A model generated the notes under the pieces. The model had not been told where the DNA came from. It did no database searches and saw only the letters and a program-made list of their open reading frames with translations. 64,000 nt of DNA. Source: Bacteroidales bacterium. GTDB taxonomy: Bacteria > Bacteroidota > Bacteroidia > Bacteroidales > UBA3824. Of this stretch, positions 1 through 64,000 are shown piece by piece. The position numbers were made by a program, and so were the translations under genes. Position 1 is the stretch's first letter, and each line of letters starts with the position of its first letter. The stretch is from NCBI GenBank assembly GCA_017535325.1, contig JAFXUC010000126.1:1-64000 (forward strand). The letters run 5' to 3'.

Positions 1-400
1 CAACGTTTATCAAGGCGAATGTGAAATTGCGCCGGATTTTGCCGCCGACACGTTTTCGATTTCAGTCGGACGGGACAAGGACATCGCGGTCAACCGTCAG
101 GCTGTCAAGGAGTTTACTTCTAAAAAGTTTATCGGCTCAAATGTAAAAGTTGTGAAATGTTTTGAAATCACGGTTAAAAACAACAAGAAATCTTCGGTTG
201 ACGTTGTTATCACCGACCAGTATCCTTTGCCGAAATATTCTGACATAAAAGTTGAACTGACGGACAAAGGCGGTGCTGAAACCGATGCCGAAAAAGGCAA
301 ACTCTCGTGGAAACTCAACCTCGCCGCCGGAGAGAAAAAAGTTTTGCGCTTTTCTTACGAAGTAAAATATCCGAAAACTTACAGTTTTACGGTGGAATAA
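1..400 (+). CDS. DUF4139-type protein, C-terminal fragment (5' end outside window)
   Basis: The reading frame is open from base 2 to a TAA at 398-400 and gives about 132 residues. The visible part has the beta-rich C-terminal pattern of DUF4139 (mucoidy-inhibitor MuiA-like) proteins: a GRDKDIAVNR stretch, then ITVKNNKK, DQYPLPKYSDIKVEL, an L-W-K-L core, and a closing R-F-S-Y-E-V-K-Y-P strand. Family members are usually secreted proteins of 500 or more residues with an N-terminal DUF4140 and a coiled coil; those parts would lie left of the window. The biochemical role is unknown. A strong hairpin terminator follows within 25 bp, so this is the last gene of its unit. Confidence 0.75.
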   Translation, partial: NVYQGECEIAPDFAADTFSISVGRDKDIAVNRQAVKEFTSKKFIGSNVKVVKCFEITVKNNKKSSVDVVITDQYPLPKYSDIKVELTDKGGAETDAEKGKLSWKLNLAAGEKKVLRFSYEVKYPKTYSFTVE

Positions 401-424
401 TACGTATATAAAATACTGTCATAC

Positions 425-471
425 AATATTTTTGCAGTTTTTTTCAAAAAAAACTGCAAAAATATTTTTTT
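425..471 (+). terminator. Rho-independent terminator after the DUF4139 gene
   Basis: A perfect 20-bp inverted repeat (arms 425-444 and 447-466, two-base loop) runs straight into a T tract ending at 471. The core of the stem is GCAG/CTGC flanked by A/T runs. It separates the DUF4139 gene from the tRNA cluster. Confidence 0.8.
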
Positions 472-488
472 GTCTCAAAAAATAGTTC

Positions 489-496
489 TACCTTTG
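489..496 (+). promoter_or_regulatory. -7 element of the tRNA cluster promoter
   Basis: TACCTTTG matches the Bacteroidota primary-sigma -7 consensus TAnnTTTG and lies about 30 bp before the first tRNA. A TTTG at 469-472 could be the -33 box, but the 16-bp spacer is shorter than usual and the box overlaps the upstream terminator. The stretch AATAGTTnTACCTTTG recurs before the gene at 935. Confidence 0.7.
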
Positions 497-527
497 CACC
501 GTCAAAAAAAGAGGTCTTTTGATATTT

Positions 528-612
528 GGAGAGATGGCAGAGTGGTCGATTGCGACGGTCTTGAAAACCGCTGAGGGTAACACCTCCGGGGGTTCGAATC
601 CCTCTTTCTCCG
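528..612 (+). tRNA. tRNA-Ser (anticodon TGA), copy 1
   Basis: An 85-nt class II tRNA. The acceptor stem GGAGAGA pairs with TTTCTCC (one G-T), the anticodon loop is CTTGAAA (TGA), and a long variable arm (GAGGGTAACACCTC) precedes the T arm with GGTTCGAATCC. The discriminator is G612. CCA is not fully encoded, so the end must be added after transcription. The first anticodon-stem pair is an A-C mismatch in both copies. Reads UCN serine codons. Confidence 0.95.
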
Positions 613-638
613 CAAAATGTTCTTTTAAAAAAGATATT

Positions 639-713
639 CGGGGCATAGCGCAGCCCGGTTAGCGTGTCTGCTTTGGGAGCAGAAGGTCGAGAGTTCGAAT
701 CTCTCTGCCCCGA
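639..713 (+). tRNA. tRNA-Pro (anticodon TGG)
   Basis: A 75-nt cloverleaf. Acceptor stem CGGGGCA pairs with TGCCCCG, the anticodon arm CTGCTTTGGGAGCAG gives TGG, and the T loop is GTTCGAATC. The discriminator is A713, with no encoded CCA. It sits between two identical tRNA-Ser genes and is probably on the same transcript. Confidence 0.95.
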
Positions 714-725
714 CAGAAAATTATT

Positions 726-810
726 GGAGAGATGGCAGAGTGGTCGATTGCGACGGTCTTGAAAACCGCTGAGGGTAACACCTCCGGGGGTTCGAATCCC
801 TCTTTCTCCG
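726..810 (+). tRNA. tRNA-Ser (anticodon TGA), copy 2
   Basis: Identical over all 85 nt to the copy at 528-612, including the A-C mismatch at the top of the anticodon stem, which points to a recent tandem duplication across the tRNA-Pro or to gene conversion. The flanks match for only a few bases (TATT before, CAAAA after). Confidence 0.95.
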
Positions 811-898
811 CAAAAAAATTAAACAACATTCTTTTACGTTATTTTCGTATTTCTGAATAATATTTTTCAAAAAATTTTTCTTAATCGGAAAATAGTTT

Positions 899-906
899 TA
901 CCTTTG
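899..906 (+). promoter_or_regulatory. -7 element for the permease gene at 935
   Basis: TACCTTTG, a full TAnnTTTG match, 28 bp before the ATG at 935. No clear TTTG -33 box is seen at the usual distance. The preceding AATAGTTT copies the context of the tRNA promoter at 489. The rest of 811-934 is AT-rich and holds nothing else recognisable. Confidence 0.65.
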
Positions 907-934
907 TAACGTCTTATTAATTTTTCATAAAGCA

Positions 935-1606
935 ATGTTATATGCTATTTTTTATAAAGAATGGATAAAGACAAGACTGTATTACATAATCGCCGGAATC
1001 CTTATGATTGGTTTCGCGTGTTATGCCGGTCTTTATCTCAACCGTCTTGACGATTTGGCAGGCGCAAGAAAACTTTGGGAATATTTTTTGATGAAAAACG
1101 ATTCGCAAATCACAATCTTGGAATTTGTGCCGCTGATTGTCGCAATAGGCGGAGCAGTTGTTCAGTTTGCCCCTGAAATGAACAGAAAATGTCTCAAACT
1201 GACACTTCATCTGCCTTACAACGCTTTGAAAACCGTAGGCGCAATGATGTTTTACGGTGTGGCGGTTTTGCTGCTGTGTTCGGTTGTAAGTTTCTCGGTT
1301 CTTCATTTTTCGATGTCGGGAATTTTGCCGGAAGAAATCCGCTCAAAAATTCTTCAAACTTCCGTTCCGTGGTTTCTGTCCGGAATTTGCGGCTATCTGC
1401 TCACTGTCTGGGTGGTTTTGCAGCCCGTCTGGAAAAAAAGAATTTTGCAGATTATTCTGTCCGTTTTTGTGATTAAAATGTTTTTTATAACAGTAACTCC
1501 CGGCGCATACACGCCTGAAATTTGGATATTCGTGGTTTTAACATTGATGACGGCAGTTTTGTCCGTTATTTCACTTAACGATTTCAAGGAGGGAAAACAG
1601 GATTAA
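935..1606 (+). CDS. ABC-2-like membrane protein (permease)
   Basis: 223 residues with about six hydrophobic segments: roughly residues 16-33, 64-80, 104-124, 147-168, 174-189 and 195-214. The short cytoplasmic start (YAIFYKEWIKTR) followed by a first helix is typical of ABC-2-type permeases that act with a separate ATPase. No ATPase gene adjoins it: the gene to the left is a tRNA, so a partner would have to be encoded elsewhere. The next gene begins 1 bp after the stop, so the two form one unit led by the -7 box at 899. The transported substrate cannot be told. Confidence 0.6.
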   Translation: MLYAIFYKEWIKTRLYYIIAGILMIGFACYAGLYLNRLDDLAGARKLWEYFLMKNDSQITILEFVPLIVAIGGAVVQFAPEMNRKCLKLTLHLPYNALKTVGAMMFYGVAVLLLCSVVSFSVLHFSMSGILPEEIRSKILQTSVPWFLSGICGYLLTVWVVLQPVWKKRILQIILSVFVIKMFFITVTPGAYTPEIWIFVVLTLMTAVLSVISLNDFKEGKQD

Positions 1607-1607
1607 A

Positions 1608-2633
1608 ATGGTTAAAACGGCAAAAATATTTCTTTGGTTTTTGATTGCGGTGGTGTGTCTGTGGCAGTTGCCGTATATTTGGAATTTCTTGTCCGCAAAA
1701 CAGCAGACAACGCCTTTTGTTTTGTACAGTTCGGTTGCAGGAGATTTTACAATCAGAAGGTCTGTTGACAACAATTCGTCATGGGCTCTCGTAACCGGCG
1801 AAAAACTCACCCGTCCTGAATACGACAGTCTTTTGCCGGAGTATTTCGCAAAGCAACTCGCCTCGGAAAACAGACTCCCTGACACGATTCTCTCAAAACC
1901 CGTCAGCCTCAAATTCTTAACTGACGAAAATATTTCTTTCAGGATAAAACCTGAGGCACTTTTCGGACCGTCAATTCCGCTTTACCAAATGCTGGAAGGC
2001 GCATCAGGAAGGGTTGATTTGGAAATGCCGCCCGATGTTTTCAGGATTACGGACTCCAAAATGGAATTTATCAACAAAGACGACAACAAAGTCAACGAAG
2101 ATAAATCAACTCTCTTTACTGAGGCGTTGAAAAATGCCGACTTTGCTTTTCCCGCTGCGGAGGTTGCCGGAAATCCGACCGTCAAAAAGAAATATGACAA
2201 CGGCTTTTTGATTGTTGATTCCAAAGAGCGTCTCTTTAATCTCAAAATGGTGAAAGGAAACCCTGTTCTGAAAAGAATCAGCGTACCGCTTGGTATCACA
2301 CCAAAACACTGTCTTGTAACGGAGTTCAACGGCAAACACAGTTTGGGCTTGTTTTTTGACACCAAAAACTGTCTTTACGTGATTGCGCTGCCCGACAACA
2401 GGGTTTTGAAGGTTGAAATTCCGCCCGTTGACCTTTTGGAAGAAGAAATGACGGTAATGGGAAACGCCTTTACGTGGACAATCCGTATCAAAAACGATGA
2501 AAAAATCACATGGTACGCCGTTGATTCACAGGATTTTAAACTGTTAAAAACTTATACTGAAACCTCCGGCGAGAGTTATCTCAAAGGTCTCAGTTTTGAG
2601 AAAAACGGCTGGATAGACTTAGGTTGGAGATAA
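1608..2633 (+). CDS. DUF4857-like membrane-anchored protein
   Basis: 341 residues. One N-terminal hydrophobic helix (about residues 5-22, KIFLWFLIAVVCLWQL) anchors a large outside domain that is rich in beta strand and has no cysteine pairs. The arrangement, directly behind a small ABC-2-type permease, fits the DUF4857 family of Bacteroidota, whose function is unknown; I assign it by pattern and context. Spacing to the permease is 1 bp, so translation is probably coupled. ddh starts 31 bp after the stop and may be read from the same transcript. Confidence 0.5.
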   Translation: MVKTAKIFLWFLIAVVCLWQLPYIWNFLSAKQQTTPFVLYSSVAGDFTIRRSVDNNSSWALVTGEKLTRPEYDSLLPEYFAKQLASENRLPDTILSKPVSLKFLTDENISFRIKPEALFGPSIPLYQMLEGASGRVDLEMPPDVFRITDSKMEFINKDDNKVNEDKSTLFTEALKNADFAFPAAEVAGNPTVKKKYDNGFLIVDSKERLFNLKMVKGNPVLKRISVPLGITPKHCLVTEFNGKHSLGLFFDTKNCLYVIALPDNRVLKVEIPPVDLLEEEMTVMGNAFTWTIRIKNDEKITWYAVDSQDFKLLKTYTETSGESYLKGLSFEKNGWIDLGWR

Positions 2634-2664
2634 TAATTTTTTAAATCATAAATATTACATAAAA

Positions 2665-3570
2665 ATGGATAAAATAAAAGTTGCCGTAGTAGGTTACGGC
2701 AATATCGGAAAGTATTCTTTGCAGGCTGTTAAAGCCGCTTCCGATATGGAACTCGCCGGCGTTGTCCGCAGAAAAGAATCCGTAGGCAAAAAATCGCCCG
2801 AACTCGAAGGCGTAAAAGTTGTTTCCGACATCAATGAACTCGGAAAAGTTGACGTTGCAATTCTCGCCGTTCCCTCGCGCGAAATTCCCGTTACGGCAAA
2901 AGCCCTCGTAGAAAAAGGCATTTCAACCGTTGACAGTTTCGACATTCACGGCAAGGACATTCTTGACCTTTACAAATCGCTTGACGCAGCGTGCAAAAAA
3001 TCCGGCGCAAAAGCAATCATTTCGGCAGGCTGGGATCCGGGTACAGACTCGTTAATCAGAACGGTTCTTCTCGCAATGGCTCCCAAAGGCTTGACTTACA
3101 CCAATTTTGGTCCGGGTATGAGCATGGGACACTCGGTGGTTGCCCGCAGCAAAAAAGGCGTTAAAGACGCGCTTTCGATGACGATTCCGCTCGGAACGGG
3201 CGTTCACAGAAGAGACGTTTATGTTCAGTTGGAAGACGGCGCGGATTTCAAAGCAGTTGAAAACGCAATCAAAACCGACTCATATTTCTGTCATGACGAC
3301 ACTCACGTTCACGAGGTTTCCTGTGTCAACGTCCTCCGCGACATGGGACACGGCGTTCTTTTGGAGCGCAAAGGCGTCAGCGGCGAGACTCAGAACCAGA
3401 GATTCCAATTCACGATGCAAATCAACAATCCCGCTTTAACGGGTCAGGTTTTGGCTTCATGCGCACGCGCTGTCGTAAAACAACAGCCCGGCTGTTACAC
3501 TTTGCCGCAAATCGCTCCTTACGATTTGGTAAACATCGACTTGGACGAATTTTTGTTGCACACAGTTTAA
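2665..3570 (+). CDS. ddh: meso-diaminopimelate D-dehydrogenase
   Basis: 301 residues, close to the family length. It reductively aminates L-2-amino-6-oxopimelate (tetrahydrodipicolinate) with NADPH and ammonia to meso-DAP, a one-step route to lysine and peptidoglycan cross-links. The N-terminal Rossmann fold carries VVGYGNIGK (residues 8-16). The substrate-binding stretch SAGWDPGTDS (120-129) and the later GHSVVARSKKGV segment are typical of the family. Start ATG at 2665 gives the expected MDKIKVAVVGYGNIG beginning. A hairpin terminator follows within 25 bp of the stop. Other dap genes are not in view. Confidence 0.93.
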   Translation: MDKIKVAVVGYGNIGKYSLQAVKAASDMELAGVVRRKESVGKKSPELEGVKVVSDINELGKVDVAILAVPSREIPVTAKALVEKGISTVDSFDIHGKDILDLYKSLDAACKKSGAKAIISAGWDPGTDSLIRTVLLAMAPKGLTYTNFGPGMSMGHSVVARSKKGVKDALSMTIPLGTGVHRRDVYVQLEDGADFKAVENAIKTDSYFCHDDTHVHEVSCVNVLRDMGHGVLLERKGVSGETQNQRFQFTMQINNPALTGQVLASCARAVVKQQPGCYTLPQIAPYDLVNIDLDEFLLHTV

Positions 3571-3593
3571 AAAATTCAAAGTGAATTAAATAG

Positions 3594-3630
3594 AAAAAAT
3601 TGCGGGGCTTTTTAACCCTGCAATTTTTTT
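3594..3630. terminator. Bidirectional terminator between ddh and cstA
   Basis: Arms at 3594-3607 and 3616-3630 pair as AATTGCGGGG/CCCTGCAATT with A and T tracts on both sides, so it can end transcripts from either direction. The cstA stop codon (3612-3614) lies inside the loop, so the last codons of cstA are part of the terminator. Confidence 0.8.
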
Positions 3631-5036
3631 TGTCCGTTTTTCCACTTGAAAAACAAAACCATACTTGTTGCCGCACAAACACCGCCTGCACAGTAACTTA
3701 CCATCGGATTCAGAGAGAAACATTCAGGCGCGATAAAAAGATACGTCGAGCAGACAAGCGTCATGTAAACCGCCGGTAAAAACGCCATAATCCACGGCTT
3801 GTTGTTCAAGACCATATAAACCGTTACCGTCCAAAGCGTAAACACGCTTAACGCCTGATTTGACCAGCCGAAATATCTCCAAATAATATTGAAACCAGCC
3901 GCGTCGCTCAGACTGTAAACGATAATCAGAGCCGTTACCGCAAAAATCGGAACGCTGACCATAAGGCGTTTAGAAATTTTTGTCTGGTCGATTTTGAAAA
4001 AGTCCGCAACGATAAGCCTTGCACTGCGCAGTGCCGTATCGCCGCTTGTTATCGGGGCAAAAACCACTCCCAACATCGCTAAAATGCTGCCGATTTTTCC
4101 CATCCAGGTCTCTGTGATAAAATAAACGATTGAAGCCTGAGATTCACCGTAACCTTTTTCTTTGTAAAACCAGATAGCCGCAGCCGCCCAAATCATTGCG
4201 ATAATGCCTTCAAGAATCATTGCGCCGTAAAAAACGGGACGTCCGAGTTTTTCATTTTTAAGACAGCGTGCCATCAGCGGACTCTGTGTCGCATGAAATC
4301 CCGAAATTGCGCCGCAGGCTATCGTTATGCACATAATCGGGAAAATCGGGGTCGTGTCTTTGTTCGGGTGGGAGTTTGCGATACCGTCGGTGATTTCAGG
4401 AAGGTCGATGCCTTGCCAGAGAATCATAAACAAAACGCCTACCGCCATGAAAATCAGCGAGAAAGCAAACACAGGATAGACCTTTCCGATAACTTTGTCA
4501 ATCGGCAGAAGCGTCGCGATTAAGTAATACGCAAAAATGACTATAATCCAAAACGTGTTGTTCATATAGTCGGGCGTAATTTTGTCGAGGATTCCGGCGG
4601 GCTGGCTCACAAAAACCACTCCGACAAGCACCAAAAGCACCACCGTAAAGATTCTCATAACTTGTTTTGTGGTGTTTCCGAGATATTTTCCGATGATGTC
4701 GGGAAGGTTTGCGCCGCCTTCACGGACAGAAATCATGCCGGAAAAAAAGTCATGAAAAGCACCGATAAAAATACAGCCGACAACAATCCAGATGTATGCC
4801 GCCGTTCCGAATTGCGCTCCGAGTATCGCGCCGAAAATCGGTCCGAGACCGGCGATGTTAAGAAACTGAATCATAAAGATTTTCCAAGTCGGCAGCGGAA
4901 TATAATCCACACCGTCCTGCATGGCGTATGCAGGAGTTTTTTTTGAAGGGTCGGGGGCAAAAACTTTTTCGGAAAATTTTCCGTAAAAAACATAGCCCAA
5001 AATAAGCAGACCAATTGCAGTAAGAAATGTTATCAT
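3612..5036 (-). CDS. cstA: Carbon starvation protein CstA family (peptide/pyruvate transporter)
   Basis: 474 residues, nearly all membrane helices (about 12). The N-terminal run VDYIPLPTW...FLNIAGLGPIFGAILGAQFG is the CstA signature, followed by HDFFSGMISVREGGANLPD and GFHATQSPLMARC. CstA proteins take up peptides or pyruvate during carbon starvation. This copy is well short of the ~700-residue E. coli protein, as expected for the shorter Bacteroidota form. It is a single-gene unit: a -7 box lies 23 bp upstream and the shared terminator lies at its stop. Confidence 0.9.
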   Translation of the reverse strand: MITFLTAIGLLILGYVFYGKFSEKVFAPDPSKKTPAYAMQDGVDYIPLPTWKIFMIQFLNIAGLGPIFGAILGAQFGTAAYIWIVVGCIFIGAFHDFFSGMISVREGGANLPDIIGKYLGNTTKQVMRIFTVVLLVLVGVVFVSQPAGILDKITPDYMNNTFWIIVIFAYYLIATLLPIDKVIGKVYPVFAFSLIFMAVGVLFMILWQGIDLPEITDGIANSHPNKDTTPIFPIMCITIACGAISGFHATQSPLMARCLKNEKLGRPVFYGAMILEGIIAMIWAAAAIWFYKEKGYGESQASIVYFITETWMGKIGSILAMLGVVFAPITSGDTALRSARLIVADFFKIDQTKISKRLMVSVPIFAVTALIIVYSLSDAAGFNIIWRYFGWSNQALSVFTLWTVTVYMVLNNKPWIMAFLPAVYMTLVCSTYLFIAPECFSLNPMVSYCAGGVCAATSMVLFFKWKNGQKKLQG

Positions 5037-5059
5037 GTTTTTTTATAATTTTTTTACCG

Positions 5060-5067
5060 CAAAATTA
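5060..5067 (-). promoter_or_regulatory. -7 element of cstA
   Basis: Read on the minus strand this is TAATTTTG, a full TAnnTTTG match, 23 bp upstream of the cstA ATG. No convincing TTTG -33 box is seen, which may mean activator dependence. Confidence 0.6.
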
Positions 5068-5134
5068 ATATTTTTTTTTATACGGAGAATAAAAAACACT
5101 GATGTTTGATTATTTTTCATCGCAATACAAATTC

Positions 5135-5170
5135 AAAGCGGTTCTTGGATAAACTCCCAAGAACCGCTTT
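5135..5170. terminator. Hairpin downstream of the GH43 unit
   Basis: A perfect 14-bp stem (arms 5135-5148 and 5157-5170, 8-base loop) with core GCGGTTCTTGG/CCAAGAACCGC, about 55 bp past the stop of the GH43 gene. There is no strong T tract on either side, so it may be a Rho-assisted or 3'-end-stabilising hairpin. Confidence 0.6.
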
Positions 5171-5224
5171 CAAATAAATAAAAATAAAAACAAAAAAGAA
5201 GTGTGTATGGATGATATTTATGCT

Positions 5225-7003
5225 CTACTCAACTTTTTTACCCCAGAAAGTGTTGGTGTGGAGTTTGTGAAAACCCGCAAAAACCAACGTCGATTCCACG
5301 TTTTTCTCCCAGTCGCGCTCCCTTTCAACGCAGACAATCACCGAACCGAGGTTGTTTCCTGAACCTTCAAACTTGCCGTCAGAAGAGGTGAGTTTCAGAT
5401 ACTTTGTCGCCTCGTCAAACTCCCAAGTGCCGCTAAATGGTCCTGACATCGTTCCGTCAGCACTTAAAACAAGATAATCCTCGTCGGCAGGGATTTGTTC
5501 GCCGTATTTGTAGCCCAAGTTTATAAGTTCGTATTTGCCCGCGATTTCGGAAGTTTTTATCGGCGTTTGTTCAACATTTGCAAAACGCTCCGGCAAAGCG
5601 ATAGGCCAAAGGTCGGTCAAATCTTCCGCCGTTGAAGGACACCAGACAATCTTTCTGACACCGCCCATCATCATGGCGTTGGAATAAGCATCGCCCCAAG
5701 TGTTTGCCGGCGGACGCTGTTGCGACATGTAAAACCATGAACCGCTGTTCTCGCCTTCGCCCTGAAAAACGCAGCAGTGCGAAATGCCGACCCAGCCCGC
5801 TCCGTCTTTGAATTTATACGGGTGCGTAACTATCGGATAAACTTTTGTGTTTTCGTCGCCGTTTGTATAATTTGCACCGCGTGAAGTGTAGTAAGGTCCT
5901 TGAATATTGTCAGCGCGGACAACTCTCGTGTTATAAGGCACGTCCAAACCGTCCCAAGCCATAAAGAGATAATATTTTCCGTCCTTGTAAACAACTTCCG
6001 GTGCTTCCGAGGCCTGCCAGCGTGAAATGCCGCGTGTCGCAACACGTTTTCCGAATCTTGCCTGCAAATCTGTAACGTTGTCAGCCCACGGGTCGCCGAC
6101 CGCTTTTAACGGTTTGCCGCTGACAGCATCAAGTTGCAAAGACGTAAAACCGCTGTGCCAACTTCCGTGGATAAGCCAGTGTTCGCCTTCGGGAGTTACG
6201 ATGTAAGTCGGGTCAATCGCGTTGTAAAAACAATATGCGTTCCAGTCGTTTGTAGAACTTCTCGCCCAGCCGTCTTTGCCTTTGTCTGACGATGAGCAGG
6301 TTACAAAACCTTTGTCGTACCAGACATCGTTTTCGGGGTCGGTAGTCTCGCACATTCCGATAAACGCCCAGATGTTCCATGAGCCGTCAAACGTTTTGCC
6401 GCCGGTTTTTATGCAGTTGTCGCAGACAATGCTGTAATACATTCTGATTTTGCCGTCAACAACCCTCACAACAGGTGCCCAATAGCCGAGTTGGTCTTTG
6501 ATGTCGTTGTATGTCAAAGTGCCTTGAAGTCCCATTTTTGAACGGAAACTGTTGATTGAATCCAATATCCAAGACGGTGCCTCATCAAAAGGTCCGCCGA
6601 CCCAGCCCCAGTTGACAAGGTCTTTTGAACGCTTGCCCTGAAAATGTCTGCCGTGCGGGGCTTTGTTGTGTTCGTTTCCGAAAGAAGCGTCAGTGCCGTA
6701 CATGTAATAATAACCGTTGTAATAAACCACCGACGGGTCGTGACAGTTTGCCAAGTTCCAAGAATCTCTCTGCGCCCAGCCCGAATAAGAGCGGTAATTG
6801 TCATTTTTTGACAAGCCGTCAGTAGAGATTGCGCCCGGCGAAACAGTTACAGAAAGTGTCGGCGTATTGCCTGAAACGGGGTCAACGGGTTTTATTTTTG
6901 TGGAGTCAACGCTCAGCCCCGTGCCGCCGTCATCGTCCTTGCCGCAGCCGCTGAAAAGTGCCGCAAAAATTAATGCTGCCGTAAAAAATTGTCTTTTCAT
7001 CAT
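5225..7003 (-). CDS. GH43 lipoprotein, endo-1,5-alpha-L-arabinanase-like
   Basis: 592 residues. Signal peptide with lipobox ALFSGC (Cys20) followed by an acidic run (DDDGG), the usual surface-export mark of Bacteroidota lipoproteins. The five-bladed GH43 propeller spans about 80-480, with base Asp89 (NCHDPSV), pKa-modulating Asp264 (NAIDPTY) and acid Glu333 (ASEAPE); His409 (GISHCCVF) matches the metal-site histidine of arabinanases. Residues 490-592 form a separate beta-rich domain like the C-terminal domain of AbnA2-type enzymes. Cleaves arabinan side chains of pectin. It lies 21 bp behind a second GH43 gene, so both come from the promoter near 8550. No SusC/SusD pair is nearby. Confidence 0.85.
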   Translation of the reverse strand: MMKRQFFTAALIFAALFSGCGKDDDGGTGLSVDSTKIKPVDPVSGNTPTLSVTVSPGAISTDGLSKNDNYRSYSGWAQRDSWNLANCHDPSVVYYNGYYYMYGTDASFGNEHNKAPHGRHFQGKRSKDLVNWGWVGGPFDEAPSWILDSINSFRSKMGLQGTLTYNDIKDQLGYWAPVVRVVDGKIRMYYSIVCDNCIKTGGKTFDGSWNIWAFIGMCETTDPENDVWYDKGFVTCSSSDKGKDGWARSSTNDWNAYCFYNAIDPTYIVTPEGEHWLIHGSWHSGFTSLQLDAVSGKPLKAVGDPWADNVTDLQARFGKRVATRGISRWQASEAPEVVYKDGKYYLFMAWDGLDVPYNTRVVRADNIQGPYYTSRGANYTNGDENTKVYPIVTHPYKFKDGAGWVGISHCCVFQGEGENSGSWFYMSQQRPPANTWGDAYSNAMMMGGVRKIVWCPSTAEDLTDLWPIALPERFANVEQTPIKTSEIAGKYELINLGYKYGEQIPADEDYLVLSADGTMSGPFSGTWEFDEATKYLKLTSSDGKFEGSGNNLGSVIVCVERERDWEKNVESTLVFAGFHKLHTNTFWGKKVE

Positions 7004-7024
7004 ATTATCAATCAGTTTTTTAAG

Positions 7025-8497
7025 TTATTTTATTTTTTTGCCCCAAATGGAAAATCCGTCCTTGTTGATGCCCGTAAAAAGCAGTGTCGTTTTTTGATTT
7101 TCCCAGTCATGTCCGACGAAAATTTTTATCTCCCTGATTTCACCGCCGTCAAGAGTAAGGTCGAAACTGTTGAGAGAAAAATTTTTGACGTTTTCCTTGC
7201 TCAAAGTCAGAGGTTTTGACTTGTTGATTTCCTCGTCCAAAAGCACGTTTGACTGACCTGTGCCGCCCAAATCTTTTGACACGTAATTGTCTTTGACGGT
7301 TATAAATTCGTATTCGCCGTAGATTTCGCTTTCTGAAAGTTCGCGTTCTACCTCGCCTGCGTAACGTTCGGGCGAAACCATCGGCCAGCCGTCAGAGCGG
7401 AAAAACAAACGTCTGATATGAAAATCCATAAGCATATTTTCGGGCGAAAGTCTGCCCTGAGATGCCAAAAACCACCTGCCGTTGCCGTCGCTGAAAACCG
7501 TGCAGTGCGCAAGACCCGCCCAGCCGCTGTGGTTTTCAAACTTGTAAGGCGCGGTGAGTACCGGCAGCGTGTTGACCTCGCCTTTCGGGTCAACGCCGAA
7601 ATAATCCTTGTAAGGTCCTTCCGGCTTGTCAGAGACCGAAACCCTGACGTTGTAAGTCGTAACCAAAGGTCCGTAAGAGACAAAAAGGTAATATTTTTTA
7701 GTTTCGGGATTGTAGACACATTCGGGGGCTTCCATGTTGTCAACGGTATAGTTTGCGCGGTGAGCAACAAGATGTCCCTGATCACCTTCTGTTTTAGCGA
7801 GACCGGTTTCTTTGTTGAGTTCCACGGCAAAAATTCCGCCGAAAAACGAGCCGTAAATCATCCATTGTTTCCCGTTTTGAACATCGTCAACAACAGTCGG
7901 GTCGATGGCGTTCATGACGGAAGTGCTGTCGGTTTTAACGACGCAACCTTTTTCCTTCCAAGGTCCCTCCGGCGACGAAGCCTCCGCAAGACCGATGTAA
8001 GAGATTTTTTCGCCGAAAGTTGAAAGGCAGTAATACATTCTGAAAATTCCGTTATGCTCCAAAACATACGGAGCCCAAAGTCCGCGTGAGGTTTTTTCTT
8101 TGCTTATCGGATAGACATGACTCCAAGCCCCGGCGGGAATACTGTCAAAAGCCCAGCCCTGAAACTCCCAGTTAACCAAGTCTTTGGATTTTCTGACCTG
8201 AATGTTTCCGATTTTCGGCATTTTGTCAACTGAGTTTTCTCCGTCTTTTTTGGGCGGCCACCAGATTGCGTCGGTGGAATATGCATAATAAGTGTCTCCG
8301 AATTTTCTGACTACGGGGTCGTGAATGTTATACGTTCCCCAAGAGGCGCGGCTCTCGTAAGAGGCGACATCGCGGTAGTCGTCTTTGTAGGGATTTGAGG
8401 AATCCGACGGTTGGAACGGCGGCTTAGGACTTCCCCCGCATCCTAAAACCGCAGTCATGACAACCGTAATTAATAACATATAACCAAATATTTTCAT
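7025..8497 (-). CDS. GH43 lipoprotein, arabinanase-like (first gene of pair)
   Basis: 490 residues. Lipobox AVLGC (Cys20) marks a lipoprotein. The catalytic triad of GH43 is Asp60 (NIHDPVV), Asp199 (NAIDPTV) and Glu256 (MEAPE), with His331 (GLAHCTVF) as metal ligand. The C-terminal ~90 residues parallel those of the next gene (both end in a T-L-L/V-F-x-G...WGKK strand pattern), so the pair probably arose by duplication and then diverged. Different loops suggest that one acts on long arabinan and the other on shorter or branched chains; that is inference. It leads the unit, with an unusual promoter region upstream. Confidence 0.85.
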   Translation of the reverse strand: MKIFGYMLLITVVMTAVLGCGGSPKPPFQPSDSSNPYKDDYRDVASYESRASWGTYNIHDPVVRKFGDTYYAYSTDAIWWPPKKDGENSVDKMPKIGNIQVRKSKDLVNWEFQGWAFDSIPAGAWSHVYPISKEKTSRGLWAPYVLEHNGIFRMYYCLSTFGEKISYIGLAEASSPEGPWKEKGCVVKTDSTSVMNAIDPTVVDDVQNGKQWMIYGSFFGGIFAVELNKETGLAKTEGDQGHLVAHRANYTVDNMEAPECVYNPETKKYYLFVSYGPLVTTYNVRVSVSDKPEGPYKDYFGVDPKGEVNTLPVLTAPYKFENHSGWAGLAHCTVFSDGNGRWFLASQGRLSPENMLMDFHIRRLFFRSDGWPMVSPERYAGEVERELSESEIYGEYEFITVKDNYVSKDLGGTGQSNVLLDEEINKSKPLTLSKENVKNFSLNSFDLTLDGGEIREIKIFVGHDWENQKTTLLFTGINKDGFSIWGKKIK

Positions 8498-8548
8498 ATC
8501 GCTTAGAAAAAAATTAAGTGTGTGTATTTTTTTTGAAAATTGTTACGG

Positions 8549-8604
8549 CAAAATTAAGGTTTGACGTTTTTTTTACGGTGGACATACAATTTTCTAAGGT
8601 GGAC
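8549..8604 (-). promoter_or_regulatory. GH43 promoter with direct-repeat putative activator sites
   Basis: On the minus strand a -7 box TAATTTTG lies at 8549-8556. There is no TTTG at -33; that position is taken by GTCCACC (8577-8583), repeated exactly at 8598-8604, 21 bp (two helix turns) further upstream. A third copy is at 8652-8658. A weak -35 region plus tandem sites two turns apart is how AraC-like regulators activate promoters. Binding is inferred, not shown. Confidence 0.5.
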
Positions 8605-8660
8605 GGAGTATGTTTTTTGCGGCTTTTCAGTTAGACAAACCGCGGTAAAAAGGTGGACAA

Positions 8661-8693
8661 AAAAAGAGCGGAACGTTTTTTAATGCGTTCCGC
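8661..8693 (-). terminator. Terminator of the chemoreceptor gene
   Basis: Stem GCGGAACG/CGTTCCGC (arms 8668-8675 and 8686-8693, 10-base loop). Read on the minus strand it is followed by CTCTTTTTTT, a proper U tract, 11 bp after the stop of the gene at 8704. Confidence 0.8.
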
Positions 8694-8703
8694 CCGGTGC
8701 TTT

Positions 8704-10536
8704 TTATTTTGTTTTAAAGAATCTTATCAGTTCTTGAAGTTTTTCCGCCTGAGTCATCAGATTTCCGGAATTTGCCGAAACTTCTTCGGCGATTGTCGCA
8801 AACTGCTGGATTCCCGAATTGAACCTCTGGACGGCTGTGTTGATTTGCGCACTTCCCGAAGACTGTTCCCGGCTCGACGAGGCGATTTCCTGAACAAGTC
8901 CCGTTGTTCTTTCCATTTCGGGCAAAACTTTTGAGAAAACCTCGCCGGTAAGTTTTGCAACGCTGACACCGCCCGAACTTACAGAGTCGATGTCTTTTGC
9001 GGCGATTGCGCATTTTTCTGCAAGTTTTCTGACCTCGGCTGCCACAACTGCGAAACCTTTGCCGTGTTCACCGGCTCTTGCCGCTTCAACGGCGGCGTTA
9101 AGCGCGAGAATGTTGGTCTGAAAGGCGATGTCGTCGATGACGGAAATTTTTTGCGCAATTTCGGCGATGGCTTTGACGGTCTTTTTTGCAGCCGCGTCGC
9201 AGTCGCGGATTGTCTTTGCTGCGGCGTTGACGATTTCTTCGGTTTTGACGGCATACTGACTGTTCTGCTCTATTGACGATGCCATTTCTTCGACAGCCGA
9301 ACTTATTTCTTCCGCCGAAGAAGCCTGTTCCGACGCGCTGCCGCTCATCTGCTGACTTGCTTTTGTCATATCGGAAGCCGCAGTGGAAATCATGTCGGAA
9401 GTCTCTGAAAGTGAAACAATTATTTGCGAAAGCGTGTCTTTCATGTCTGCCATTGAATTGTTGAGCAGTGCAAGTTCGCTTTCGCCGTCCGTGCGGTCAA
9501 ACTCGGCGGTAAGGTCGCCTGAGGTAAGTTGCTGCGTTTTGATTGTGTTTTCGTTAAGACCTTTTATTATTATGCTGACGGTGCGGTTGGAAACTATTAA
9601 CACTATTATCAGAATGACAGCCAAAAGCGGATAGCCGACAGCCTGCATTTCGGTTGTAGTGCCTTCTATTGACTGTACGGTCTCAGCAAAATATTTCTCG
9701 ATGACGGAGCAGAGTTCCTCGGTTTTGTTGCGGAGTTTCATACTTTTGGCGGGGAGGGTGTAAACCGTCATTGTCATTTCTTTGGCGTTGGAGAAAAAGT
9801 CATCGCTTTTTTTCAGGTAACTGTTTCTTTCAGCGTTGATTTGGTTGTATTCGCGTTTGAGATTTTCTTCCATCGGAAGTGTGCTGATTTTTTTCAAAAC
9901 GGCATAGTTTTCGTCCAAATATTTGTGGAGAAGTTCGTTGTCGCTTGTAACATCGTGGCAGGTCAGAAGTTTGTTAAGAAGCATAGACCGTCTGATACAC
10001 TCGCACGCCATCGCGTTTTGCGGCTGCTGTTCGAGTTTTTTGTAAAACCTGTCAAGGCTGCCCTCGTATTCCTGTTGAAGTTTTGAAAGTTCAGACATAA
10101 CCTCTTCGCTCTGCTTGTTGAAACCGTCGATTTTGTAAAACGTCTGAGACATATCCTCAAACAGCGTTTTTACCGAGTCGAAACAGGTTTTCAACTCTAC
10201 GGGTATGTCGCCGCCTTCCATTATTTTTGAAAGGGTTTCAAGATTTTTCTGCGCCTCGTTGTAGGTTCTAAAACCTTCTTCGCGGTTTCCTTCTGCTCTG
10301 CCGGTGGCTACAAACATCTGAAAAGCGTTTACCGTGCCGGTAAGACTGTAAAGCATGTCGTCAGCGGCTTGAAGCATCGGAACATATTTCGCGGCGAGTT
10401 CCTTTGTCGTGTTGTTGACAAAACCCAATTTGATAATCGGAATCAGAGCCATAAGCAACAGCGGCCAAATGGCAACGCCGAAGGCAATGCTCAGTTGCGT
10501 GCGGAGTTTTAAATCTTTGAACTTCATACTTTTCAA
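8704..10536 (-). CDS. Methyl-accepting chemotaxis protein
   Basis: 610 residues. First membrane helix at about 15-37, a long helical sensor region (about 40-300), second helix about 303-320 ([14 protein letters not shown]), a HAMP region (about 325-375, with [10 protein letters not shown]) and a cytoplasmic coiled-coil signalling domain. The signalling hairpin is clear: [20 protein letters not shown] then [20 protein letters not shown]. It clusters at poles and controls CheA. Few non-flagellated Bacteroidota keep such receptors; no che genes are in view and there is no C-terminal CheR-tethering pentapeptide. Monocistronic, with its own -7 box and terminator. The ligand is unknown. Confidence 0.92.
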
Positions 10537-10559
10537 CTTTTAATTACATTTTTCTCTTA

Positions 10560-10567
10560 CAAAAATA
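10560..10567 (-). promoter_or_regulatory. -7 element of the chemoreceptor gene
   Basis: TATTTTTG on the minus strand, 24 bp before the ATG at 10536. A TTTG (10590-10593 on the minus strand) lies 22 bp further up, slightly beyond the usual 19-21. Confidence 0.6.
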
Positions 10568-10595
10568 ACGCCGAAACAAGCGTTGAAAACAAAAT

Positions 10596-11636
10596 TTAAA
10601 ACTTTTCCTTCAAATATTCCAATTGCCTCAAAAAATCTCCGTCAAACTCATTAATTCTCTGAATATCAAGCGAATCTTTTTTGTTGTAATAGGTCATATA
10701 ACCGGTAAAAAAAGTATTGTTTACGTTTTTGAGACGGTTTTTCTTGATTTTCGCCTTGTCAAAAATCTTAAAATCCAAACCGTCGATGCCGTCAATTATT
10801 CCTGAAATAAACTTCTGTTTTTCAACATCTTTCAATGTGTCTGAAAGTTTTAAAAACCCTTCCGAACAATACAACGAGTCAAGTTTTTTTGCCGAAAACA
10901 AAAAATAATTGGCAAGCGTGAGATTGTCTTCAATCGAGTTGATATAATTTGTCAGAAGTTTTGACTGCTCGCCGTATTTTGATTTCAGATAGAGTTTTGC
11001 ACCGTTTTCGCCGACATAATCCGCAAGATTTTCGTTGAGTTCAGAGTTGTTTTTTACGAAAATCGTGCTGTGTGTGAGTTCGTGAATGATAAGTTCGGCG
11101 AGGTTTGCCTCATCGCGCCTGAGCATCGAGGAAAGAATCGGGTCTTTGAACCAGCCCATCGTAGACCAGCCGCCCGGATTCACAATCCTGACGTCATAGC
11201 CCTGATTTTTAAGACTTTCCGCCTCTTTTTTGGCGTCAGCCTCATCAAAATAACCTTTATAAGGAAGTTTTCCGACAACAGGAAATTTCCAAACGTATTT
11301 TTTAACGCGGTATTTTTCGGCGGCTTGAACAACGTATGCCGTCGCCCTGCCTTTGAGGTCATAAACGGCGTTGTAATTTTCTGAATTTTTCAAGCCCAAC
11401 GAATCCATCGCAAAACGCCTTACTTCGTTGATTATCAGTAGTTTTTGTTTAAGGCTGTCGGGATAGTCCTTGTCAGAGAGCAACTCTGAAATCGGAACGG
11501 CATTTCTTACCATTTCCAACTGTCCGAGGCCTTGCTGAACACCGTAAATCACTAATTTTATGTTAACTAACAAAAAAATCACAATCACGGCGACAACCGC
11601 CAAAATGATTTTTTTCCAAAGCGGGATTTTTTTCAT
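10596..11636 (-). CDS. Predicted membrane-anchored aminopeptidase (COG4324-like)
   Basis: 346 residues from the ATG at 11636. An upstream ATG at 11663 would add nine residues but sits inside the -7 box, so the inner start is chosen. One N-terminal membrane helix (about 6-28) anchors a periplasmic or outer domain. The zinc-metallopeptidase motif HELTH is in the segment AELIIHELTHSTIF (about residues 184-197), followed by NENLADYVG, where the Glu is the likely third ligand, as in gluzincins. This matches the predicted aminopeptidase family PF10023. The substrate is unknown. It is divergent from the mutS-like gene with overlapping promoters. Confidence 0.75.
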   Translation of the reverse strand: MKKIPLWKKIILAVVAVIVIFLLVNIKLVIYGVQQGLGQLEMVRNAVPISELLSDKDYPDSLKQKLLIINEVRRFAMDSLGLKNSENYNAVYDLKGRATAYVVQAAEKYRVKKYVWKFPVVGKLPYKGYFDEADAKKEAESLKNQGYDVRIVNPGGWSTMGWFKDPILSSMLRRDEANLAELIIHELTHSTIFVKNNSELNENLADYVGENGAKLYLKSKYGEQSKLLTNYINSIEDNLTLANYFLFSAKKLDSLYCSEGFLKLSDTLKDVEKQKFISGIIDGIDGLDFKIFDKAKIKKNRLKNVNNTFFTGYMTYYNKKDSLDIQRINEFDGDFLRQLEYLKEKF

Positions 11637-11650
11637 ACAAATTTTATTAA

Positions 11651-11668
11651 TATTTTTGCACAAAATTA
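11651..11668. promoter_or_regulatory. Overlapping divergent promoters (aminopeptidase / MutS-like)
   Basis: Plus-strand TATTTTTG (11651-11658) serves the gene at 11684; minus-strand TAATTTTG (11661-11668) serves the gene starting at 11636. The two -7 boxes face each other two bases apart, so each polymerase footprint covers the other promoter. Both leaders would be short, about 18-20 nt. Confidence 0.6.
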
Positions 11669-11683
11669 ATCAATTTATTTGTT

Positions 11684-13471
11684 ATGACCGACAAAAAAGA
11701 GTTAAAAGATTTTTACAGCCGCAGGCTGTTTTTATTTAATGAGAAATATGACATGTTCCGAAAAAAGGAACGTAACACAAACATTTTCAGAGGGTTATCA
11801 TTTTTAACGGGAACGGGTCTTGCAATCGTTTTTGCGAATTTTTCTCTCGGCTTGATGACTGCGGTGATTTTAGTTTCGATAGTTTTTTTTCTAATTTTCG
11901 TGCAAAAAAACGCAAAATTCCGCCGCGAAAAAGAGTTTAATTTTTATCTCAAACAAGTCAACGAAAACGAGTTAAAAGCCTTGGACAACGACAATTCCGC
12001 GTTTGACGGCGGCGGAAAATTTATCGACAAAAAGCATAATTACAGTTTTGATTTGGACATTTTCGGCGACAAGTCAATTTTCCAAAAAGTTAACCGCACT
12101 ATAACAAAAGGCGGTTACGAACTTCTTGCGAACGGCTTTATGAACCCCGAAAAAAACATCTCCAAAATTCTTGAAATTCAGCAAAATACGTTGCTTTTTG
12201 AAAACGAAACCAAAGCGCGGCAATGTTTTATTGCAACGGGCAGACTTTTTGACGGCGAAATCTCAAAAGAAAACATCAAAAACCTTTCAAAAGCCGAATA
12301 TTTTTTCTCAAAAAACAATTTGTGGAAAATCATTGCGGCGGTATTGATTGTTAGCACCGTAACGACAATTTTACTTGCCTCATACGATTTTATAAATCCG
12401 TTTGTTCCGCTGTTTTTGTTTTTGGTTCAGCAGTTTATTATCATGTTTAACGCAAAGAAAACCAAGACGTTAAGCGACAAAATAGAAAAAAATACAAAAG
12501 CCTTCCAAAAATACCGCAGTCTTTTCAACATCGTTGAAAACATGGAAAACTGTCCCGAAAAATTTTCCGCGCTGATAAAAACGAAAACAATTTCAAAAGC
12601 GTTGAGCGAACTTGCCGTAATTTCCGAGCGTTACGAGCAGCGGCATAATTTTATGTTTGCAATTTTCGGACAGGGTATATTCCTTTATGACGTTTTGATA
12701 AACCTCAGATTTGAAAATTGGGAAAGAAAATTTTGCGGCGAAATCGAAAACTGGTTTTCTGTTATCGCGGAATACGATTTTCTGTTCAGTCTTGCAACCT
12801 TGAAATTCAACAATCCGTCGTGGTGTTTTCCGAAACCGAAGGAAGAAAAATTTATTCTGAACGCCAAAAACGCCGGACATCCGCTCATAAAAGACGAATT
12901 ATGCGTAAGAAACGACATAAAATTTTCTGACAGAAATTTTCTTGTAATCTTAACAGGCGCAAACATGGCGGGCAAAAGCACGTACCTCAGAACTATCGGC
13001 ACAAACCTGATTTTAAGTCAGTTAGGGGCTGTTGTCTGCGCTGAAAAATTTGAATTTTCGCCCGTAGAACTTTATACGAGTATCCGCACGAGCGATTCCG
13101 TGCAGGACAATCAATCGTATTTTTTTGCGGAGTTAAAAAGGCTCGAACAGATTATCAAACGTCTCGAAAACGGCGAAACACTTTTTATAATTGTTGACGA
13201 AATGTTGCGCGGCACAAACTCAAAAGACAAGCACGACGGCAGCGAAAAATTCGTCAAAAAACTCTTAAATTACAACTGTTACGGAATTTTTGCGACCCAC
13301 GACATCGACATCGGAAACATTAAAAACGATTTTCCGCAAAACGTTGATACAAAATGCTTTGAGATTTCGTTTAACGGCGGCGAACTTGTTTTTGACTACA
13401 AAATCAAGGACGGCATTTCGCAAAATCTCAACGCATCTTTCCTTATGAAAAAAATGGGAATTATCGATTAA
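11684..13471 (+). CDS. Membrane-bound MutS-family ATPase
   Basis: 595 residues. Two N-terminal hydrophobic helices (about 37-72), a helical region, two further helices (about 213-255), then the MutS core and the MutS ATPase domain (about 390-595). Walker A is GANMAGKST (about 425-433); the D-loop stretch IRTSDSVQDNQSYFFAEL and Walker B IIVDEMLRGTNSKD are all present, so ATP hydrolysis is likely intact. It has no mismatch-recognition domain I. Bacteroidota carry such proteins annotated only as MutS family; the role is unknown, and a membrane location argues against ordinary mismatch repair. Its TAA overlaps the stop of the convergent ankyrin gene. Confidence 0.8.
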   Translation: MTDKKELKDFYSRRLFLFNEKYDMFRKKERNTNIFRGLSFLTGTGLAIVFANFSLGLMTAVILVSIVFFLIFVQKNAKFRREKEFNFYLKQVNENELKALDNDNSAFDGGGKFIDKKHNYSFDLDIFGDKSIFQKVNRTITKGGYELLANGFMNPEKNISKILEIQQNTLLFENETKARQCFIATGRLFDGEISKENIKNLSKAEYFFSKNNLWKIIAAVLIVSTVTTILLASYDFINPFVPLFLFLVQQFIIMFNAKKTKTLSDKIEKNTKAFQKYRSLFNIVENMENCPEKFSALIKTKTISKALSELAVISERYEQRHNFMFAIFGQGIFLYDVLINLRFENWERKFCGEIENWFSVIAEYDFLFSLATLKFNNPSWCFPKPKEEKFILNAKNAGHPLIKDELCVRNDIKFSDRNFLVILTGANMAGKSTYLRTIGTNLILSQLGAVVCAEKFEFSPVELYTSIRTSDSVQDNQSYFFAELKRLEQIIKRLENGETLFIIVDEMLRGTNSKDKHDGSEKFVKKLLNYNCYGIFATHDIDIGNIKNDFPQNVDTKCFEISFNGGELVFDYKIKDGISQNLNASFLMKKMGIID

Positions 13472-14823
13472 AACTCAAAACTTCCGTACCCTTTAAGACG
13501 TCTTGAAAAATAAAAATCAATTCCGAAACGGAAAACGTTTTTGGGTGCCTGAATCGAGTTTTGATAACCGTAATATTTGTAACCGACAGAAAGACCGATG
13601 AATTTTAAGCGCGAATACAGCCCAACGGACGGCGAATGAAAACTCTCGTTTTCGGGTTTGAACTCCACGGAGCCGTCGTATTTGCCCGAACAATACGAAA
13701 ACTGATAGCCGAGATACGCGCCGAAATCCGCTTTGTCGGTGTTATAAAACGGAAAAAGCTTTTCCAAACCGATGTGCAAAAATGTCAACTTTTCGCGCAG
13801 TTGATAATAATAATTGTCTGAAATTTTTTTCAGGCGGCACATATAACTCGGACGGAAAGAAACCCCGACATAAAAAGCGGTTTTTGTATTGCTTTCATGC
13901 AGACCCGCCTGAAAACCCATACGCGCCTCGTGTTTGGAAAATTCATTAATTTCCGAAAGCGAAAAACGTCTTAAAATCAGCGGCTTATTACTTTTTACGC
14001 CGAGTTTTTTCAACTCTTTTTTAGTAGAAGAATTTTCCGTAAAAACGCTGACGTCTTTCAACGAATAGCCGTATTTTTCTTCCGCTTTATTAAGGTCGAT
14101 ACCGAGATTTTTTATGTATTCCAAGGTTTGGGCATCGGAATACGCGGCAACGTAAACGCCGGGATTACAGAGGTTTTTGTCCGCGCCCGCTTCGGCAAGA
14201 ATTTTTGCGGCTTCCAAATTTCCGCGGCTAAGAGCAACCGACAACGCCGTATGCTCCTGACAAATTTTGTTGACATCGGCTTTGTTTTTCAAAAGCAATG
14301 TTACCGCCGCCGTATCGCCGTAATAAGCCGCAATTTGTAAAGGCGTAGAATTTTCGGAGGCTCTGTCAGGATTAGCACCGTGAAAAAGCAGAACCTCGGC
14401 ACATTCCAAATAGCCGAATTTAACAGCCTGATACAAAGCAGTTTGCTCGTTGCCGTCAAGAAAGTTAACGTCAGTTTGGGAATACAGCAAAAGCAAATCC
14501 GCAACCTTCGGCGAATTTTTTAAAACCGCCGTATGAAGCGCGGGCGGCTCGTTGTCGTAAAGCGGATTTAAGTCGGCGTTAGCACCAGCCTCCATCAACA
14601 TCTTTATTATAGGAATGTTGAGGTTGTCAACTGCGTACATCAAAGCCGTATAACCGTTTGAATCAAAAGCGTTTACATCCGTATTGCGGTTCAAATAATG
14701 CTTTACGTCTTCGGCGTTGTTGTCCTGAACCGCCTTTATCAAAGGAAATTCCTGTGAAAAACCCGTCAAGGCAAACAGCATAAACGCCGTCAAAAGTTTA
14801 TAAAATTTCAAATTTATCTGCAT
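13468..14823 (-). CDS. Secreted ankyrin-repeat protein with barrel-like C-terminal domain
   Basis: 451 residues. Signal peptide to about residue 23 (FMLFALTGFSQ). Six or so ankyrin repeats follow (about 25-245; DSNGYTALMYAVDN, NEQTALYQAVKFGYLECAEV, NSTPLQIAAYYGDTAAVTLL). From about 295 the sequence changes to alternating aromatic/polar strands (GMGFQAGL, AFYVGVSFRPSY, DFGAYLGYQFSY, FIGLSVGYKYYGY, FRFGIDFYFS) and ends in Phe, like a small outer-membrane barrel. An ankyrin head with an outer-membrane barrel would place protein-binding repeats in the periplasm. The start overlaps the nitrilase gene by 26 bp; later Met codons would destroy the signal peptide. Confidence 0.7.
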   Translation of the reverse strand: MQINLKFYKLLTAFMLFALTGFSQEFPLIKAVQDNNAEDVKHYLNRNTDVNAFDSNGYTALMYAVDNLNIPIIKMLMEAGANADLNPLYDNEPPALHTAVLKNSPKVADLLLLYSQTDVNFLDGNEQTALYQAVKFGYLECAEVLLFHGANPDRASENSTPLQIAAYYGDTAAVTLLLKNKADVNKICQEHTALSVALSRGNLEAAKILAEAGADKNLCNPGVYVAAYSDAQTLEYIKNLGIDLNKAEEKYGYSLKDVSVFTENSSTKKELKKLGVKSNKPLILRRFSLSEINEFSKHEARMGFQAGLHESNTKTAFYVGVSFRPSYMCRLKKISDNYYYQLREKLTFLHIGLEKLFPFYNTDKADFGAYLGYQFSYCSGKYDGSVEFKPENESFHSPSVGLYSRLKFIGLSVGYKYYGYQNSIQAPKNVFRFGIDFYFSRRLKGYGSFEF

Positions 14824-15526
14824 CTGAAAGATATTTTTTTCGTTCGCGGTAACTGTTCAATTTGGCTAAATCCAATTCAAAAAATGCAATCCTTTCGGTT
14901 TCGGGAATGTTCAAAAGCGGTTTTCCGTCGGCAAAAAACACGTCGGAGCCGCCAAGACCGTTGCAGTTGACAGAATAAGCGACGTTTTCCAAAGCGCGTG
15001 AGGAAAGCAATAGGTCTTTGTCGAACTGCCTTACTAACGGCCACTGCGAAACGCACAGCAAAACATCGTATGTATCTTCCGATTGTCTGCACCAGACAGG
15101 AAACCTCAAATCGTAACACACTGCAACTCTAAAATTTATGCCGTCAATTTTGAACTGCAAATTTTTATCGCCTTGTTTACAATACTTTGTTTCAAAATCT
15201 CCGAAAAGATGTCGTTTCTCTGTAAAATATTCTCCGCCGTCTTTGGTAACAACAGCAAAACGGTTGACGAATTTGCCTTTTTCTTTTTTCACGTAAAAAC
15301 TTCCGCAGACCGAGATTTCGTGCTTTTCTGACAACTGGTGAAAAAAAATCAGGTTTTCCATCGACGGAAATTTTGTGCCGGAGTTCACGCCCCAGCCGGT
15401 GTCAAAAACTTCGGGCAAAATCCAAAAATCACCCTTTTTTGCACTTTTGTTAACCTCTTCCAAAATTTCGGAATAAGTTATTTTGCCGTTTTCTTTATCT
15501 TGGGATTCCAATAAAACTATACGCAT
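14798..15526 (-). CDS. Nitrilase-superfamily amidohydrolase (omega-amidase-like)
   Basis: 242 residues, cytoplasmic. The catalytic Glu-Lys-Cys triad is complete: Glu39 (LPEVFDTGW), Lys104 (EKRHLF) and Cys137 (VCYDLRFPVW). The D-L-R-F-P-x-W context is that of omega-amidase/YafV-type enzymes, which hydrolyse alpha-ketoglutaramate or similar omega-amides made by side reactions of transaminases. Third gene in a unit: 18 bp after the helicase gene and overlapping the ankyrin gene by 26 bp. No functional link with those neighbours is evident. Confidence 0.85.
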   Translation of the reverse strand: MRIVLLESQDKENGKITYSEILEEVNKSAKKGDFWILPEVFDTGWGVNSGTKFPSMENLIFFHQLSEKHEISVCGSFYVKKEKGKFVNRFAVVTKDGGEYFTEKRHLFGDFETKYCKQGDKNLQFKIDGINFRVAVCYDLRFPVWCRQSEDTYDVLLCVSQWPLVRQFDKDLLLSSRALENVAYSVNCNGLGGSDVFFADGKPLLNIPETERIAFFELDLAKLNSYRERKKYLSDADKFEIL

Positions 15527-15544
15527 TATATATTTTTTTTAAAG

Positions 15545-17944
15545 TTATTGTTCCAAATAAGCCCTCGCGATTTTTACCTCACCGTAAGAGAATTTGTTTC
15601 CGCTGACGATTTCCTTGTCTGTTAAGTTCGGGTATTTGCGGATAAAGCCCGCAAGTTCTTCCAAACGCTCAGACGAAATAAGGCTTTCGGCTGAAACCTC
15701 GCCGCTTACAACGTATTTTGCCAAATGTCCCAAAACCGTTTCAACGGAGATTTTTCTGTCCTGAGAAATCCTCTGAACAGTCCTGCCGTTAAGATAGAGC
15801 CTCAAAGTTTTTTCCTGTGTTGACAGACTTTCGTATTCAGCATCTTCGAGTTCCTTTTGCGGAATGTCTTCTCCCGAATTTTTCAAAACCGTCAAAATGT
15901 CTTTCGCATATTTTTTTGCCTTGCCGCCCATACCTTTTATCGCAAGCAGAGCAGCCGTCGTATGCGGTTTTTTGTTAGCAATCTCTTGAAGCGTTTTGGT
16001 CGAGACAATTTCCTTTTCTTCAACGTCGTAATTATCAGCAATTTCTTCTCTCCACTTAACAAGCGCGGAAAAATGTTTTGAACCTTTTTCTTTCGGTGCG
16101 ACGGTTTTTTTAACATTTTTCAAACCGTCAGGCATCGAGAGTTTAGCCTTTTGAGAATAATACGAAGTTACAGAAAACTTGTCTTTGCAAAAGTCCAAAA
16201 CCGCTTTTTTGAAATTGTAAACAAAAAGCATGTTCTGGCTTGCCTCGGCGATTTTTTCAAGTTTTGTTTTGTCGTCTGAGACAAAATCGTAACTTTCTAT
16301 TCCGCTGTCCAACAGCGTTTTGCATTTGTCCAAATAATACAAACAGCCGTTGCGGATTCTTGACAAAAGGGTTTCGTCCTTATCGATGTTTTCCGCCGAA
16401 GCGTAGTTTGAACGTATAAACCTCAAAAACTTTTCCGAGACAACGACAAAGTTTTCATAAACCACCGAATCAAGACCTTTTATAGTTTTGTAATTGCCAA
16501 AAACCGAGCCACCCGCCATATCCAAATGACGTTGAAGCGTTTTTAAAGCATTAAAAAGCGGCATAAAATCAAACAAATCGCCTACCGTGTCAAAAAAATA
16601 ATCCCTTTTGTCGCGGATTAAAAGCGTGTTGTCGGGCGTTTTCTGCTCAACGGTTTTTGAAAACGAATTAACCGTCGCATCATATATCAAGTCCCTGACT
16701 GCCAACGGTTTCAACAGTATCAAGCCTTCTAACGTCCTGCACCTCGACAGCGCAACATAAACCTGTCCGTGCGCAAAACTGTTGGAAGCGTCAATCATCA
16801 CTTTGTCGAAAGTCAAGCCCTGACTTTTGTGAATCGTAACCGCCCAAGCCGTTTTCAACGGAATCTGCTTAAAGACTCCCGCAACCTCTTCCGTGATTTC
16901 TTTTGTTTTTTCGTCAACGGAATATTTCATGTTTTCCCAAGCCAACGGGTTGACGGTGATTTCAAAATCGTCGCCCTTGCATTTTACTTTTACCGCGCCG
17001 TCTTCAAAGCCCGTAATTCTGCCGATTTTGCCGTTATAAAAGGCTTTTTCCTGCGAGGGGTCGTTTTTTAGGAACATTACGACGGAATCTTTTTTCAAAG
17101 TAAGATTTTTTTCCACGGGGTAAGCCGATTCTGGAAAGTCGCCTTCAACCTCCGCCGTAAAAGTCTGAACGGGCGTATCAAGTGCCAAAAGATGCGTTTG
17201 ATTAATTCTATCCGCTTGATTATTAGTAGTAACGAGTGTTACGATGTCATCTCCCTCCGGCGGCTTAAAACCGGGACGATATTGCGCGTTAAGTTTTTCA
17301 ATCGTAGTTTGGTTTGCCCTTGAATCGCGGATTTCGTTCAAGATAGAAATAAACGTTCCGTCTGTCTGACGAAAAACTTCGTTAAGTTCTATGCAAACAT
17401 AATTCGTTTGTTGCCAAGCCTTTGACCCGAAAAAATAAAACGTGTCGTAATACGGGCGCAGGATTTCCGCGTCTTCGGGCGTTACCACGGGCGAGAGTTG
17501 CTGCATGTCGCCTATCAAAAGCATCTGAACGCCGCCGAAAGGCTTGTCAACGTTTCTGTAACGTCTCAAAACCATGTCAACGGAATCCAAAAGGTCGGCT
17601 CTTACCATGGAAATCTCGTCGATTACAAGCAGTTCCAAGGAGCGGATAATGTCGATTTTCATTTTCTGAAAATTGAACTTGCGGCTCTCCTTGCGTGTCA
17701 TTCCCGGAATCTGCGGACCGAAAGGCAGTTGAAAAAACGAGTGCAGAGTTACTCCGCCAGCATTAACTGCCGCAACGCCAGTCGGCGAGGTAACAACCAT
17801 ACGTTTAGGCGACTGCCGTTTCAACTCTTTTAAAAAAGTAGTTTTGCCTGTTCCCGCCTTGCCGGTAAGAAAAACATTTCTGCCGGTGTAAAACAGGTAG
17901 TTGAACGCTAATTCTAATCTTTCGTTTAACTTGAATCCGTTCAT
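15545..17944 (-). CDS. Pif1/RecD-like SF1B helicase with HRDC and HTH-type tail
   Basis: 799 residues. The SF1B motor occupies about 1-420: Walker A GKAGTGKT (28-35), SPTGVAAVNAGGVTLHSFF, Walker B LLVIDEISMV, GDMQQLSPV, and near the end the motif AVTIHKSQGLTFDKV with YVALSRCRTLEGL. The tail holds a long helical linker, an HRDC-like segment (about 625-690, LVKWREEIAD...LLAIKGMGGKAKKYAKDI) and a helix-turn-helix pair (about 715-799, TVQRISQDRKISVETVLGHL). Pif1 enzymes unwind DNA 5'-3', including G-quadruplexes and R-loops. It starts 3 bp after the PIN-PhoH gene, so the two are co-translated. Confidence 0.88.
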   Translation of the reverse strand: MNGFKLNERLELAFNYLFYTGRNVFLTGKAGTGKTTFLKELKRQSPKRMVVTSPTGVAAVNAGGVTLHSFFQLPFGPQIPGMTRKESRKFNFQKMKIDIIRSLELLVIDEISMVRADLLDSVDMVLRRYRNVDKPFGGVQMLLIGDMQQLSPVVTPEDAEILRPYYDTFYFFGSKAWQQTNYVCIELNEVFRQTDGTFISILNEIRDSRANQTTIEKLNAQYRPGFKPPEGDDIVTLVTTNNQADRINQTHLLALDTPVQTFTAEVEGDFPESAYPVEKNLTLKKDSVVMFLKNDPSQEKAFYNGKIGRITGFEDGAVKVKCKGDDFEITVNPLAWENMKYSVDEKTKEITEEVAGVFKQIPLKTAWAVTIHKSQGLTFDKVMIDASNSFAHGQVYVALSRCRTLEGLILLKPLAVRDLIYDATVNSFSKTVEQKTPDNTLLIRDKRDYFFDTVGDLFDFMPLFNALKTLQRHLDMAGGSVFGNYKTIKGLDSVVYENFVVVSEKFLRFIRSNYASAENIDKDETLLSRIRNGCLYYLDKCKTLLDSGIESYDFVSDDKTKLEKIAEASQNMLFVYNFKKAVLDFCKDKFSVTSYYSQKAKLSMPDGLKNVKKTVAPKEKGSKHFSALVKWREEIADNYDVEEKEIVSTKTLQEIANKKPHTTAALLAIKGMGGKAKKYAKDILTVLKNSGEDIPQKELEDAEYESLSTQEKTLRLYLNGRTVQRISQDRKISVETVLGHLAKYVVSGEVSAESLISSERLEELAGFIRKYPNLTDKEIVSGNKFSYGEVKIARAYLEQ

Positions 17945-17947
17945 TTT

Positions 17948-19279
17948 TTAGTCCAAAATTTTACTTGCAATATCCGCCATACGGCTTCTTTCGCCGTGAA
18001 CAAGGTTGATATGCGCGAAAAAATCCTGCCCTTTCATCTTGTCGGCAAGATAAGAAAGACCGTTGGAGCGCAAATCCAAAAACGGTGAGTCAATCTGCTC
18101 AACATCGCCAGTAAAGACAATTTTCGTGCCGTCCCCCGCCCTTGTTATGATGGTCTTAACTTCGTGAGGAGTAAGGTTTTGCGCTTCGTCAACAATAAAA
18201 AACGAACTATTGAGACTACGACCTCTAATGTATGCCAAAGGCGAAACCAAAAGTTTTTCCTCTTTCACCATTTTGTCAATGTTTTGGGAATTTTTGGAAT
18301 TAAGACCAAGAGTAGTTTTTATGACGTTGAGGTTGTCGAAAAGCGGCTGCATATAAGGATTGATTTTTTGCTTTTCGTTGCCCGGAAGATAGCCTAAATC
18401 CTTGTTTCCAAGAGGGACAATCGGTCGCGAAAGAAAAATCTGCATAAACTGTTTTTCTTGCTCCAAAGCCGCTGCAAGTGCCAAAAGTGTTTTTCCCGTA
18501 CCGGCTTTTCCCGTTATGGTAACAAGCGTAATTTCCGGACGCATAAGAGCGTCAAACACAAAAGACTGCTCGGCATTTCTGGGCATTATACCGCTTAAAC
18601 GATGCTTTACAACTTTACAGATTTTGTTGTCCTGCTTGCTGAAATAGCACATCGCATTGGTCTTTTCGTCGCCTAAAAGAAAATACTCATTGGGCGAAAG
18701 TTCCGCCTGAATACCACTTTCCGCCAAATCAATTGAACCGTCGCGGTAAATTTTTGAAACAATTTCGCCCGTAGGCTCTTCGATAAGCCTTACGCCTTGG
18801 AAAAGTCTTTCGGCGTTTTCCACCTTGCCGGTTTTATAGTCCTGAGCCTCAATGCCCAAGGCGCGAGATTTCATTCTGAGGTTAATGTCCTGAGAGACAA
18901 GGATAACGTTTTTTTCGGGATAAGTCGCCTTTTCCCAAACCGCCACGGCAAGAATCTTGTGGTCGGGAATCGGTTCGGAAAACGAAAGTTGCATGTCCTT
19001 AGAAAAAGGTTTGCCGCTTGTGATAAAAAGTTGTCCCCTGCCCTCTCCGAGCGGTATTCCCTTGTTCATGTCGGTATAATTTTCGGTAAGGGAATCAAGA
19101 GTTCTCATAAACTCGCGGGCGTTGAGGTTGATAGTGTCGTTGCCTTTTTTGAATTTGTCCAATTCTTCCAAAACGACAATCGGAACAACCAAATCGTTCT
19201 CCTCAAAATTGTATATACTCCTGAAATCGTGCAAGATAACGTTAGTATCAAGCACAAATGTTTTTTTGTTAGCACTCAT
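17948..19279 (-). CDS. PIN-domain PhoH-family ATPase (PhoH2 type)
   Basis: 443 residues. The N-terminal PIN nuclease domain (about 6-150) has the acidic residues Asp11 (FVLDTNVILHD), Glu39 (VVLEELDKF) and Asp131 (LVSQDINLR). The PhoH ATPase follows (about 225-443) with Walker A GKAGTGKT (257-264) and Walker B FFIVDEAQNLTP. PhoH2 proteins are reported to be sequence-specific RNA helicase-nucleases. Its first place in a unit with a Pif1-like helicase, 3 bp apart, suggests joint nucleic-acid processing. The promoter is probably the TATATTTG at 19317-19324. Confidence 0.9.
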   Translation of the reverse strand: MSANKKTFVLDTNVILHDFRSIYNFEENDLVVPIVVLEELDKFKKGNDTINLNAREFMRTLDSLTENYTDMNKGIPLGEGRGQLFITSGKPFSKDMQLSFSEPIPDHKILAVAVWEKATYPEKNVILVSQDINLRMKSRALGIEAQDYKTGKVENAERLFQGVRLIEEPTGEIVSKIYRDGSIDLAESGIQAELSPNEYFLLGDEKTNAMCYFSKQDNKICKVVKHRLSGIMPRNAEQSFVFDALMRPEITLVTITGKAGTGKTLLALAAALEQEKQFMQIFLSRPIVPLGNKDLGYLPGNEKQKINPYMQPLFDNLNVIKTTLGLNSKNSQNIDKMVKEEKLLVSPLAYIRGRSLNSSFFIVDEAQNLTPHEVKTIITRAGDGTKIVFTGDVEQIDSPFLDLRSNGLSYLADKMKGQDFFAHINLVHGERSRMADIASKILD

Positions 19280-19316
19280 AATTCATTAAGATTTTAAGGT
19301 TGAAAACTTCAAGTCT

Positions 19317-19324
19317 CAAATATA
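19317..19324 (-). promoter_or_regulatory. -7 element of the PIN-PhoH unit
   Basis: TATATTTG on the minus strand, 37 bp before the ATG at 19279. A TTTG at 19341-19344 (minus) is only 16 bp away, so the -33 box is uncertain. It lies right next to the left copy of the 24-bp repeat that bounds the Schlafen-like gene. Confidence 0.55.
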
Positions 19325-19349
19325 AAATCTTTTTTTGAAACAAAAAAAT

Positions 19350-19373
19350 TTTTTTCATTTTATCGCTTTTGAG
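19350..19373 (-). repeat. 24-bp direct repeat, left copy
   Basis: Exact copy of 20804-20827 (six T, then CATTTTATCGC, then TTTTGAG). It covers the last codons, stop and 3' flank of the Schlafen-like gene. Here it is read as ..CAA AAG CGA TAA; in the other copy, in a different frame, as ..TCA AAA GCG ATA AAA TGA. Confidence 0.85.
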
Positions 19374-20781
19374 TCAACAGAACTTCCCAATGTCCGTTTT
19401 TATCCGCGCCTATACGTTTGATAAATCCGGCATCTTGCAGTTTTTTCATATTTTTATTGACATGAACCACCGAAATGCCAAGCATTTGCGCAAGTTCAGA
19501 CTGGGTTGTTTTTGGATTTTCCTTCAAAGCGGAAATGATGCGCTGTTGCGTTACATTAACCTTTACATTAACCTTTACATTAACCCCTTCATCAACCTTT
19601 GCATTAACCTTTTCTGCAAATTCCACAAAACCGTCCACTTTCAGTTCCTTTGCAAGTTTCAGATACGATTCGCTTGCGGGACATTCCACCGAAAGCCCTC
19701 CGGTGTTGACTTCGGGAACGGGGACTTTGGATTTCGACTCGTCGCAAAGCCGCATTATCTTGTTGTAACCGCGTCCCCAGGCTTCTACATAGCCGCACCT
19801 GAAAAAGACATTCGCAATGTTTGGATTCCTCGGCACGGAGCGGTGCGCTTTAAACAAATCTTCCAACGTTAAATCCGGCGGCATACTGCCATAGTTCCAA
19901 ATGTTGATTTTGTCGCGGAAAACCTGAATCTGTATGGGCGTAGGCTGCATATAATCCTTGTGAATGACGGCGTTCAAAAGCAATTCGCGGAAAGCCTCAG
20001 GCGGGAAAAAATACGTTTCTCGCCTCGTGATTCCCTCGTAACTGATAAGAGCCTTCATATATTTGGTGTAAATAATTTCCATTGAACGCTCAACCTGTTC
20101 CAAAAGCGAGCCGTGAACCTCGTCTTGATAAAGAATGTCAGCATCGTTTTCAAAATAGGCAATTTTTATAAACGCGCAGGTAAACCATTTTTCGGGGTCG
20201 GAATGAAACACGAGCACTGCGGCTCGTGTAAGATATTGATTTTCGTAACAATGCAAGTTTTGCAACAAATCTTCGCGGCTTACTGCCAAATCTTCCTCGC
20301 TCAAACGGTGGCGTTGCAAGGCTTTGCGCTTAAAAATCTTGAAAGCCGTCTCGTCTAAATCCTCAGCCCTGACATACGGAACGGGAACGCTATCCCAAGT
20401 CCTCCCCTGAACCCCAAGTATCATTTTGTCAAGTTCAAAACCTGTAACTTCCTGAGTAGTAGAGCCTGAACGTTTGTAATATTTGCCGTGATAACTTACG
20501 GGAAAAGGATATTTTTCCACAACGATTTGAAGATAATCTTTGCCTTCGTCCCCGTGAAGGTTGACGGCGCAAATAAGTCCCATCGTGTGCAAAATTTTGT
20601 TAGGAATATCCTCGCAAAGCCGTTTGCTGTTAGGTATTCCGCAAACCTTACCCGAATCGTCAACACCGACATAAAGCACTCCGCCGTTAGTATTGGCAAA
20701 GGCGCAAACCCATTTCAAATAATCGTCTTTCCAAGACTGTTTAAACTCCGTATGCTGGCTTTCAGACTTTTGTAACTGCAT
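19360..20781 (-). CDS. Schlafen/AlbA-type ATP-binding protein with winged-helix tail
   Basis: 473 residues. The N-terminal AlbA_2 (Schlafen-type) domain (about 1-125) shows ESQHTEFKQSW, FANTNGGVLYVGVDDSGKV and YPVSYHGKYYKRSGS-like features. A middle GHKL-like region (about 230-345) has FPPEAFRELLLNAVIHKDY and VEAWGRGYNKI, as in HATPase_c_4 regulators. The C-terminal winged helix (about 420-470) has TQSELAQMLGISVVHVNKNM. Such proteins are seen as transcription regulators and in mobile or defence contexts. A five-unit 12-bp repeat codes a KVNx linker before the HTH. No promoter is evident; it lies 27 bp after the SGNH gene on the same strand and is bounded by 24-bp direct repeats. Confidence 0.8.
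   Translation of the reverse strand: MQLQKSESQHTEFKQSWKDDYLKWVCAFANTNGGVLYVGVDDSGKVCGIPNSKRLCEDIPNKILHTMGLICAVNLHGDEGKDYLQIVVEKYPFPVSYHGKYYKRSGSTTQEVTGFELDKMILGVQGRTWDSVPVPYVRAEDLDETAFKIFKRKALQRHRLSEEDLAVSREDLLQNLHCYENQYLTRAAVLVFHSDPEKWFTCAFIKIAYFENDADILYQDEVHGSLLEQVERSMEIIYTKYMKALISYEGITRRETYFFPPEAFRELLLNAVIHKDYMQPTPIQIQVFRDKINIWNYGSMPPDLTLEDLFKAHRSVPRNPNIANVFFRCGYVEAWGRGYNKIMRLCDESKSKVPVPEVNTGGLSVECPASESYLKLAKELKVDGFVEFAEKVNAKVDEGVNVKVNVKVNVTQQRIISALKENPKTTQSELAQMLGISVVHVNKNMKKLQDAGFIKRIGADKNGHWEVLLTQKR
19551..19610 (-). repeat. Five 12-bp tandem units inside the Schlafen-like gene
   Basis: Units of TTACATTAACCT at 19551, 19563 and 19575 are nearly perfect, and those at 19587 and 19599 are diverged. 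They code a K-V-N-V/A linker. As 12 is a multiple of three, changes in copy number alter linker length but not frame. Confidence 0.8.
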
Positions 20782-20803
20782 TTTAATTCAAAATTTGTAT
20801 CAC

Positions 20804-20827
20804 TTTTTTCATTTTATCGCTTTTGAG
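20804..20827 (-). repeat. 24-bp direct repeat, right copy
   Basis: Exact match to 19350-19373, 1454 bp away. It spans the final codons and stop of the SGNH hydrolase gene. The segment between the copies holds only the Schlafen-like gene. Confidence 0.85.
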
Positions 20828-21486
20828 ACTTGGGTTGCGATTGCTTTCATGCCTTTTGCGGTAGGGTGTCCCCAACGCTTCTCAATGTTTTCGAGTTGAA
20901 TGTATTTTATGCCGTAATGCTTGCAAATTTCAATTGTTGACTCCGTGATGTCGCGGCGCAGTTCGCTGTTAATGATGAAATAAACATCAACGTTGGGATA
21001 GCGCGAAATGGTTTCTTCCAAAAGTTTTGCCAATGCGGGACGGTAAAAATAAAGGTCGCCGCGCTTAAAATCCGAATATTGGTACTCACCCGTTTTTACA
21101 CCCGCCCAACTGTCGTTGGTACAGCCGAAAATCAGCAGAATGTCAGGACTCCCGACCCTCGGCAGACGGGTTATGAAAGAGCGCGGTGAATAGTCGTCGT
21201 CGTTGTAACCCGTGTAAGAAATTGTCGCGCCGCTGTAAGACTCGTTTTTTTCAAGAAGATAACCGCCGTCTTTTATAAGTTGCCACCACCAGGTCTGACG
21301 GACACTCAGGACATCGGAGCGCGAAGTGTCAATTTTCTGAAAATACCAAGGCTCGTTGCCTTCGGGAATATAACCTTCAAAGGTCGAATAAGAATCGCCG
21401 AGAACCGAAATTCTCTGTTTTGTCTGCGCCGAAAGCGTCTGAAAAAACAGGCACGCCGGCAATAATAAAGTCAAAAATTTTTTCAT
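20809..21486 (-). CDS. Secreted SGNH/GDSL-type hydrolase
   Basis: 225 residues with a cleavable signal peptide (about 1-20, ending SAQ). SGNH blocks are present: block I VLGDSYS (nucleophile Ser in GDS), block II Gly in SYSGATIS, block III IFGCTNDSW (Asn), and block V WGHPTAKGM with the catalytic His. Enzymes of this fold remove acyl or acetyl groups from carbohydrates and lipids; the substrate is not clear here. The gene is divergent from the hybrid two-component regulator. Its 3' end coincides with one copy of the 24-bp repeat. Confidence 0.82.
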   Translation of the reverse strand: MKKFLTLLLPACLFFQTLSAQTKQRISVLGDSYSTFEGYIPEGNEPWYFQKIDTSRSDVLSVRQTWWWQLIKDGGYLLEKNESYSGATISYTGYNDDDYSPRSFITRLPRVGSPDILLIFGCTNDSWAGVKTGEYQYSDFKRGDLYFYRPALAKLLEETISRYPNVDVYFIINSELRRDITESTIEICKHYGIKYIQLENIEKRWGHPTAKGMKAIATQVSKAIK

Positions 21487-21526
21487 ATCTCTGTAATTTT
21501 TTTTAACGCCCGAAATTACAAAAAAA

Positions 21527-21557
21527 TTTGTAAAACAGAATTATTTTCATAAATTTG
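21527..21557 (+). promoter_or_regulatory. Promoter of the hybrid two-component regulator
   Basis: TTTG at 21527-21530, a 19-bp spacer, then TAAATTTG at 21550-21557: a full Bacteroidota consensus promoter. Transcription would start near 21564, about 35 nt before the GTG start codon. Confidence 0.8.
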
Positions 21558-21597
21558 TAGCGAAAAAAAATAAAAACATCAAAAAACATCGTCCATC

Positions 21598-24500
21598 GTG
21601 AAAAAAACATTGTTGACACTCTTTCTGCTGTTTTCTTTAACGGCGGTCTCAAAAGCGCAGGATAATTTCGCAGACAATTTCCTGTTCTCGTATATTACTG
21701 TAAACAACGGACTTACAAACAATTTTACGGACGGAATATACAAAGACAGCCGCGGTTTTTTATGGATTTCAACCGCCGGCGGAGGACTTCTCCGTTATGA
21801 CGGCTACTCTTTTACCGCTTTCAACAACAGAAGCGCGTGCCCCTTAAAAAGCAATTTTATAACGGAGGTTGTTGAAGACAATTTTCACCGGCTCTGGATT
21901 GCCTCCGAAAGCGGCATCGATGTTATGAACCTGAAAAACTACAAAAAAAGTGAAGTTTTAAGCGGCAGCGACACTTCTTCAAATATTTTCTGCACACCCA
22001 CAATAAAACTCTTGAAAGACTCAGGCGGCAACATCTGGGCGGCAAGTTACAACTCAATCTCCAAATTTGACTTTGACTCGGAAGGCGACATCATAAGAGT
22101 AAACACGCTGCGCAAAGACACAAAAGTCTCCGTCCCGATAACCTCAATCTATGAATTTGACTCTCAAATGCTTGCGGGAATCGGTAACGTTGTTTCAAAA
22201 ATCACCGTTACCGACAGGGGCGAACTTGTCGCCGTACCGTTTTCCAACCTTTTGAAACTCGACTGCACAAATATAAAATGTATGGTCAAAAAGGAAAACG
22301 AACTCTGGATAGGCACTGACGACGGTCTTGTAAGATTTGACCCTTCAAGCGAAAGACTGAAAACTTACACACATTCAGAAACAGACTTTCAGTCGCTGAG
22401 CCAGAATCTGATTTCTGATTTGGCGGTTTCAAAAGACGGGGTTTTGATTGTCGCCACCCTGAAAGGTCTTAACTTTTACGACCCCATTACCGACAGTTTC
22501 AGACACATACGTCAGAGCAGTCAGGAGACCGAAAACAACGGTCTTAACTGCGACTTTGTAAACACGATACTTTGCGACGGCAAAATTCTCTGGATAGGCA
22601 CTGAGCGCGGCGGTCTCAACAAAATGATAAAACCGATGCTCTCGGTAAAAAACTACCAACACTCTCCAAACAGCAAAACAACGATTTCAAACGGCTGTGT
22701 CAACTCCGTTTTCATGGACAAGAACGAAACCCTCTGGGTAGGCGTAATTGAAGGCGGTCTCAACATGAAAGAAAAAAATTCAAACGAGTTTTTGCACTTT
22801 ACCGAAAAAGACGGACTTTCGCACAACTCCGTAAGTTACATTTCTGAAATAGACTCCAACACGCTTTTGCTCGGCACATGGGGAGGCGGACTTACGGTTT
22901 TTGACAAGAAACAAAAGCGCGGAATCAAAACCATCGACCCCGAAACCGACGACGAAAAAATCAACAGCGGTCTCAACATACATTTTACGGGCGTTGCGAT
23001 AAAAGACACCGTCAACAACGGCTTTTGGATAGGCTCTACGGGCGGAATTTTTTTCTTCAACCATATAACGGGCGAGTTTACGGACTTTTTCCCGAAAGAA
23101 ATAAGAAGGCGTATCGCCGGCTGCTTAGGCGCAACAATCACAAAAGACGGACAACTTTTAATCGGCACGACAGCCGGTCTTATGACAATTGATTTGCATA
23201 CCGTAAGAAGCAAAATTCTGAATTACACCCTCAAAAGTCCCGAGCCGCACAACCACGAAACGGACTTTTTGAGCAAAATCACTTACATACACCAAGCCTC
23301 TGACGGTGTAATTTATTTCGGCACAGACGGTTACGGAATAGTAAAATACGAAGGCGGAAAATACACTTTTATCACCACCGACAACGCCTTGGCAAACGAC
23401 ATTGTATGCCTTATCGCCCAAGACGACAACGGACTCATCTGGGCTGCAACCAACAACGGACTAAGTTGTTATTCTCCTAATACTCAAAGAATTACCAACT
23501 ATTACAAACAAGAAGGACTTTGCGACAACCAGTTTTTTTGGAACGGCTCTTTCAAAAATCCCTTCAACGGCAACATCTATTTCGGCAGCATGCACGGTCT
23601 TATAGAAATAGACCCCGGACGTTACAGCAACAATCCGACTTGCAACAAAGTGTTTTTAACGGGCTTGAAAGTCAACGACAACTACGTTCTTGAAGGCGAC
23701 GGCGAATATCTAAAAAGCGACATCACAACCGCCTCGGATATTTACGTCCACGAAAAAGACCGCACCGTGCTGTTTGAATTTTCCGCACTTGACTACTACT
23801 GGCCTGAGTCGATAGTATATCAGTACAAATTAGAGGGTTACGACAATGACTGGCGAACCGACAAACGCCACCGCAGAGCCGCGCTATACTCCAACCTTTC
23901 GCCCGGAAAATATACTTTTTGCGTAAGGTGCGCAACCGGTCAGGGCGAATTTTCGCAGCCCGCTAACATAACCCTCCACGTCGCGAGATATTTTTACAAA
24001 CAGTGGTGGTTTATGGTTTTGGCGGCATTGGTGATTATTTCGCTGATAAACCAGCTTGTACGTTGGAGGGTTGAAAACTTAAAACGTCAGAAAACACAAC
24101 TCGAAAACGAAGTCAACAAACGGACTTCCGCCTTAAAAAACAAGTCTGAGGAGTTGTCGCGTCAAAACGAAATACTTTTCAGCCAAAACGAGGAGATTTC
24201 ACGTCAGAAAAACCAGATGGAAAAAATGACGCGGAAAATTCAGGAACTCACCGTTGACAAACTTGCGTTTTTTACCAACATAACTCACGAGTTCAGAACG
24301 CCCCTGACCCTGATAATCGGACCGATAGAACGCGCCCTGAAACTCTCAACAAACCCGAAAGTGATTGAGCAGTTGAACTTTGTCCACAACAATTCAAAAC
24401 ATCTGCTCTCGCTTGTAAACCAACTTATGGACTTCCGCAAAGTAGAAAGCGGCAACATGCCGGTTTCGTTGCAGCCGGGCAATTTTTCAACATTTGTTGA

Positions 24501-25806
24501 CGATGTTCTGCTGCCTTTCAAAGCACTTGCGGGGGAAAACAAAATCACAATCAACAGTTTTCTGCACCTTAAAAATCCGTTTATCATGTTTGACCGCGAG
24601 GCGATGACCAAGATTTTGACCAACCTCGTCAGCAACGCCCTGAAATTTTCGCCGCCGGAGACCTCAATCAACGTCTATGCGGCAGCCCTCGAAAAAGCGC
24701 AAAAAATTTACATCGCGGTCTCCGACCAAGGCAAAGGCATAATAAAAGACGACATCGAAAAAATTTTCAACTCGTTTTACCAGTCCAAAAACCAGGAAGA
24801 CATCAAAGCGGATTTTCAGCAGGGAACCGGCATAGGACTTTACGTCTGCAAAAGGCTCGCAAACCTTTTGGGCGGCGACATTTTCGCGAAAAACAACCGA
24901 AAAAAAGGCGCAAGTTTTAGAATGACGATTCCTCTTTCGCACATTCAGACCGAAGAAATCGCGCCCGCAAGCGGCATCATAGAAGGCATTTCTGTCAACG
25001 AATACGACGATGAAATTGACGATTCGCTGCCGGAGGATTTTTCGTACCGTCTCAGTGTTTTGGTTGTGGAAGACAATGCTGAAATGCGGCATTATATCCG
25101 TTCAATTTTGAGCGACACATACACGATAGTTGAAGCGTCAGACGGCAAAAACGCTTTACAAGTGCTTAAAACTCAAACTGTTGACCTTATACTTTCCGAC
25201 CTTATGATGCCGGAGATGAACGGGCTTCAACTCTCTCAGGCGGTGAAGGCTGACATCAACATTTCGCATATTCCGATTATAATTTTGACGGCAAAAACCT
25301 CGCGGGACTCTCAACTCGAAAGTTTCCGTTCTGGCGTTGACGACTATATCACAAAGCCTTTTGACGAGGCGGTTTTGAAGGCTAAAATTCTTTCTCTGAT
25401 AGAAAACCGCAAAAAATACAGCGAGCGTTTCAAAACTTACATGGACGTGGAAAGCCTCAACATTCCGGAGGATTCGGCTGACAAAAAACTCTTGGACAAG
25501 GCAATGAAAATCGTAAAGGAAAAATACAAGGATTCGGGTTTTGACATCACGGAACTTTCTGAGGCTCTGTCTATTACAAAATCCGTTCTGAACAAAAAAC
25601 TTCAAGCCCTTACCAAGCAGAGCGCAAACCAGTTTATCAGAAATTACAGGCTGAAAATTGCGCACGACTTAATCATAAAAAACAAAATCACGCACAACAT
25701 GAACATTTCCGAAATAGCATGGGAAGTGGGCTTCAACGACCCGAAATATTTTACAAGATGTTTTACCAAACATTTCGGAGTAACGCCCTCGTCGGTCGGC
25801 GAATAA
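21598..25806 (+). CDS. Hybrid two-component system sensor/regulator (HTCS)
   Basis: 1402 residues in one chain. Signal peptide (1-20), two seven-bladed propellers of reg_prop repeats (about 25-690, e.g. DSRGFLWISTAGGGLLRYDG), a Y_Y_Y domain (about 720-795), a membrane helix (about 801-821), coiled coil, HisKA with His897 (NITHEFRTPL), HATPase, a receiver with Asp1201 (LSDLMMPEMNG) and Lys in ITKPF, and an AraC-type double HTH (about 1285-1400). HTCS proteins sense glycan breakdown products in the periplasm and switch on polysaccharide utilisation genes. The start codon is GTG. It is not beside a susCD pair; the GH43 unit 13 kb away is a possible target. Confidence 0.93.
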   Translation: MKKTLLTLFLLFSLTAVSKAQDNFADNFLFSYITVNNGLTNNFTDGIYKDSRGFLWISTAGGGLLRYDGYSFTAFNNRSACPLKSNFITEVVEDNFHRLWIASESGIDVMNLKNYKKSEVLSGSDTSSNIFCTPTIKLLKDSGGNIWAASYNSISKFDFDSEGDIIRVNTLRKDTKVSVPITSIYEFDSQMLAGIGNVVSKITVTDRGELVAVPFSNLLKLDCTNIKCMVKKENELWIGTDDGLVRFDPSSERLKTYTHSETDFQSLSQNLISDLAVSKDGVLIVATLKGLNFYDPITDSFRHIRQSSQETENNGLNCDFVNTILCDGKILWIGTERGGLNKMIKPMLSVKNYQHSPNSKTTISNGCVNSVFMDKNETLWVGVIEGGLNMKEKNSNEFLHFTEKDGLSHNSVSYISEIDSNTLLLGTWGGGLTVFDKKQKRGIKTIDPETDDEKINSGLNIHFTGVAIKDTVNNGFWIGSTGGIFFFNHITGEFTDFFPKEIRRRIAGCLGATITKDGQLLIGTTAGLMTIDLHTVRSKILNYTLKSPEPHNHETDFLSKITYIHQASDGVIYFGTDGYGIVKYEGGKYTFITTDNALANDIVCLIAQDDNGLIWAATNNGLSCYSPNTQRITNYYKQEGLCDNQFFWNGSFKNPFNGNIYFGSMHGLIEIDPGRYSNNPTCNKVFLTGLKVNDNYVLEGDGEYLKSDITTASDIYVHEKDRTVLFEFSALDYYWPESIVYQYKLEGYDNDWRTDKRHRRAALYSNLSPGKYTFCVRCATGQGEFSQPANITLHVARYFYKQWWFMVLAALVIISLINQLVRWRVENLKRQKTQLENEVNKRTSALKNKSEELSRQNEILFSQNEEISRQKNQMEKMTRKIQELTVDKLAFFTNITHEFRTPLTLIIGPIERALKLSTNPKVIEQLNFVHNNSKHLLSLVNQLMDFRKVESGNMPVSLQPGNFSTFVDDVLLPFKALAGENKITINSFLHLKNPFIMFDREAMTKILTNLVSNALKFSPPETSINVYAAALEKAQKIYIAVSDQGKGIIKDDIEKIFNSFYQSKNQEDIKADFQQGTGIGLYVCKRLANLLGGDIFAKNNRKKGASFRMTIPLSHIQTEEIAPASGIIEGISVNEYDDEIDDSLPEDFSYRLSVLVVEDNAEMRHYIRSILSDTYTIVEASDGKNALQVLKTQTVDLILSDLMMPEMNGLQLSQAVKADINISHIPIIILTAKTSRDSQLESFRSGVDDYITKPFDEAVLKAKILSLIENRKKYSERFKTYMDVESLNIPEDSADKKLLDKAMKIVKEKYKDSGFDITELSEALSITKSVLNKKLQALTKQSANQFIRNYRLKIAHDLIIKNKITHNMNISEIAWEVGFNDPKYFTRCFTKHFGVTPSSVGE

Positions 25807-25899
25807 AAATTAAAGAAAAATTTGCATTTTTTCACTTAAAAAAAATTTGCAAAACTGATAATTTATTATTTACTTTGCCGTTATAAAAATACAGTGGAT

Positions 25900-26652
25900 A
25901 TGAAAGTTTTAGGCATAATTCCGGCGCGGTTTCAATCCTCGCGCTTTCCGGGCAAACCTTTGGCAATGATTGGCTCAAAAGCCATGATTCAAAGAGTTTA
26001 CGAACAGGCTTCAAAGGCTTTTGACGACGTGGCTGTCGCCACCGACGATGACAGAATTTTTCAGAAGGTCATAAGTTTCAACGGCAAGGCTGTTATGACA
26101 AGCGAAAGTCATCAGTCAGGCACCGACCGCACTGCGGAAGCCGCCTTGACATATCAACTAAACACAAAAAAAACATTCGATGTTGTTGTCAACATTCAGG
26201 GCGACGAGCCTTTTATCAGACCTCAGCAGTTGCAACAACTCGCCGCAACCTTTGAAGACCCAAGCGTCCAGATAGCAACGCTCGTAAAAAAAATAGAAAC
26301 CGAAGAAGAACTTTTCAACGAAAACGCAGTAAAAGTTGTGAAAAATGCCCAGAACGGAGCATTGTATTTTTCGAGGTTTCCGATACCGTTTATGCGCGGT
26401 GCAGACAAAAAGGACTGGGTAAAAAAGCACACATATTTCAAGCACATAGGTGTTTATGCATACAGATACAGTGTTTTGCAAGAGATTACAAAACTCCCGC
26501 AAAGCAGTCTTGAACTCTCCGAGAAACTTGAACAAAACCGCTGGTTGGAAAACGGTTACAAAATAAAAGTTTCAGAAACTGATTTTCAGAGTCTTGCGGT
26601 GGATACGCCGGAAGATTTGGAAAAAATTATCGCGACAATGAACCCGGATTAA
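25900..26652 (+). CDS. kdsB: 3-deoxy-manno-octulosonate cytidylyltransferase
   Basis: 250 residues from the ATG at 25900; a GTG two codons earlier is possible, but the family begins MKVLGIIPAR as here. It activates Kdo with CTP to CMP-Kdo for lipid A-core assembly. The N-terminal nucleotide-binding stretch IIPARFQSSRFPGKPLA, then HQSGTDRTAEA, VNIQGDEPFI and SLELSEKLEQNRWLENGYKI are family signatures. The promoter is unclear; TTACTTTG just upstream is close to a -7 box. Confidence 0.95.
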   Translation: MKVLGIIPARFQSSRFPGKPLAMIGSKAMIQRVYEQASKAFDDVAVATDDDRIFQKVISFNGKAVMTSESHQSGTDRTAEAALTYQLNTKKTFDVVVNIQGDEPFIRPQQLQQLAATFEDPSVQIATLVKKIETEEELFNENAVKVVKNAQNGALYFSRFPIPFMRGADKKDWVKKHTYFKHIGVYAYRYSVLQEITKLPQSSLELSEKLEQNRWLENGYKIKVSETDFQSLAVDTPEDLEKIIATMNPD

Positions 26653-26696
26653 TTTGGTACGTTTTTTGTATTAAAACGTTAAAAACGTCAGGAAAA

Positions 26697-27083
26697 ATGA
26701 AAAAACTTGTTAAATATTTATCCGCTCTTTGGGTTGCGGTGCTGCCTCTTTGTTCATTCGGACAGGACAGAGATGACACGCCCGGCACGGCAGCAGTATA
26801 TGATGAGGATTTTAGAATCGTAAATCAATATTGCAACCGTCCGTATGCCGAGTTGTATCCTAACCCGCTCGTGGGCAACACGCTGAAAATCAAGTCAAGC
26901 GGTATAATAAAAAGTGTCGAAATCAAAAACATTATCGGTCAGTGCATTCTGGCTGAGGTCAACAAATACTCTGTCAGCGATGACTTGGTATTGAAAATAG
27001 AGAAAAAAGAACCTGGAATTTACAGCGCAAAAATCACTTTTGAGGACAACAACGTCGTAATAAAAAAACTCATAATCAGATAA
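26697..27083 (+). CDS. Very small T9SS-sorted protein (signal peptide plus type A sorting domain)
   Basis: 128 residues. Signal peptide to about residue 22 (LPLCSFGQ), a short acidic stretch (about 23-50), then a type A T9SS C-terminal sorting domain from about 53: ELYPNPLVGNTLKIKSS, SVEIKNIIGQ, PGIYSAKITF and a final VVIKKLIIR. Almost nothing lies between export signal and sorting tag. It may be a minimal surface protein, a remnant of a larger cargo, or a decoy. It follows kdsB by 44 bp. Confidence 0.75.
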   Translation: MKKLVKYLSALWVAVLPLCSFGQDRDDTPGTAAVYDEDFRIVNQYCNRPYAELYPNPLVGNTLKIKSSGIIKSVEIKNIIGQCILAEVNKYSVSDDLVLKIEKKEPGIYSAKITFEDNNVVIKKLIIR

Positions 27084-27091
27084 AAACCACA

Positions 27092-27131
27092 GCAAAATCA
27101 AAAAAAATACAAAAAAATTTTGATTTTTGCT
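27092..27131 (+). terminator. Hairpin between the T9SS protein and rho
   Basis: GCAAAATCAAAA and TTTTGATTTTTGC pair with one bulged base. The right arm contains the -33 box of the rho promoter, so the terminator and the next promoter overlap. Confidence 0.5.
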
Positions 27132-27149
27132 GCCTTATTGTTACCTTTG
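27119..27149 (+). promoter_or_regulatory. rho promoter and leader
   Basis: TTTG at 27119-27122, 19-bp spacer, TACCTTTG at 27142-27149. The transcript would start near 27156, leaving a 70-nt leader with a GC-rich hairpin (27180-27199, GGCG/CGCC core) before the ATG at 27226. Such a leader could serve autoregulation by Rho; this is inference. Confidence 0.78.
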
Positions 27150-27225
27150 CGCTCAGAAAATAAAAAGAATCATCTTATCGGGGGCGGTTTCGCGCCTTCT
27201 ATAAATCAATCTAATATAAAAATTT

Positions 27226-29031
27226 ATGTACGATATACTTGAATTGAACAGCAAATTGGTTCCCGAATTGCGGGAAATTGCTAAAACATTGAATATCACA
27301 AGAGCGGAAACTTATAAAAAACAGGATTTAATCTACAAAATCCTTGACGAACAGGCAATCAACAATGCAAGCGCATCAACAAGGAAAGAAGATGTAAAAC
27401 CGGTTCAAATTCCGGAAAACAAACCCGCACAGCCCAAACCCGCGCCAAAACCGGCAGCCGAAACAGCACAGCAACAGGCTGAAAATACGGAAGACACACC
27501 CTCAGACAACAAACCGAAAGAAAAAAGGCGCAGACTCGTGGTTACAAAAAAAACTTCCGAACCCGTAACAAGTTCACAGTCAAAAGAAAACGAAACACGG
27601 GATTCACAGCCGCAACCGCAGCCCCAGCCCAAACCGCAACCCAAACAACAGCCAAAACCCCAACCAAAACCGCAGCCCCAACCGGAGGAAATCCCCGCTC
27701 AACCTGTCAACATTCCGGCAGAACACATTCAACAGCCCAAACCGGAAGAACAAGAGGAACAGCCTCAATATCAGGACGATCCCCGCAGAGTATCAATTTA
27801 CGACGCTGACGGCGTGATTACAAACCAGGGCGTTTTGGAGGTGATGCCCGACGGTTACGGATTTTTAAGAAGCGCGGACTTCAATTATTTCAACTCTCCG
27901 GACGACATTTACGTTTCACAGTCGCAGATAAAACTTTTCGGCTTGAAAACCGGCGACACCGTAAAAGGCTCAATCCGTCCCCCGAAAGAGACCGAAAAAT
28001 ATTTCCCGCTTATCAAAGTATTGGAAATCAACGGCAGAACGCCCGACTATATCCGCGACAGAATCAATTTTGACTCTCTTACGCCGCTTTTCCCGGACGA
28101 AAAATTCAACCTCACGGGCAACGGCCACGAAAAAAATATCTCTTGCAGAATCGTTGACATGTTTACCCCGATAGGAAAAGGACAGCGCGGTCTTATCGTA
28201 GCACAGCCCAAAACCGGTAAAACGATTCTCTTAAAAGACATCGCAAACTCCATCGCCGACAATCACCCTGAGGTTTATCTCATCGTTCTTTTGATTGACG
28301 AGCGTCCGGAAGAAGTAACGGACATGAAACGCAGCGTAAAAGCCGAGGTTATTTCTTCAACCTTTGACGAGCCCGCCGACAAGCACGTAAAAGTCGCAAA
28401 CATGGTGCTCGAAAAAGCAAAACGAATGGTAGAATGTGGACACGATGTTGTAATTCTGCTTGACTCAATAACAAGGCTTGCAAGGGCATATAACACGGTT
28501 CAACCCGCTTCGGGAAAGGTTTTGACCGGCGGTGTGGACGCTAACGCACTTCATAAACCAAAAAGATTTTTCGGTGCTGCCCGTAATATCGAAAACGGCG
28601 GCTCGCTGACAATCATCGCAACCGCTTTGATTGATACTGGTTCAAGAATGGACGACGTAATTTTTGAAGAGTTCAAAGGCACCGGCAACATGGAATTGCA
28701 ACTTGACAGAAAACTCTCAAACAAGAGAATTTTCCCGTCAATAGACATAAACGCTTCAAGCACTCGCCGCGACGATTTGCTCGTAGACAAACAAATGCTT
28801 GACATCATTTGGGATTTGCGCAAAAAACAACTCTCGGAGCGCAACTCGGTTGAAGCAATGCAATATTTACTCAAAGAAATGGAAGGCTCGGTTAACAACG
28901 AAATGTTCCTTTTCCAAGTTCAGAAAGAACTCGAAGTGGACAACAACGTTTATTACTCCAACCATTCAGAACCGGTTGAAAGACCGAAACGTCCGAGGAT
29001 TTACCCTGAGGACGATGAAGACGATTATTAG
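27226..29031 (+). CDS. rho: Transcription termination factor Rho, with large disordered insert
   Basis: 601 residues against about 420 in E. coli. An N-terminal Rho_N helical domain (1-45) is followed by a disordered Pro/Gln/Lys-rich insert (about 50-185, with [13 protein letters not shown]-like repeats), the OSP RNA-binding cold-shock fold (about 195-270, [13 protein letters not shown]) and the ATPase (about 300-580) with Walker [23 protein letters not shown]-like Walker B region, Q-loop/R-loop [21 protein letters not shown]. It hexamerises and ends transcripts. The insert is typical of gut Bacteroidota, where the Rho disordered region has been reported to drive condensate formation. First gene of a five-gene run. 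Confidence 0.96.
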
Positions 29032-29039
29032 AAAAAGAA

Positions 29040-29723
29040 ATGAAATGGGTGTTTTTAGTTTCAGCCGTCATAATTATCTGGGCTCTTTTGTCGCACTATT
29101 TTAAAGAGTTAAAAGATAAAAGAACAAGTTCCAAAAAAGGCGACTATAAGGAAGAATTTATGTCCGCTGTCGAAGAAATACTCGGCAGCGGTTGTTGCGG
29201 GAGGATTACGAATCTGATTTTTTCCGCAAAAATTCCGCCTGATGCCCTCTCAAAACAAATCTCCGGCGGCATATCTATTTGGACTAATGACGGGGACGTT
29301 TTTTACGGAGGAAGAGAAAAAATCACTCTTTCTGACTGCTCAAATATGTTCAAAAACATGCCGTTTTCCGAAATTGACCTTTCGGGTTTCGACACAAAAA
29401 ACGCTAAAAACATGTCGGGAATGTTTGCCGGTTGCAAAGAACTCACTTCGGTATATTTCGGTGAACAATTTTCAACGGAAAACGTCAGGGATTTTTCGTC
29501 AATGTTTGAAGGCTGCGAAACGCTCAGTTTCTTAGACCTTTCAGGCTTTAAGACAGAAAACCTTGAAAACACGGAAAGAATGTTTGCCGGCTGCAAAAAT
29601 CTTTCCTCGCTCAATTTGGAGAATTTTGACGTACGAAAACTGAAAAACTCATCAGGAATGTTTGAGGACTGTCAGATTCTCAAAAAAGTTATTAACCCAT
29701 CAAAAGGCGAATTAAAATTATGA
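29040..29723 (+). CDS. Membrane-anchored DUF285/BspA-type repeat protein
   Basis: 227 residues. One N-terminal membrane helix (about 3-18) followed by a charged linker. From about residue 95 there are four copies of a 24-26-residue repeat with pattern MF..C..L..LDLS.F.T.N (e.g. NMSGMFAGCKELTSV, SMFEGCETLSFLDLSGFKTE, RMFAGCKNLSSLNLENF). This is the DUF285 surface-repeat family known from Mycoplasma, Lactobacillus and Bacteroidota proteins, usually much larger and secreted. It starts 8 bp after rho, and its stop overlaps the next start (ATGA). Partner unknown. Confidence 0.72.
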   Translation: MKWVFLVSAVIIIWALLSHYFKELKDKRTSSKKGDYKEEFMSAVEEILGSGCCGRITNLIFSAKIPPDALSKQISGGISIWTNDGDVFYGGREKITLSDCSNMFKNMPFSEIDLSGFDTKNAKNMSGMFAGCKELTSVYFGEQFSTENVRDFSSMFEGCETLSFLDLSGFKTENLENTERMFAGCKNLSSLNLENFDVRKLKNSSGMFEDCQILKKVINPSKGELKL

Positions 29724-31180
29724 AATTCGGTTTCGACAACGACAAATATTTAAAAATACAGTCGCAGCACATCAAAGAAAGAATCAACCGTTTCGGCGAC
29801 AAACTTTATTTGGAGTTCGGCGGCAAACTTTTTGACGATTACCACGCAAGCAGAGTTTTGCCGGGATTTCAGCCCGACAGCAAACTCAAAATGCTTATGC
29901 AACTCAGGGACTTTGCGGAGATTGTCATCGTGATTTCCGCCGACGACATCGAGAAAAACAAGATACGCGGCGACATCGGAATCACTTACGACAAAGACGT
30001 TATAAGGCTGAGGGAAGAGTTTCTAAAACGCGGACTTTTTGTCGGCAGTGTCGTGGTAACGCATTATTCGGGACAAAAAGCGGCTGACATTTTCATCAAC
30101 CGTCTCAACCGAATGAATATCAAGACGTACTGCCATTACAAAATAGACGGCTACCCGACCAACGTTTCGCTTATCTGCTCTGACGAAGGCTTCGGAAAAG
30201 ACGACTACGTCGAGACCGAAAAACCGCTCGTTGTGGTAACGGCACCCGGTCCGGGCAGCGGAAAAATGGCTGTCTGCCTCAGCCAACTGTATCAGGAAAA
30301 CAAACGCGGAATCAAAGCCGGTTACGCCAAATTTGAGACGTTTCCGATTTGGAACCTGCCGCTCAAACACCCCGTCAACATGGCTTACGAGGCGGCAACG
30401 GCAGACCTGAACGACGTCAACATGATTGACCCGTTTCACCTTGACGCTTACAACAAAATCACTGTCAATTACAACCGCGACATCGAAATTTTCCCCGTTT
30501 TGAACGCGATTTTTGAAGGCATTTACGGCGAAAATCCCTACAAGTCGCCGACAGATATGGGTGTCAACATGGCGGGAAACTGCATCGTTGACGACTTGGT
30601 TTGCTGCGAGGCGTCAAAACAGGAAATCATACGCCGCTATTATTCGTCGCTGAACCTTCTCGCGGAAGGCAAAGCCACTGAAAACGAGGTCGATAAAATC
30701 AGCCTTCTGATGCGTCAGGCAAAATGCTCACCCGACGACAGAAAGGTTATCAAAGCGGCAAAAGACAGATTTGAGAGAACACAACTTCCGGCAGCAGCAA
30801 TCGAACTCGAAGACGGCACAATCATCACTTCAAAAACCACGACATTGCTTGGACCCTCGGCAGCATTGATTCTCAATGCCATAAAATATCTCGGCGGAAT
30901 AGCACATTCAGTAAAACTGATTCCGGCAGAAATGATTGAACCGATTCAGAATATGAAAGTAAACAGTCTTCACGGCAACAATCCGAGACTTCATACGGAC
31001 GAAGTTTTGGTGGCTTTGGCAATGCTTTCGTCATCGGAGGAAACTTGTAAAAAAGCACTCGAACAACTGCCGAAACTCAAAGGCTGTCAAGTTCATTCAA
31101 CGGTTATGCTTTCGGAAATAGACAGAAAAATTTTCAAGAAACTCGGTGTGGATTTAACGTGCGACCCCGTGCGGAAATAA
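29720..31180 (+). CDS. DUF1846 family protein
   Basis: 486 residues, cytoplasmic and soluble. It matches the DUF1846 pattern: N-terminal KFGFDNDKYLKIQSQHIKER and FGGKLFDDYHASRVLPGF, a nucleotide-binding-like VVTAPGPGSGKMAVCLSQLY (about 172-191), then FPIWNLPLKHPVN and a C-terminal half with LEDGTIITSKTTTLLGPSAA. Structures of this family exist, but the reaction is not known. The GPGSGK loop suggests a phosphate-binding or ATPase role. It overlaps the upstream gene by 4 bp and lies between two repeat proteins. Confidence 0.82.
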   Translation: MKFGFDNDKYLKIQSQHIKERINRFGDKLYLEFGGKLFDDYHASRVLPGFQPDSKLKMLMQLRDFAEIVIVISADDIEKNKIRGDIGITYDKDVIRLREEFLKRGLFVGSVVVTHYSGQKAADIFINRLNRMNIKTYCHYKIDGYPTNVSLICSDEGFGKDDYVETEKPLVVVTAPGPGSGKMAVCLSQLYQENKRGIKAGYAKFETFPIWNLPLKHPVNMAYEAATADLNDVNMIDPFHLDAYNKITVNYNRDIEIFPVLNAIFEGIYGENPYKSPTDMGVNMAGNCIVDDLVCCEASKQEIIRRYYSSLNLLAEGKATENEVDKISLLMRQAKCSPDDRKVIKAAKDRFERTQLPAAAIELEDGTIITSKTTTLLGPSAALILNAIKYLGGIAHSVKLIPAEMIEPIQNMKVNSLHGNNPRLHTDEVLVALAMLSSSEETCKKALEQLPKLKGCQVHSTVMLSEIDRKIFKKLGVDLTCDPVRK

Positions 31181-31203
31181 TAACAAAAAAAACTAAAACA
31201 ACC

Positions 31204-32436
31204 ATGGAAAACAATAAAGCACAACAAGTTATCGACCCGCTGTATTTGAAGACAGAAAACGAGATTCTTCAAAATTACATCAACGCGGAACTGTCAAAAA
31301 ACAATTTTGACTTGAAAAAGGAATCCCTGTCGCATTTGGAAAAGAAAAAAATGACGGCAACGCTGATTTCCGCGCCGATAAACCTGATTCTGATTATTGT
31401 TTTTCAGGTTTTTCACTATTCAAAATTCGGGCTTCTTCTGCTTATAGTCCTGAATTTTATCCTTTGGAAAAAGTTTACAAAAGCGGACTTGTCAACGTTT
31501 TTTATCAAGGAAATCAAGTCGCGTCCCGACGAAAAGTTTTCTGACGTTATCGCGCCGCAACTTTACGACCGCTGCAAAAACGCAAGACTTTTGAGAGCGT
31601 TGATTTACTGCGGTTTTACGTTTCTGATTCCGGCGGTGCTGTTTTTTAAGCCGCACGTTTTTTATGAGGACTATCAGAACGAAAAATACGTCAGATTTTA
31701 CACCGAAGGCTTGACAGGCGGCGAATCGCTCGTAATTCCAGACGAAGTTGACGGCAAAAAAGTTGTCGGTTTAAGGGGCGATGTTTTCAATTCCACGTCC
31801 CTTGTTTCGGTAACGCTGCCCGATGCGATTGACACAATCCGCGGACACGCTTTTGAGGACTGCGAAAATCTCGAAAGGATAAACCTGCCCGCAAACTTAA
31901 AATATATCGGCGGATACGCTTTTGCAAACTGCACGAAACTCGGCAAAATTGTCTTCCCGAAAAACTTGAAATTCATAGGCGGTTACGCTTTTTCGTGGTG
32001 CAAAAACATGACGGCGGGACGGCTGCCCGACGAAATGGATTCAATCGGCGGCTACGCATTTGAGTTTTGCAAGTCTCTCACCAGGATTAACATTCCGCAA
32101 AACCTTTCAGAAATCCGCGGCGGCTGTTTTTCGGAAACGGGACTCGTGGAAGTGGAAATTCCCGCTTCGGTTACACGCATAGGCGGCGATGCTTTTTACA
32201 ACTGCGACAAACTTCAAAAACTGACTTTTGCGGAACAGTCCAACCTGCAAAGAATCGGCGGACACGCTTTTCAATGCACACAACTTACGGAAGTCTGGAT
32301 ACCGCCTTCGGTAACAGAAATCGGCAGTTCGGCTTTCAGAGACTGTAAGAGACTGAAAACCGCAGCCGTTTCCGCAACCTGCAATGTCAACGAAAGGGCG
32401 TTCAAAAATTCGCCGACAACAATAACAAAGTATTAA
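31204..32436 (+). CDS. Membrane protein with C-terminal BspA-type leucine-rich repeats
   Basis: 410 residues from the ATG at 31204; an upstream in-frame ATG at 31159 would overlap the previous gene. A soluble helical start (1-50), two close membrane helices (about 52-90), a soluble segment, a third helix (about 133-152), then nine or so LRR_5 repeats of about 23 residues (GGYAFANCTKLGKIVFPKNLKFI type) to the end. BspA LRRs bind surface partners; here they hang from a multi-helix anchor instead of being secreted. It is 23 bp after DUF1846 and 5 bp before the aminotransferase. Confidence 0.75.
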   Translation: MENNKAQQVIDPLYLKTENEILQNYINAELSKNNFDLKKESLSHLEKKKMTATLISAPINLILIIVFQVFHYSKFGLLLLIVLNFILWKKFTKADLSTFFIKEIKSRPDEKFSDVIAPQLYDRCKNARLLRALIYCGFTFLIPAVLFFKPHVFYEDYQNEKYVRFYTEGLTGGESLVIPDEVDGKKVVGLRGDVFNSTSLVSVTLPDAIDTIRGHAFEDCENLERINLPANLKYIGGYAFANCTKLGKIVFPKNLKFIGGYAFSWCKNMTAGRLPDEMDSIGGYAFEFCKSLTRINIPQNLSEIRGGCFSETGLVEVEIPASVTRIGGDAFYNCDKLQKLTFAEQSNLQRIGGHAFQCTQLTEVWIPPSVTEIGSSAFRDCKRLKTAAVSATCNVNERAFKNSPTTITKY

Positions 32437-32441
32437 TTACC

Positions 32442-33632
32442 ATGATTCAAGAGACTAACAGACAGATGTTTATGCGATATGTCGCACAAACATCATTTGC
32501 GCCTTTGTCAGCAGAAATAGACAGAGCGGAAGGCGTTTTTATGTATACTCCCGACGGCAAAAAAATCATTGACACGGTATCGGGCATTTCGGTTTCAAAT
32601 GTCGGACACTGCAATCCGAAGGTTGTTCAGGCGGTAAAAGAACAAGCCGAAAAATATATGCACCTGATGGTTTACGGCGAGATGATTCAGTCGCCGCAGG
32701 TACAGTTGGCAAAACGTCTTACGGATGTTCTGCCTAAAAACTTAAACAACGTGTATTTTGTAAATTCGGGTTCGGAGGCAACGGACGGCTCTCTGAAACT
32801 CGCAAAACGCTTTACCGGCAGAAAAGAAATCATATCCTTCAAAAAAGCATATCACGGCAGCACAATCGGCGCGATGTCCATTTGGGGTTCTGACAAGTAC
32901 AACCGAGCCTACAAACCGCTTTTGCCTGGCGTTAAACGTCTTAATTTCAACAACATGCAGGATTTGGAGAAAATCACCGACAAGACTGCGTGCGTGATTA
33001 CGGAAGTGATTCAGAGCGAGGGCGGACTCAACATTCCCGACATTGAATGGGTAAAAGCCTTACGCAAACGCTGCGACGATACGGGTGCGCTTTTGATTTT
33101 TGACGAGGTTCAGATGGGCATGGGACGCACGGGCAAAATGTTCGGTTTTGAAAATTTCGGCGTTGCGCCCGACATCGTGAATTTGGCAAAGGCTTTGGGC
33201 GGCGGAATGCCAATCGGAGCGTTTGTAGCCGACAAAAAAATCATGGAGAGTTTTTGCGAGCCTGCGCTCGGACACATAACGACTTTCGGCGGACATCCGG
33301 TTTCGGCGGCAGCGGCTTTGGCATCGCTCAACTTTATCATCGACGAAAAACTTCCCGAAAAAGCCACTGCAAAAGGCGATTTTTTTGAAAGTCTCATAAA
33401 AGACCACCCGAAAGTAAAACGCACCTGGGGCATAGGACTTTTCAGGGGCATAGAAGTTGACAAAAAAGTTGATATGTGGAAATTTCTTCACAAGGCGTTG
33501 GAAAACGGCGTGTTGTCGGATTTGTTTATTTTCCGCGACCATGCGTTCAGATTTACGCCGCCGCTTACAATCACCAAAGAAGAAATCTCTTACGCGGTTG
33601 ACCTGCTGAAAAAGACGTTGGACGAAGTCTAA
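32442..33632 (+). CDS. Class-III PLP aminotransferase (acetylornithine-transaminase-like)
   Basis: 396 residues. Motifs of the class are complete: FVNSGSEATDGSLKLAKR, KKAYHGSTIGAMS, the cofactor Asp in LIFDEVQMGMGRTG, and the PLP lysine in NLAKALGGGMPIGAF. ALGHITTFGGHPVSAAA closes the site. Such enzymes move amino groups from omega-amino acids such as N-acetylornithine, ornithine, 4-aminobutyrate or succinyl-DAP; the exact substrate cannot be set from sequence alone. It is not with other arg genes: it is the last gene of the rho run, 7 bp from the convergent TrkA stop. Confidence 0.82.
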   Translation: MIQETNRQMFMRYVAQTSFAPLSAEIDRAEGVFMYTPDGKKIIDTVSGISVSNVGHCNPKVVQAVKEQAEKYMHLMVYGEMIQSPQVQLAKRLTDVLPKNLNNVYFVNSGSEATDGSLKLAKRFTGRKEIISFKKAYHGSTIGAMSIWGSDKYNRAYKPLLPGVKRLNFNNMQDLEKITDKTACVITEVIQSEGGLNIPDIEWVKALRKRCDDTGALLIFDEVQMGMGRTGKMFGFENFGVAPDIVNLAKALGGGMPIGAFVADKKIMESFCEPALGHITTFGGHPVSAAAALASLNFIIDEKLPEKATAKGDFFESLIKDHPKVKRTWGIGLFRGIEVDKKVDMWKFLHKALENGVLSDLFIFRDHAFRFTPPLTITKEEISYAVDLLKKTLDEV

Positions 33633-33639
33633 AATTTTT

Positions 33640-34335
33640 TTAGTCTTCGACAAACGCTTTTAAGTTTTTTGACAGTCCGAAAACCACCACGCTGTCGCCT
33701 GCCAAAAGCAGGGTGTCGGCTCTCGGATCCATAATTTTGCGCTCTTTAATGATTTTGCCGCGCCAGTTGGTGCGCTCTTCAAAACGCAAAATTGACAAAA
33801 TGTTAAGGTGGTATTTGCTGCGGAAATCCGAATCCTTTATCAACGTTCCGAAATACCGTTTCGGCAAATCCACTTCGGCAACTTTGTGCTGGTCAAAAAG
33901 GCTGTAAACTTCCTGCGCCCCCGCCAGAGAAAGCCGGTCGGTAAGCCTTTCGGCAGACTCCTCCTCCGGGTGGACGATTTCGATGTTGGAGTCTATCGCT
34001 TCCAAAACCCTCTGATGAGTGTCGTTTATCGCCCTGCAAATCAGACGTTTGGTATCGTCCATTTGGTGAAACGTCGCCGTAACGAGTATTGACTGTCCGA
34101 TGTCTTCGCCGATGGCAATGATTACGCAGTCGGCATCTTTCCAGACGGGAAGACCGGCTTTTATGGCGTTGACGTCCGTACAGTCGAGTTTTACGGACGA
34201 AGTTATTTTGTCTTTCAGGGCTTCGACCTTTTTGTCGGAAGTGTCCGCACCGTAGACCTCGCTGCCCGCGTTGGTCAGTTTTATAGCAAGAGACGACCCG
34301 AAATTTCCGAGTCCCACGATTATATATTTGTTCAT
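33640..34335 (-). CDS. K+ uptake regulatory subunit TrkA/KtrA family
   Basis: 231 residues, a single RCK unit. RCK_N Rossmann domain (1-125) with IIVGLGNFGSSLA and GADTSD (acidic residue at the end of strand two, favouring NAD(H) or ATP/ADP), then RCK_C (about 140-231) with KRYFGTLIKDSDFRSKYHLN and DSVVVFGL. It forms a cytoplasmic ring gating the membrane subunit encoded just upstream (33-bp gap). The single-RCK length fits KtrA rather than the two-unit E. coli TrkA. Confidence 0.9.
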   Translation of the reverse strand: MNKYIIVGLGNFGSSLAIKLTNAGSEVYGADTSDKKVEALKDKITSSVKLDCTDVNAIKAGLPVWKDADCVIIAIGEDIGQSILVTATFHQMDDTKRLICRAINDTHQRVLEAIDSNIEIVHPEEESAERLTDRLSLAGAQEVYSLFDQHKVAEVDLPKRYFGTLIKDSDFRSKYHLNILSILRFEERTNWRGKIIKERKIMDPRADTLLLAGDSVVVFGLSKNLKAFVED

Positions 34336-34368
34336 ACTTTTTATGTTGTCAAAAAAATTAAAAACCTT

Positions 34369-36204
34369 TTATCCGATGTACACCTGTTCTTTCGGATACA
34401 TATAATTTTGCGATTTGACGGGTGTGAAAAACGCCGCCACCAAAGTCAAAGCCCCTACCCTGCCGACGTACATCAAAAACGTCAGAACAAGTTTGCTCGA
34501 AGTTGACAATGAATCAGTTATGCCCATGCTGAGACCGCACGTGCAGTATGCCGAAACCGTTTCAAAAACTATACTTATAAAGTTTACTTTGTCGTTGTGC
34601 TCCTCAAAAACGGCAATCAGAAAACTGCCCGTAAAAATAAAAATCAGCGACACCATTATCACCGCAAAAGCCGTTCTGACGGTGCTGTTGGCGATTTTTC
34701 TGCGGAAAATTTCTATACGGTCTTTTCCCCGCAAAATCCCCGTTATCACCAAAAACGCCACGCCGAAAGTTGTCGTTTTTACGCCGCCGCCGGTCGAAAT
34801 AGGCGACGCGCCTACCCACATCTGAAAAATCAAAAGCATAACCGTCGGCAGCCGCATATCCGAAAGCGAAACATCGTTGAATCCCGCGCTCCTCGGCATT
34901 ACAGAATAATAAAATGAATCAACGAACTTTTCCCAAAAGGTTTCGTGAGCCTGCAACGTGTTTCCCCACTCAAAAAACATAAACGAGAGTGTGCCGAAAC
35001 AAAACATCGAAGTCGAAACAATCGCGGCAAGTTTGGTGTTGACATTAATCAACCTCGGCTCATAAATATAACGTTTTCTGTTGATAATCACACGTTTGAT
35101 ATTTACCAACTTGTGATACAGAAAATTCTGCAAATTTATCAGGACAGGAAACCCGACACCGCCAAGTATCGCCAAAACCGCAATCACAACCTTCAAATAA
35201 TAATTGTGAAAAATCGTCTCATCGGTCATGCTGCCCGGAATAGTCGTAAAACCGGCATTGCAAAACGCTGATATTGAATTATATACAGAAAATTTAAACT
35301 CGTCCGTAAAATTATTGAAAACCGAGTCGCGGATTGAAAAATAGATTGCCGTTGCGCCAAAAATTTCGATAGTAAAAGTATAAATGACAATCGTCAAAAC
35401 GATTTTCAGTGCCGAACCCATGCCCTGAGTGCCGACCATGTTTCCGAGCATTTCGTCCGCCTTGAAAGAACTCGTATCCTTGAAAAAATACGCAATAAAA
35501 CACGTAAAAGTCATAACGCCGAGACCGCCTATCTGCAAGAGCGTCAGAATGACAAGTTGACCGAGCGTTGTAAATTCCACGGCAGAATCCACACACTGCA
35601 AACCCGTTATGCTCGTTGCACTCGTCGCCATAAAAAGACAGTCAACAAACGGCAGTTTTTCGTGCGTAGCGTTAGGAAGTTTCAACAGACCCGCGCCGAT
35701 AAAAACCATCACGATAAAACTCAGCGCAAAAAGTGCCTGAGGCTTGATTTTTGCAACCAGAACTTTGAACGTCGTTTTGGAAACTTCGATGAAAAAAACC
35801 GCAAAAATAATCAGGTAAACCAAATCGGGACTTGTCAAAAACCTGTACACAATTCCGTGATAATCAACGGAATCAAAGACAAAATTGACGTTGAAAAGAT
35901 AGAAAACCATCATAATCAGGATCAAAACCTTTATGACGGATTCATAAATTTTTTTCCCGCGGTTTTTCAGGGAAGTCGGCATTTTTACCGAGAAAAAAAC
36001 AAAGTAGAAAAAGAGGTAAGCATAATATACTTTGTGTAAAACATGCGTATCCACATCGCCGCCCAAAAAACCTATTTCATAAACAGCCACGAAAAAAATG
36101 ACAATCGAGGTGTAAAACAGCACGTTGTCAATTATCGCCCTCAGTTTTGACTGTTTGTATTCCGAGAGACCGTTTTTCCATATCTGTTTAATTGTGTTAA
36201 TCAC
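34369..36204 (-). CDS. TrkH/KtrB-family potassium uptake membrane subunit
   Basis: 611 residues with about 12 helices; the extra N-terminal ~150 residues (about four helices) are added before the conserved core, as in Bacteroidota TrkH proteins. Filter loops are visible: ATSATSITGLQCVDSA, ISAFCNAGFTTIPGS, VMPRSAGFNDVSLS and VSAYCTCGLSMGI, each with the pore glycine. It takes up K+ or Na+/K+. The start ATG overlaps the stop of the gene before it (ATGA), so the thioredoxin-like gene and trkH are translationally coupled. Confidence 0.92.
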   Translation of the reverse strand: MINTIKQIWKNGLSEYKQSKLRAIIDNVLFYTSIVIFFVAVYEIGFLGGDVDTHVLHKVYYAYLFFYFVFFSVKMPTSLKNRGKKIYESVIKVLILIMMVFYLFNVNFVFDSVDYHGIVYRFLTSPDLVYLIIFAVFFIEVSKTTFKVLVAKIKPQALFALSFIVMVFIGAGLLKLPNATHEKLPFVDCLFMATSATSITGLQCVDSAVEFTTLGQLVILTLLQIGGLGVMTFTCFIAYFFKDTSSFKADEMLGNMVGTQGMGSALKIVLTIVIYTFTIEIFGATAIYFSIRDSVFNNFTDEFKFSVYNSISAFCNAGFTTIPGSMTDETIFHNYYLKVVIAVLAILGGVGFPVLINLQNFLYHKLVNIKRVIINRKRYIYEPRLINVNTKLAAIVSTSMFCFGTLSFMFFEWGNTLQAHETFWEKFVDSFYYSVMPRSAGFNDVSLSDMRLPTVMLLIFQMWVGASPISTGGGVKTTTFGVAFLVITGILRGKDRIEIFRRKIANSTVRTAFAVIMVSLIFIFTGSFLIAVFEEHNDKVNFISIVFETVSAYCTCGLSMGITDSLSTSSKLVLTFLMYVGRVGALTLVAAFFTPVKSQNYMYPKEQVYIG

Positions 36205-37649
36205 TTAATTCCCTGATTTTCACGATGTTGTTTACGGTATTGATCGTTTTTCCAGTTGCGGTAAAGAGCGGAAAACTTTGACGGAAAATCCTCCTGAGGC
36301 GAAGGTGCCGGATTCATCACAAGGTTGCCCTCCGGATTTACAAGATAATACACCGGATAAGCCCTGACATCGTAGGTTTTAAGCAACTGATTGTCAAAGC
36401 CGTACCAAAGAAATTTCCACTTTATTTCCTTGTCGGAATCCAAGAATTTTTTCATGTCGTCCTTGTTTTGAGAAACAAAAACCGTAACGATTTCCATCAT
36501 CTCAGGCGGCACTTCCTTATAAATCTGCTTCAAGAGTTCCAAATCAGCATTTGCAGTATAACTGTTTGGATTATAAAACGTTAAATATACAAATTTTCCG
36601 GAAGATTTTTCTAAATAATATTCCTCACCGTTAACATCTTTCAAGATAATCTGCGGCGGAGGAAATCCGCAAAGCAAAGTCGTAAATTTTTTTGAAAGCG
36701 TTGCGGCAATTTTTTTGAACTGCTTGTCTTTCAATGCAGACGTCATAGAATCCGCAACGGCAACAAGATTTTCTTTCGGGAAATTGCCGGCATAGTACGC
36801 ATCTTTGAGACCTTTTAGGATAAGATAGTCCGCAAACTTCTCGTCTCCGACCCTCGGCTCGGCTAACATTTTCTGTTTCAAAGTGTTATAACTTTTATCA
36901 TAAACGCCTTGATACAAATCTTTTACCATGATTGCGGAAGTTTTGCCGGAAGTAAAAACGTTTGAAAAAAACTCGTCAAAAAGTTCCGCATACGCAGGAT
37001 TGTTCATCAGCGGCTGCTTTCCCGTAAAAAGTTCGCTGACAATATCATTCTTGTTTCTGTGATAAGCGGAGTAGTCAAGCAGCGCGAAACGATATTTCTG
37101 ATAATCAAGAAAAAACTGATTTTTAGCCGTAAATTTCTCTCTGACAGCATTTTCCATGCTGTCGGTTGCAGCCTTTGAAACGCCTCTCGTGTTATAAAAA
37201 ACTTTCGCCATCGCAGAATTGAAATATTTTTCAAATTCGGGAATAAGTGTGTTCAAATCTTCCTTGCCTGAATTAACGGTTTTAACATAAAACTCCGTTT
37301 TCTTGAAATACGGATTCAGTTTGTCTTCAAGCGTAATCTGCTGTTTTTCAGGCAGTACGATTTCTTCTTTAACGTTAGGTTGAAGAAAAATCCGCCCATT
37401 GAAAACGGTCAAATCAATATAAGCGGGCATAATTTCAGAAACTCTGCCCGTAAAAGAAAAATTTCCGTTTTTGTCTACCGCCGCCGTCGCTATAAGTGAT
37501 TCACTGTTAGTGATATAGTCGTCTATAACGTATAATTTCAGCGTGTCGCCGGCGTATGTTTTTGCATTGCCGGATATAGTAAAACTTTGCGATACAGCAG
37601 CAAACGGCAATGCAGCAGAAAGTATAATTAAAAATAACTTTTTGAACAT
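36201..37649 (-). CDS. Exported thioredoxin-fold protein with DUF4369-like N-terminus, CxxC lost
   Basis: 482 residues from the ATG at 37649; a GTG 12 bp upstream is in frame but less likely. Signal peptide (about 1-20, ending AVSQ), a beta domain like DUF4369 (about 22-110), a helical middle, and a TlpA/thioredoxin fold at about 330-465 (GKFVYLTFYNP, LKTYDVRAYPVYYLVNPEGN with the cis-Pro). The spot for WCxxC reads NPNSYTA, so disulfide exchange is impossible. A role as binding or scaffold protein is likelier. It is coupled to trkH downstream and starts 1 bp after the FHA gene. Confidence 0.78.
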   Translation of the reverse strand: MFKKLFLIILSAALPFAAVSQSFTISGNAKTYAGDTLKLYVIDDYITNSESLIATAAVDKNGNFSFTGRVSEIMPAYIDLTVFNGRIFLQPNVKEEIVLPEKQQITLEDKLNPYFKKTEFYVKTVNSGKEDLNTLIPEFEKYFNSAMAKVFYNTRGVSKAATDSMENAVREKFTAKNQFFLDYQKYRFALLDYSAYHRNKNDIVSELFTGKQPLMNNPAYAELFDEFFSNVFTSGKTSAIMVKDLYQGVYDKSYNTLKQKMLAEPRVGDEKFADYLILKGLKDAYYAGNFPKENLVAVADSMTSALKDKQFKKIAATLSKKFTTLLCGFPPPQIILKDVNGEEYYLEKSSGKFVYLTFYNPNSYTANADLELLKQIYKEVPPEMMEIVTVFVSQNKDDMKKFLDSDKEIKWKFLWYGFDNQLLKTYDVRAYPVYYLVNPEGNLVMNPAPSPQEDFPSKFSALYRNWKNDQYRKQHRENQGIK

Positions 37650-37650
37650 T

Positions 37651-38118
37651 TTAACATACACGTTTTCTTAAAATTGCAGCCGAATTTGTGATTTCGACGG
37701 TCTGAACAAACCCAAGTTTCGAGGTCAGTTTTACGGCGTCTTCCACATCAACAGCGGCTTTTGCACTTTGGAGCACAAACTTTGTAATTCCGACCTGAAT
37801 CGTGTCGCCGTCACTTAATTTTACGGGTTTTTCGTCAAGCCTTTCGGGACTGCCGTTAATAAAAGTGCCGTTAAGACTCGGTTTGCCGAGAAGTTCCGTG
37901 TTGTCGGCTATAATATACTCATAATCAAGATTTTCCTTTCTTTTTACCACAAGCATTGCGTGGTTTCTGCTGACATAAATATCGTTTTCAACAGGAACGT
38001 CAGGCGCATTGCTGACAGTTTTTCTGCCGATTCTGTTTTTGCCCTCTTTGAGAGCGTAAGTCTTTGGCTCACAGCCTTCTGTATGAAGTACGAGCCAGCC
38101 TGCGGGAGTGTTTTCCAT
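37651..38118 (-). CDS. FHA-domain protein
   Basis: 155 residues, cytoplasmic. A forkhead-associated domain fills about 10-115: NRIGRKTVSN, SRNHAMLVV, and SLNGTFINGSPERL with the phosphothreonine-contacting Arg, Ser and Asn. The last ~40 residues (VEDAVKLTSKLGF...) are unassigned. FHA domains bind phosphothreonine, which implies a Ser/Thr kinase somewhere in the cell; the window has a PP2C-type phosphatase (51061) but no kinase. First gene of the FHA - thioredoxin-like - trkH - trkA run, suggesting phosphosignal input to K+ uptake. No full -7 box is seen; TAATTTTA near 38132 comes close. Confidence 0.85.
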   Translation of the reverse strand: MENTPAGWLVLHTEGCEPKTYALKEGKNRIGRKTVSNAPDVPVENDIYVSRNHAMLVVKRKENLDYEYIIADNTELLGKPSLNGTFINGSPERLDEKPVKLSDGDTIQVGITKFVLQSAKAAVDVEDAVKLTSKLGFVQTVEITNSAAILRKRVC

Positions 38119-38160
38119 AGTGTTTTAAACGTAAAATTATTGGCTAAGATAAAGAGTTTT

Positions 38161-38191
38161 TTTGAAAAAACAAAATTTTCATGTAAATTTG
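38161..38191 (+). promoter_or_regulatory. Promoter of the secreted protease gene
   Basis: TTTG at 38161-38164, 19-bp spacer, TAAATTTG at 38184-38191: full consensus. It rules out the upstream ATG at 38162 and supports the start at 38213. Confidence 0.8.
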
Positions 38192-38212
38192 CACAAAGAA
38201 AAACACACAAAA

Positions 38213-40585
38213 ATGAAAAAATTAATATTAACGTTAATTTCGACAATGTTTTTTGCCACCGCCGCACTCCCGCAAATCAGCACAATAAGTGTTGATGCTC
38301 CCGCAGAAAAGCCCGCAACAAACAACGCCGACGGCAGATTTTGCTTTGCAAAAGTTTTGGAAACTAACATAGATTTTTTAAGCAACGCAACAAAATTTTC
38401 CTCGCAAAGTACTGACATATACAAACTTATAGTCTGTTCCAAAAACGCTTATTCGTTGGGATTTTGTTTTACGGATTTGTTTTTGGAGACCGGCGCGGAA
38501 TTGTTTGTCTACAACGCCGATTCGTCATCGTATATAGAGCCTATAACACTAAACCACAGCACGTTACGCACTTCACAAATTTCCGGCGACAGCATTGTTA
38601 TAGAACTGCGCACAGAGAAAAACTCTGAGCCGAAAACCTTCAAAATCAAAAAAGTTTATTACGATTTTTGGGGCATAACAGGCATAAAAAACACGCTTCT
38701 GAAAATCCGCAGCAACAACGCCTCATGCAGCAGCGAAGTTGACATCAACTGCGACGAAGGTCTTGATTATCAAGACATAAAACACGCCGTTTTGAGATAT
38801 ACTTTTGAGGAAGACAACATGCTTTATATGTGTACGGGAACGCTGATAAACAATTATCAAAACGACGGCACGCCATACATGCTGACGGCGGCGCACTGTG
38901 TCTGCTCCGACAAAATTGCTGAAACGGTGATTACATATTTCAATTACGAAAAAATTTCATGCGAAAGCAGACAAGAAGCCGCCTGCAAGACGATAGAAGG
39001 CGCGAGCCTTGTTGCGACCGCCCCGAAAACCATGTACACGCCCTCATTCGGCAGACGGTTTGAAGTGCCGGAAATGGATTTTTCGCTTTTGAAACTTTCC
39101 ACAGTTCCGACAGCCGATTATGAGCCGTACTACGCGGGCTTTACCGTCAGCGAAGACGAAGGTCTCGAAAAAGTTGCCTGCATACATCACCCAAACGGCG
39201 ATTACAAAAAAATATCTGTCTCAAAATCAGAGCCTTACGTTGACACTTATCCAAACGAAGACGACGAGACAAACTACGACATAAACTGTCACTGGCACAT
39301 TGCGCAATGGGCTGTCGGAACTACGGAAACAGGCTCGTCAGGCTCTGCGCTGCTAAACTCCTCAAAAAAGATAATCGGCATATTATCAGGCGGTTATGCA
39401 AGTTGCTCCGACCCTGTAAACGATTATTTTCAAATGTTTTCCAAGGCGTGGGACAGTTTTCCGAACAAAGAAAACCAACTGAAATACTGGCTCGCAGGCG
39501 GTTCTGAAATTACCCAAACCGACGCATACGACCCGTATAACATCACCACAAATTACAGAAAATCAGAGATTTCCGGCACTGTCAACAATGACACTACTAT
39601 TGTAACACTCTCCTGGCAAACTGCCAAAACAAGCAGTTTTGAAAGCGGTTTTGAGGATTTTGAAAAAACCGAAGACATAGAAAACGTTTTTTTGGCAAAC
39701 GTCAACCTCAATGGTCAAAACACGGCGTGGACTTTACAAAACGGTGATTTTCAAGCGTTTGAAGGCGACAAATGTGCGGCAAGTTTTACCCCGTCAGACA
39801 GAGCGACAAACGACTATCTCACTCTGCCGAAAGTATCGGTTTCGACCTCTGAAACTCTTACTTTTGCGGCAAAATCCGTCGGCGGAATTTCCACATTGCG
39901 TCTCGCTCAAAACACAAAACCAAGCCGCTACCAAACCATCGAAGACATTTCAGTCCCTGAGGAATGGACAGAGTACAGTTTTCCGCTCAAAGACTACGTT
40001 GGAAAAGTTATTTACCTGAATTTCAACAATATAACACCGGCAAACAACTCCACCGCACTCTTATTGGACAATATCAAAATAGACAAAGACAAAAGTTATT
40101 ATCCCGACGAAGAATTAACAGGCTACCGTCTTTACTGCAACAACAAATTAGTAAAGGAATTTACTGATACTCAGACCACTACATATAATTACGAAGTAAA
40201 AAAAGAGACCTCGTATACATTTTACGTCTTAAACGTTTATCCAGACGGCAAAACCTCCGGCATCGGAAACACCGTAACGTTTGATTTCAGGACACAAAAA
40301 GAAACGCCTGTTTCAGACTTAACACCTCAGAATCAAGACATTGTAAACGTTTTGTATCCAAATCCCGCCACGGAAAAAATCAGTTTCAAAAGCAGCAAAA
40401 ATTTTCAAAACGCTACGGTGGAAATCATAAATTCTACCGGCATAACTGTCGTTTTTGCCAAAATCGGAGAGTTAACCGCCGGAACGCCATACGAAATCTC
40501 TGTCAACGGCTTAAAATCAGGCGTTTACATTTTCAGAATTACCGACAAAAACAACAAAATAACTAAAAAATTCGTGGTGAAATAA
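38213..40585 (+). CDS. Secreted trypsin-like serine protease with T9SS sorting domain
   Basis: 790 residues from the ATG at 38213. Signal peptide to about 20, a propeptide-like region, and a chymotrypsin-fold protease resembling lysyl endopeptidases: His228 (LTAAHC), Asp289 (EMDFSLLKL), Ser376 (GSSG). Many cysteines in the catalytic part suggest disulfides. A jelly-roll like cleaved-adhesin/choice-of-anchor modules (about 470-640, with FESGFEDFE and AWTLQNGDF), a fibronectin-like stretch (about 640-710) and a type A T9SS tail (about 720-790: VLYPNPATEKISFKS ... GVYIFRITDKNNK) follow. A gingipain-like surface or released protease by architecture, not by catalytic type. Confidence 0.87.
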   Translation: MKKLILTLISTMFFATAALPQISTISVDAPAEKPATNNADGRFCFAKVLETNIDFLSNATKFSSQSTDIYKLIVCSKNAYSLGFCFTDLFLETGAELFVYNADSSSYIEPITLNHSTLRTSQISGDSIVIELRTEKNSEPKTFKIKKVYYDFWGITGIKNTLLKIRSNNASCSSEVDINCDEGLDYQDIKHAVLRYTFEEDNMLYMCTGTLINNYQNDGTPYMLTAAHCVCSDKIAETVITYFNYEKISCESRQEAACKTIEGASLVATAPKTMYTPSFGRRFEVPEMDFSLLKLSTVPTADYEPYYAGFTVSEDEGLEKVACIHHPNGDYKKISVSKSEPYVDTYPNEDDETNYDINCHWHIAQWAVGTTETGSSGSALLNSSKKIIGILSGGYASCSDPVNDYFQMFSKAWDSFPNKENQLKYWLAGGSEITQTDAYDPYNITTNYRKSEISGTVNNDTTIVTLSWQTAKTSSFESGFEDFEKTEDIENVFLANVNLNGQNTAWTLQNGDFQAFEGDKCAASFTPSDRATNDYLTLPKVSVSTSETLTFAAKSVGGISTLRLAQNTKPSRYQTIEDISVPEEWTEYSFPLKDYVGKVIYLNFNNITPANNSTALLLDNIKIDKDKSYYPDEELTGYRLYCNNKLVKEFTDTQTTTYNYEVKKETSYTFYVLNVYPDGKTSGIGNTVTFDFRTQKETPVSDLTPQNQDIVNVLYPNPATEKISFKSSKNFQNATVEIINSTGITVVFAKIGELTAGTPYEISVNGLKSGVYIFRITDKNNKITKKFVVK

Positions 40586-40589
40586 TGTC

Positions 40590-41867
40590 TTAAATTCTTT
40601 CGCCGACCAAAACGTCATTTTCTAATTTTACGATTTTGACGGGATAAAATTCGTTTGAGGTTACCCCGTCAGACATTTTCATTTTTATGCGGACGTAATT
40701 TTCACCGTAGCCGTATATAAAGCCGTCATTTTCAATGGTTTCGGTAAGCAGTGTCTGAGTTTTTCCGACCATTGACAGCAGATATTTTTCCGACAATTCT
40801 TCGGACAAATCGCGGAGAATTTTTGAACGTTTGTTTTTGATTTTTTCGTCAATCTGACCCGCCATTGCATCGGCTTTTGTACCGCTGCGGCGCGAATATT
40901 TAAAAGCGTGAACATGTCCGAAACCGATTTTTTTTGCGACTTCCAACGTGTCGGCAAAATCTTCGTCCGTCTCGCCCGGCAAACCCACAATAATATCCGT
41001 CGTAAAATTAAAATCAGGGATTATTTTTCTGAATTTTTCCACTATTTCCAAAAATTCTTCCTTCGTGTAATGACGGTGCATACGTTTTAGGACATCGTTG
41101 CTGCCCGATTGAAGACAAAGATGGATATGCGGGGTAAGTTTCTGATTTTTAAAGAGTTCTATAAAACCGTCAGAAAAATCGTCCGGCTCAATAGATGCAA
41201 TCCTGAGACGGAAATCCTTGTCAATTTCCAAAATCTGTTTAATCAAATCCTCAAAACCGATGCCGTTAAAATTATATTTTGAAATGTTGACGCCGGTCAG
41301 AACAATCTCTTTGAAACCGTATTCAAGTTCGGTTTTGATATTGTTCAAAATGTCTTCCGCCGGTCTTGAAACAGCCCTTCCTCGCACGTATGGCACGATA
41401 CAATAACTGCAAAAATTGTTGCAACCGTCCTGAATTTTCACGATGGAGCGCGTGTGGAAAGTCTCTTTTGCCGCCTCAAAACCGAAAACATCGCCGTCAA
41501 ATTTTTCAACATCAGAAAATTCACCGCTGAGATGAGCCTCCACGATGTCAAAAATGCGGTTTTTGTGCTTGTTGTCAACAACAATTACATTTGTTTTGTC
41601 TGAGAAATATTTTTGGGCGTATTGCTCTGCCATACAGCCTGTTACAATCACAAGCGAACCTTTCCGGATGGCGCGGTTTATGTATTCGCGGCTTTTTTTG
41701 TCCGACTGGTTGGTGATTGTGCAGGTGTTAATCACAAAAATCTCCGCATTGGAGTTTTCAAAATCGCCGTCGGTTACAAAGCCCTTTTCGCGAAACTTCG
41801 ATGCAAGAGCGTCGGTTTCGTAAAGATTCAAACGGCAGCCGAGGGTTTTAAAAGAGATGGTTTTCAT
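40590..41867 (-). CDS. mtaB: tRNA t6A37 methylthiotransferase MtaB
   Basis: 425 residues. It adds a methylthio group to t6A37 of tRNAs that read ANN codons. The N-terminal UPF0004 domain binds one 4Fe-4S cluster with Cys11 (TLGCRLN), Cys49 (NTCTITNQSD) and Cys78; the radical-SAM core has Cys149, Cys153 and Cys156 (CNNFCSYC) followed by IVPYVRGRAVSR; a TRAM domain ends the protein. NTCT-I-T-N-Q-S-D is diagnostic of MtaB against MiaB. It converges with the protease gene (4-bp gap). Confidence 0.93.
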   Translation of the reverse strand: MKTISFKTLGCRLNLYETDALASKFREKGFVTDGDFENSNAEIFVINTCTITNQSDKKSREYINRAIRKGSLVIVTGCMAEQYAQKYFSDKTNVIVVDNKHKNRIFDIVEAHLSGEFSDVEKFDGDVFGFEAAKETFHTRSIVKIQDGCNNFCSYCIVPYVRGRAVSRPAEDILNNIKTELEYGFKEIVLTGVNISKYNFNGIGFEDLIKQILEIDKDFRLRIASIEPDDFSDGFIELFKNQKLTPHIHLCLQSGSNDVLKRMHRHYTKEEFLEIVEKFRKIIPDFNFTTDIIVGLPGETDEDFADTLEVAKKIGFGHVHAFKYSRRSGTKADAMAGQIDEKIKNKRSKILRDLSEELSEKYLLSMVGKTQTLLTETIENDGFIYGYGENYVRIKMKMSDGVTSNEFYPVKIVKLENDVLVGERI

Positions 41868-41884
41868 CGCGAAAAAATTTTTTG

Positions 41885-41915
41885 CAAAAGTAGCAAAAAA
41901 TTTTCACACGACAAA
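41885..41915 (-). promoter_or_regulatory. mtaB promoter
   Basis: On the minus strand: TTTG (41912-41915), 19-bp spacer, TACTTTTG (41885-41892), 18 bp before the ATG. Full consensus. The -33 box is just past the end of the upstream gene at 41924. Confidence 0.8.
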
Positions 41916-41923
41916 ACTGCGGA

Positions 41924-42532
41924 TTATTCAATTCCTTCTGCAATAATGTCTTTCATAACTTTTTCCAATTCGGCATCGGATTTTTTACTCAGTTCGCCCT
42001 CGTATTTGTAAAACCTGGTCAGCATGGTCGCAAAAACTTTGCCCCCGCTTACAAACACAAAATCGTAATAACCGGGCGTACATTCTTCCGGATGCAAATA
42101 AAACGAACCCCAATGCCAGTCGTCATCTTGTTCGGGATCTTTGCGGATTTCGCAATACTGTGCAAAACCGGGAAGTTCATCGCTGAGTTCGTTTTTCAAA
42201 TAAAAACTCTGGTCTTTCTTGTGCTGAAAAACCCAAACAGCAAATCCGCCGGAGTTTTCAGTCAGAGGATAAAATTCCACCCACTCATCGAGTTCAAAAA
42301 TAAAACGGATTTTTTCGGTGGAATACGGATAGTAGTTGATTCCGGTTTCTTTCTCCTGATTGCCTACACGGTTTCCAAAAAGTCTGAGACCTTTCAAAAC
42401 AGGTTTTTCACCGTCTTTGAGGTTAACAAAATAGAGTTTTCCGGCTTTCATAGTGTCCTTTTCAACTTGCGCCGAAACATTTAAGGCACAAAGCATTAAT
42501 GCCGCAATTATTGAAAATAATAGTCTTTTCAT
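41924..42532 (-). CDS. Hypothetical exported protein
   Basis: 202 residues with a clear signal peptide (about 1-21, LCALNVSAQ). The mature part is acidic and rich in aromatic residues and strands, with runs such as YFVNLKDGEKPVLKGLRLF, WVEFYPLTENSGGFAVWVF and YDFVFVSGGKVFATM, suggesting a small periplasmic beta protein. I do not recognise a family. It lies between miaB and mtaB on the same strand, 73 bp after miaB. No clear -7 box precedes it, but an 8-bp inverted repeat does. Confidence 0.65.
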   Translation of the reverse strand: MKRLLFSIIAALMLCALNVSAQVEKDTMKAGKLYFVNLKDGEKPVLKGLRLFGNRVGNQEKETGINYYPYSTEKIRFIFELDEWVEFYPLTENSGGFAVWVFQHKKDQSFYLKNELSDELPGFAQYCEIRKDPEQDDDWHWGSFYLHPEECTPGYYDFVFVSGGKVFATMLTRFYKYEGELSKKSDAELEKVMKDIIAEGIE

Positions 42533-42605
42533 ATTGTTACACGGTTAAAGGGTTATTTTTTTTACAATAACGACAAAAACGCTGTTTTATTGTATCGCTA
42601 CTATT

Positions 42606-43934
42606 TCAACAATAAATCATCTCCCCTTCTGCTGAAAAGTCGCTTGATTTTGTAATTTTTACGTTGACAAAACTGCCGATAAGTGCCTCGTTTTCAGATT
42701 TGAAACGAACCGCAATTTTGCCTTCCGTCAAGCCGGAAAGATAGCCGTCAAGACGGTCGTGTCCGTTTACCAAAATTCTGAACTCTTTGCCAACCATACT
42801 TGCCGTATAAAGCGACGAAACTGATTTCAAATCTTCCGACAAAACCGCGTAACGTCTTGACTTTTCGTCTTTTGGAACGTCATCTACCCACTGAGACGAT
42901 TTTGCACCCGGACGCGGCGAATACATCGCAATAAAAGCCATGTTGTATTTAAACTCCAAAACGGCACGGCGCGTGTTTTCAAACTCTTCCAATGTCTCGC
43001 CCGTAAAGCCGACAATGATGTCTGTAAAAATCGTCGCGGTCGGCAGAATCGTCCGGATTGAATGTATAACACTGCGGTAACGCTCGATGTCGTATTTGCG
43101 GTTCATACGTTTAAGCATCTCTGTATCACCGCTTTGAATCGGAATATGAATCCATTTTCCAAGGCATTTGTATTTTGCAATTGTCTCCAAAACATCGTCC
43201 GTCATGTCCCTCGGATGCGGCGAAGTAAAATAAACGTAAAACTCTTTGCCGCTTTCGTCGCCGTAACGGCCGATTAAATCCAACAACTGCGCAAAACTGA
43301 TTTCTTTGCCCTTTTTGTCAAGACCGTAAGAATTTACATTCTGTCCCAAAAGCGTAATTGACTTAAAACCGGCGTTAACAAGGCATTTCACTTCTTCCAC
43401 AATCTCTGACGAGGAACGCGAAACTTCCCGTCCGCGTGTATAGGGAACTGCACAATATGTACAGAATTTATCACAACCGTTTTGAATCGGGACAAACGCT
43501 TCAAACTTGTCGGGCTGACGGCCTTCCAACTTCCAAAAATAATCCATCTGATAAGCCTGCTCTTCGCGGCTAAGTTTCGGATAATAAGTGCCTTCGTGTG
43601 TGTGCTTTGCCAACATGTCAGCAAAATTTGTAAGGTCGCGCATATCGAAAACCATGTCGAAACTTTTCAAAAATTTTTCGCGATCGTCGGGCAAAATACA
43701 GCCTGTAAGGAACGTTGAGAAAGGTCGAGACCCTTTTTGACGATTCCAAACTGCAATCAAATTATATACTTTGTCGATGGCTTTTTGACGTACCGAACAA
43801 GCGATAACTCCCAAAAGATCAGCCTCATGGGGATTGTCGGTAGATTCGTAGCCAAGATTTTCGATATATGTTTTAACTCTGCCGCTGTCCGAAATGTTCA
43901 TCTGACAGCCAAGCGTTACCAAATGGTATTTCAT
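42606..43934 (-). CDS. miaB: tRNA i6A37 methylthiotransferase MiaB
   Basis: 442 residues. It methylthiolates i6A37 in tRNAs reading UNN codons. N-terminal cluster ligands are Cys10 (TLGCQMN), Cys46 and Cys79; radical-SAM ligands are Cys154, Cys158 and Cys161 (CDKFCTYC) followed by AVPYTRGREVSR; TRAM domain at the end. The motif around Cys46 reads IACSVRQKAIDK where most MiaB have NTCxxRExA, a mild divergence. It starts 8 bp after the cyclase gene on the same strand. Confidence 0.9.
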   Translation of the reverse strand: MKYHLVTLGCQMNISDSGRVKTYIENLGYESTDNPHEADLLGVIACSVRQKAIDKVYNLIAVWNRQKGSRPFSTFLTGCILPDDREKFLKSFDMVFDMRDLTNFADMLAKHTHEGTYYPKLSREEQAYQMDYFWKLEGRQPDKFEAFVPIQNGCDKFCTYCAVPYTRGREVSRSSSEIVEEVKCLVNAGFKSITLLGQNVNSYGLDKKGKEISFAQLLDLIGRYGDESGKEFYVYFTSPHPRDMTDDVLETIAKYKCLGKWIHIPIQSGDTEMLKRMNRKYDIERYRSVIHSIRTILPTATIFTDIIVGFTGETLEEFENTRRAVLEFKYNMAFIAMYSPRPGAKSSQWVDDVPKDEKSRRYAVLSEDLKSVSSLYTASMVGKEFRILVNGHDRLDGYLSGLTEGKIAVRFKSENEALIGSFVNVKITKSSDFSAEGEMIYC

Positions 43935-43942
43935 GAATTTAT

Positions 43943-45562
43943 TTAAATTTCGTTTAAAAGTTCAATAAACTTGTCGTTAGGATAAATGCCGTCGTCGTCC
44001 AAGGAATATTCCGGCTTCAAACGGTCTACAAAATACATATCCACGCTTTTGTGGTTTTTGATTTCCACACTGCCTCTGTGCCGGCAGATAAAATAGTCTT
44101 TTATATATTGATAAGTGTCCGCAGAAATGTTGACCGCACCGATTTCGTCCGCGCTTTCCATGCGCTTTGCAACGTTGACCGAATCGCCCCAGGTGTCGTA
44201 TGCGAATTTTATTTTTCCCACGACACCGGCAACAAGGCTTCCCGTATGAATGCCGATTCTCAGTTGCCAGTCAGGTAAATTTTTGTCGGCAAACCTCTGC
44301 CGGTACGTTGACATAAAATTCCGGATTTCCAGACCCGCCAAAACCACGTCAAACGGATTTGAACGGTTTCTAAGCGGAATGCCTCCGACACACATATACG
44401 AATCGCCGATTGTCTTGATTTTTTCGATGTAATGACACGAAATTATGTCGTCGAATTTTGAGAAGAAAAAGTCCAGAGCGTCAACGATTTCTTCGGGTTT
44501 GAGATTCTCACAGGACTTGGTAAAACCTTTAAAATCAGTAAACATCACCGTCGCCATTTTGTAACTCCGGGGGGCGGCGTAACCCATGCTTTTCAGTTCG
44601 CTGACAACGTATGTCGGCAGAATGTTCAAAAGCAGGTCGTCCGCTTTGTTTCTTTCGATTTCAATCGTGCGGTTTTGTTCAAGGATTTCAGAACGCTGCT
44701 TTTCGAGTTGCTGGTTTGCCTCTTGAAGGCTCTGCATAAGTTTCTGCGTTTCTTCGCTGTGTTTAAGAAGTTTGAACTCAACGCTTTTCTGCGCCGAAAC
44801 ATCCGTTTCGATAGCGATGATTTTTTCTATTCTCTCGCCGTCAAAAATCGGTGTCAGAGTGGTTTGAATCCATTTTACCGCGCCGTATTTCACACGGCAT
44901 TTTGTTGTATAGTTAACTGATTTTTTCCTCTCCAAAAGTTTTTCGACATAAACCAAAACATCAGGATTGTAACTGAAATCCGATATGCTGTCGCCGTATT
45001 TTCTTACAAACTCCTCAAAAGTGTAACCGTACATCTTGTGAAATCCCTCGTTAGCCCACTCCGCAACGCCGTCCGGAGAAAACAGAATCACCGAATTGTC
45101 GGTCTGCTTGACAATCAGCGAAAGTTTGTTGAGGTCATATATCTGGGATTCAATCATGCGGTTTTTGTTTTGAAGTTCAAGCATTGCCTCGCGGAGCATC
45201 AAAGCGGACTTAACCCTCGCCTTAAATTCTATTTCTTCGATAGGTTTTCTGATGTAGTCGGAAGCCCCGTTGTCAAGGGCAAGATTGATGATTTTGCTGC
45301 TGAACTCCTCTGTCAAAACCACAATAGGAACAATTCTGTAAGACGATTTTATTTTTTTCAACTGCTCAATTCCCCTGCCGTCAGAAATGCTGACCGACAA
45401 AAGAATCAAATCAAACTGATGGATTTGCAACATTTTCCAAACCGGCTCCACGCTTTGAGTAACGTAAACAGAATAGACAACCGAGAGGTCGCTGCAAAGG
45501 ATTTGCGACATCTCGTTACAACAAGCGTTGTCTTCGTCCGCTATTAAAATATTGTAAGCCAA
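43943..45562 (-). CDS. REC-PAS adenylate cyclase (class III)
   Basis: About 539 residues if begun at the TTG at 45562 (reading MAYNILIADEDN). The frame is open up to an ATG at 45643, but that ATG lies upstream of the -7 box at 45613, so it cannot be used from that promoter. Receiver-like domain (about 1-125; ILIADED present but the usual phospho-Asp site reads LLSVSIS, so it may not be phosphorylated), PAS with PAC (about 145-260), coiled coil, then a class III cyclase domain (about 340-515): VMFTDFKGFT, KTIGDSYMCVGG and YDTWGDSVNVAKRM. Lys and Asp at the purine-selecting sites favour ATP. It makes cAMP. miaB follows 8 bp later. Confidence 0.82.
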   Translation of the reverse strand: MAYNILIADEDNACCNEMSQILCSDLSVVYSVYVTQSVEPVWKMLQIHQFDLILLSVSISDGRGIEQLKKIKSSYRIVPIVVLTEEFSSKIINLALDNGASDYIRKPIEEIEFKARVKSALMLREAMLELQNKNRMIESQIYDLNKLSLIVKQTDNSVILFSPDGVAEWANEGFHKMYGYTFEEFVRKYGDSISDFSYNPDVLVYVEKLLERKKSVNYTTKCRVKYGAVKWIQTTLTPIFDGERIEKIIAIETDVSAQKSVEFKLLKHSEETQKLMQSLQEANQQLEKQRSEILEQNRTIEIERNKADDLLLNILPTYVVSELKSMGYAAPRSYKMATVMFTDFKGFTKSCENLKPEEIVDALDFFFSKFDDIISCHYIEKIKTIGDSYMCVGGIPLRNRSNPFDVVLAGLEIRNFMSTYRQRFADKNLPDWQLRIGIHTGSLVAGVVGKIKFAYDTWGDSVNVAKRMESADEIGAVNISADTYQYIKDYFICRHRGSVEIKNHKSVDMYFVDRLKPEYSLDDDGIYPNDKFIELLNEI

Positions 45563-45612
45563 TACTTTGTAATGATTTAAATGTTTACATCCACAAAAAA
45601 AATAAAATTGTC

Positions 45613-45644
45613 CAAAGGTAATAAAATTTATTTTTATAAACAAG
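45613..45644 (-). promoter_or_regulatory. Promoter of the cyclase gene
   Basis: Minus strand TACCTTTG (45613-45620) with CTTG (45641-45644), one base off TTTG, 20 bp upstream. Transcription would begin near 45606, which sets the start codon downstream of that point. Confidence 0.65.
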
Positions 45645-45663
45645 AATTTTTTGTCAATATTTT

Positions 45664-45695
45664 TTTGCCGCTGACATTTTATTTTTTTACCTTTA
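45664..45695 (+). promoter_or_regulatory. tex promoter
   Basis: TTTG at 45664-45667, 20-bp spacer, TACCTTTA at 45688-45695 (7 of 8 to consensus), 22 bp before the ATG. Back to back with the cyclase promoter. Confidence 0.65.
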
Positions 45696-45717
45696 CGACA
45701 AATTTTGAATTTAAATC

Positions 45718-47847
45718 ATGGACGAAAAATACATAAAACTGATAGCCGCAAAACTCGGCATCAGAGACATTCAGGTAAAAAACACCGCATTTTTGTTTTC
45801 ACAAGGCGCGACAGTGCCTTTTATAAGCCGTTACCGCAAAGAACAAACCGGAACGCTCAACGAAGTGCAGGTCAGTCAGATAAAAGAAGAACTCAAAAAA
45901 TACGAAGAACTCGAAAAACGTAAAACGGCGGTTTTGGAGTCAATCGAAAGTCAGGGAAAACTGACGGACGAATTGAAGAAAAAAATCGACGAAGTTCTTA
46001 CTATGACCGACCTCGAAGACCTCTATCTTCCCTACAAACAGAAGAAAAAGACCCGCGCAACCGTTGCCAAAGAAAAAGGCCTTGAACCGCTTGCAACTCA
46101 GATTCTTTTGCAGCAAAACGCTGACTGTGAGGCTCTGGCGGAAAAATTCTTAAACGACAAGGTTGAAAACATAGAAGACGCTTTGCAGGGCGCGCGCGAC
46201 ATTATCGCAGAGCATATCAACGAAAATGTTGAAACAAGAAACCGCATGAGAAATCTTTATTCGCGTGAGGCGGTGATTTTCTCCAAAGTGGTAAAAGACA
46301 AGGAAGAAGAGGCGCAGAAATTCAAAGATTATTTTGACTATTCTGAACGTCTTTCGCGCATTCCCTCGCACCGTCTGATGGCGATGATGAGAGGCGAAAA
46401 CGAAGGCTTTTTGAAAATCACGATAAAACCCGAAGACGAAAACGCGCTCAATATCCTTGAACGTCAGTTTGTTAAAGGCAAAGGCGAAGGCGCAAAACAG
46501 ATAAAACTCGCCGCCGAAGACTGTTACAAACGGCTTTTGCAACCGTCGATGGAAACCGAATTTGCCAACCTTTCAAAAGAAAAAGCCGACGAAGAGGCGA
46601 TAAAAGTTTTTACGGAAAACCTTCGCAACCTGTTGTTGCAAAGTCCGTTAGGCAAGAAAAGAATTTTGGCTCTCGACCCCGGATTCCGCACCGGCTGCAA
46701 ACTTGTCTGTCTTGACGAGCAAGGCAACCTTTTGCACAACGAGGCGATTTTCCCTCATTCAGGCATGAAAGAGGCTTTTGCGGCAATGAGCAAGGTTACG
46801 ACCCTTGTTGAACAGTACAAAATCGACTGTATAGCCATCGGAAACGGCACGGCAAGCCGCGAGACAGAACGCTTTATTAAAAAAGTGAGGTTCGACCGCG
46901 ATATTCAGGTTTATATCGTCTCTGAATCGGGCGCGTCAATTTATTCGGCTTCGGAAGTTGCCCGCGAGGAGTTCCCCGAATACGACGTTACAGTAAGAGG
47001 CGCGGTTTCTATCGGACGGCGTCTGCTCGACCCGCTTGCGGAACTCGTTAAAATAGACCCGAAATCCATCGGCGTCGGACAGTATCAGCACGATGTCAAC
47101 CAGACAAAATTGAAGGAAAGTCTTGACGACGTGGTTGTAAGTTGCGTAAACCAAGTGGGCGTTAACGTAAATACTGCCTCAAAACATCTTTTGATGTACG
47201 TTTCGGGATTAGGACCTGTTTTGGCGCAGAACATTGTCAATTACAGAAAAGAAAACGGACCTTTCGGCACGAGGACAGAACTCAAAAAAGTGCCGCGAAT
47301 GGGTGAAAAAGCCTTTGAACAATGCGCAGGATTCCTGCGGATTGAAGGCGCGGAAAATCCGCTTGACAATTCAGCCGTTCACCCCGAAAAATATTATATC
47401 GTTAGTAAAATGGCAAAAGATTTGGGCTGCGGCGTTAAAGATTTGATTTCGGATGCTGAAACCCGCAAAAAAATCGACATCAAAAAATACGTTGACGACA
47501 AGACGGGACTGCCGACTTTAACTGACATTATGGCAGAATTAGAAAAGCCCGGAAGAGACCCGCGCGGAGAGTTCAAAGTGCCTGAATTTGAACAAAATGT
47601 GGAGAAAATCACGGATTTGAAAGAGGGCATGGAACTCAACGGCATTGTTACAAACGTTACGAATTTCGGGGCGTTTGTGGACTTGGGCGTTCATGTGAGC
47701 GGACTGATTCATATTTCTCAGTTCGGCGGCACAAAACGCAACCCCGTAAATCCCGCCAATATTCTGAAAATCAACCAGCCCGTAAGGGTCAAGATTTTGA
47801 CCGTGGACGTTGACAGAAACAGAATAGGATTAGGAATAGTAAAATAG
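45718..47847 (+). CDS. tex: Tex-family RNA-binding protein
   Basis: 709 residues. The layout is the Tex family's: N-terminal Tex_N helices (VPFISRYRKEQTGTLNEVQV), a YqgF/RuvC-like fold (about 320-445; RILALDPGFRTGCKLVCLD), HhH modules (about 480-560; NVNTASKHLLMYVSGLGPVLAQNIV) and an S1 RNA-binding domain (about 632-705; GIVTNVTNFGAFVDLGVHVSGLIHIS). It is linked to transcription and RNA handling; the exact role is not settled. Single-gene unit with its own promoter. It ends 9 bp from the convergent nth stop, with no terminator between them. Confidence 0.94.
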   Translation: MDEKYIKLIAAKLGIRDIQVKNTAFLFSQGATVPFISRYRKEQTGTLNEVQVSQIKEELKKYEELEKRKTAVLESIESQGKLTDELKKKIDEVLTMTDLEDLYLPYKQKKKTRATVAKEKGLEPLATQILLQQNADCEALAEKFLNDKVENIEDALQGARDIIAEHINENVETRNRMRNLYSREAVIFSKVVKDKEEEAQKFKDYFDYSERLSRIPSHRLMAMMRGENEGFLKITIKPEDENALNILERQFVKGKGEGAKQIKLAAEDCYKRLLQPSMETEFANLSKEKADEEAIKVFTENLRNLLLQSPLGKKRILALDPGFRTGCKLVCLDEQGNLLHNEAIFPHSGMKEAFAAMSKVTTLVEQYKIDCIAIGNGTASRETERFIKKVRFDRDIQVYIVSESGASIYSASEVAREEFPEYDVTVRGAVSIGRRLLDPLAELVKIDPKSIGVGQYQHDVNQTKLKESLDDVVVSCVNQVGVNVNTASKHLLMYVSGLGPVLAQNIVNYRKENGPFGTRTELKKVPRMGEKAFEQCAGFLRIEGAENPLDNSAVHPEKYYIVSKMAKDLGCGVKDLISDAETRKKIDIKKYVDDKTGLPTLTDIMAELEKPGRDPRGEFKVPEFEQNVEKITDLKEGMELNGIVTNVTNFGAFVDLGVHVSGLIHISQFGGTKRNPVNPANILKINQPVRVKILTVDVDRNRIGLGIVK

Positions 47848-47856
47848 TTTTTGTGT

Positions 47857-48492
47857 TTAAGCGGGTTGGGATTTGTACGCCATGCAAATATTTACCAGCC
47901 CGCATTTTTCGCAAAGCGGTTTACGAGCCTTACAGACATAACGTCCGTGAAGTATCAGCCAATGATGAGCCCTCGGAAGAATGTCCTTGTCAAAACCCGC
48001 CTCCAACTGTTTTTCGGCTTGAAGCGGCGTTTTTGCGTTTTTCGTCAATCCTATCCTCGCCGAAACCCTGAAAACATGAGTGTCTACCGGCATAACCTTT
48101 GCCCCGTAAAGCACCGAGGCGACAACGTTTGCGGTCTTAGGACCAACGCCCGGAAGTTTTTGCAAATCCTCAACCGTTTCAGGCGTTTTGCCGCCAAAGT
48201 CCTCAACAATCATTTTGGCAATTCCCAAAACGTCCTTAGTTTTTGAGTTAGGATACGACACTGATTTCAAATACGGGAAAACCGTCTCAAAATCAGCGTT
48301 ATAAACCGATTCGGCATCAGGAAAATCCTTGAAAAAAACTTTCGTAACCTGATTTACCCTTTTGTCGGTACACTGCGCCGAAAGCCTTACGGCAACAATC
48401 AACTGAAACGGATTTTCGTAATGCAACTCCGTTTCGGCTGTCGGCATAGCCAAAGAAAAATAGTCCGTTACTGCCTGATATAATGCGTTCAT
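47857..48492 (-). CDS. nth: Endonuclease III
   Basis: 211 residues from the ATG at 48492, which overlaps the upstream stop as ATGA; an ATG six codons earlier is possible. DNA glycosylase/AP lyase for oxidised pyrimidines. The helix-hairpin-helix LPGVGPKTANVV carries the catalytic Lys, and VDTHVFRVSARIGL the catalytic Asp. The 4Fe-4S loop is CKARKPLCEKCGLVNIC (C-x6-C-x2-C-x5-C). It is translationally coupled to the CE15 esterase upstream, an odd pairing probably without functional meaning. Confidence 0.94.
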   Translation of the reverse strand: MNALYQAVTDYFSLAMPTAETELHYENPFQLIVAVRLSAQCTDKRVNQVTKVFFKDFPDAESVYNADFETVFPYLKSVSYPNSKTKDVLGIAKMIVEDFGGKTPETVEDLQKLPGVGPKTANVVASVLYGAKVMPVDTHVFRVSARIGLTKNAKTPLQAEKQLEAGFDKDILPRAHHWLILHGRYVCKARKPLCEKCGLVNICMAYKSQPA

Positions 48493-49628
48493 TTCCAGTG
48501 TGAAATCCATTTTGACATATCAACATCCTTAAACTGACCCGCCTGACGGATATTCGTATCGGTATTATCGCCGAAGAGAAATTTCCTTACAAAACGTCTT
48601 ACAGCGTCGTTTTCGCTTTCGCAGGCAAAACAATGGTTGTGTCCGCCTTCAAAAACGTAACCGAAACGATCCGAGAGTCCGAACTTGTCCCAAACAAATG
48701 CCGCCGCACGGCTCGATATGCAGCCCGAATAATCGCACAGCCACGGAAAATCGGGATTGCCGAGAATCAAAACGGCACGCGGGGCAATCATCGCGATAAT
48801 CTGATGATGATCGTACGGCAACTCACCGAGTCTGTTGTTGAACCTGTCCTTAAACGATGGCGCAAACCAAGAATAATTCGTGTTGTCAACACGTTCTACA
48901 TTTACGCCGGAAGAGTCTGTATAATAATCACTTACACGCCAAGCGTTGATTCCGCCGCCGCCCGATTCCTGAATTATCGTCAGAGTAATCCTCTCGTCGA
49001 AAGCCCCCGCAAACATCGCCATTTTTCCGGCATACGAACAGCCCGTTACCGCAATACGGCTGACATCGGCTTTCAGAAGTTTTTTCTGCTGGACAACAGC
49101 GTCAATCAGGCGGCTTATTCCCCATGTCCAGCCTGAATAATTGCCGCTTGTATGTGTCAGTTCGGGATAAAGACGGTAAAACGCCGCCGCAGTATCCCTT
49201 ATTGCCTGATGACTGCTTTTAATTATCTGGTCGTGCTTAAAAGGGATAAGTATACAGCCTTTGAACAATTCGGGATTTATGCTGCCCGACGGAAAATTCA
49301 TGCCTATAACAACAGGGAAAGGACCTTCGCCTTCGGGGACAATAATTTGAGACGAAAATTCAAGACTGCCGGTTTTGGTAAACACCTTTACCGTGAGCGT
49401 TTTTTCGGCTGCGCTATATGACGAAGAAACTTTTTTGAATTTAGGAACAATTCCGATTTCATAATCCTGAACAGCCTTGGCGGTTTCCTGACGGTGTTTT
49501 TGCCAGCCTTTTTGAGTGGCATCGTAAGTGCCGTCAAAATATCTGAACGGATCGGGCAGTTTTTCCTGCGCCGAAACCAATGACAGAGAAAAAAACAAGA
49601 CTGTCAAAACGGAAAATACTCTTTTCAT
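48489..49628 (-). CDS. CE15-type glucuronoyl esterase (alpha/beta hydrolase)
   Basis: 379 residues from the ATG at 49628, where the signal peptide begins (MKRVFSVLTVLFFSLSLVSA); the frame runs further upstream but without signal character. The CE15 nucleophile motif GCSYAGK gives Ser198, the conserved QESGGGG gives Glu221, and GGHNHC gives His330. CE15 enzymes cleave ester links between lignin alcohols and 4-O-methyl-glucuronate on xylan. Together with the GH43 lipoproteins this points to plant cell-wall use. The 3' end overlaps nth by 4 bp. Confidence 0.85.
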   Translation of the reverse strand: MKRVFSVLTVLFFSLSLVSAQEKLPDPFRYFDGTYDATQKGWQKHRQETAKAVQDYEIGIVPKFKKVSSSYSAAEKTLTVKVFTKTGSLEFSSQIIVPEGEGPFPVVIGMNFPSGSINPELFKGCILIPFKHDQIIKSSHQAIRDTAAAFYRLYPELTHTSGNYSGWTWGISRLIDAVVQQKKLLKADVSRIAVTGCSYAGKMAMFAGAFDERITLTIIQESGGGGINAWRVSDYYTDSSGVNVERVDNTNYSWFAPSFKDRFNNRLGELPYDHHQIIAMIAPRAVLILGNPDFPWLCDYSGCISSRAAAFVWDKFGLSDRFGYVFEGGHNHCFACESENDAVRRFVRKFLFGDNTDTNIRQAGQFKDVDMSKWISHWK

Positions 49629-49744
49629 AATTGCGGTTATTTTTATGATTAACGGCGTAAAAATAAAATATTTTTTTCTTTTGACAAAATAAACCTTTCC
49701 TGTTTTTTTCACTCTAAACAAATAAACACAACAAGAAACGAAAT

Positions 49745-50371
49745 ATGTACAAAAAAATTATTCTGTGCGCAGCAGTCGCACTTTCAGCATTGACAGGCTG
49801 CAACAACGACGGCGGCAATGCCGTTCAGAGAGAAAAAAACTCATTTGACGAAGTTTTGTTATCCCGCAGAAGTATCCGCAGTTATGACGCTTCAAAGACG
49901 ATTTCAGAGGCAGAGGTGCGCGAACTTTTAAAAGCCGTTCAAGAGGCTCCGTCCTGGGCAAACCAACAGCCGACAAAATATTATGTCGCAATCAGCAAAG
50001 ACAAAGTTGAAGCAGTTCAAAACCTTGTCGGCGAGAACAACAAAAGGAACGTTGCAGGTGCACCCGTGCTGATAGTCTCAACTTTTGAAAAAGGCAAATC
50101 AGGCTTTTTTCAAGGCAACCAAACCAACGAAATCGGCGACGGCTGGGGCGCATACGACAACGGTCTCAGCAACTGCTATCTCATCTTGAAAGCACGCGCA
50201 ATGGGCTTTGACACTTTGATTATGGGAATGCGCGAGTCGGATTCTTTAAGACAGGTTTTCAACATACCGGCGGAAGAAACGGTGATGGCGGTCATCTCGC
50301 TCGGATACCGCAAGGCAGAGCCAAAACAGCCGCAACACAGACCCTTTGACGACGTGGTGAAATTCTTTTAA
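49745..50371 (+). CDS. Nitroreductase-family lipoprotein
   Basis: 208 residues. A lipoprotein signal (ALSALTGC, Cys19) precedes a complete nitroreductase fold (about 32-208): LLSRRSIRSYDASKTIS (FMN phosphate contacts), APSWANQQPTKYYVAI, WGAYDNGLSNCYLILKARAMGFDTLI and VISLGYRKAEPKQPQHRPFDDVV. Most relatives are cytoplasmic FMN enzymes. Export as a lipoprotein means the flavin must be loaded outside or be absent. The electron donor in the periplasm is unknown. RluA follows 6 bp later. Confidence 0.85.
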   Translation: MYKKIILCAAVALSALTGCNNDGGNAVQREKNSFDEVLLSRRSIRSYDASKTISEAEVRELLKAVQEAPSWANQQPTKYYVAISKDKVEAVQNLVGENNKRNVAGAPVLIVSTFEKGKSGFFQGNQTNEIGDGWGAYDNGLSNCYLILKARAMGFDTLIMGMRESDSLRQVFNIPAEETVMAVISLGYRKAEPKQPQHRPFDDVVKFF

Positions 50372-50377
50372 AAAATC

Positions 50378-51064
50378 ATGAAAGTAATTTACGAAGACAA
50401 TCATATTATAATAGTCTCGAAGACGGTTAATGAAATCGTTCAGGGCGACAAAACCGGCGACGAAACCCTCATCGACAAGGTAAAAAAGTACATAAAAGAA
50501 AAGTACTCAAAACCCGGCGAGGTTTTCTTGGGAGTGACACACCGTCTCGACCGTCCGACCTCCGGCGTTGTGGTTTTTGCAAAAACAAGCAAGGCTCTCA
50601 GCCGCTTAAACGCAATGTTCCGCGACGGCGAGGTTCATAAAACCTATTGGGCGGTAACTTCAAACCGTCCTGATGAGGACGAAGGAACTCTTGAAAATTT
50701 CTTAAAGAAAAACGAAAAACTCAACAAAAGTTTTATCGCCAAGCCTTCGGACAAAGAGGCAAAAAAAGCAATCCTGAATTACAAAATCATTGCCGTTTCC
50801 GACCGCTACTATCTTTGGGAAATCAATCTTTTGACAGGACGTCATCACCAGATACGCTGTCAGTTAGCAAATATCGGCTGTCCGATAAAAGGCGATTTGA
50901 AATACGGTTATCCGCGTTCCAATCCTGACGGCGGACTCTCGCTCCACGCCCGCAAAGTGGAGTTCATTCACCCGGTCAGCAAAAAGGAAATCTCCGTAAC
51001 GGCTGACGTACCCGAAGGCGACAAACTTTGGGAATTTTTTCAGGAAAGCGTTACAAAGGATTAA
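50378..51064 (+). CDS. RluA-family pseudouridine synthase
   Basis: 228 residues, catalytic domain only (no S4 domain). It converts uridine to pseudouridine in rRNA or tRNA. The catalytic motif HRLDRPTSGVVVFAKT holds the essential Asp, and later motifs INLLTGRHHQIRCQLA and SLHARKVEF are present. A short RluA-like protein of this form often acts on tRNA position 32 or rRNA; the site cannot be told. Its stop overlaps the convergent phosphatase stop (shared TTAA, 51061-51064). Confidence 0.9.
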   Translation: MKVIYEDNHIIIVSKTVNEIVQGDKTGDETLIDKVKKYIKEKYSKPGEVFLGVTHRLDRPTSGVVVFAKTSKALSRLNAMFRDGEVHKTYWAVTSNRPDEDEGTLENFLKKNEKLNKSFIAKPSDKEAKKAILNYKIIAVSDRYYLWEINLLTGRHHQIRCQLANIGCPIKGDLKYGYPRSNPDGGLSLHARKVEFIHPVSKKEISVTADVPEGDKLWEFFQESVTKD

Positions 51065-53016
51065 ACCCTGAATCCGGCAACCAAAATATCGTCAACCTGT
51101 TTTTTGGAGCCTTTCCATTCGTCAAAAAACTTTTCCAAAATTTCTCCTTGTTCGGTCATCGGAAGTTGGTGATTGTCAAGGAGTAATTTTTTGTATATGC
51201 CCTGACGGAGTTTCGCGTTGTCCTTCTCGCTGAACTGCGAGCAATATCCGTCCGAAGACAAATAAATACAGTCGCCTTTTTGAAGTTGAATTTTCGTTGA
51301 CTCAAAAGGCTGCTCATGAAGGTAAATGCCTATCGGGTTTTTGTTCGGTTTCAAAGAATGTAACTCGTTGTCCCTGATGTAGTTAAGAGGAATATACGCG
51401 CCGGAATAGTCAAGTTCCATGGTCTTTCTATTGATAACCATCAACGCCATGTCCATACCGTCTTTCTGAGTGTTTTCAATCTTTTTCTGCTTTAAGAGCA
51501 TTTTGATTTTTGCCCTGAGGTTTTCCAAAATTTTGCCAGCCTCAAATTCGCCCCTGACGGCAATATCATACAGAGCCGATGCGCCGAGCATACTCATAAA
51601 CGCTCCCGGAACGCCGTGTCCCGTACAATCGGCAACCACAACTATTTCATAATCAATGGTTTCGTAACACCAGTAAAAATCGCCGCTTACAACGTCCCTC
51701 GGCTTGTAAAGCACAAACTTGTCCGAAAAACAGTTTCCAAAAACCGACTGCTCCGGCAAAACCGCCTGCTGAATTTTCTGGGCATAGAGGATACTGTCCG
51801 AAATCTGTTTCTGCTGCTTGTGCAAAGTCTCATTCAACCGTTTGACTTTCTTGTTGTTGAGAATCAGGATTATGACTATCGCGATACCCATAAAGAGAAA
51901 CAGACCAAGAAAATAAATCATGTTTTCCTGAACGGCAATTGTCAAACTTTTTTCAGAGTTTTCTTTGTTAAGATTGTCGATTGTGCGCTGTTTTTTGTAC
52001 TGTTCGGCAGAAAATTTTATGTTGAAAATCTTCTCCGCCAACTTAGTACCGAACGCGCTGTCGTTGTAATTGATTTGTTCAAGATAGGTTGCAGCCGCGT
52101 TTTCAAATTCGCCTTGCGCAAGATAAACGCCCGAAATGGCGTTGTAAGCGTTTTTTATGCTGATTTGACCGCCTTCAAACTTCGCGCTTTCAAGACTAAG
52201 TTTGCCGTAATAAAGCGCAGAATCATACTCCTGAACGTTAAGATAAATATTGGAAAGATTGGCGTAAATGCTTGCAAAAAGGTCGAAGTCTGTCCTGACA
52301 GTCTCGTCGTTAAGACACATATAATAAATACTCTTAGCCTTATCCGTCTTGCCGACAGCCTTATAATAATCACCGATAAATTTTTCCGCCACAACGCATT
52401 GACTTCTTGACATTTTGGCATCCTGACGTATTTTTAATGCCCGGTGCAAATATGCATCTGCAAGCGGATAGTCTTTTGTCTCGGTGTAGACACGTCCAAG
52501 ATTAAGACAGGCGTATGCCATGATGGAAACGTTGCCCAGTTTTTCGCCGTATTCAAGAGCGGGCATAAGATTGTCGTATGCCTTTTGATAATTGCCCAAT
52601 ACCAAATAAGCATTTCCCAGATTATTATAAGCGTAGGCAACGTCTTCGGTACTGTTGTACTTCATCGCGCTGTCAAGACCCATACTGTAATAGTCCAAAG
52701 CATCGGCATAATTTCCTATATTTCTGTGGCACACGCCGATATAACTGTATGCCCTGATAAGTTCTCTGTAATTACCGCTGCGCTGAGCGGCTTCAAGAGC
52801 CTCCATACTGAATTGTATAGCCTCCTCAGGCTTGTAATTTCTGAGAGCCCAGGTTATCGTGTTGCAGATTTCCGCTTTTTGGAAATCCTCAGCCGACTGC
52901 GCAAGTTTTACAAGACTGTCAATATCCTGTCTGTAATATTGAGCCTCGGAAATATAATTAATACTTCCTAATAACATCAAAACAGATGTCAACGCGGCTT
53001 TCACAATATTTTTCAT
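51061..53016 (-). CDS. TPR sensor with SpoIIE-type (PP2C) phosphatase
   Basis: 651 residues. Signal peptide (1-25), eight or so TPR units (about 35-330; e.g. AYSYIGVCHRNIGNYADALDYYSMGL, AYNNLGNAYLVLGNYQKAYDNL), a membrane helix (about 370-392), a short coiled coil, and a cytoplasmic SpoIIE domain (about 425-651) with DVVSGDFYWCYE, VVADCTGHGVPGAFMSMLG and YLSSDGYCSQF carrying the metal-binding Asp residues. It likely dephosphorylates an anti-sigma-factor antagonist or similar Ser/Thr-phosphoprotein in response to a periplasmic signal. No partner kinase or STAS gene is adjacent. Divergent from the ssb-gld cluster. Confidence 0.87.
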   Translation of the reverse strand: MKNIVKAALTSVLMLLGSINYISEAQYYRQDIDSLVKLAQSAEDFQKAEICNTITWALRNYKPEEAIQFSMEALEAAQRSGNYRELIRAYSYIGVCHRNIGNYADALDYYSMGLDSAMKYNSTEDVAYAYNNLGNAYLVLGNYQKAYDNLMPALEYGEKLGNVSIMAYACLNLGRVYTETKDYPLADAYLHRALKIRQDAKMSRSQCVVAEKFIGDYYKAVGKTDKAKSIYYMCLNDETVRTDFDLFASIYANLSNIYLNVQEYDSALYYGKLSLESAKFEGGQISIKNAYNAISGVYLAQGEFENAAATYLEQINYNDSAFGTKLAEKIFNIKFSAEQYKKQRTIDNLNKENSEKSLTIAVQENMIYFLGLFLFMGIAIVIILILNNKKVKRLNETLHKQQKQISDSILYAQKIQQAVLPEQSVFGNCFSDKFVLYKPRDVVSGDFYWCYETIDYEIVVVADCTGHGVPGAFMSMLGASALYDIAVRGEFEAGKILENLRAKIKMLLKQKKIENTQKDGMDMALMVINRKTMELDYSGAYIPLNYIRDNELHSLKPNKNPIGIYLHEQPFESTKIQLQKGDCIYLSSDGYCSQFSEKDNAKLRQGIYKKLLLDNHQLPMTEQGEILEKFFDEWKGSKKQVDDILVAGFRV

Positions 53017-53042
53017 AACTTAAACGTCATTAATAACAACGG

Positions 53043-53074
53043 CAAAATTAATTATTATTTTTTCGTAATGCAAA
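53043..53074 (-). promoter_or_regulatory. Promoter of the TPR-SpoIIE gene
   Basis: Minus strand TTTG (53071-53074), 20-bp spacer, TAATTTTG (53043-53050), 27 bp before the ATG. Full consensus. Its -33 box shares a 13-bp palindrome with that of the opposite promoter. Confidence 0.82.
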
Positions 53075-53077
53075 AAT

Positions 53078-53109
53078 TTTGCCTGAATAATTTTTTTTAT
53101 TTATTTTTG
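53078..53109 (+). promoter_or_regulatory. Promoter of the ssb-gldE-gldD unit
   Basis: TTTG (53078-53081), 20-bp spacer, TATTTTTG (53102-53109), 29 bp before the ATG at 53138. Full consensus. Confidence 0.82.
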
Positions 53110-53137
53110 CGGAATAAATTCTCAAATTATTAACAAC

Positions 53138-53764
53138 ATGAAAACAATTATCCTTACTTTAATGCTTTGGTTTTTGGCTTTCAACACTATGGGTCAAACC
53201 GCAGACACAACAGAAATTCCTGAACTTGAAGATACCGCAAGCGTATCCGAAGCAGACACTGAGATTATCCACCTGAAATATGAAGATCTCGAAATTGACG
53301 GTGTATTAACGGATTATATGCACAAACTCAACAAGTTGAACTACAAAAACGTCGGAATAGAAAAAGGTGTCGGAATCTTAACGGCAAACATTATGGGCTG
53401 CAAAAACGCAATCGTAAACGTCGCCTCGTCACACGCTAACACAAAGGTTTACGCCGTTTCGGTCAACTATTGCTACGCCCAGAAAATAGAAGAATTGGAA
53501 GAGCGTTATACCGACATCATAAAAAATCTTACGGAAGAGTTCGGCGAGCCGGTTGCAGAAAACGACGGAAGTTTTTCGGAATTTATTTATCCGGGATACG
53601 AGTCAGGTTGGAGAAACATAAAACTGATAAAAAACTGTATGTTTAAGAATGAATACGGACTTGTAAAAATCGCGATTTTTCAACGCAACCTGTATACTCT
53701 GAACATCGTTTTTGTAGATTCGGTAAACTACGAGGCTACTCTTGAAGAAAGAAATAAAAAATAA
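53138..53764 (+). CDS. Hypothetical exported protein
   Basis: 208 residues with a signal peptide (about 1-19, AFNTMGQ), an acidic threonine/glutamate-rich linker (about 20-45), then a folded domain of about 150 residues (LEIDGVLTDYMHKLNKLNY ... IGVGILTANIMGC ... KVYAVSVNYCYA ... WRNIKLIKNCMF ... YTLNIVFVDSVNY). Two cysteine pairs are possible. I recognise no family. It begins the unit holding ssb and the gld genes, 3 bp before ssb. Confidence 0.65.
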   Translation: MKTIILTLMLWFLAFNTMGQTADTTEIPELEDTASVSEADTEIIHLKYEDLEIDGVLTDYMHKLNKLNYKNVGIEKGVGILTANIMGCKNAIVNVASSHANTKVYAVSVNYCYAQKIEELEERYTDIIKNLTEEFGEPVAENDGSFSEFIYPGYESGWRNIKLIKNCMFKNEYGLVKIAIFQRNLYTLNIVFVDSVNYEATLEERNKK

Positions 53765-53766
53765 TC

Positions 53767-54225
53767 ATGATTGGCTTAAACAAGGTAATATTAATCGGAA
53801 CGGCAGGCAAAAATCCTGAAACACAATACATTAAAAAAGGATTTTCAAAAACCTCCTTCACTCTGGCGACCGATTGTTTAAACACGCTTCCCGACGGCAG
53901 AAAAGTCTCCGTAACAGAATGGCACGATGTCTGCGTGTACGGAGAATTGTCGGAATATGCGTTGCAATACCTCAAAAAAGGCGACAGCGTTTTTGTGGAA
54001 GGCTCGCTCAAAACCCGTTACGTAACCTCTGAGTCGGGTTACCGTTACAAAATAACAGAAATTGAAGGCGAAAAAATCCAAATAATCGCAAGAAGTCAGA
54101 AAAATGCCCAAACACCTGTGCCTGAAAACGTGGAAGAAAAAATCGGCTCGGCGATTCCGGGTTTTGACATGGAAAACATTCCCGCAGCACGGATAAAAGG
54201 GGAAAACGCCGATATTCCGTTTTAA
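53767..54225 (+). CDS. ssb: Single-stranded DNA-binding protein
   Basis: 152 residues. OB fold (about 1-108) with NKVILIGTAGKNPETQYIKKG, TEWHDVCVYGELSEYALQYLKKGDSVFVEGSLKTR and YKITEIEGEKIQIIAR; then a short flexible tail ending ADIPF. The acidic tip normally used to recruit partners (DDDIPF in E. coli) is reduced to NADIPF. Binds ssDNA in replication and repair. The gene order ssb-gldE-gldD is common in Bacteroidota. Confidence 0.93.
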   Translation: MIGLNKVILIGTAGKNPETQYIKKGFSKTSFTLATDCLNTLPDGRKVSVTEWHDVCVYGELSEYALQYLKKGDSVFVEGSLKTRYVTSESGYRYKITEIEGEKIQIIARSQKNAQTPVPENVEEKIGSAIPGFDMENIPAARIKGENADIPF

Positions 54226-54244
54226 AATTTTTAAGAAAAAAGAA

Positions 54245-55555
54245 GTGAACGGCTTGTTTATAAACATTATACTGAGTTTCAGATTTATTATGCCCGGAGA
54301 CGGAATTTTTTTCGTTGTCCCCGGCATTATGTTTTTGATATTGACGCTTTTGTTTTGTCTTTCGCTGTCAAGAAGCGCGGTTTCGCAACTCAACACAACC
54401 GATGCGAAAATCCTTCACAAAAACAAAAGCAAACAACGCTTATACACGTTTTATCAGAGGAAAGACAAAATCAAAGCCTCCGTTTCGGCGTGCGAAATCC
54501 TCTTGTCGCTGATTTTTGTTTTCTGCGCCTTTTCGCTCATAAAGTCGGATTACAACGTTTTCAACGATGTTTTTCCCCTGTTTGAATTTTACGGAGACAC
54601 CACGTTTCAATACCTGACAACGTTTGTATGCATCGCTTTTGTGCTTGTCATAACCATAGAAATTCCTTCACGGGTATATTCGGTAACGCAGAAAGAAAAA
54701 TTTCTGCTCAAAACAAGTTGGCTGACGGATTTTATATATTCGGTGTTTTCACCGTTTGTCTTTGTTGACGCATATTCCAAAAGCCGCAAGGAAAGCGACA
54801 ACGGAGAAATTTCAAACGCATTAAACTCCGGCAAAACAGAAATCGGTGAAAAAGAAATATTAAGAAATATTCTTCAATTCGGAGATACTCAGGTCAAGGA
54901 AATTATGACTCCAAGACACAATATCGTTGCAGTAGAAAAAGATGCAAATTTTGACGACTTAAAAAAACTTATCACCGAATCCAATTTTTCGAGGATTCCT
55001 GTTTTTGAAGAAACGCCCGACAACATTTTCGGAATTATTTACGTAAAAGACCTTTTGAAATATATTTCGCGGGACAAGAATTTTGACTGGCGACGGCTTG
55101 TCAGAAAGATAAGTTATGTTTCGGAAAACAAAAAAATTTCCGACCTTTTAAAAGTTTTCCGCCAGAAAAAAATCCACATGGCGGCAGTCTCTGACGAATA
55201 CGGCGGAATTTCCGGGCTTATAACAATGCAGGACATTTTGGAAGAAATCGTAGGCGAAATCAACGACGAATTTGACGAAACGCCCGAAGTTATGTTCAAG
55301 AAAATAGATGACAGTTATTATATTTTTGACGGCAAAATCATGTTGAACGATTTTTATAAGGCGTTATCGCTGGACGAAGGCTTTTTTGACGATGTCAAAG
55401 GCGACGCGGAATCCTTAGCGGGCGTGCTTTTGGAGTTAAGGGGCGAATTTCCCGCTCAGGGCGAAAAAACTTCTTACAAAAACCTCATCTTCATAGTTGA
55501 GGCGTTCAACAACAGACGCATTGAAAAAATCGGCGTTAAAATTTTAAATCATTAA
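54245..55555 (+). CDS. gldE: Gliding motility-associated GldE (CNNM/CBS hemolysin-like)
   Basis: 436 residues. A transmembrane domain of about three to four helices (residues 1-165), a CBS pair (about 205-335; MTPRHNIVAVEKDANFDDL, SRIPVFEETPDNIFGIIYVKDLL and MAAVSDEYGGISGLITMQDILEEIVGEINDE), and a CorC_HlyC domain (345-436). It resembles CorC/TlyC proteins and is called GldE from its place directly before gldD. No ATG is available at the usual place: the GTG at 54245 is used here; an ATG at 54290 would trim 15 residues. Confidence 0.87.
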   Translation: MNGLFINIILSFRFIMPGDGIFFVVPGIMFLILTLLFCLSLSRSAVSQLNTTDAKILHKNKSKQRLYTFYQRKDKIKASVSACEILLSLIFVFCAFSLIKSDYNVFNDVFPLFEFYGDTTFQYLTTFVCIAFVLVITIEIPSRVYSVTQKEKFLLKTSWLTDFIYSVFSPFVFVDAYSKSRKESDNGEISNALNSGKTEIGEKEILRNILQFGDTQVKEIMTPRHNIVAVEKDANFDDLKKLITESNFSRIPVFEETPDNIFGIIYVKDLLKYISRDKNFDWRRLVRKISYVSENKKISDLLKVFRQKKIHMAAVSDEYGGISGLITMQDILEEIVGEINDEFDETPEVMFKKIDDSYYIFDGKIMLNDFYKALSLDEGFFDDVKGDAESLAGVLLELRGEFPAQGEKTSYKNLIFIVEAFNNRRIEKIGVKILNH

Positions 55556-55561
55556 GACACA

Positions 55562-56131
55562 ATGAAAAAAATCACACAACTGCTTGCAATTATATTTTTT
55601 ATGGTCTCCTGCGGCGAAACACCGAGTCCGAAACCGAGGGGATATTTCAGGGCGACGTTTCCTCAGAAAGTATATGAGGTTTATGACACCACTGCCCTTC
55701 CCTACCGTTTTGAACTGCCGGAATATTGTTTTATGGAACATGAAAAATCCGCTCAGGGCGAACAGTTTTGGACAAACATAGTCTTCAAACAGATGAACGC
55801 CAAAATTCACTTAACGTTCAGTTTTCTCAACAAAAACCTTGACACACTGATTGACGACTCGCACACGCTTGCCTTCAAACACACTGTAAAAGCCGACGCG
55901 ATAGAAAAAATCGCGTATTTCAACGACACGACAAGAGTTTACGGCTTGTTTTACAACCTCAAAGGCAACGTGGCAAGTCCGGTACAGTTTTATATGACGG
56001 ACAGCGTAAAACACTTTTTAAGGGGTTCGCTTTATTTTAACTGCACCCCGAACAAAGACTCGCTTCTGCCGTCGGTTGACTTCATCAAAGAAGACATAAA
56101 ACATATTTTTGAAACCTTAGAATGGAAATAA
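55562..56131 (+). CDS. gldD: Gliding motility lipoprotein GldD
   Basis: 189 residues. Lipobox FMVSC near residue 18, followed by the family's PKPRGYFRATFPQKVYEVYD and PYRFELPEYC, then FWTNIVFKQMNAKIHLTFSF and a C-terminal LRGSLYFNCTPNKDSLLPSV. GldD is needed for gliding and is linked to the type IX secretion machinery in flavobacteria, although its mechanism is not known. It is encoded 6 bp after gldE. The T9SS cargo genes at 26697 and 38213 show that the system is in use. Confidence 0.9.
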   Translation: MKKITQLLAIIFFMVSCGETPSPKPRGYFRATFPQKVYEVYDTTALPYRFELPEYCFMEHEKSAQGEQFWTNIVFKQMNAKIHLTFSFLNKNLDTLIDDSHTLAFKHTVKADAIEKIAYFNDTTRVYGLFYNLKGNVASPVQFYMTDSVKHFLRGSLYFNCTPNKDSLLPSVDFIKEDIKHIFETLEWK

Positions 56132-56132
56132 C

Positions 56133-56768
56133 ATGGCACAGTTAGACAAAATATTTTCCGGCAAAGACTATCTTATCGGCTTTTGGCACATTGAGGAAAG
56201 CAGCACCGAACTGTTTGATATGATAAAAGGCTTTTTGGACGAAGACGAACTTTCGCAATACTCTCAGTTTACGCACGAAAGGCGGCGTTGCGAGTGGCTT
56301 GCAAGCAGAAATCTGATTTACCGTCTTACGGGAAAATATCATAAAGTCTTTTATGAGACATCGGGAAAACCGTACATCGAAGGCGGCAAAAACATCTCAA
56401 TAACACACAGTTACGACATTGCGGGCGTTATGATTTCGCCGCTTGAAAACATCGGTCTCGACGTCGAAAAAATGAATCTCAGGATTTTGAAAATCGAACA
56501 CAAGTTTATGGAAAAATCGGAGATTCAGTCTCTGAAACCCGACAGCAAAATTCAAAGTCTGTATGTTAACTGGTGCGCCAAAGAAGCCATGTACAAAGCC
56601 TTCAATATCAATGACTTTGACTTCAAAGACAATTTCCGTTTGGAAGCCTTTAAATATCAGCCGCAGGGCGAAGTTCCGGGCAAAATCATGCAGGGCGGTT
56701 TTCAGAAAAACTTTACAATCCGCTATTGTGAGTTTGACGGTTATATGACGGCGTGGTGTGCCGAATAA
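56133..56768 (+). CDS. 4'-phosphopantetheinyl transferase (Sfp type)
   Basis: 211 residues. It moves phosphopantetheine from CoA to acyl or peptidyl carrier proteins. Metal-binding GLDVEKM (about 109-115) and WCAKEAMYKAF (about 147-157) form the active site; SITHSYDIAGVMIS precedes them. The substrate carrier is not encoded here. It is 1 bp from the gldD stop and 21 bp before the GGGP-synthase gene, an order conserved in Bacteroidota. Confidence 0.9.
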   Translation: MAQLDKIFSGKDYLIGFWHIEESSTELFDMIKGFLDEDELSQYSQFTHERRRCEWLASRNLIYRLTGKYHKVFYETSGKPYIEGGKNISITHSYDIAGVMISPLENIGLDVEKMNLRILKIEHKFMEKSEIQSLKPDSKIQSLYVNWCAKEAMYKAFNINDFDFKDNFRLEAFKYQPQGEVPGKIMQGGFQKNFTIRYCEFDGYMTAWCAE

Positions 56769-56789
56769 CAATTTTTTTTAGCAAAGATT

Positions 56790-57494
56790 ATGACGGTTTA
56801 TCAAAAATATTTCAATTCAGGGGAAAAACACATTGCCGTATTATTAGACCCCGACAAACTTACGGACGAAAAAACAGCGTATTACGGTTCGCTGATAGAA
56901 AAATCTCCCGCCGGCATGATTTTCACCGGCGGCAGCCTTGTCAACGAAAACATGGAAAAAACGGTTGAAATTTTAAAAAACGAAACCGGCAAGCCTGTCA
57001 TTATTTTTCCCGGTTCGGGCAGTCAGTTTACGCCGAAGGCGGACGCATTGCTTTTTTTGAGCCTCATTTCGGGCAGAAATCCCGAATACCTCATCGGCGA
57101 GCAGGTAAAAACGGCGTACAAAATCAAGAAATCCGGCATTGAAACCATTCCGACGGGATATATTTTAATTGACGGCGGGCGTGTAACCTCGGTTCAGTAT
57201 GTCAGCAACAGTATGCCTATACCAGCGGACAAAACCGATTTAGCGGTCTCGACAGCCGTTGCAGGCGAACTTCTCGGCATGAAATGTTTTTATCTTGAAG
57301 CCGGAAGCGGTGCGGCGTTTCATATCAAAAAAGAACTGATTTCGGCAGTCCGGGAAAACATTTCAAGCCCTATAATCGTCGGCGGCGGAATAAGAAGCAT
57401 GCAGACAATTCAGGAATTGTTTTCCGCCGGCGCAGACATCGCGGTAATAGGTACGGCATTTGAAAACAATCCGAATTTTTTTAAAAGTTTTTAA
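56790..57494 (+). CDS. Geranylgeranylglyceryl/heptaprenylglyceryl phosphate synthase family (GGGPS/PcrB)
   Basis: 234 residues forming a TIM barrel. Joins a polyprenyl diphosphate to glycerol-1-phosphate. Characteristic stretches: HIAVLLDPDKLTDE, GGSLVNENM, IIFPGSGSQFTPKADALLFLSLISGRNPEYLIGEQV, GYILIDGGRVTSVQYVSNSMPIP, YLEAGSGAA, and VGGGIRSMQTIQELFSAGAD. Well known from archaeal lipid synthesis; Bacteroidota carry an active group of the family whose product is not clear in vivo. Last gene of the ssb-gld unit. Confidence 0.9.
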   Translation: MTVYQKYFNSGEKHIAVLLDPDKLTDEKTAYYGSLIEKSPAGMIFTGGSLVNENMEKTVEILKNETGKPVIIFPGSGSQFTPKADALLFLSLISGRNPEYLIGEQVKTAYKIKKSGIETIPTGYILIDGGRVTSVQYVSNSMPIPADKTDLAVSTAVAGELLGMKCFYLEAGSGAAFHIKKELISAVRENISSPIIVGGGIRSMQTIQELFSAGADIAVIGTAFENNPNFFKSF

Positions 57495-57526
57495 TTATTT
57501 GTTATACATATATTTACAAAATCACC

Positions 57527-57559
57527 GTCCAAATCTAAAACTGAATTTTAGATTTGGAC
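57527..57559. repeat. Perfect 14-bp inverted repeat at the edge of an AT-rich island
   Basis: Arms GTCCAAATCTAAAA (57527-57540) and its complement (57546-57559) around a CTGAA loop. It lies 32 bp after the GGGPS stop. No T tract follows, so it could be a Rho-type or RNA-stability hairpin, or a trace of insertion. The rest of 57495-57707 is AT-rich, with only a near -7 box TACCTTTA at 57668-57675. Confidence 0.7.
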
Positions 57560-57707
57560 AATAGTACCAAAAATTGATTGATAATTTTAGCAAATATTGA
57601 TAAATTTCTAACATTACTCCCCCTCAAAAAAATCTCAAAAATTTTCAGTTCTTTCAAAAAATTTTCTTACCTTTACACCGTAAACTTTTAAAAAAACGTG
57701 ATTAATT

Positions 57708-58427
57708 ATGGCAGAAATGGGACTTGGATACGGAAGTGAGTTTCAATTAATGAGATTTCTTGGACATCATCGTAATTATTTGAACAAACTTATCCGTGAA
57801 ACAGTAAAAATTGATGGTGAAATTCAGTGGCTTGATTATCCAACCGCTAATAATAGATTATCAGGAGATGGAGAATGGGAAGGAATTGAGTGTTTTGAAA
57901 AATTAGAAAATTACGCTGATATTGCTCAAAAGTGGAAAGAATGGTGGCCGCAAAGCGGAAAAAGAAAAACTAAAACTAAAACTATGAATTGGGATGGTAT
58001 TTTCAAAATTGTGGATACGTGGTTTTTCGTAGAAGCAAAGGCACACAAAAAAGAATCTTATCAGAAGTGTGGTGCATCATCAGAAATAAGTAAAGTTAAA
58101 ATTGAAGATGCTTTTCATAAAACTCAGGAATGGTTAAAGGTTGAAACAGAAAAGCAATGGATTGACTCAAATTGCTATCAACTTGCAAATAGGTTAGCAT
58201 TTTTGTGTTTTTGTAACACCCACGGCATAAATGCAAAATTACTATATATTAGTTTTATCAATGGTTTTAGAAGTAAAACAGATGAAATTCATAGTGAGGA
58301 GAAATGGAAATTGATATGGAAAGAAGAATTTAAAAAACTAGAGTTAGATAAGATAGATATGTCTTCACATATTTACTTTATTTATCCTGATTGTGAAATG
58401 AGTTTCAATTCTATCTTATTCACTTAA
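57708..58427 (+). CDS. Orphan protein with PD-(D/E)XK-like nuclease motif
   Basis: 239 residues, with no signal peptide or helices. The pattern WDGIFKIVDTWFFVEAKAH (Asp96, Glu109, Lys111) after a basic KTKTKT tract has the D-x12-E-A-K spacing and hydrophobic strands of the PD-(D/E)XK nuclease fold; the start GYGSEFQLMRFLGHHR resembles the leading helix of such domains. No methylase is near. Base use is visibly AT-richer than its neighbours, suggesting acquisition. A near-consensus TACCTTTA lies at 57668. A restriction-like or defence nuclease is my best guess, with low certainty. Confidence 0.5.
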   Translation: MAEMGLGYGSEFQLMRFLGHHRNYLNKLIRETVKIDGEIQWLDYPTANNRLSGDGEWEGIECFEKLENYADIAQKWKEWWPQSGKRKTKTKTMNWDGIFKIVDTWFFVEAKAHKKESYQKCGASSEISKVKIEDAFHKTQEWLKVETEKQWIDSNCYQLANRLAFLCFCNTHGINAKLLYISFINGFRSKTDEIHSEEKWKLIWKEEFKKLELDKIDMSSHIYFIYPDCEMSFNSILFT

Positions 58428-58467
58428 ATTAGTAAGCAAAAAGTTTCTTTATAAAAATCTTTTTTGT

Positions 58468-58475
58468 TATTTTTG
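58468..58475 (+). promoter_or_regulatory. -7 element of the MNT/HEPN pair
   Basis: TATTTTTG, full match, 25 bp before the ATG at 58501. No -33 TTTG at the usual distance. Confidence 0.6.
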
Positions 58476-58500
58476 CCGTTGAAACAAAAATAGGCACATT

Positions 58501-58797
58501 ATGAATACAGAAACAGTACAAAAAATTTTAGCCGAATACTTTAAAAACCAGCCGGTTTTAAAGGCTTGGCTTTTCGGGTCGTTTGCTCGCGGTGAAGAAA
58601 ACGAAGCAAGCGATGTGGATATTCTTGTTGTTATTGACCGTTCTCAGCCAGTCGGGTTTAAATTTTTCGGTATGTGGAACGATTTGGAAAAACTTCTTGA
58701 CAGACGGGTGGATTTTGTAGAAGAAGGTTCATTGGCTGAATTTGCCCGCGAAAGTGTTGAACATGATAAAATTTTAGTCTATGAGAGAGCCGCTTAA
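58501..58797 (+). CDS. MNT-type minimal nucleotidyltransferase (antitoxin of HEPN/MNT pair)
   Basis: 98 residues. Pol-beta-type nucleotidyltransferase with LFGSFARGE (Gly26-Ser27), then SDVDILV (Asp38, Asp40) and a third acid in RRVDFVE (Asp71). MNT proteins of this kind neutralise HEPN toxins by adding AMP groups to the Tyr of the RX4HXY motif (type VII toxin-antitoxin, MntA/HepT). The HEPN start codon lies 17 bp inside the end of this gene. The intact antitoxin with a broken toxin frame fits a decaying or frameshift-controlled pair. Confidence 0.88.
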   Translation: MNTETVQKILAEYFKNQPVLKAWLFGSFARGEENEASDVDILVVIDRSQPVGFKFFGMWNDLEKLLDRRVDFVEEGSLAEFARESVEHDKILVYERAA

Positions 58798-59282
58798 AGA
58801 CAGAGAGAGGTTAGAACATATTTTAAAGTCAGCCGATAACGTGTTACCGTTATACGGAAGGAAAGACATTTGATAACTTAAAATCAGATGATATGATGTG
58901 CTATGCTGTTGTTTACAATATAATGACAATTGGAGAGGCTGCATATCACCTCACAAAAGCATTTCAAAGGGAACATTCGGAAACTGATTGGAATGTAATT
59001 ACAAAAATGCGCAATGTCCTTGTTCACGACTATTACAAAATCAATCTTAATACGATATGGGCTGTTGCTCAGAACGATATTTTTCCGCTTCGTCAACAAG
59101 TTTTGCGCTACATCTCAGAAACTAATTGGGACGAATGGGAGAAAAAAGAAGTAGTCGTCAAAGAAACGAGCGTTCATAAAAGCCTTATACAAACTGCAAT
59201 ACGGATGAAATCCCGTAATTATGATTTGGAAGAAATTTGCAAAATTACAGGACTAAGTAGAGAAGAAATTGAAAAATTATAA
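58781..59282 (+). pseudogene. HEPN (HepT/DUF86-like) toxin gene with +1 frameshift
   Basis: The start MREPLKDRERLEHILKSADN is in one frame, which stops at 58871-58873. The family continues in the +1 frame with TFDNLKSDDMMCY. Dropping one A from AAA at 58862-58864 joins them as GRK-TFDNL, so a single-base insertion explains the break. The downstream part is complete, with IGEAAYHLTKAF and the toxic RNase motif RNVLVHDYY (RX4HXY). It could restart at the ATG at 58893, giving 129 residues. An unusual tail (about 35 residues, DLEEICKITGLSREEIEKL) follows the HEPN domain. Inactive gene, programmed frameshift or sequencing error are all possible. Confidence 0.8.
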
Positions 59283-59361
59283 TTTTTTTGCTCAAATTTC
59301 GCATTAAAAAATTTCTCAAAAAATTCACACATATAGATTAAAAAAATATAAAAAAATTTAC

Positions 59362-59369
59362 TACTTTTG
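59362..59369 (+). promoter_or_regulatory. -7 element of the nqr operon
   Basis: TACTTTTG, full match, 35 bp before the nqrA ATG at 59405. No clear -33 TTTG. The stretch 59283-59361 is very AT-rich and otherwise empty. Confidence 0.65.
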
Positions 59370-59404
59370 CGACTTAGAAAAATCAACATTATTTTTAATA
59401 AATT

Positions 59405-60766
59405 ATGTCAAAAGTCATAAAACTTAAAAAAGGCTTGGACATTAACCTTAAAGGTCAGGCTGAAAAAACGGTCGAAAAAACCGTCAGCCCTACTTTTATA
59501 TCAATCAAACCGTCTGATTTTCCGTGCGTTAAGCCGCATCTTGAAGTTAGACAAGGTGATAAGGTTAAAGCCGGTGATGTGCTTTTTACCGACAAGTTCA
59601 GGCCTGAAATCCGTTTCTGCTCGCCCGTTTCCGGCGAAGTGGCGGAAATCCGCCGCGCTGAACGCAGAAGAATCACCGACGTTATCGTCAAAGCCGACTC
59701 CCAGACCGAATACGCTAAGTTCGAGGTCAAAGATCTCAACTCAAAAGACGCGGTCAAGGAACTCTTCCTTAAAAGCGGCGTTTGGCCTTATTTGCGCCAA
59801 AGACCGTTCAACATCATCGCAGACCCGCAACAAGATGCGAAAGCCGTTTACATCTCAACTTTCGACTCTGCACCGCTCGCTGCTGATTACCAATTCGTTT
59901 TAAAAGACCAATTAGAGGCTTTCCAAGCAGGTGTTGACGCTTTGTCAAAACTCGCAAAAGTTTATATCGGTCTTGACGGAAAAGTTGCTTCAAACATTTT
60001 CGCAAACGTTAAAAACGCCGAAATCAACACGTTTGAAGGTCCTCACCCCGCAGGAAATGCAGGCGTGCAAATCTCTTACGTTTGCCCCGTCAACAAAGGC
60101 GAAAGCGTTATCGTTGTTAATCCGCAAGATGTCGTTATCATCGGCAGACTTGTTAAAAACGGAATTTACGACGCTAAAAAAACTATCGCACTCGCCGGTT
60201 CAAAAGTTAAAAACCCCGCTTACGTTTCGGTTGTCGCTAACAGCAACATCGACAGCGTTTTGGAAGGAAAAATCGACGAAACTCCTTTGGAAGGCGTTGA
60301 AGGCGAGGCTGTAAGAATTATCGGCGGCAACGTTTTGACAGGTACTAAACTTTCAAAAGACGGATTCTTAGGATTTTACGACAACGAAATCACGATTATC
60401 CCCGAAGGTAAATATTACGATTTCTTCGGCTGGGCATTACCCGGACTGAAAAAATATAGTTTCTCGCACACGTTTTTCTCTTGGCTTTGTCCCAAAAAAC
60501 AATACGAACTCGATACAAATATGCACGGCGAAAAACGCGCATACGTGGTTACGGGTACGTTTGAAAAACTCGTGCCGATGGACATTCTTCCGCTTCAACT
60601 TATTAAAGCAATTCTTGCTCAAAACATCGAACTTATGGAAGAACTCGGTATTTACGAGGTTGCCGAAGAGGATTTCGCACTCTGCGAATTTGCCGATACG
60701 TCAAAAACCGACATTCAGGCAATTATCCGCAAAGGTCTTGATTTAATGGTTAGTGAAACTCGTTAA
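59405..60766 (+). CDS. nqrA: Na+-translocating NADH:quinone reductase subunit A
   Basis: 453 residues, the family size. Cytoplasmic-face subunit without helices or cofactor, tied to quinone binding. Start MSKVIKLKKGLDINLKGQAE, then IKPSDFPCVKPHLEVRQGDKV and VCPVNKGESVIVVNPQDVVIIGRL, are typical. First gene of nqrA-B-C-D-E; nqrF is expected past the window. The complex moves electrons from NADH to quinone and pumps Na+. Confidence 0.95.
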   Translation: MSKVIKLKKGLDINLKGQAEKTVEKTVSPTFISIKPSDFPCVKPHLEVRQGDKVKAGDVLFTDKFRPEIRFCSPVSGEVAEIRRAERRRITDVIVKADSQTEYAKFEVKDLNSKDAVKELFLKSGVWPYLRQRPFNIIADPQQDAKAVYISTFDSAPLAADYQFVLKDQLEAFQAGVDALSKLAKVYIGLDGKVASNIFANVKNAEINTFEGPHPAGNAGVQISYVCPVNKGESVIVVNPQDVVIIGRLVKNGIYDAKKTIALAGSKVKNPAYVSVVANSNIDSVLEGKIDETPLEGVEGEAVRIIGGNVLTGTKLSKDGFLGFYDNEITIIPEGKYYDFFGWALPGLKKYSFSHTFFSWLCPKKQYELDTNMHGEKRAYVVTGTFEKLVPMDILPLQLIKAILAQNIELMEELGIYEVAEEDFALCEFADTSKTDIQAIIRKGLDLMVSETR

Positions 60767-60776
60767 TTAATTGAAA

Positions 60777-61952
60777 ATGAAAGCATTAAGAAAGTATTTA
60801 GACAAAATAAAGCCGAATTTTGAAGAAGGCGGCAAACATCCCGGTCTGAAATCGACTTTCGAGGCGTTTGAATCGTTTCTTTTCGTTCCAAACGGCACAA
60901 CAGCCGCAAAAGGAGCGCACATACGCGACAGCGTAGACCTCAAACGTACTATCACGATGGTCATTATCGCCCTGATTCCCGCTCTGCTTTTCGGAATGTG
61001 GAACGTGGGTTATTTCCACCACAAAATGACTGGTGAAGAAGCAGGTCTTTTCGGCAATTTCTTTTACGGTTTGGGACAAGTGCTTCCGATTATTGCCGTA
61101 AGTTATATTTCAGGTCTGTTTTTGGAATTTTTGTTTGCCCAAATCCGTAAGGAGCAGGTTAATGAAGGTTTCCTTGCAACAGGTCTTTTAATCCCGATGA
61201 TTGTTCCCGTTGATTGTCCGCTTTGGATGGTTGCCGTTGCTACAATGTTTGCCGTTTTAATCGGTAAAGAGGTTTTCGGCGGTACGGGTATGAATATCGT
61301 TAACCCCGCACTTCTTGCACGTGCATTCTTGTTTTTCGCTTATCCTGCCAAAATGTCAGGCGATCAAGTTTGGGTTGCAGGTTTCGGCGACAAAGATGTA
61401 ACCAAAATTGACGGTTTTTCAGGCGCAACTCCCCTCGGAGAACTCGCTCACGGTACAACTTTTGACCAACTCACCTCGCAATATTCAATTTGCGATATGT
61501 TCATGGGATACATTCCCGGTTCAATCGGCGAGACTTCTACTCTTTGTATATTAATAGGTGCGGTAATTTTGATTTGGACGGGTGTTGCTTCTTGGAAGAT
61601 TATGTGTTCAGGCGTTCTCGGCGTTCTTTGTATGGGCTTGTTGCTCAACACTTTCGGAGAGGCCGCTTACACGCAGATTCCTTTCTGGTCTCACCTTTTG
61701 CTTGGCGGTTTTGCTTTCGGTATCGTATTTATGGCGACTGACCCCGTTACGGCGGCTCAAACCGAAACCGGCAAGTGGATTTACGGATTTTTAATCGGTA
61801 TCGTTGCAATTTTGGTTCGTGTGGTTAACCCCGCATTCCCAGAAGGCGTAATGCTCGCAATCCTTCTTATGAACGTTTGCGCTCCGCTTATCGACCATAT
61901 CGTTATCCGTCAGAATGTTAAACGCAGATTAAGCCGCGTTAAAAATAAATAA
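60777..61952 (+). CDS. nqrB: Na+-translocating NADH:quinone reductase subunit B
   Basis: 391 residues from the ATG at 60777; a TTG two codons earlier is in frame. Ten or so helices. The FMN attachment site DGFSGATPLGEL places the covalently bound flavin on Thr218. GKEVFGGTGMNIVNPALLARAFLFF is conserved. NqrB is thought to hold the main Na+ route and riboflavin. It is 10 bp after nqrA. Confidence 0.95.
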   Translation: MKALRKYLDKIKPNFEEGGKHPGLKSTFEAFESFLFVPNGTTAAKGAHIRDSVDLKRTITMVIIALIPALLFGMWNVGYFHHKMTGEEAGLFGNFFYGLGQVLPIIAVSYISGLFLEFLFAQIRKEQVNEGFLATGLLIPMIVPVDCPLWMVAVATMFAVLIGKEVFGGTGMNIVNPALLARAFLFFAYPAKMSGDQVWVAGFGDKDVTKIDGFSGATPLGELAHGTTFDQLTSQYSICDMFMGYIPGSIGETSTLCILIGAVILIWTGVASWKIMCSGVLGVLCMGLLLNTFGEAAYTQIPFWSHLLLGGFAFGIVFMATDPVTAAQTETGKWIYGFLIGIVAILVRVVNPAFPEGVMLAILLMNVCAPLIDHIVIRQNVKRRLSRVKNK

Positions 61953-61978
61953 TCACTAACCATTAAAATAGAATTAAG

Positions 61979-62734
61979 ATGAATACACAAAGTAACGGTT
62001 ACACGGTAGTCTATTCTGCAATAATGGTTGTAGTTGTGGCTGCTGCATTAACGCTTATCGCTGTCGGCTTGAAACCTTTTCAACAGGCTAACATCGATAA
62101 CGAAAAACGTCAGAATATTTTAAAATCGGCAGGCATCGCCATCGAAGGCTCTGTCGAGGACTCTTATAACAAGTACGTTAAAAAGTCATACGTTGTTGAC
62201 CCCTCGGGCAAAGTGATTAAAGACGACGCTTTCAAAACGGAACTTTCAAAAGAAGAACTTCCCGTTTATGAAATCGACAAAAACGGTGAAAAACTCTACG
62301 TTGTTCCTTTGAAAGGCAACGGACTTTGGGGCGCAATTTGGGGCTTTGCCTCTTTGAAAGCCGATTTCAACACCATCAACGGCGTTGTTTTCGACCACGC
62401 AAGCGAAACTCCGGGTCTTGGTGCTGAAATGACACAACAGTATTTCTGCGATCAGTTTTCAGAAAAAGAACTCTTTGACGGTCAAAAGTTTGTAGGAATT
62501 TCGAGCGTTACCAAAAACAATCCGAAAGTAAAAGGCGACGGCGAAGATCCTAAGCACGGAATCGACGCTATTTCCGGTTCTACAATGACCACAAACGGCG
62601 TTCAGGCTATGGTAAACGACTGTCTTAAAGCATACGGAAGTTTCAAGGCTACAATCAGCGGCGGCAAACCGCAAGCATCAATCGACGAAATTCCCGATGC
62701 TCCCGAGTCAAAATTAACTAACGTTAACGAATAA
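61979..62734 (+). CDS. nqrC: Na+-translocating NADH:quinone reductase subunit C
   Basis: 251 residues. One N-terminal membrane helix (about 8-28) and a periplasmic FMN-binding domain. The attachment motif SGSTMT puts FMN on Thr202. GLWGAIWGFASLKADFNTINGVVFDHASETPGLGAEM is the family stretch. The covalent FMN requires the transferase ApbE, which is not in this window. Confidence 0.95.
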   Translation: MNTQSNGYTVVYSAIMVVVVAAALTLIAVGLKPFQQANIDNEKRQNILKSAGIAIEGSVEDSYNKYVKKSYVVDPSGKVIKDDAFKTELSKEELPVYEIDKNGEKLYVVPLKGNGLWGAIWGFASLKADFNTINGVVFDHASETPGLGAEMTQQYFCDQFSEKELFDGQKFVGISSVTKNNPKVKGDGEDPKHGIDAISGSTMTTNGVQAMVNDCLKAYGSFKATISGGKPQASIDEIPDAPESKLTNVNE

Positions 62735-62739
62735 AAATT

Positions 62740-63363
62740 ATGGCACAGACAAAAAATTCAGAACTTTTGAAAAACCCGCTGAACTTAAACAACCCTATTA
62801 CCGTTCAGGTTTTGGGTATTTGTTCGGCACTTGCCGTAACGGTAAAATTGGAGCCTGCAATCGTGATGGCCATTTCGGTAACGGTGGTTACGGCTCTTTC
62901 AAACCTGATTATCTCTTTGATAAGGAACACAATTCCTTCACGTATTAGAATTATCGTGCAGTTGGTAGTTGTATCGTTCCTCGTAATTCTTGTGGATCAG
63001 GTACTTAAAGCGTTTATGTACGAACTCGACAAAGCCCTTTCGGTTTATGTCGGACTTATTATTACAAACTGTATCGTTATGGGACGTTTGGAGGCTTTCG
63101 CCCTCGGTAACAAACCTTTGCCCGCGCTTCTTGACGGTATCGGAAACGGTTTCGGTTACGGCGCGATATTGGTAATCGTGGCTTTTGTAAGGGAACTTTT
63201 CGGTTCGGGTACGTTGTTCGGCATTCAGGTTATCCCCGATGCTTGTTACGAACTCGGTTACTCTAACTGCGGTTTCATGTTGAATCCCCCGATGGCATTG
63301 ATTCTTATCGGTATCGTTATTTGGATTCAAAGAGCGAAAGTTAAAGAACTTCAAGAAAAATAA
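62740..63363 (+). CDS. nqrD: Na+-translocating NADH:quinone reductase subunit D
   Basis: 207 residues, six helices. NPITVQVLGICSALAVT and LIITNCIVMGRLEAFAL hold the conserved cysteines (in GICSAL and TNCIV) that bind an iron centre shared with NqrE. The start is 5 bp after the nqrC stop. Confidence 0.95.
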   Translation: MAQTKNSELLKNPLNLNNPITVQVLGICSALAVTVKLEPAIVMAISVTVVTALSNLIISLIRNTIPSRIRIIVQLVVVSFLVILVDQVLKAFMYELDKALSVYVGLIITNCIVMGRLEAFALGNKPLPALLDGIGNGFGYGAILVIVAFVRELFGSGTLFGIQVIPDACYELGYSNCGFMLNPPMALILIGIVIWIQRAKVKELQEK

Positions 63364-63391
63364 TTGTTAAACCTTAACAGTTTCAAGAAAA

Positions 63392-64000
63392 ATGGATGCA
63401 TTAAATTTATTTATAAAGTCGATTTTTATTGACAACATGATATTTGCCTCATTCCTCGGAATGTGTTCGTATCTTGCTGTCTCTAAAACCGTTAAAACAT
63501 CGGTAGGATTAGGTGCGGCAGTTATTTTCGTTCTTTTGGTAACCGTTCCCGTGAACTACCTTTTGGAGAATTTTATCCTCAAACCGGGTGCACTCAGTTG
63601 GCTCGGCGACGGATATAAGGACGTAGACCTTAGTTTTCTCTCTTTCATTATGTTTATTGCCGTAATTGCGGCGATAGTTCAGTTGGTTGAGATGATTGTT
63701 GAAAAATTTGCCCCCGCACTTTACGGACAACTCGGTATTTTCTTGCCGCTTATTGCCGTAAACTGTGCAATCATGGGTGCTTCGCTTTTTATGCAGCAAA
63801 AGAATTTTCCGTCAATCGGAACGGCAACCGTTTACGCATTAGGAGCCGGCATAGGTTGGTTTATTGCTATCGTTTTGATGGCTGCAATCCGTGAAAAGAT
63901 TTCTTACTCAAACGTTCCCGCTCCTTTGAAAGGTGTCGGCATTGCGTTTATCGTTTGCGGTCTGATGGCTATTGCGTTTATGTCGTTTATGGGTATTAAA
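63392..64000 (+). CDS. nqrE: Na+-translocating NADH:quinone reductase subunit E (3' end outside window)
   Basis: 203 residues visible and no stop by the window end; only a few codons should be missing. Six helices. [20 protein letters not shown] and [13 protein letters not shown] carry the two cysteines matching those of NqrD. ATG at 63392, 28 bp after nqrD. NqrD and NqrE are antiparallel homologues. Confidence 0.95.

Follow-up and report, generated by a model that had tools for sequence, protein, structure and literature searches.

A Schlafen-type gene behind an SGNH hydrolase gene in a Bacteroidales genome: probable insertion with a 24-bp target duplication that also supplies a stop codon

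Background

The locus described here raises the question of how a single accessory gene came to lie between two conserved genes of a Bacteroidales genome. In the window, the whole analysed stretch of 64,000 nucleotides, a Schlafen-like gene is bounded by a 24-bp direct repeat, and an initial annotation made from the sequence had interpreted the segment as a small mobile cassette, lacking its own integrase, that had entered at a gene's 3' end. The features discussed below are as follows.

17948-19279, minus strand: PIN-PhoH gene, the conserved downstream flank
19350-19373, minus strand: second 24-bp copy, read as the duplicated target, where the Schlafen-like gene meets the PhoH promoter, the original flank on that side
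19360-19373, minus strand: tail of the inserted protein that comes from the host (part of T470, followed by Q, K, R and the stop), encoded by the duplicated SGNH end; identified from homologue ends
19360-20781, minus strand: inserted gene of 473 aa with AlbA_2 (Schlafen), HATPase_c_4 and winged-HTH domains; supported by Pfam, fold match and dN/dS
19374-20803, minus strand: inserted unique segment of 1430 bp, absent from related genomes G014 and G006
20804-20827, minus strand: first 24-bp copy, the native SGNH hydrolase 3' end (last codons, TGA stop and five further bases), homologous to the SGNH 3' ends in G014 and G006
20809-21486, minus strand: SGNH/GDSL hydrolase gene (Pfam PF16255), the target, left intact; conserved in G014, G008 and G006

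Results and discussion

A unique 24-bp repeat at two gene ends

Both copies of the repeat (19350-19373 and 20804-20827) have the sequence TTTTTTCATTTTATCGCTTTTGAG in the same orientation, lie 1454 bp apart from start to start and enclose the Schlafen-like gene alone, in agreement with the initial annotation. The order on the minus strand is SGNH gene, 24-mer, Schlafen-like gene, 24-mer and PIN-PhoH gene. The right copy contains the end of the SGNH reading frame, with its final codons and its TGA, and the left copy that of the Schlafen-like gene, with its final codons and its TAA; the two are read in different frames, as had also been described. These were the only two places matched by the 24-mer in the whole 3.72-Mb genome when up to 3 mismatches were allowed, and it is therefore not a common intergenic repeat. 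Shuffled windows gave no matches, also with 3 mismatches, and no evident dyad was seen in the 24-mer. In a test for repeats placed tightly at the start and stop of 528 ORFs from many genomes, the Schlafen-like gene scored 24 and the runner-up 12. Elsewhere in the window (526-815), a tRNA-Pro(TGG) gene lies between two identical 92-nt copies of tRNA-Ser(TGA).

Empty sites and a different occupant in related genomes

The PhoH gene was used as an anchor to survey 59 related genomes for empty sites. In G014, which belongs to the same genus and has a 98% identical PhoH, and in the more distant G006 (PhoH 87-88% identical), the SGNH gene, ~70-77 bp and the PhoH gene follow one another on a single contig, so that the SGNH gene leads straight into the PIN-PhoH promoter. 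These are the empty sites that the initial annotation had anticipated, and the gene is thus not shared by all close relatives. When the 1430-bp unique segment was deleted from the window together with one of the 24-mers, the empty site was restored and aligned colinearly with G014 and G006, which bears out the insertion at a gene 3' end. The two 24-mers are identical to each other (24/24), yet 4 of 24 bases differ from the G014 site (20/24 identical) and the G006 copy is more diverged; such a pattern is expected if one target molecule gave rise to both copies.

Since the site is empty both in G014, which is the closest of the relatives searched, and in G006, which is more distant, the ancestral site was most simply empty and the gain recent. 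In G008 (PhoH 95% identical), ~1.9 kb between the SGNH and PhoH genes are occupied by an AAA_15 ATPase gene and a 171-aa ORF on the other strand, with no flanking repeat around them; the ATPase has weak similarity to several defence ATPases. The history of the spot is most simply explained if the ancestor was empty and genes were gained twice independently, once in the window genome (G000) and once in G008. Among the related genomes searched, no other was found to carry this Schlafen gene here. The second Schlafen gene of the window genome lies between Lgt and inositol monophosphatase genes, where relatives have an empty site, and has no flanking repeats.

Two further arrangements were seen at these neighbour genes. 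The SGNH gene of G007 (L127) has a different neighbourhood, and the gene behind it also looks like an AAA ATPase. Upstream of the PhoH gene in G001 and G009 (L044 and L047) is a short divergent AlbA_2-like gene of 226-250 aa, recognised by eye from its N-terminus, whose placement is unrelated although its recurrence is curious.

The inserted gene and its C-terminus

The Schlafen-like gene is intact, and no transposase or integrase gene is present within the insert. Its AlbA_2 domain scored 63.1 bits against a curated Pfam cut-off of 25.3, and the predicted structure (mean pLDDT 84.7) matched 3lmm and, more weakly, SLFN12 and SLFN11. In domain order and fold the protein resembles AlbA_2/Schlafen regulators with a winged-HTH tail (PF04326, PF13749 and PF13412; solved relative 3lmm), from which it differs in C-terminal residues that are encoded by host-derived codons. 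Judged by its domains, it is probably a regulator that binds ATP and either DNA or RNA. A 12-bp tandem repeat of 5.2 copies (19551-19612) encodes the linker NVKVNVKVNV of this protein and could vary in length.

When 84,980 genomes were searched, the nearest homologues were 63-72% identical and came from ruminant and other metagenome records labelled Bacteroidales, uncultured bacterium and Treponema. Comparison with the homologue L082 gave a dS near saturation, a dN of ~0.19 and a dN/dS of ~0.12, which indicates that the protein family is under purifying selection. No full-length match was found to described anti-phage defence families, with pAgo-type and HTH models matching partially. A scan of IMG/VR viral sequences found nothing, and relatives in plasmid and phage records were all below 60% identity.

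The homologues L082 and L084 end in GHWEVLGQ and LWEVLGQ, respectively, each followed by the stop, and the window gene ends in GHWEVL-LTQKR and the stop. Comparison of these ends indicates that the native end of the inserted gene has been lost and that its final codons and stop come from the duplicated end of the SGNH gene, in a frame other than that of SGNH. DNA homology with L082 opens at the ATG and closes at the last native codons, so the inserted unit would be essentially a naked gene. The ends of the insert were placed from homologues only ~73% identical in DNA, and no donor locus carrying the same gene with a known 3' flank was found. Residues 470-473 are predicted to be disordered, and the altered tail is therefore likely harmless. 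A literature search that was not thorough returned no description of a stop codon borrowed from a duplicated target.

Insertion with target duplication

The most probable origin of this arrangement is a one-off insertion of a gene-sized foreign fragment, with target duplication, between the SGNH and PIN-PhoH genes. Staggered opening of a target followed by fill-in is the usual origin of such duplications. Foreign DNA of about the size of a gene and carrying an AlbA_2/Schlafen-type gene would have entered between the two genes, where the two target strands were probably broken at points 24 bp from each other at the SGNH 3' end. Filling in of the single-stranded ends would then have left one 24-bp copy on each side; we infer the staggered break, its fill-in and the identity of the machinery. 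If the incoming fragment had been cut at the end of its reading frame or a few bases short of it, the copied SGNH end, in another frame, would have provided the last codons and stop. The SGNH gene has stayed intact, and the new gene follows it after 27 bp in the same direction, a position in which it may be co-transcribed from the SGNH promoter.

The process itself has been described, and this locus is a clean example of it. Insertion of gene units with long, variable target duplications was reported from two Helicobacter pylori genomes, mainly for restriction-modification genes (Nobusato et al. 2000, as summarised in PMC1643837, PMC3031569 and PMC4978471). As in those cases, an accessory unit is present in one of two related genomes with a direct target duplication and no visible transposase. 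The window genome carries the gene, G014 and G006 are empty with colinear flanks, the target repeat stands at both ends of the insert with a single homologous copy in the empty sites, and the insert holds no mobility gene. Unlike in the Helicobacter cases, the unit is one Schlafen-type gene, the host belongs to the Bacteroidales, and the 24-bp duplication provides the stop codon of the inserted gene.

Flanking repeats at other loci

Flanks were also compared at other loci. Direct repeats with a score of at least 24 were found at 14 of 108 Schlafen genes versus 1 of 224 neighbouring ORFs. Flanking repeats were further found at 5 of 28 DUF4143 and 4 of 27 Fic genes, and at none of 37 core genes or 47 other window ORFs. 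These rates are rough, given the small samples and the use of the best-scoring family members as control loci. The idea of a family-wide Schlafen cassette, suggested by the first comparison, was dropped once the DUF4143 and Fic controls (9/55 together) had removed its specificity, and flanking direct repeats seem to mark accessory genes generally in this order. Their frequency at accessory genes and rarity at core genes was counted in favour of target duplication, and the missing repeats at the G008 occupant and at the second Schlafen gene of the window genome were counted against it.

The clearest parallel was L082, in which an alcohol dehydrogenase gene precedes the Schlafen gene and 71 bp of the dehydrogenase 3' end recur behind the Schlafen gene at 87% identity. 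The Schlafen gene of L084 is 97% identical to that of L082 over the first 1.3 kb and still has ~80 bp of the dehydrogenase end on its 5' side, at a different place. On inspection, a good part of the 14 Schlafen cases proved to be tandem Schlafen remnants (L104, L134, L111, L157 and L180) or simple repeats such as the minisatellite at L167, and not duplicated targets. A 17-bp junction repeat at L083 (15/17 identical) is at chance level as 10 of 528 ORFs score as high. A preference for landing directly behind a co-directional gene is not a property of the Schlafen family.

Other observations were made at these loci. Fic and DUF4143 genes at L237, L238, L251, L218 and L223 have exact or near-exact flanking direct repeats of 43-123 bp, that of L238 being a terminator-like hairpin, and at L078 (1-1544) the promoter and initial codons of a Schlafen gene stand on both sides of a 393-aa ORF as 84-bp copies with 94% identity. 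Between L082 (5001-6395) and L084 (603-2078) the gene bodies share ~97% DNA identity, the winged-HTH modules differ and the last 18 residues converge, a swap of the HTH module. On contig C117 of the window genome (~3129-3808; L003, L231), which carries a Fic gene, a stretch ~200-500 bp past the Fic domain match has 69% DNA identity to the winged-HTH tail of the window Schlafen gene, hinting that HTH tails may be common to unrelated accessory proteins.

Alternative origins of the locus

Integrative elements at gene 3' ends use tyrosine-recombinase att sites, and the present locus shares with them the insertion at a gene 3' end, the exact direct repeat and the preserved target gene. It might thus be a very small cassette, non-autonomous and integrated by a recombinase acting in trans, with a 24-bp attP core that matches the SGNH 3' end, and three tyrosine recombinases are encoded in the genome outside this contig; attB and attP sites sharing a 24-bp core would give the same picture as a target duplication. 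Site-specific integration is nevertheless an unlikely origin, as the core must match this SGNH gene end exactly and, unlike in such elements, a single gene is present with no recombinase on the contig and no recurrent core. The suggestion that the 24-mer might recur elsewhere was not borne out, with no third copy in the genome and unrelated repeats at other Schlafen loci, including that of an unrelated gene end at L082; the repeat itself has no evident dyad. The absence of a tyrosine recombinase from the contig, of any other gene from the insert and of any further 24-mer favours target duplication over an att core. Of the reading originally proposed, the insertion at a gene 3' end is supported; a re-usable site-specific cassette is not, given also that repeats are equally common at unrelated accessory genes, and the repeat is better read as a target duplication that also supplied the stop codon of the inserted gene.

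The insertion spot is best read as resembling a minimal mobile element site. Minimal mobile elements (Saunders and Snyder 2002) are variable cassettes between conserved genes, and cassettes between conserved flanks have been described in Neisseria (both as cited in PMC4269198). The same conserved genes enclose the Schlafen gene in G000, the AAA_15 pair in G008 and nothing in G014 and G006. Arrival of the gene by homologous recombination in these flanks, from a strain that already carried it with an older repeat, is distinctly unlikely, since such exchange accounts for spread rather than for the origin of the repeat and the same gene was found at this place in no second genome. The definition of minimal mobile elements includes no exact target duplication, which is present here, and with a single other occupant the genomes are too few to show exchange by flank homology. 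The locus has the tested features of insertion with long target duplication together with the anatomy of a minimal mobile element. An assembly artefact that joined the gene in through a shared 24-mer is very improbable even in a draft of 140 contigs, because a single mis-join cannot yield copies at both sides and the donor DNA would already need the 24-mer, an SGNH gene end, on both sides of the gene.

Conclusions

With insertion by target duplication as the preferred reading, the locus is a clean snapshot, in a gut-type bacterium, of how a single gene without a mobility enzyme can land without harm to its target, the copied site both sparing the neighbour and completing the reading frame of the newcomer. 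It is possible rather than probable that the Bacteroidales have a general, undescribed route by which single accessory genes (Schlafen, Fic, DUF4143-type and others) are inserted with target duplications of ~20-200 bp and no insert-encoded enzyme, the duplications often lying at gene ends and repairing the ends of incoming genes. The presence of flanking direct repeats at about one in seven accessory genes from three families in this order, against none of the 37 core-gene loci, suggests a route of gene gain that can be surveyed.
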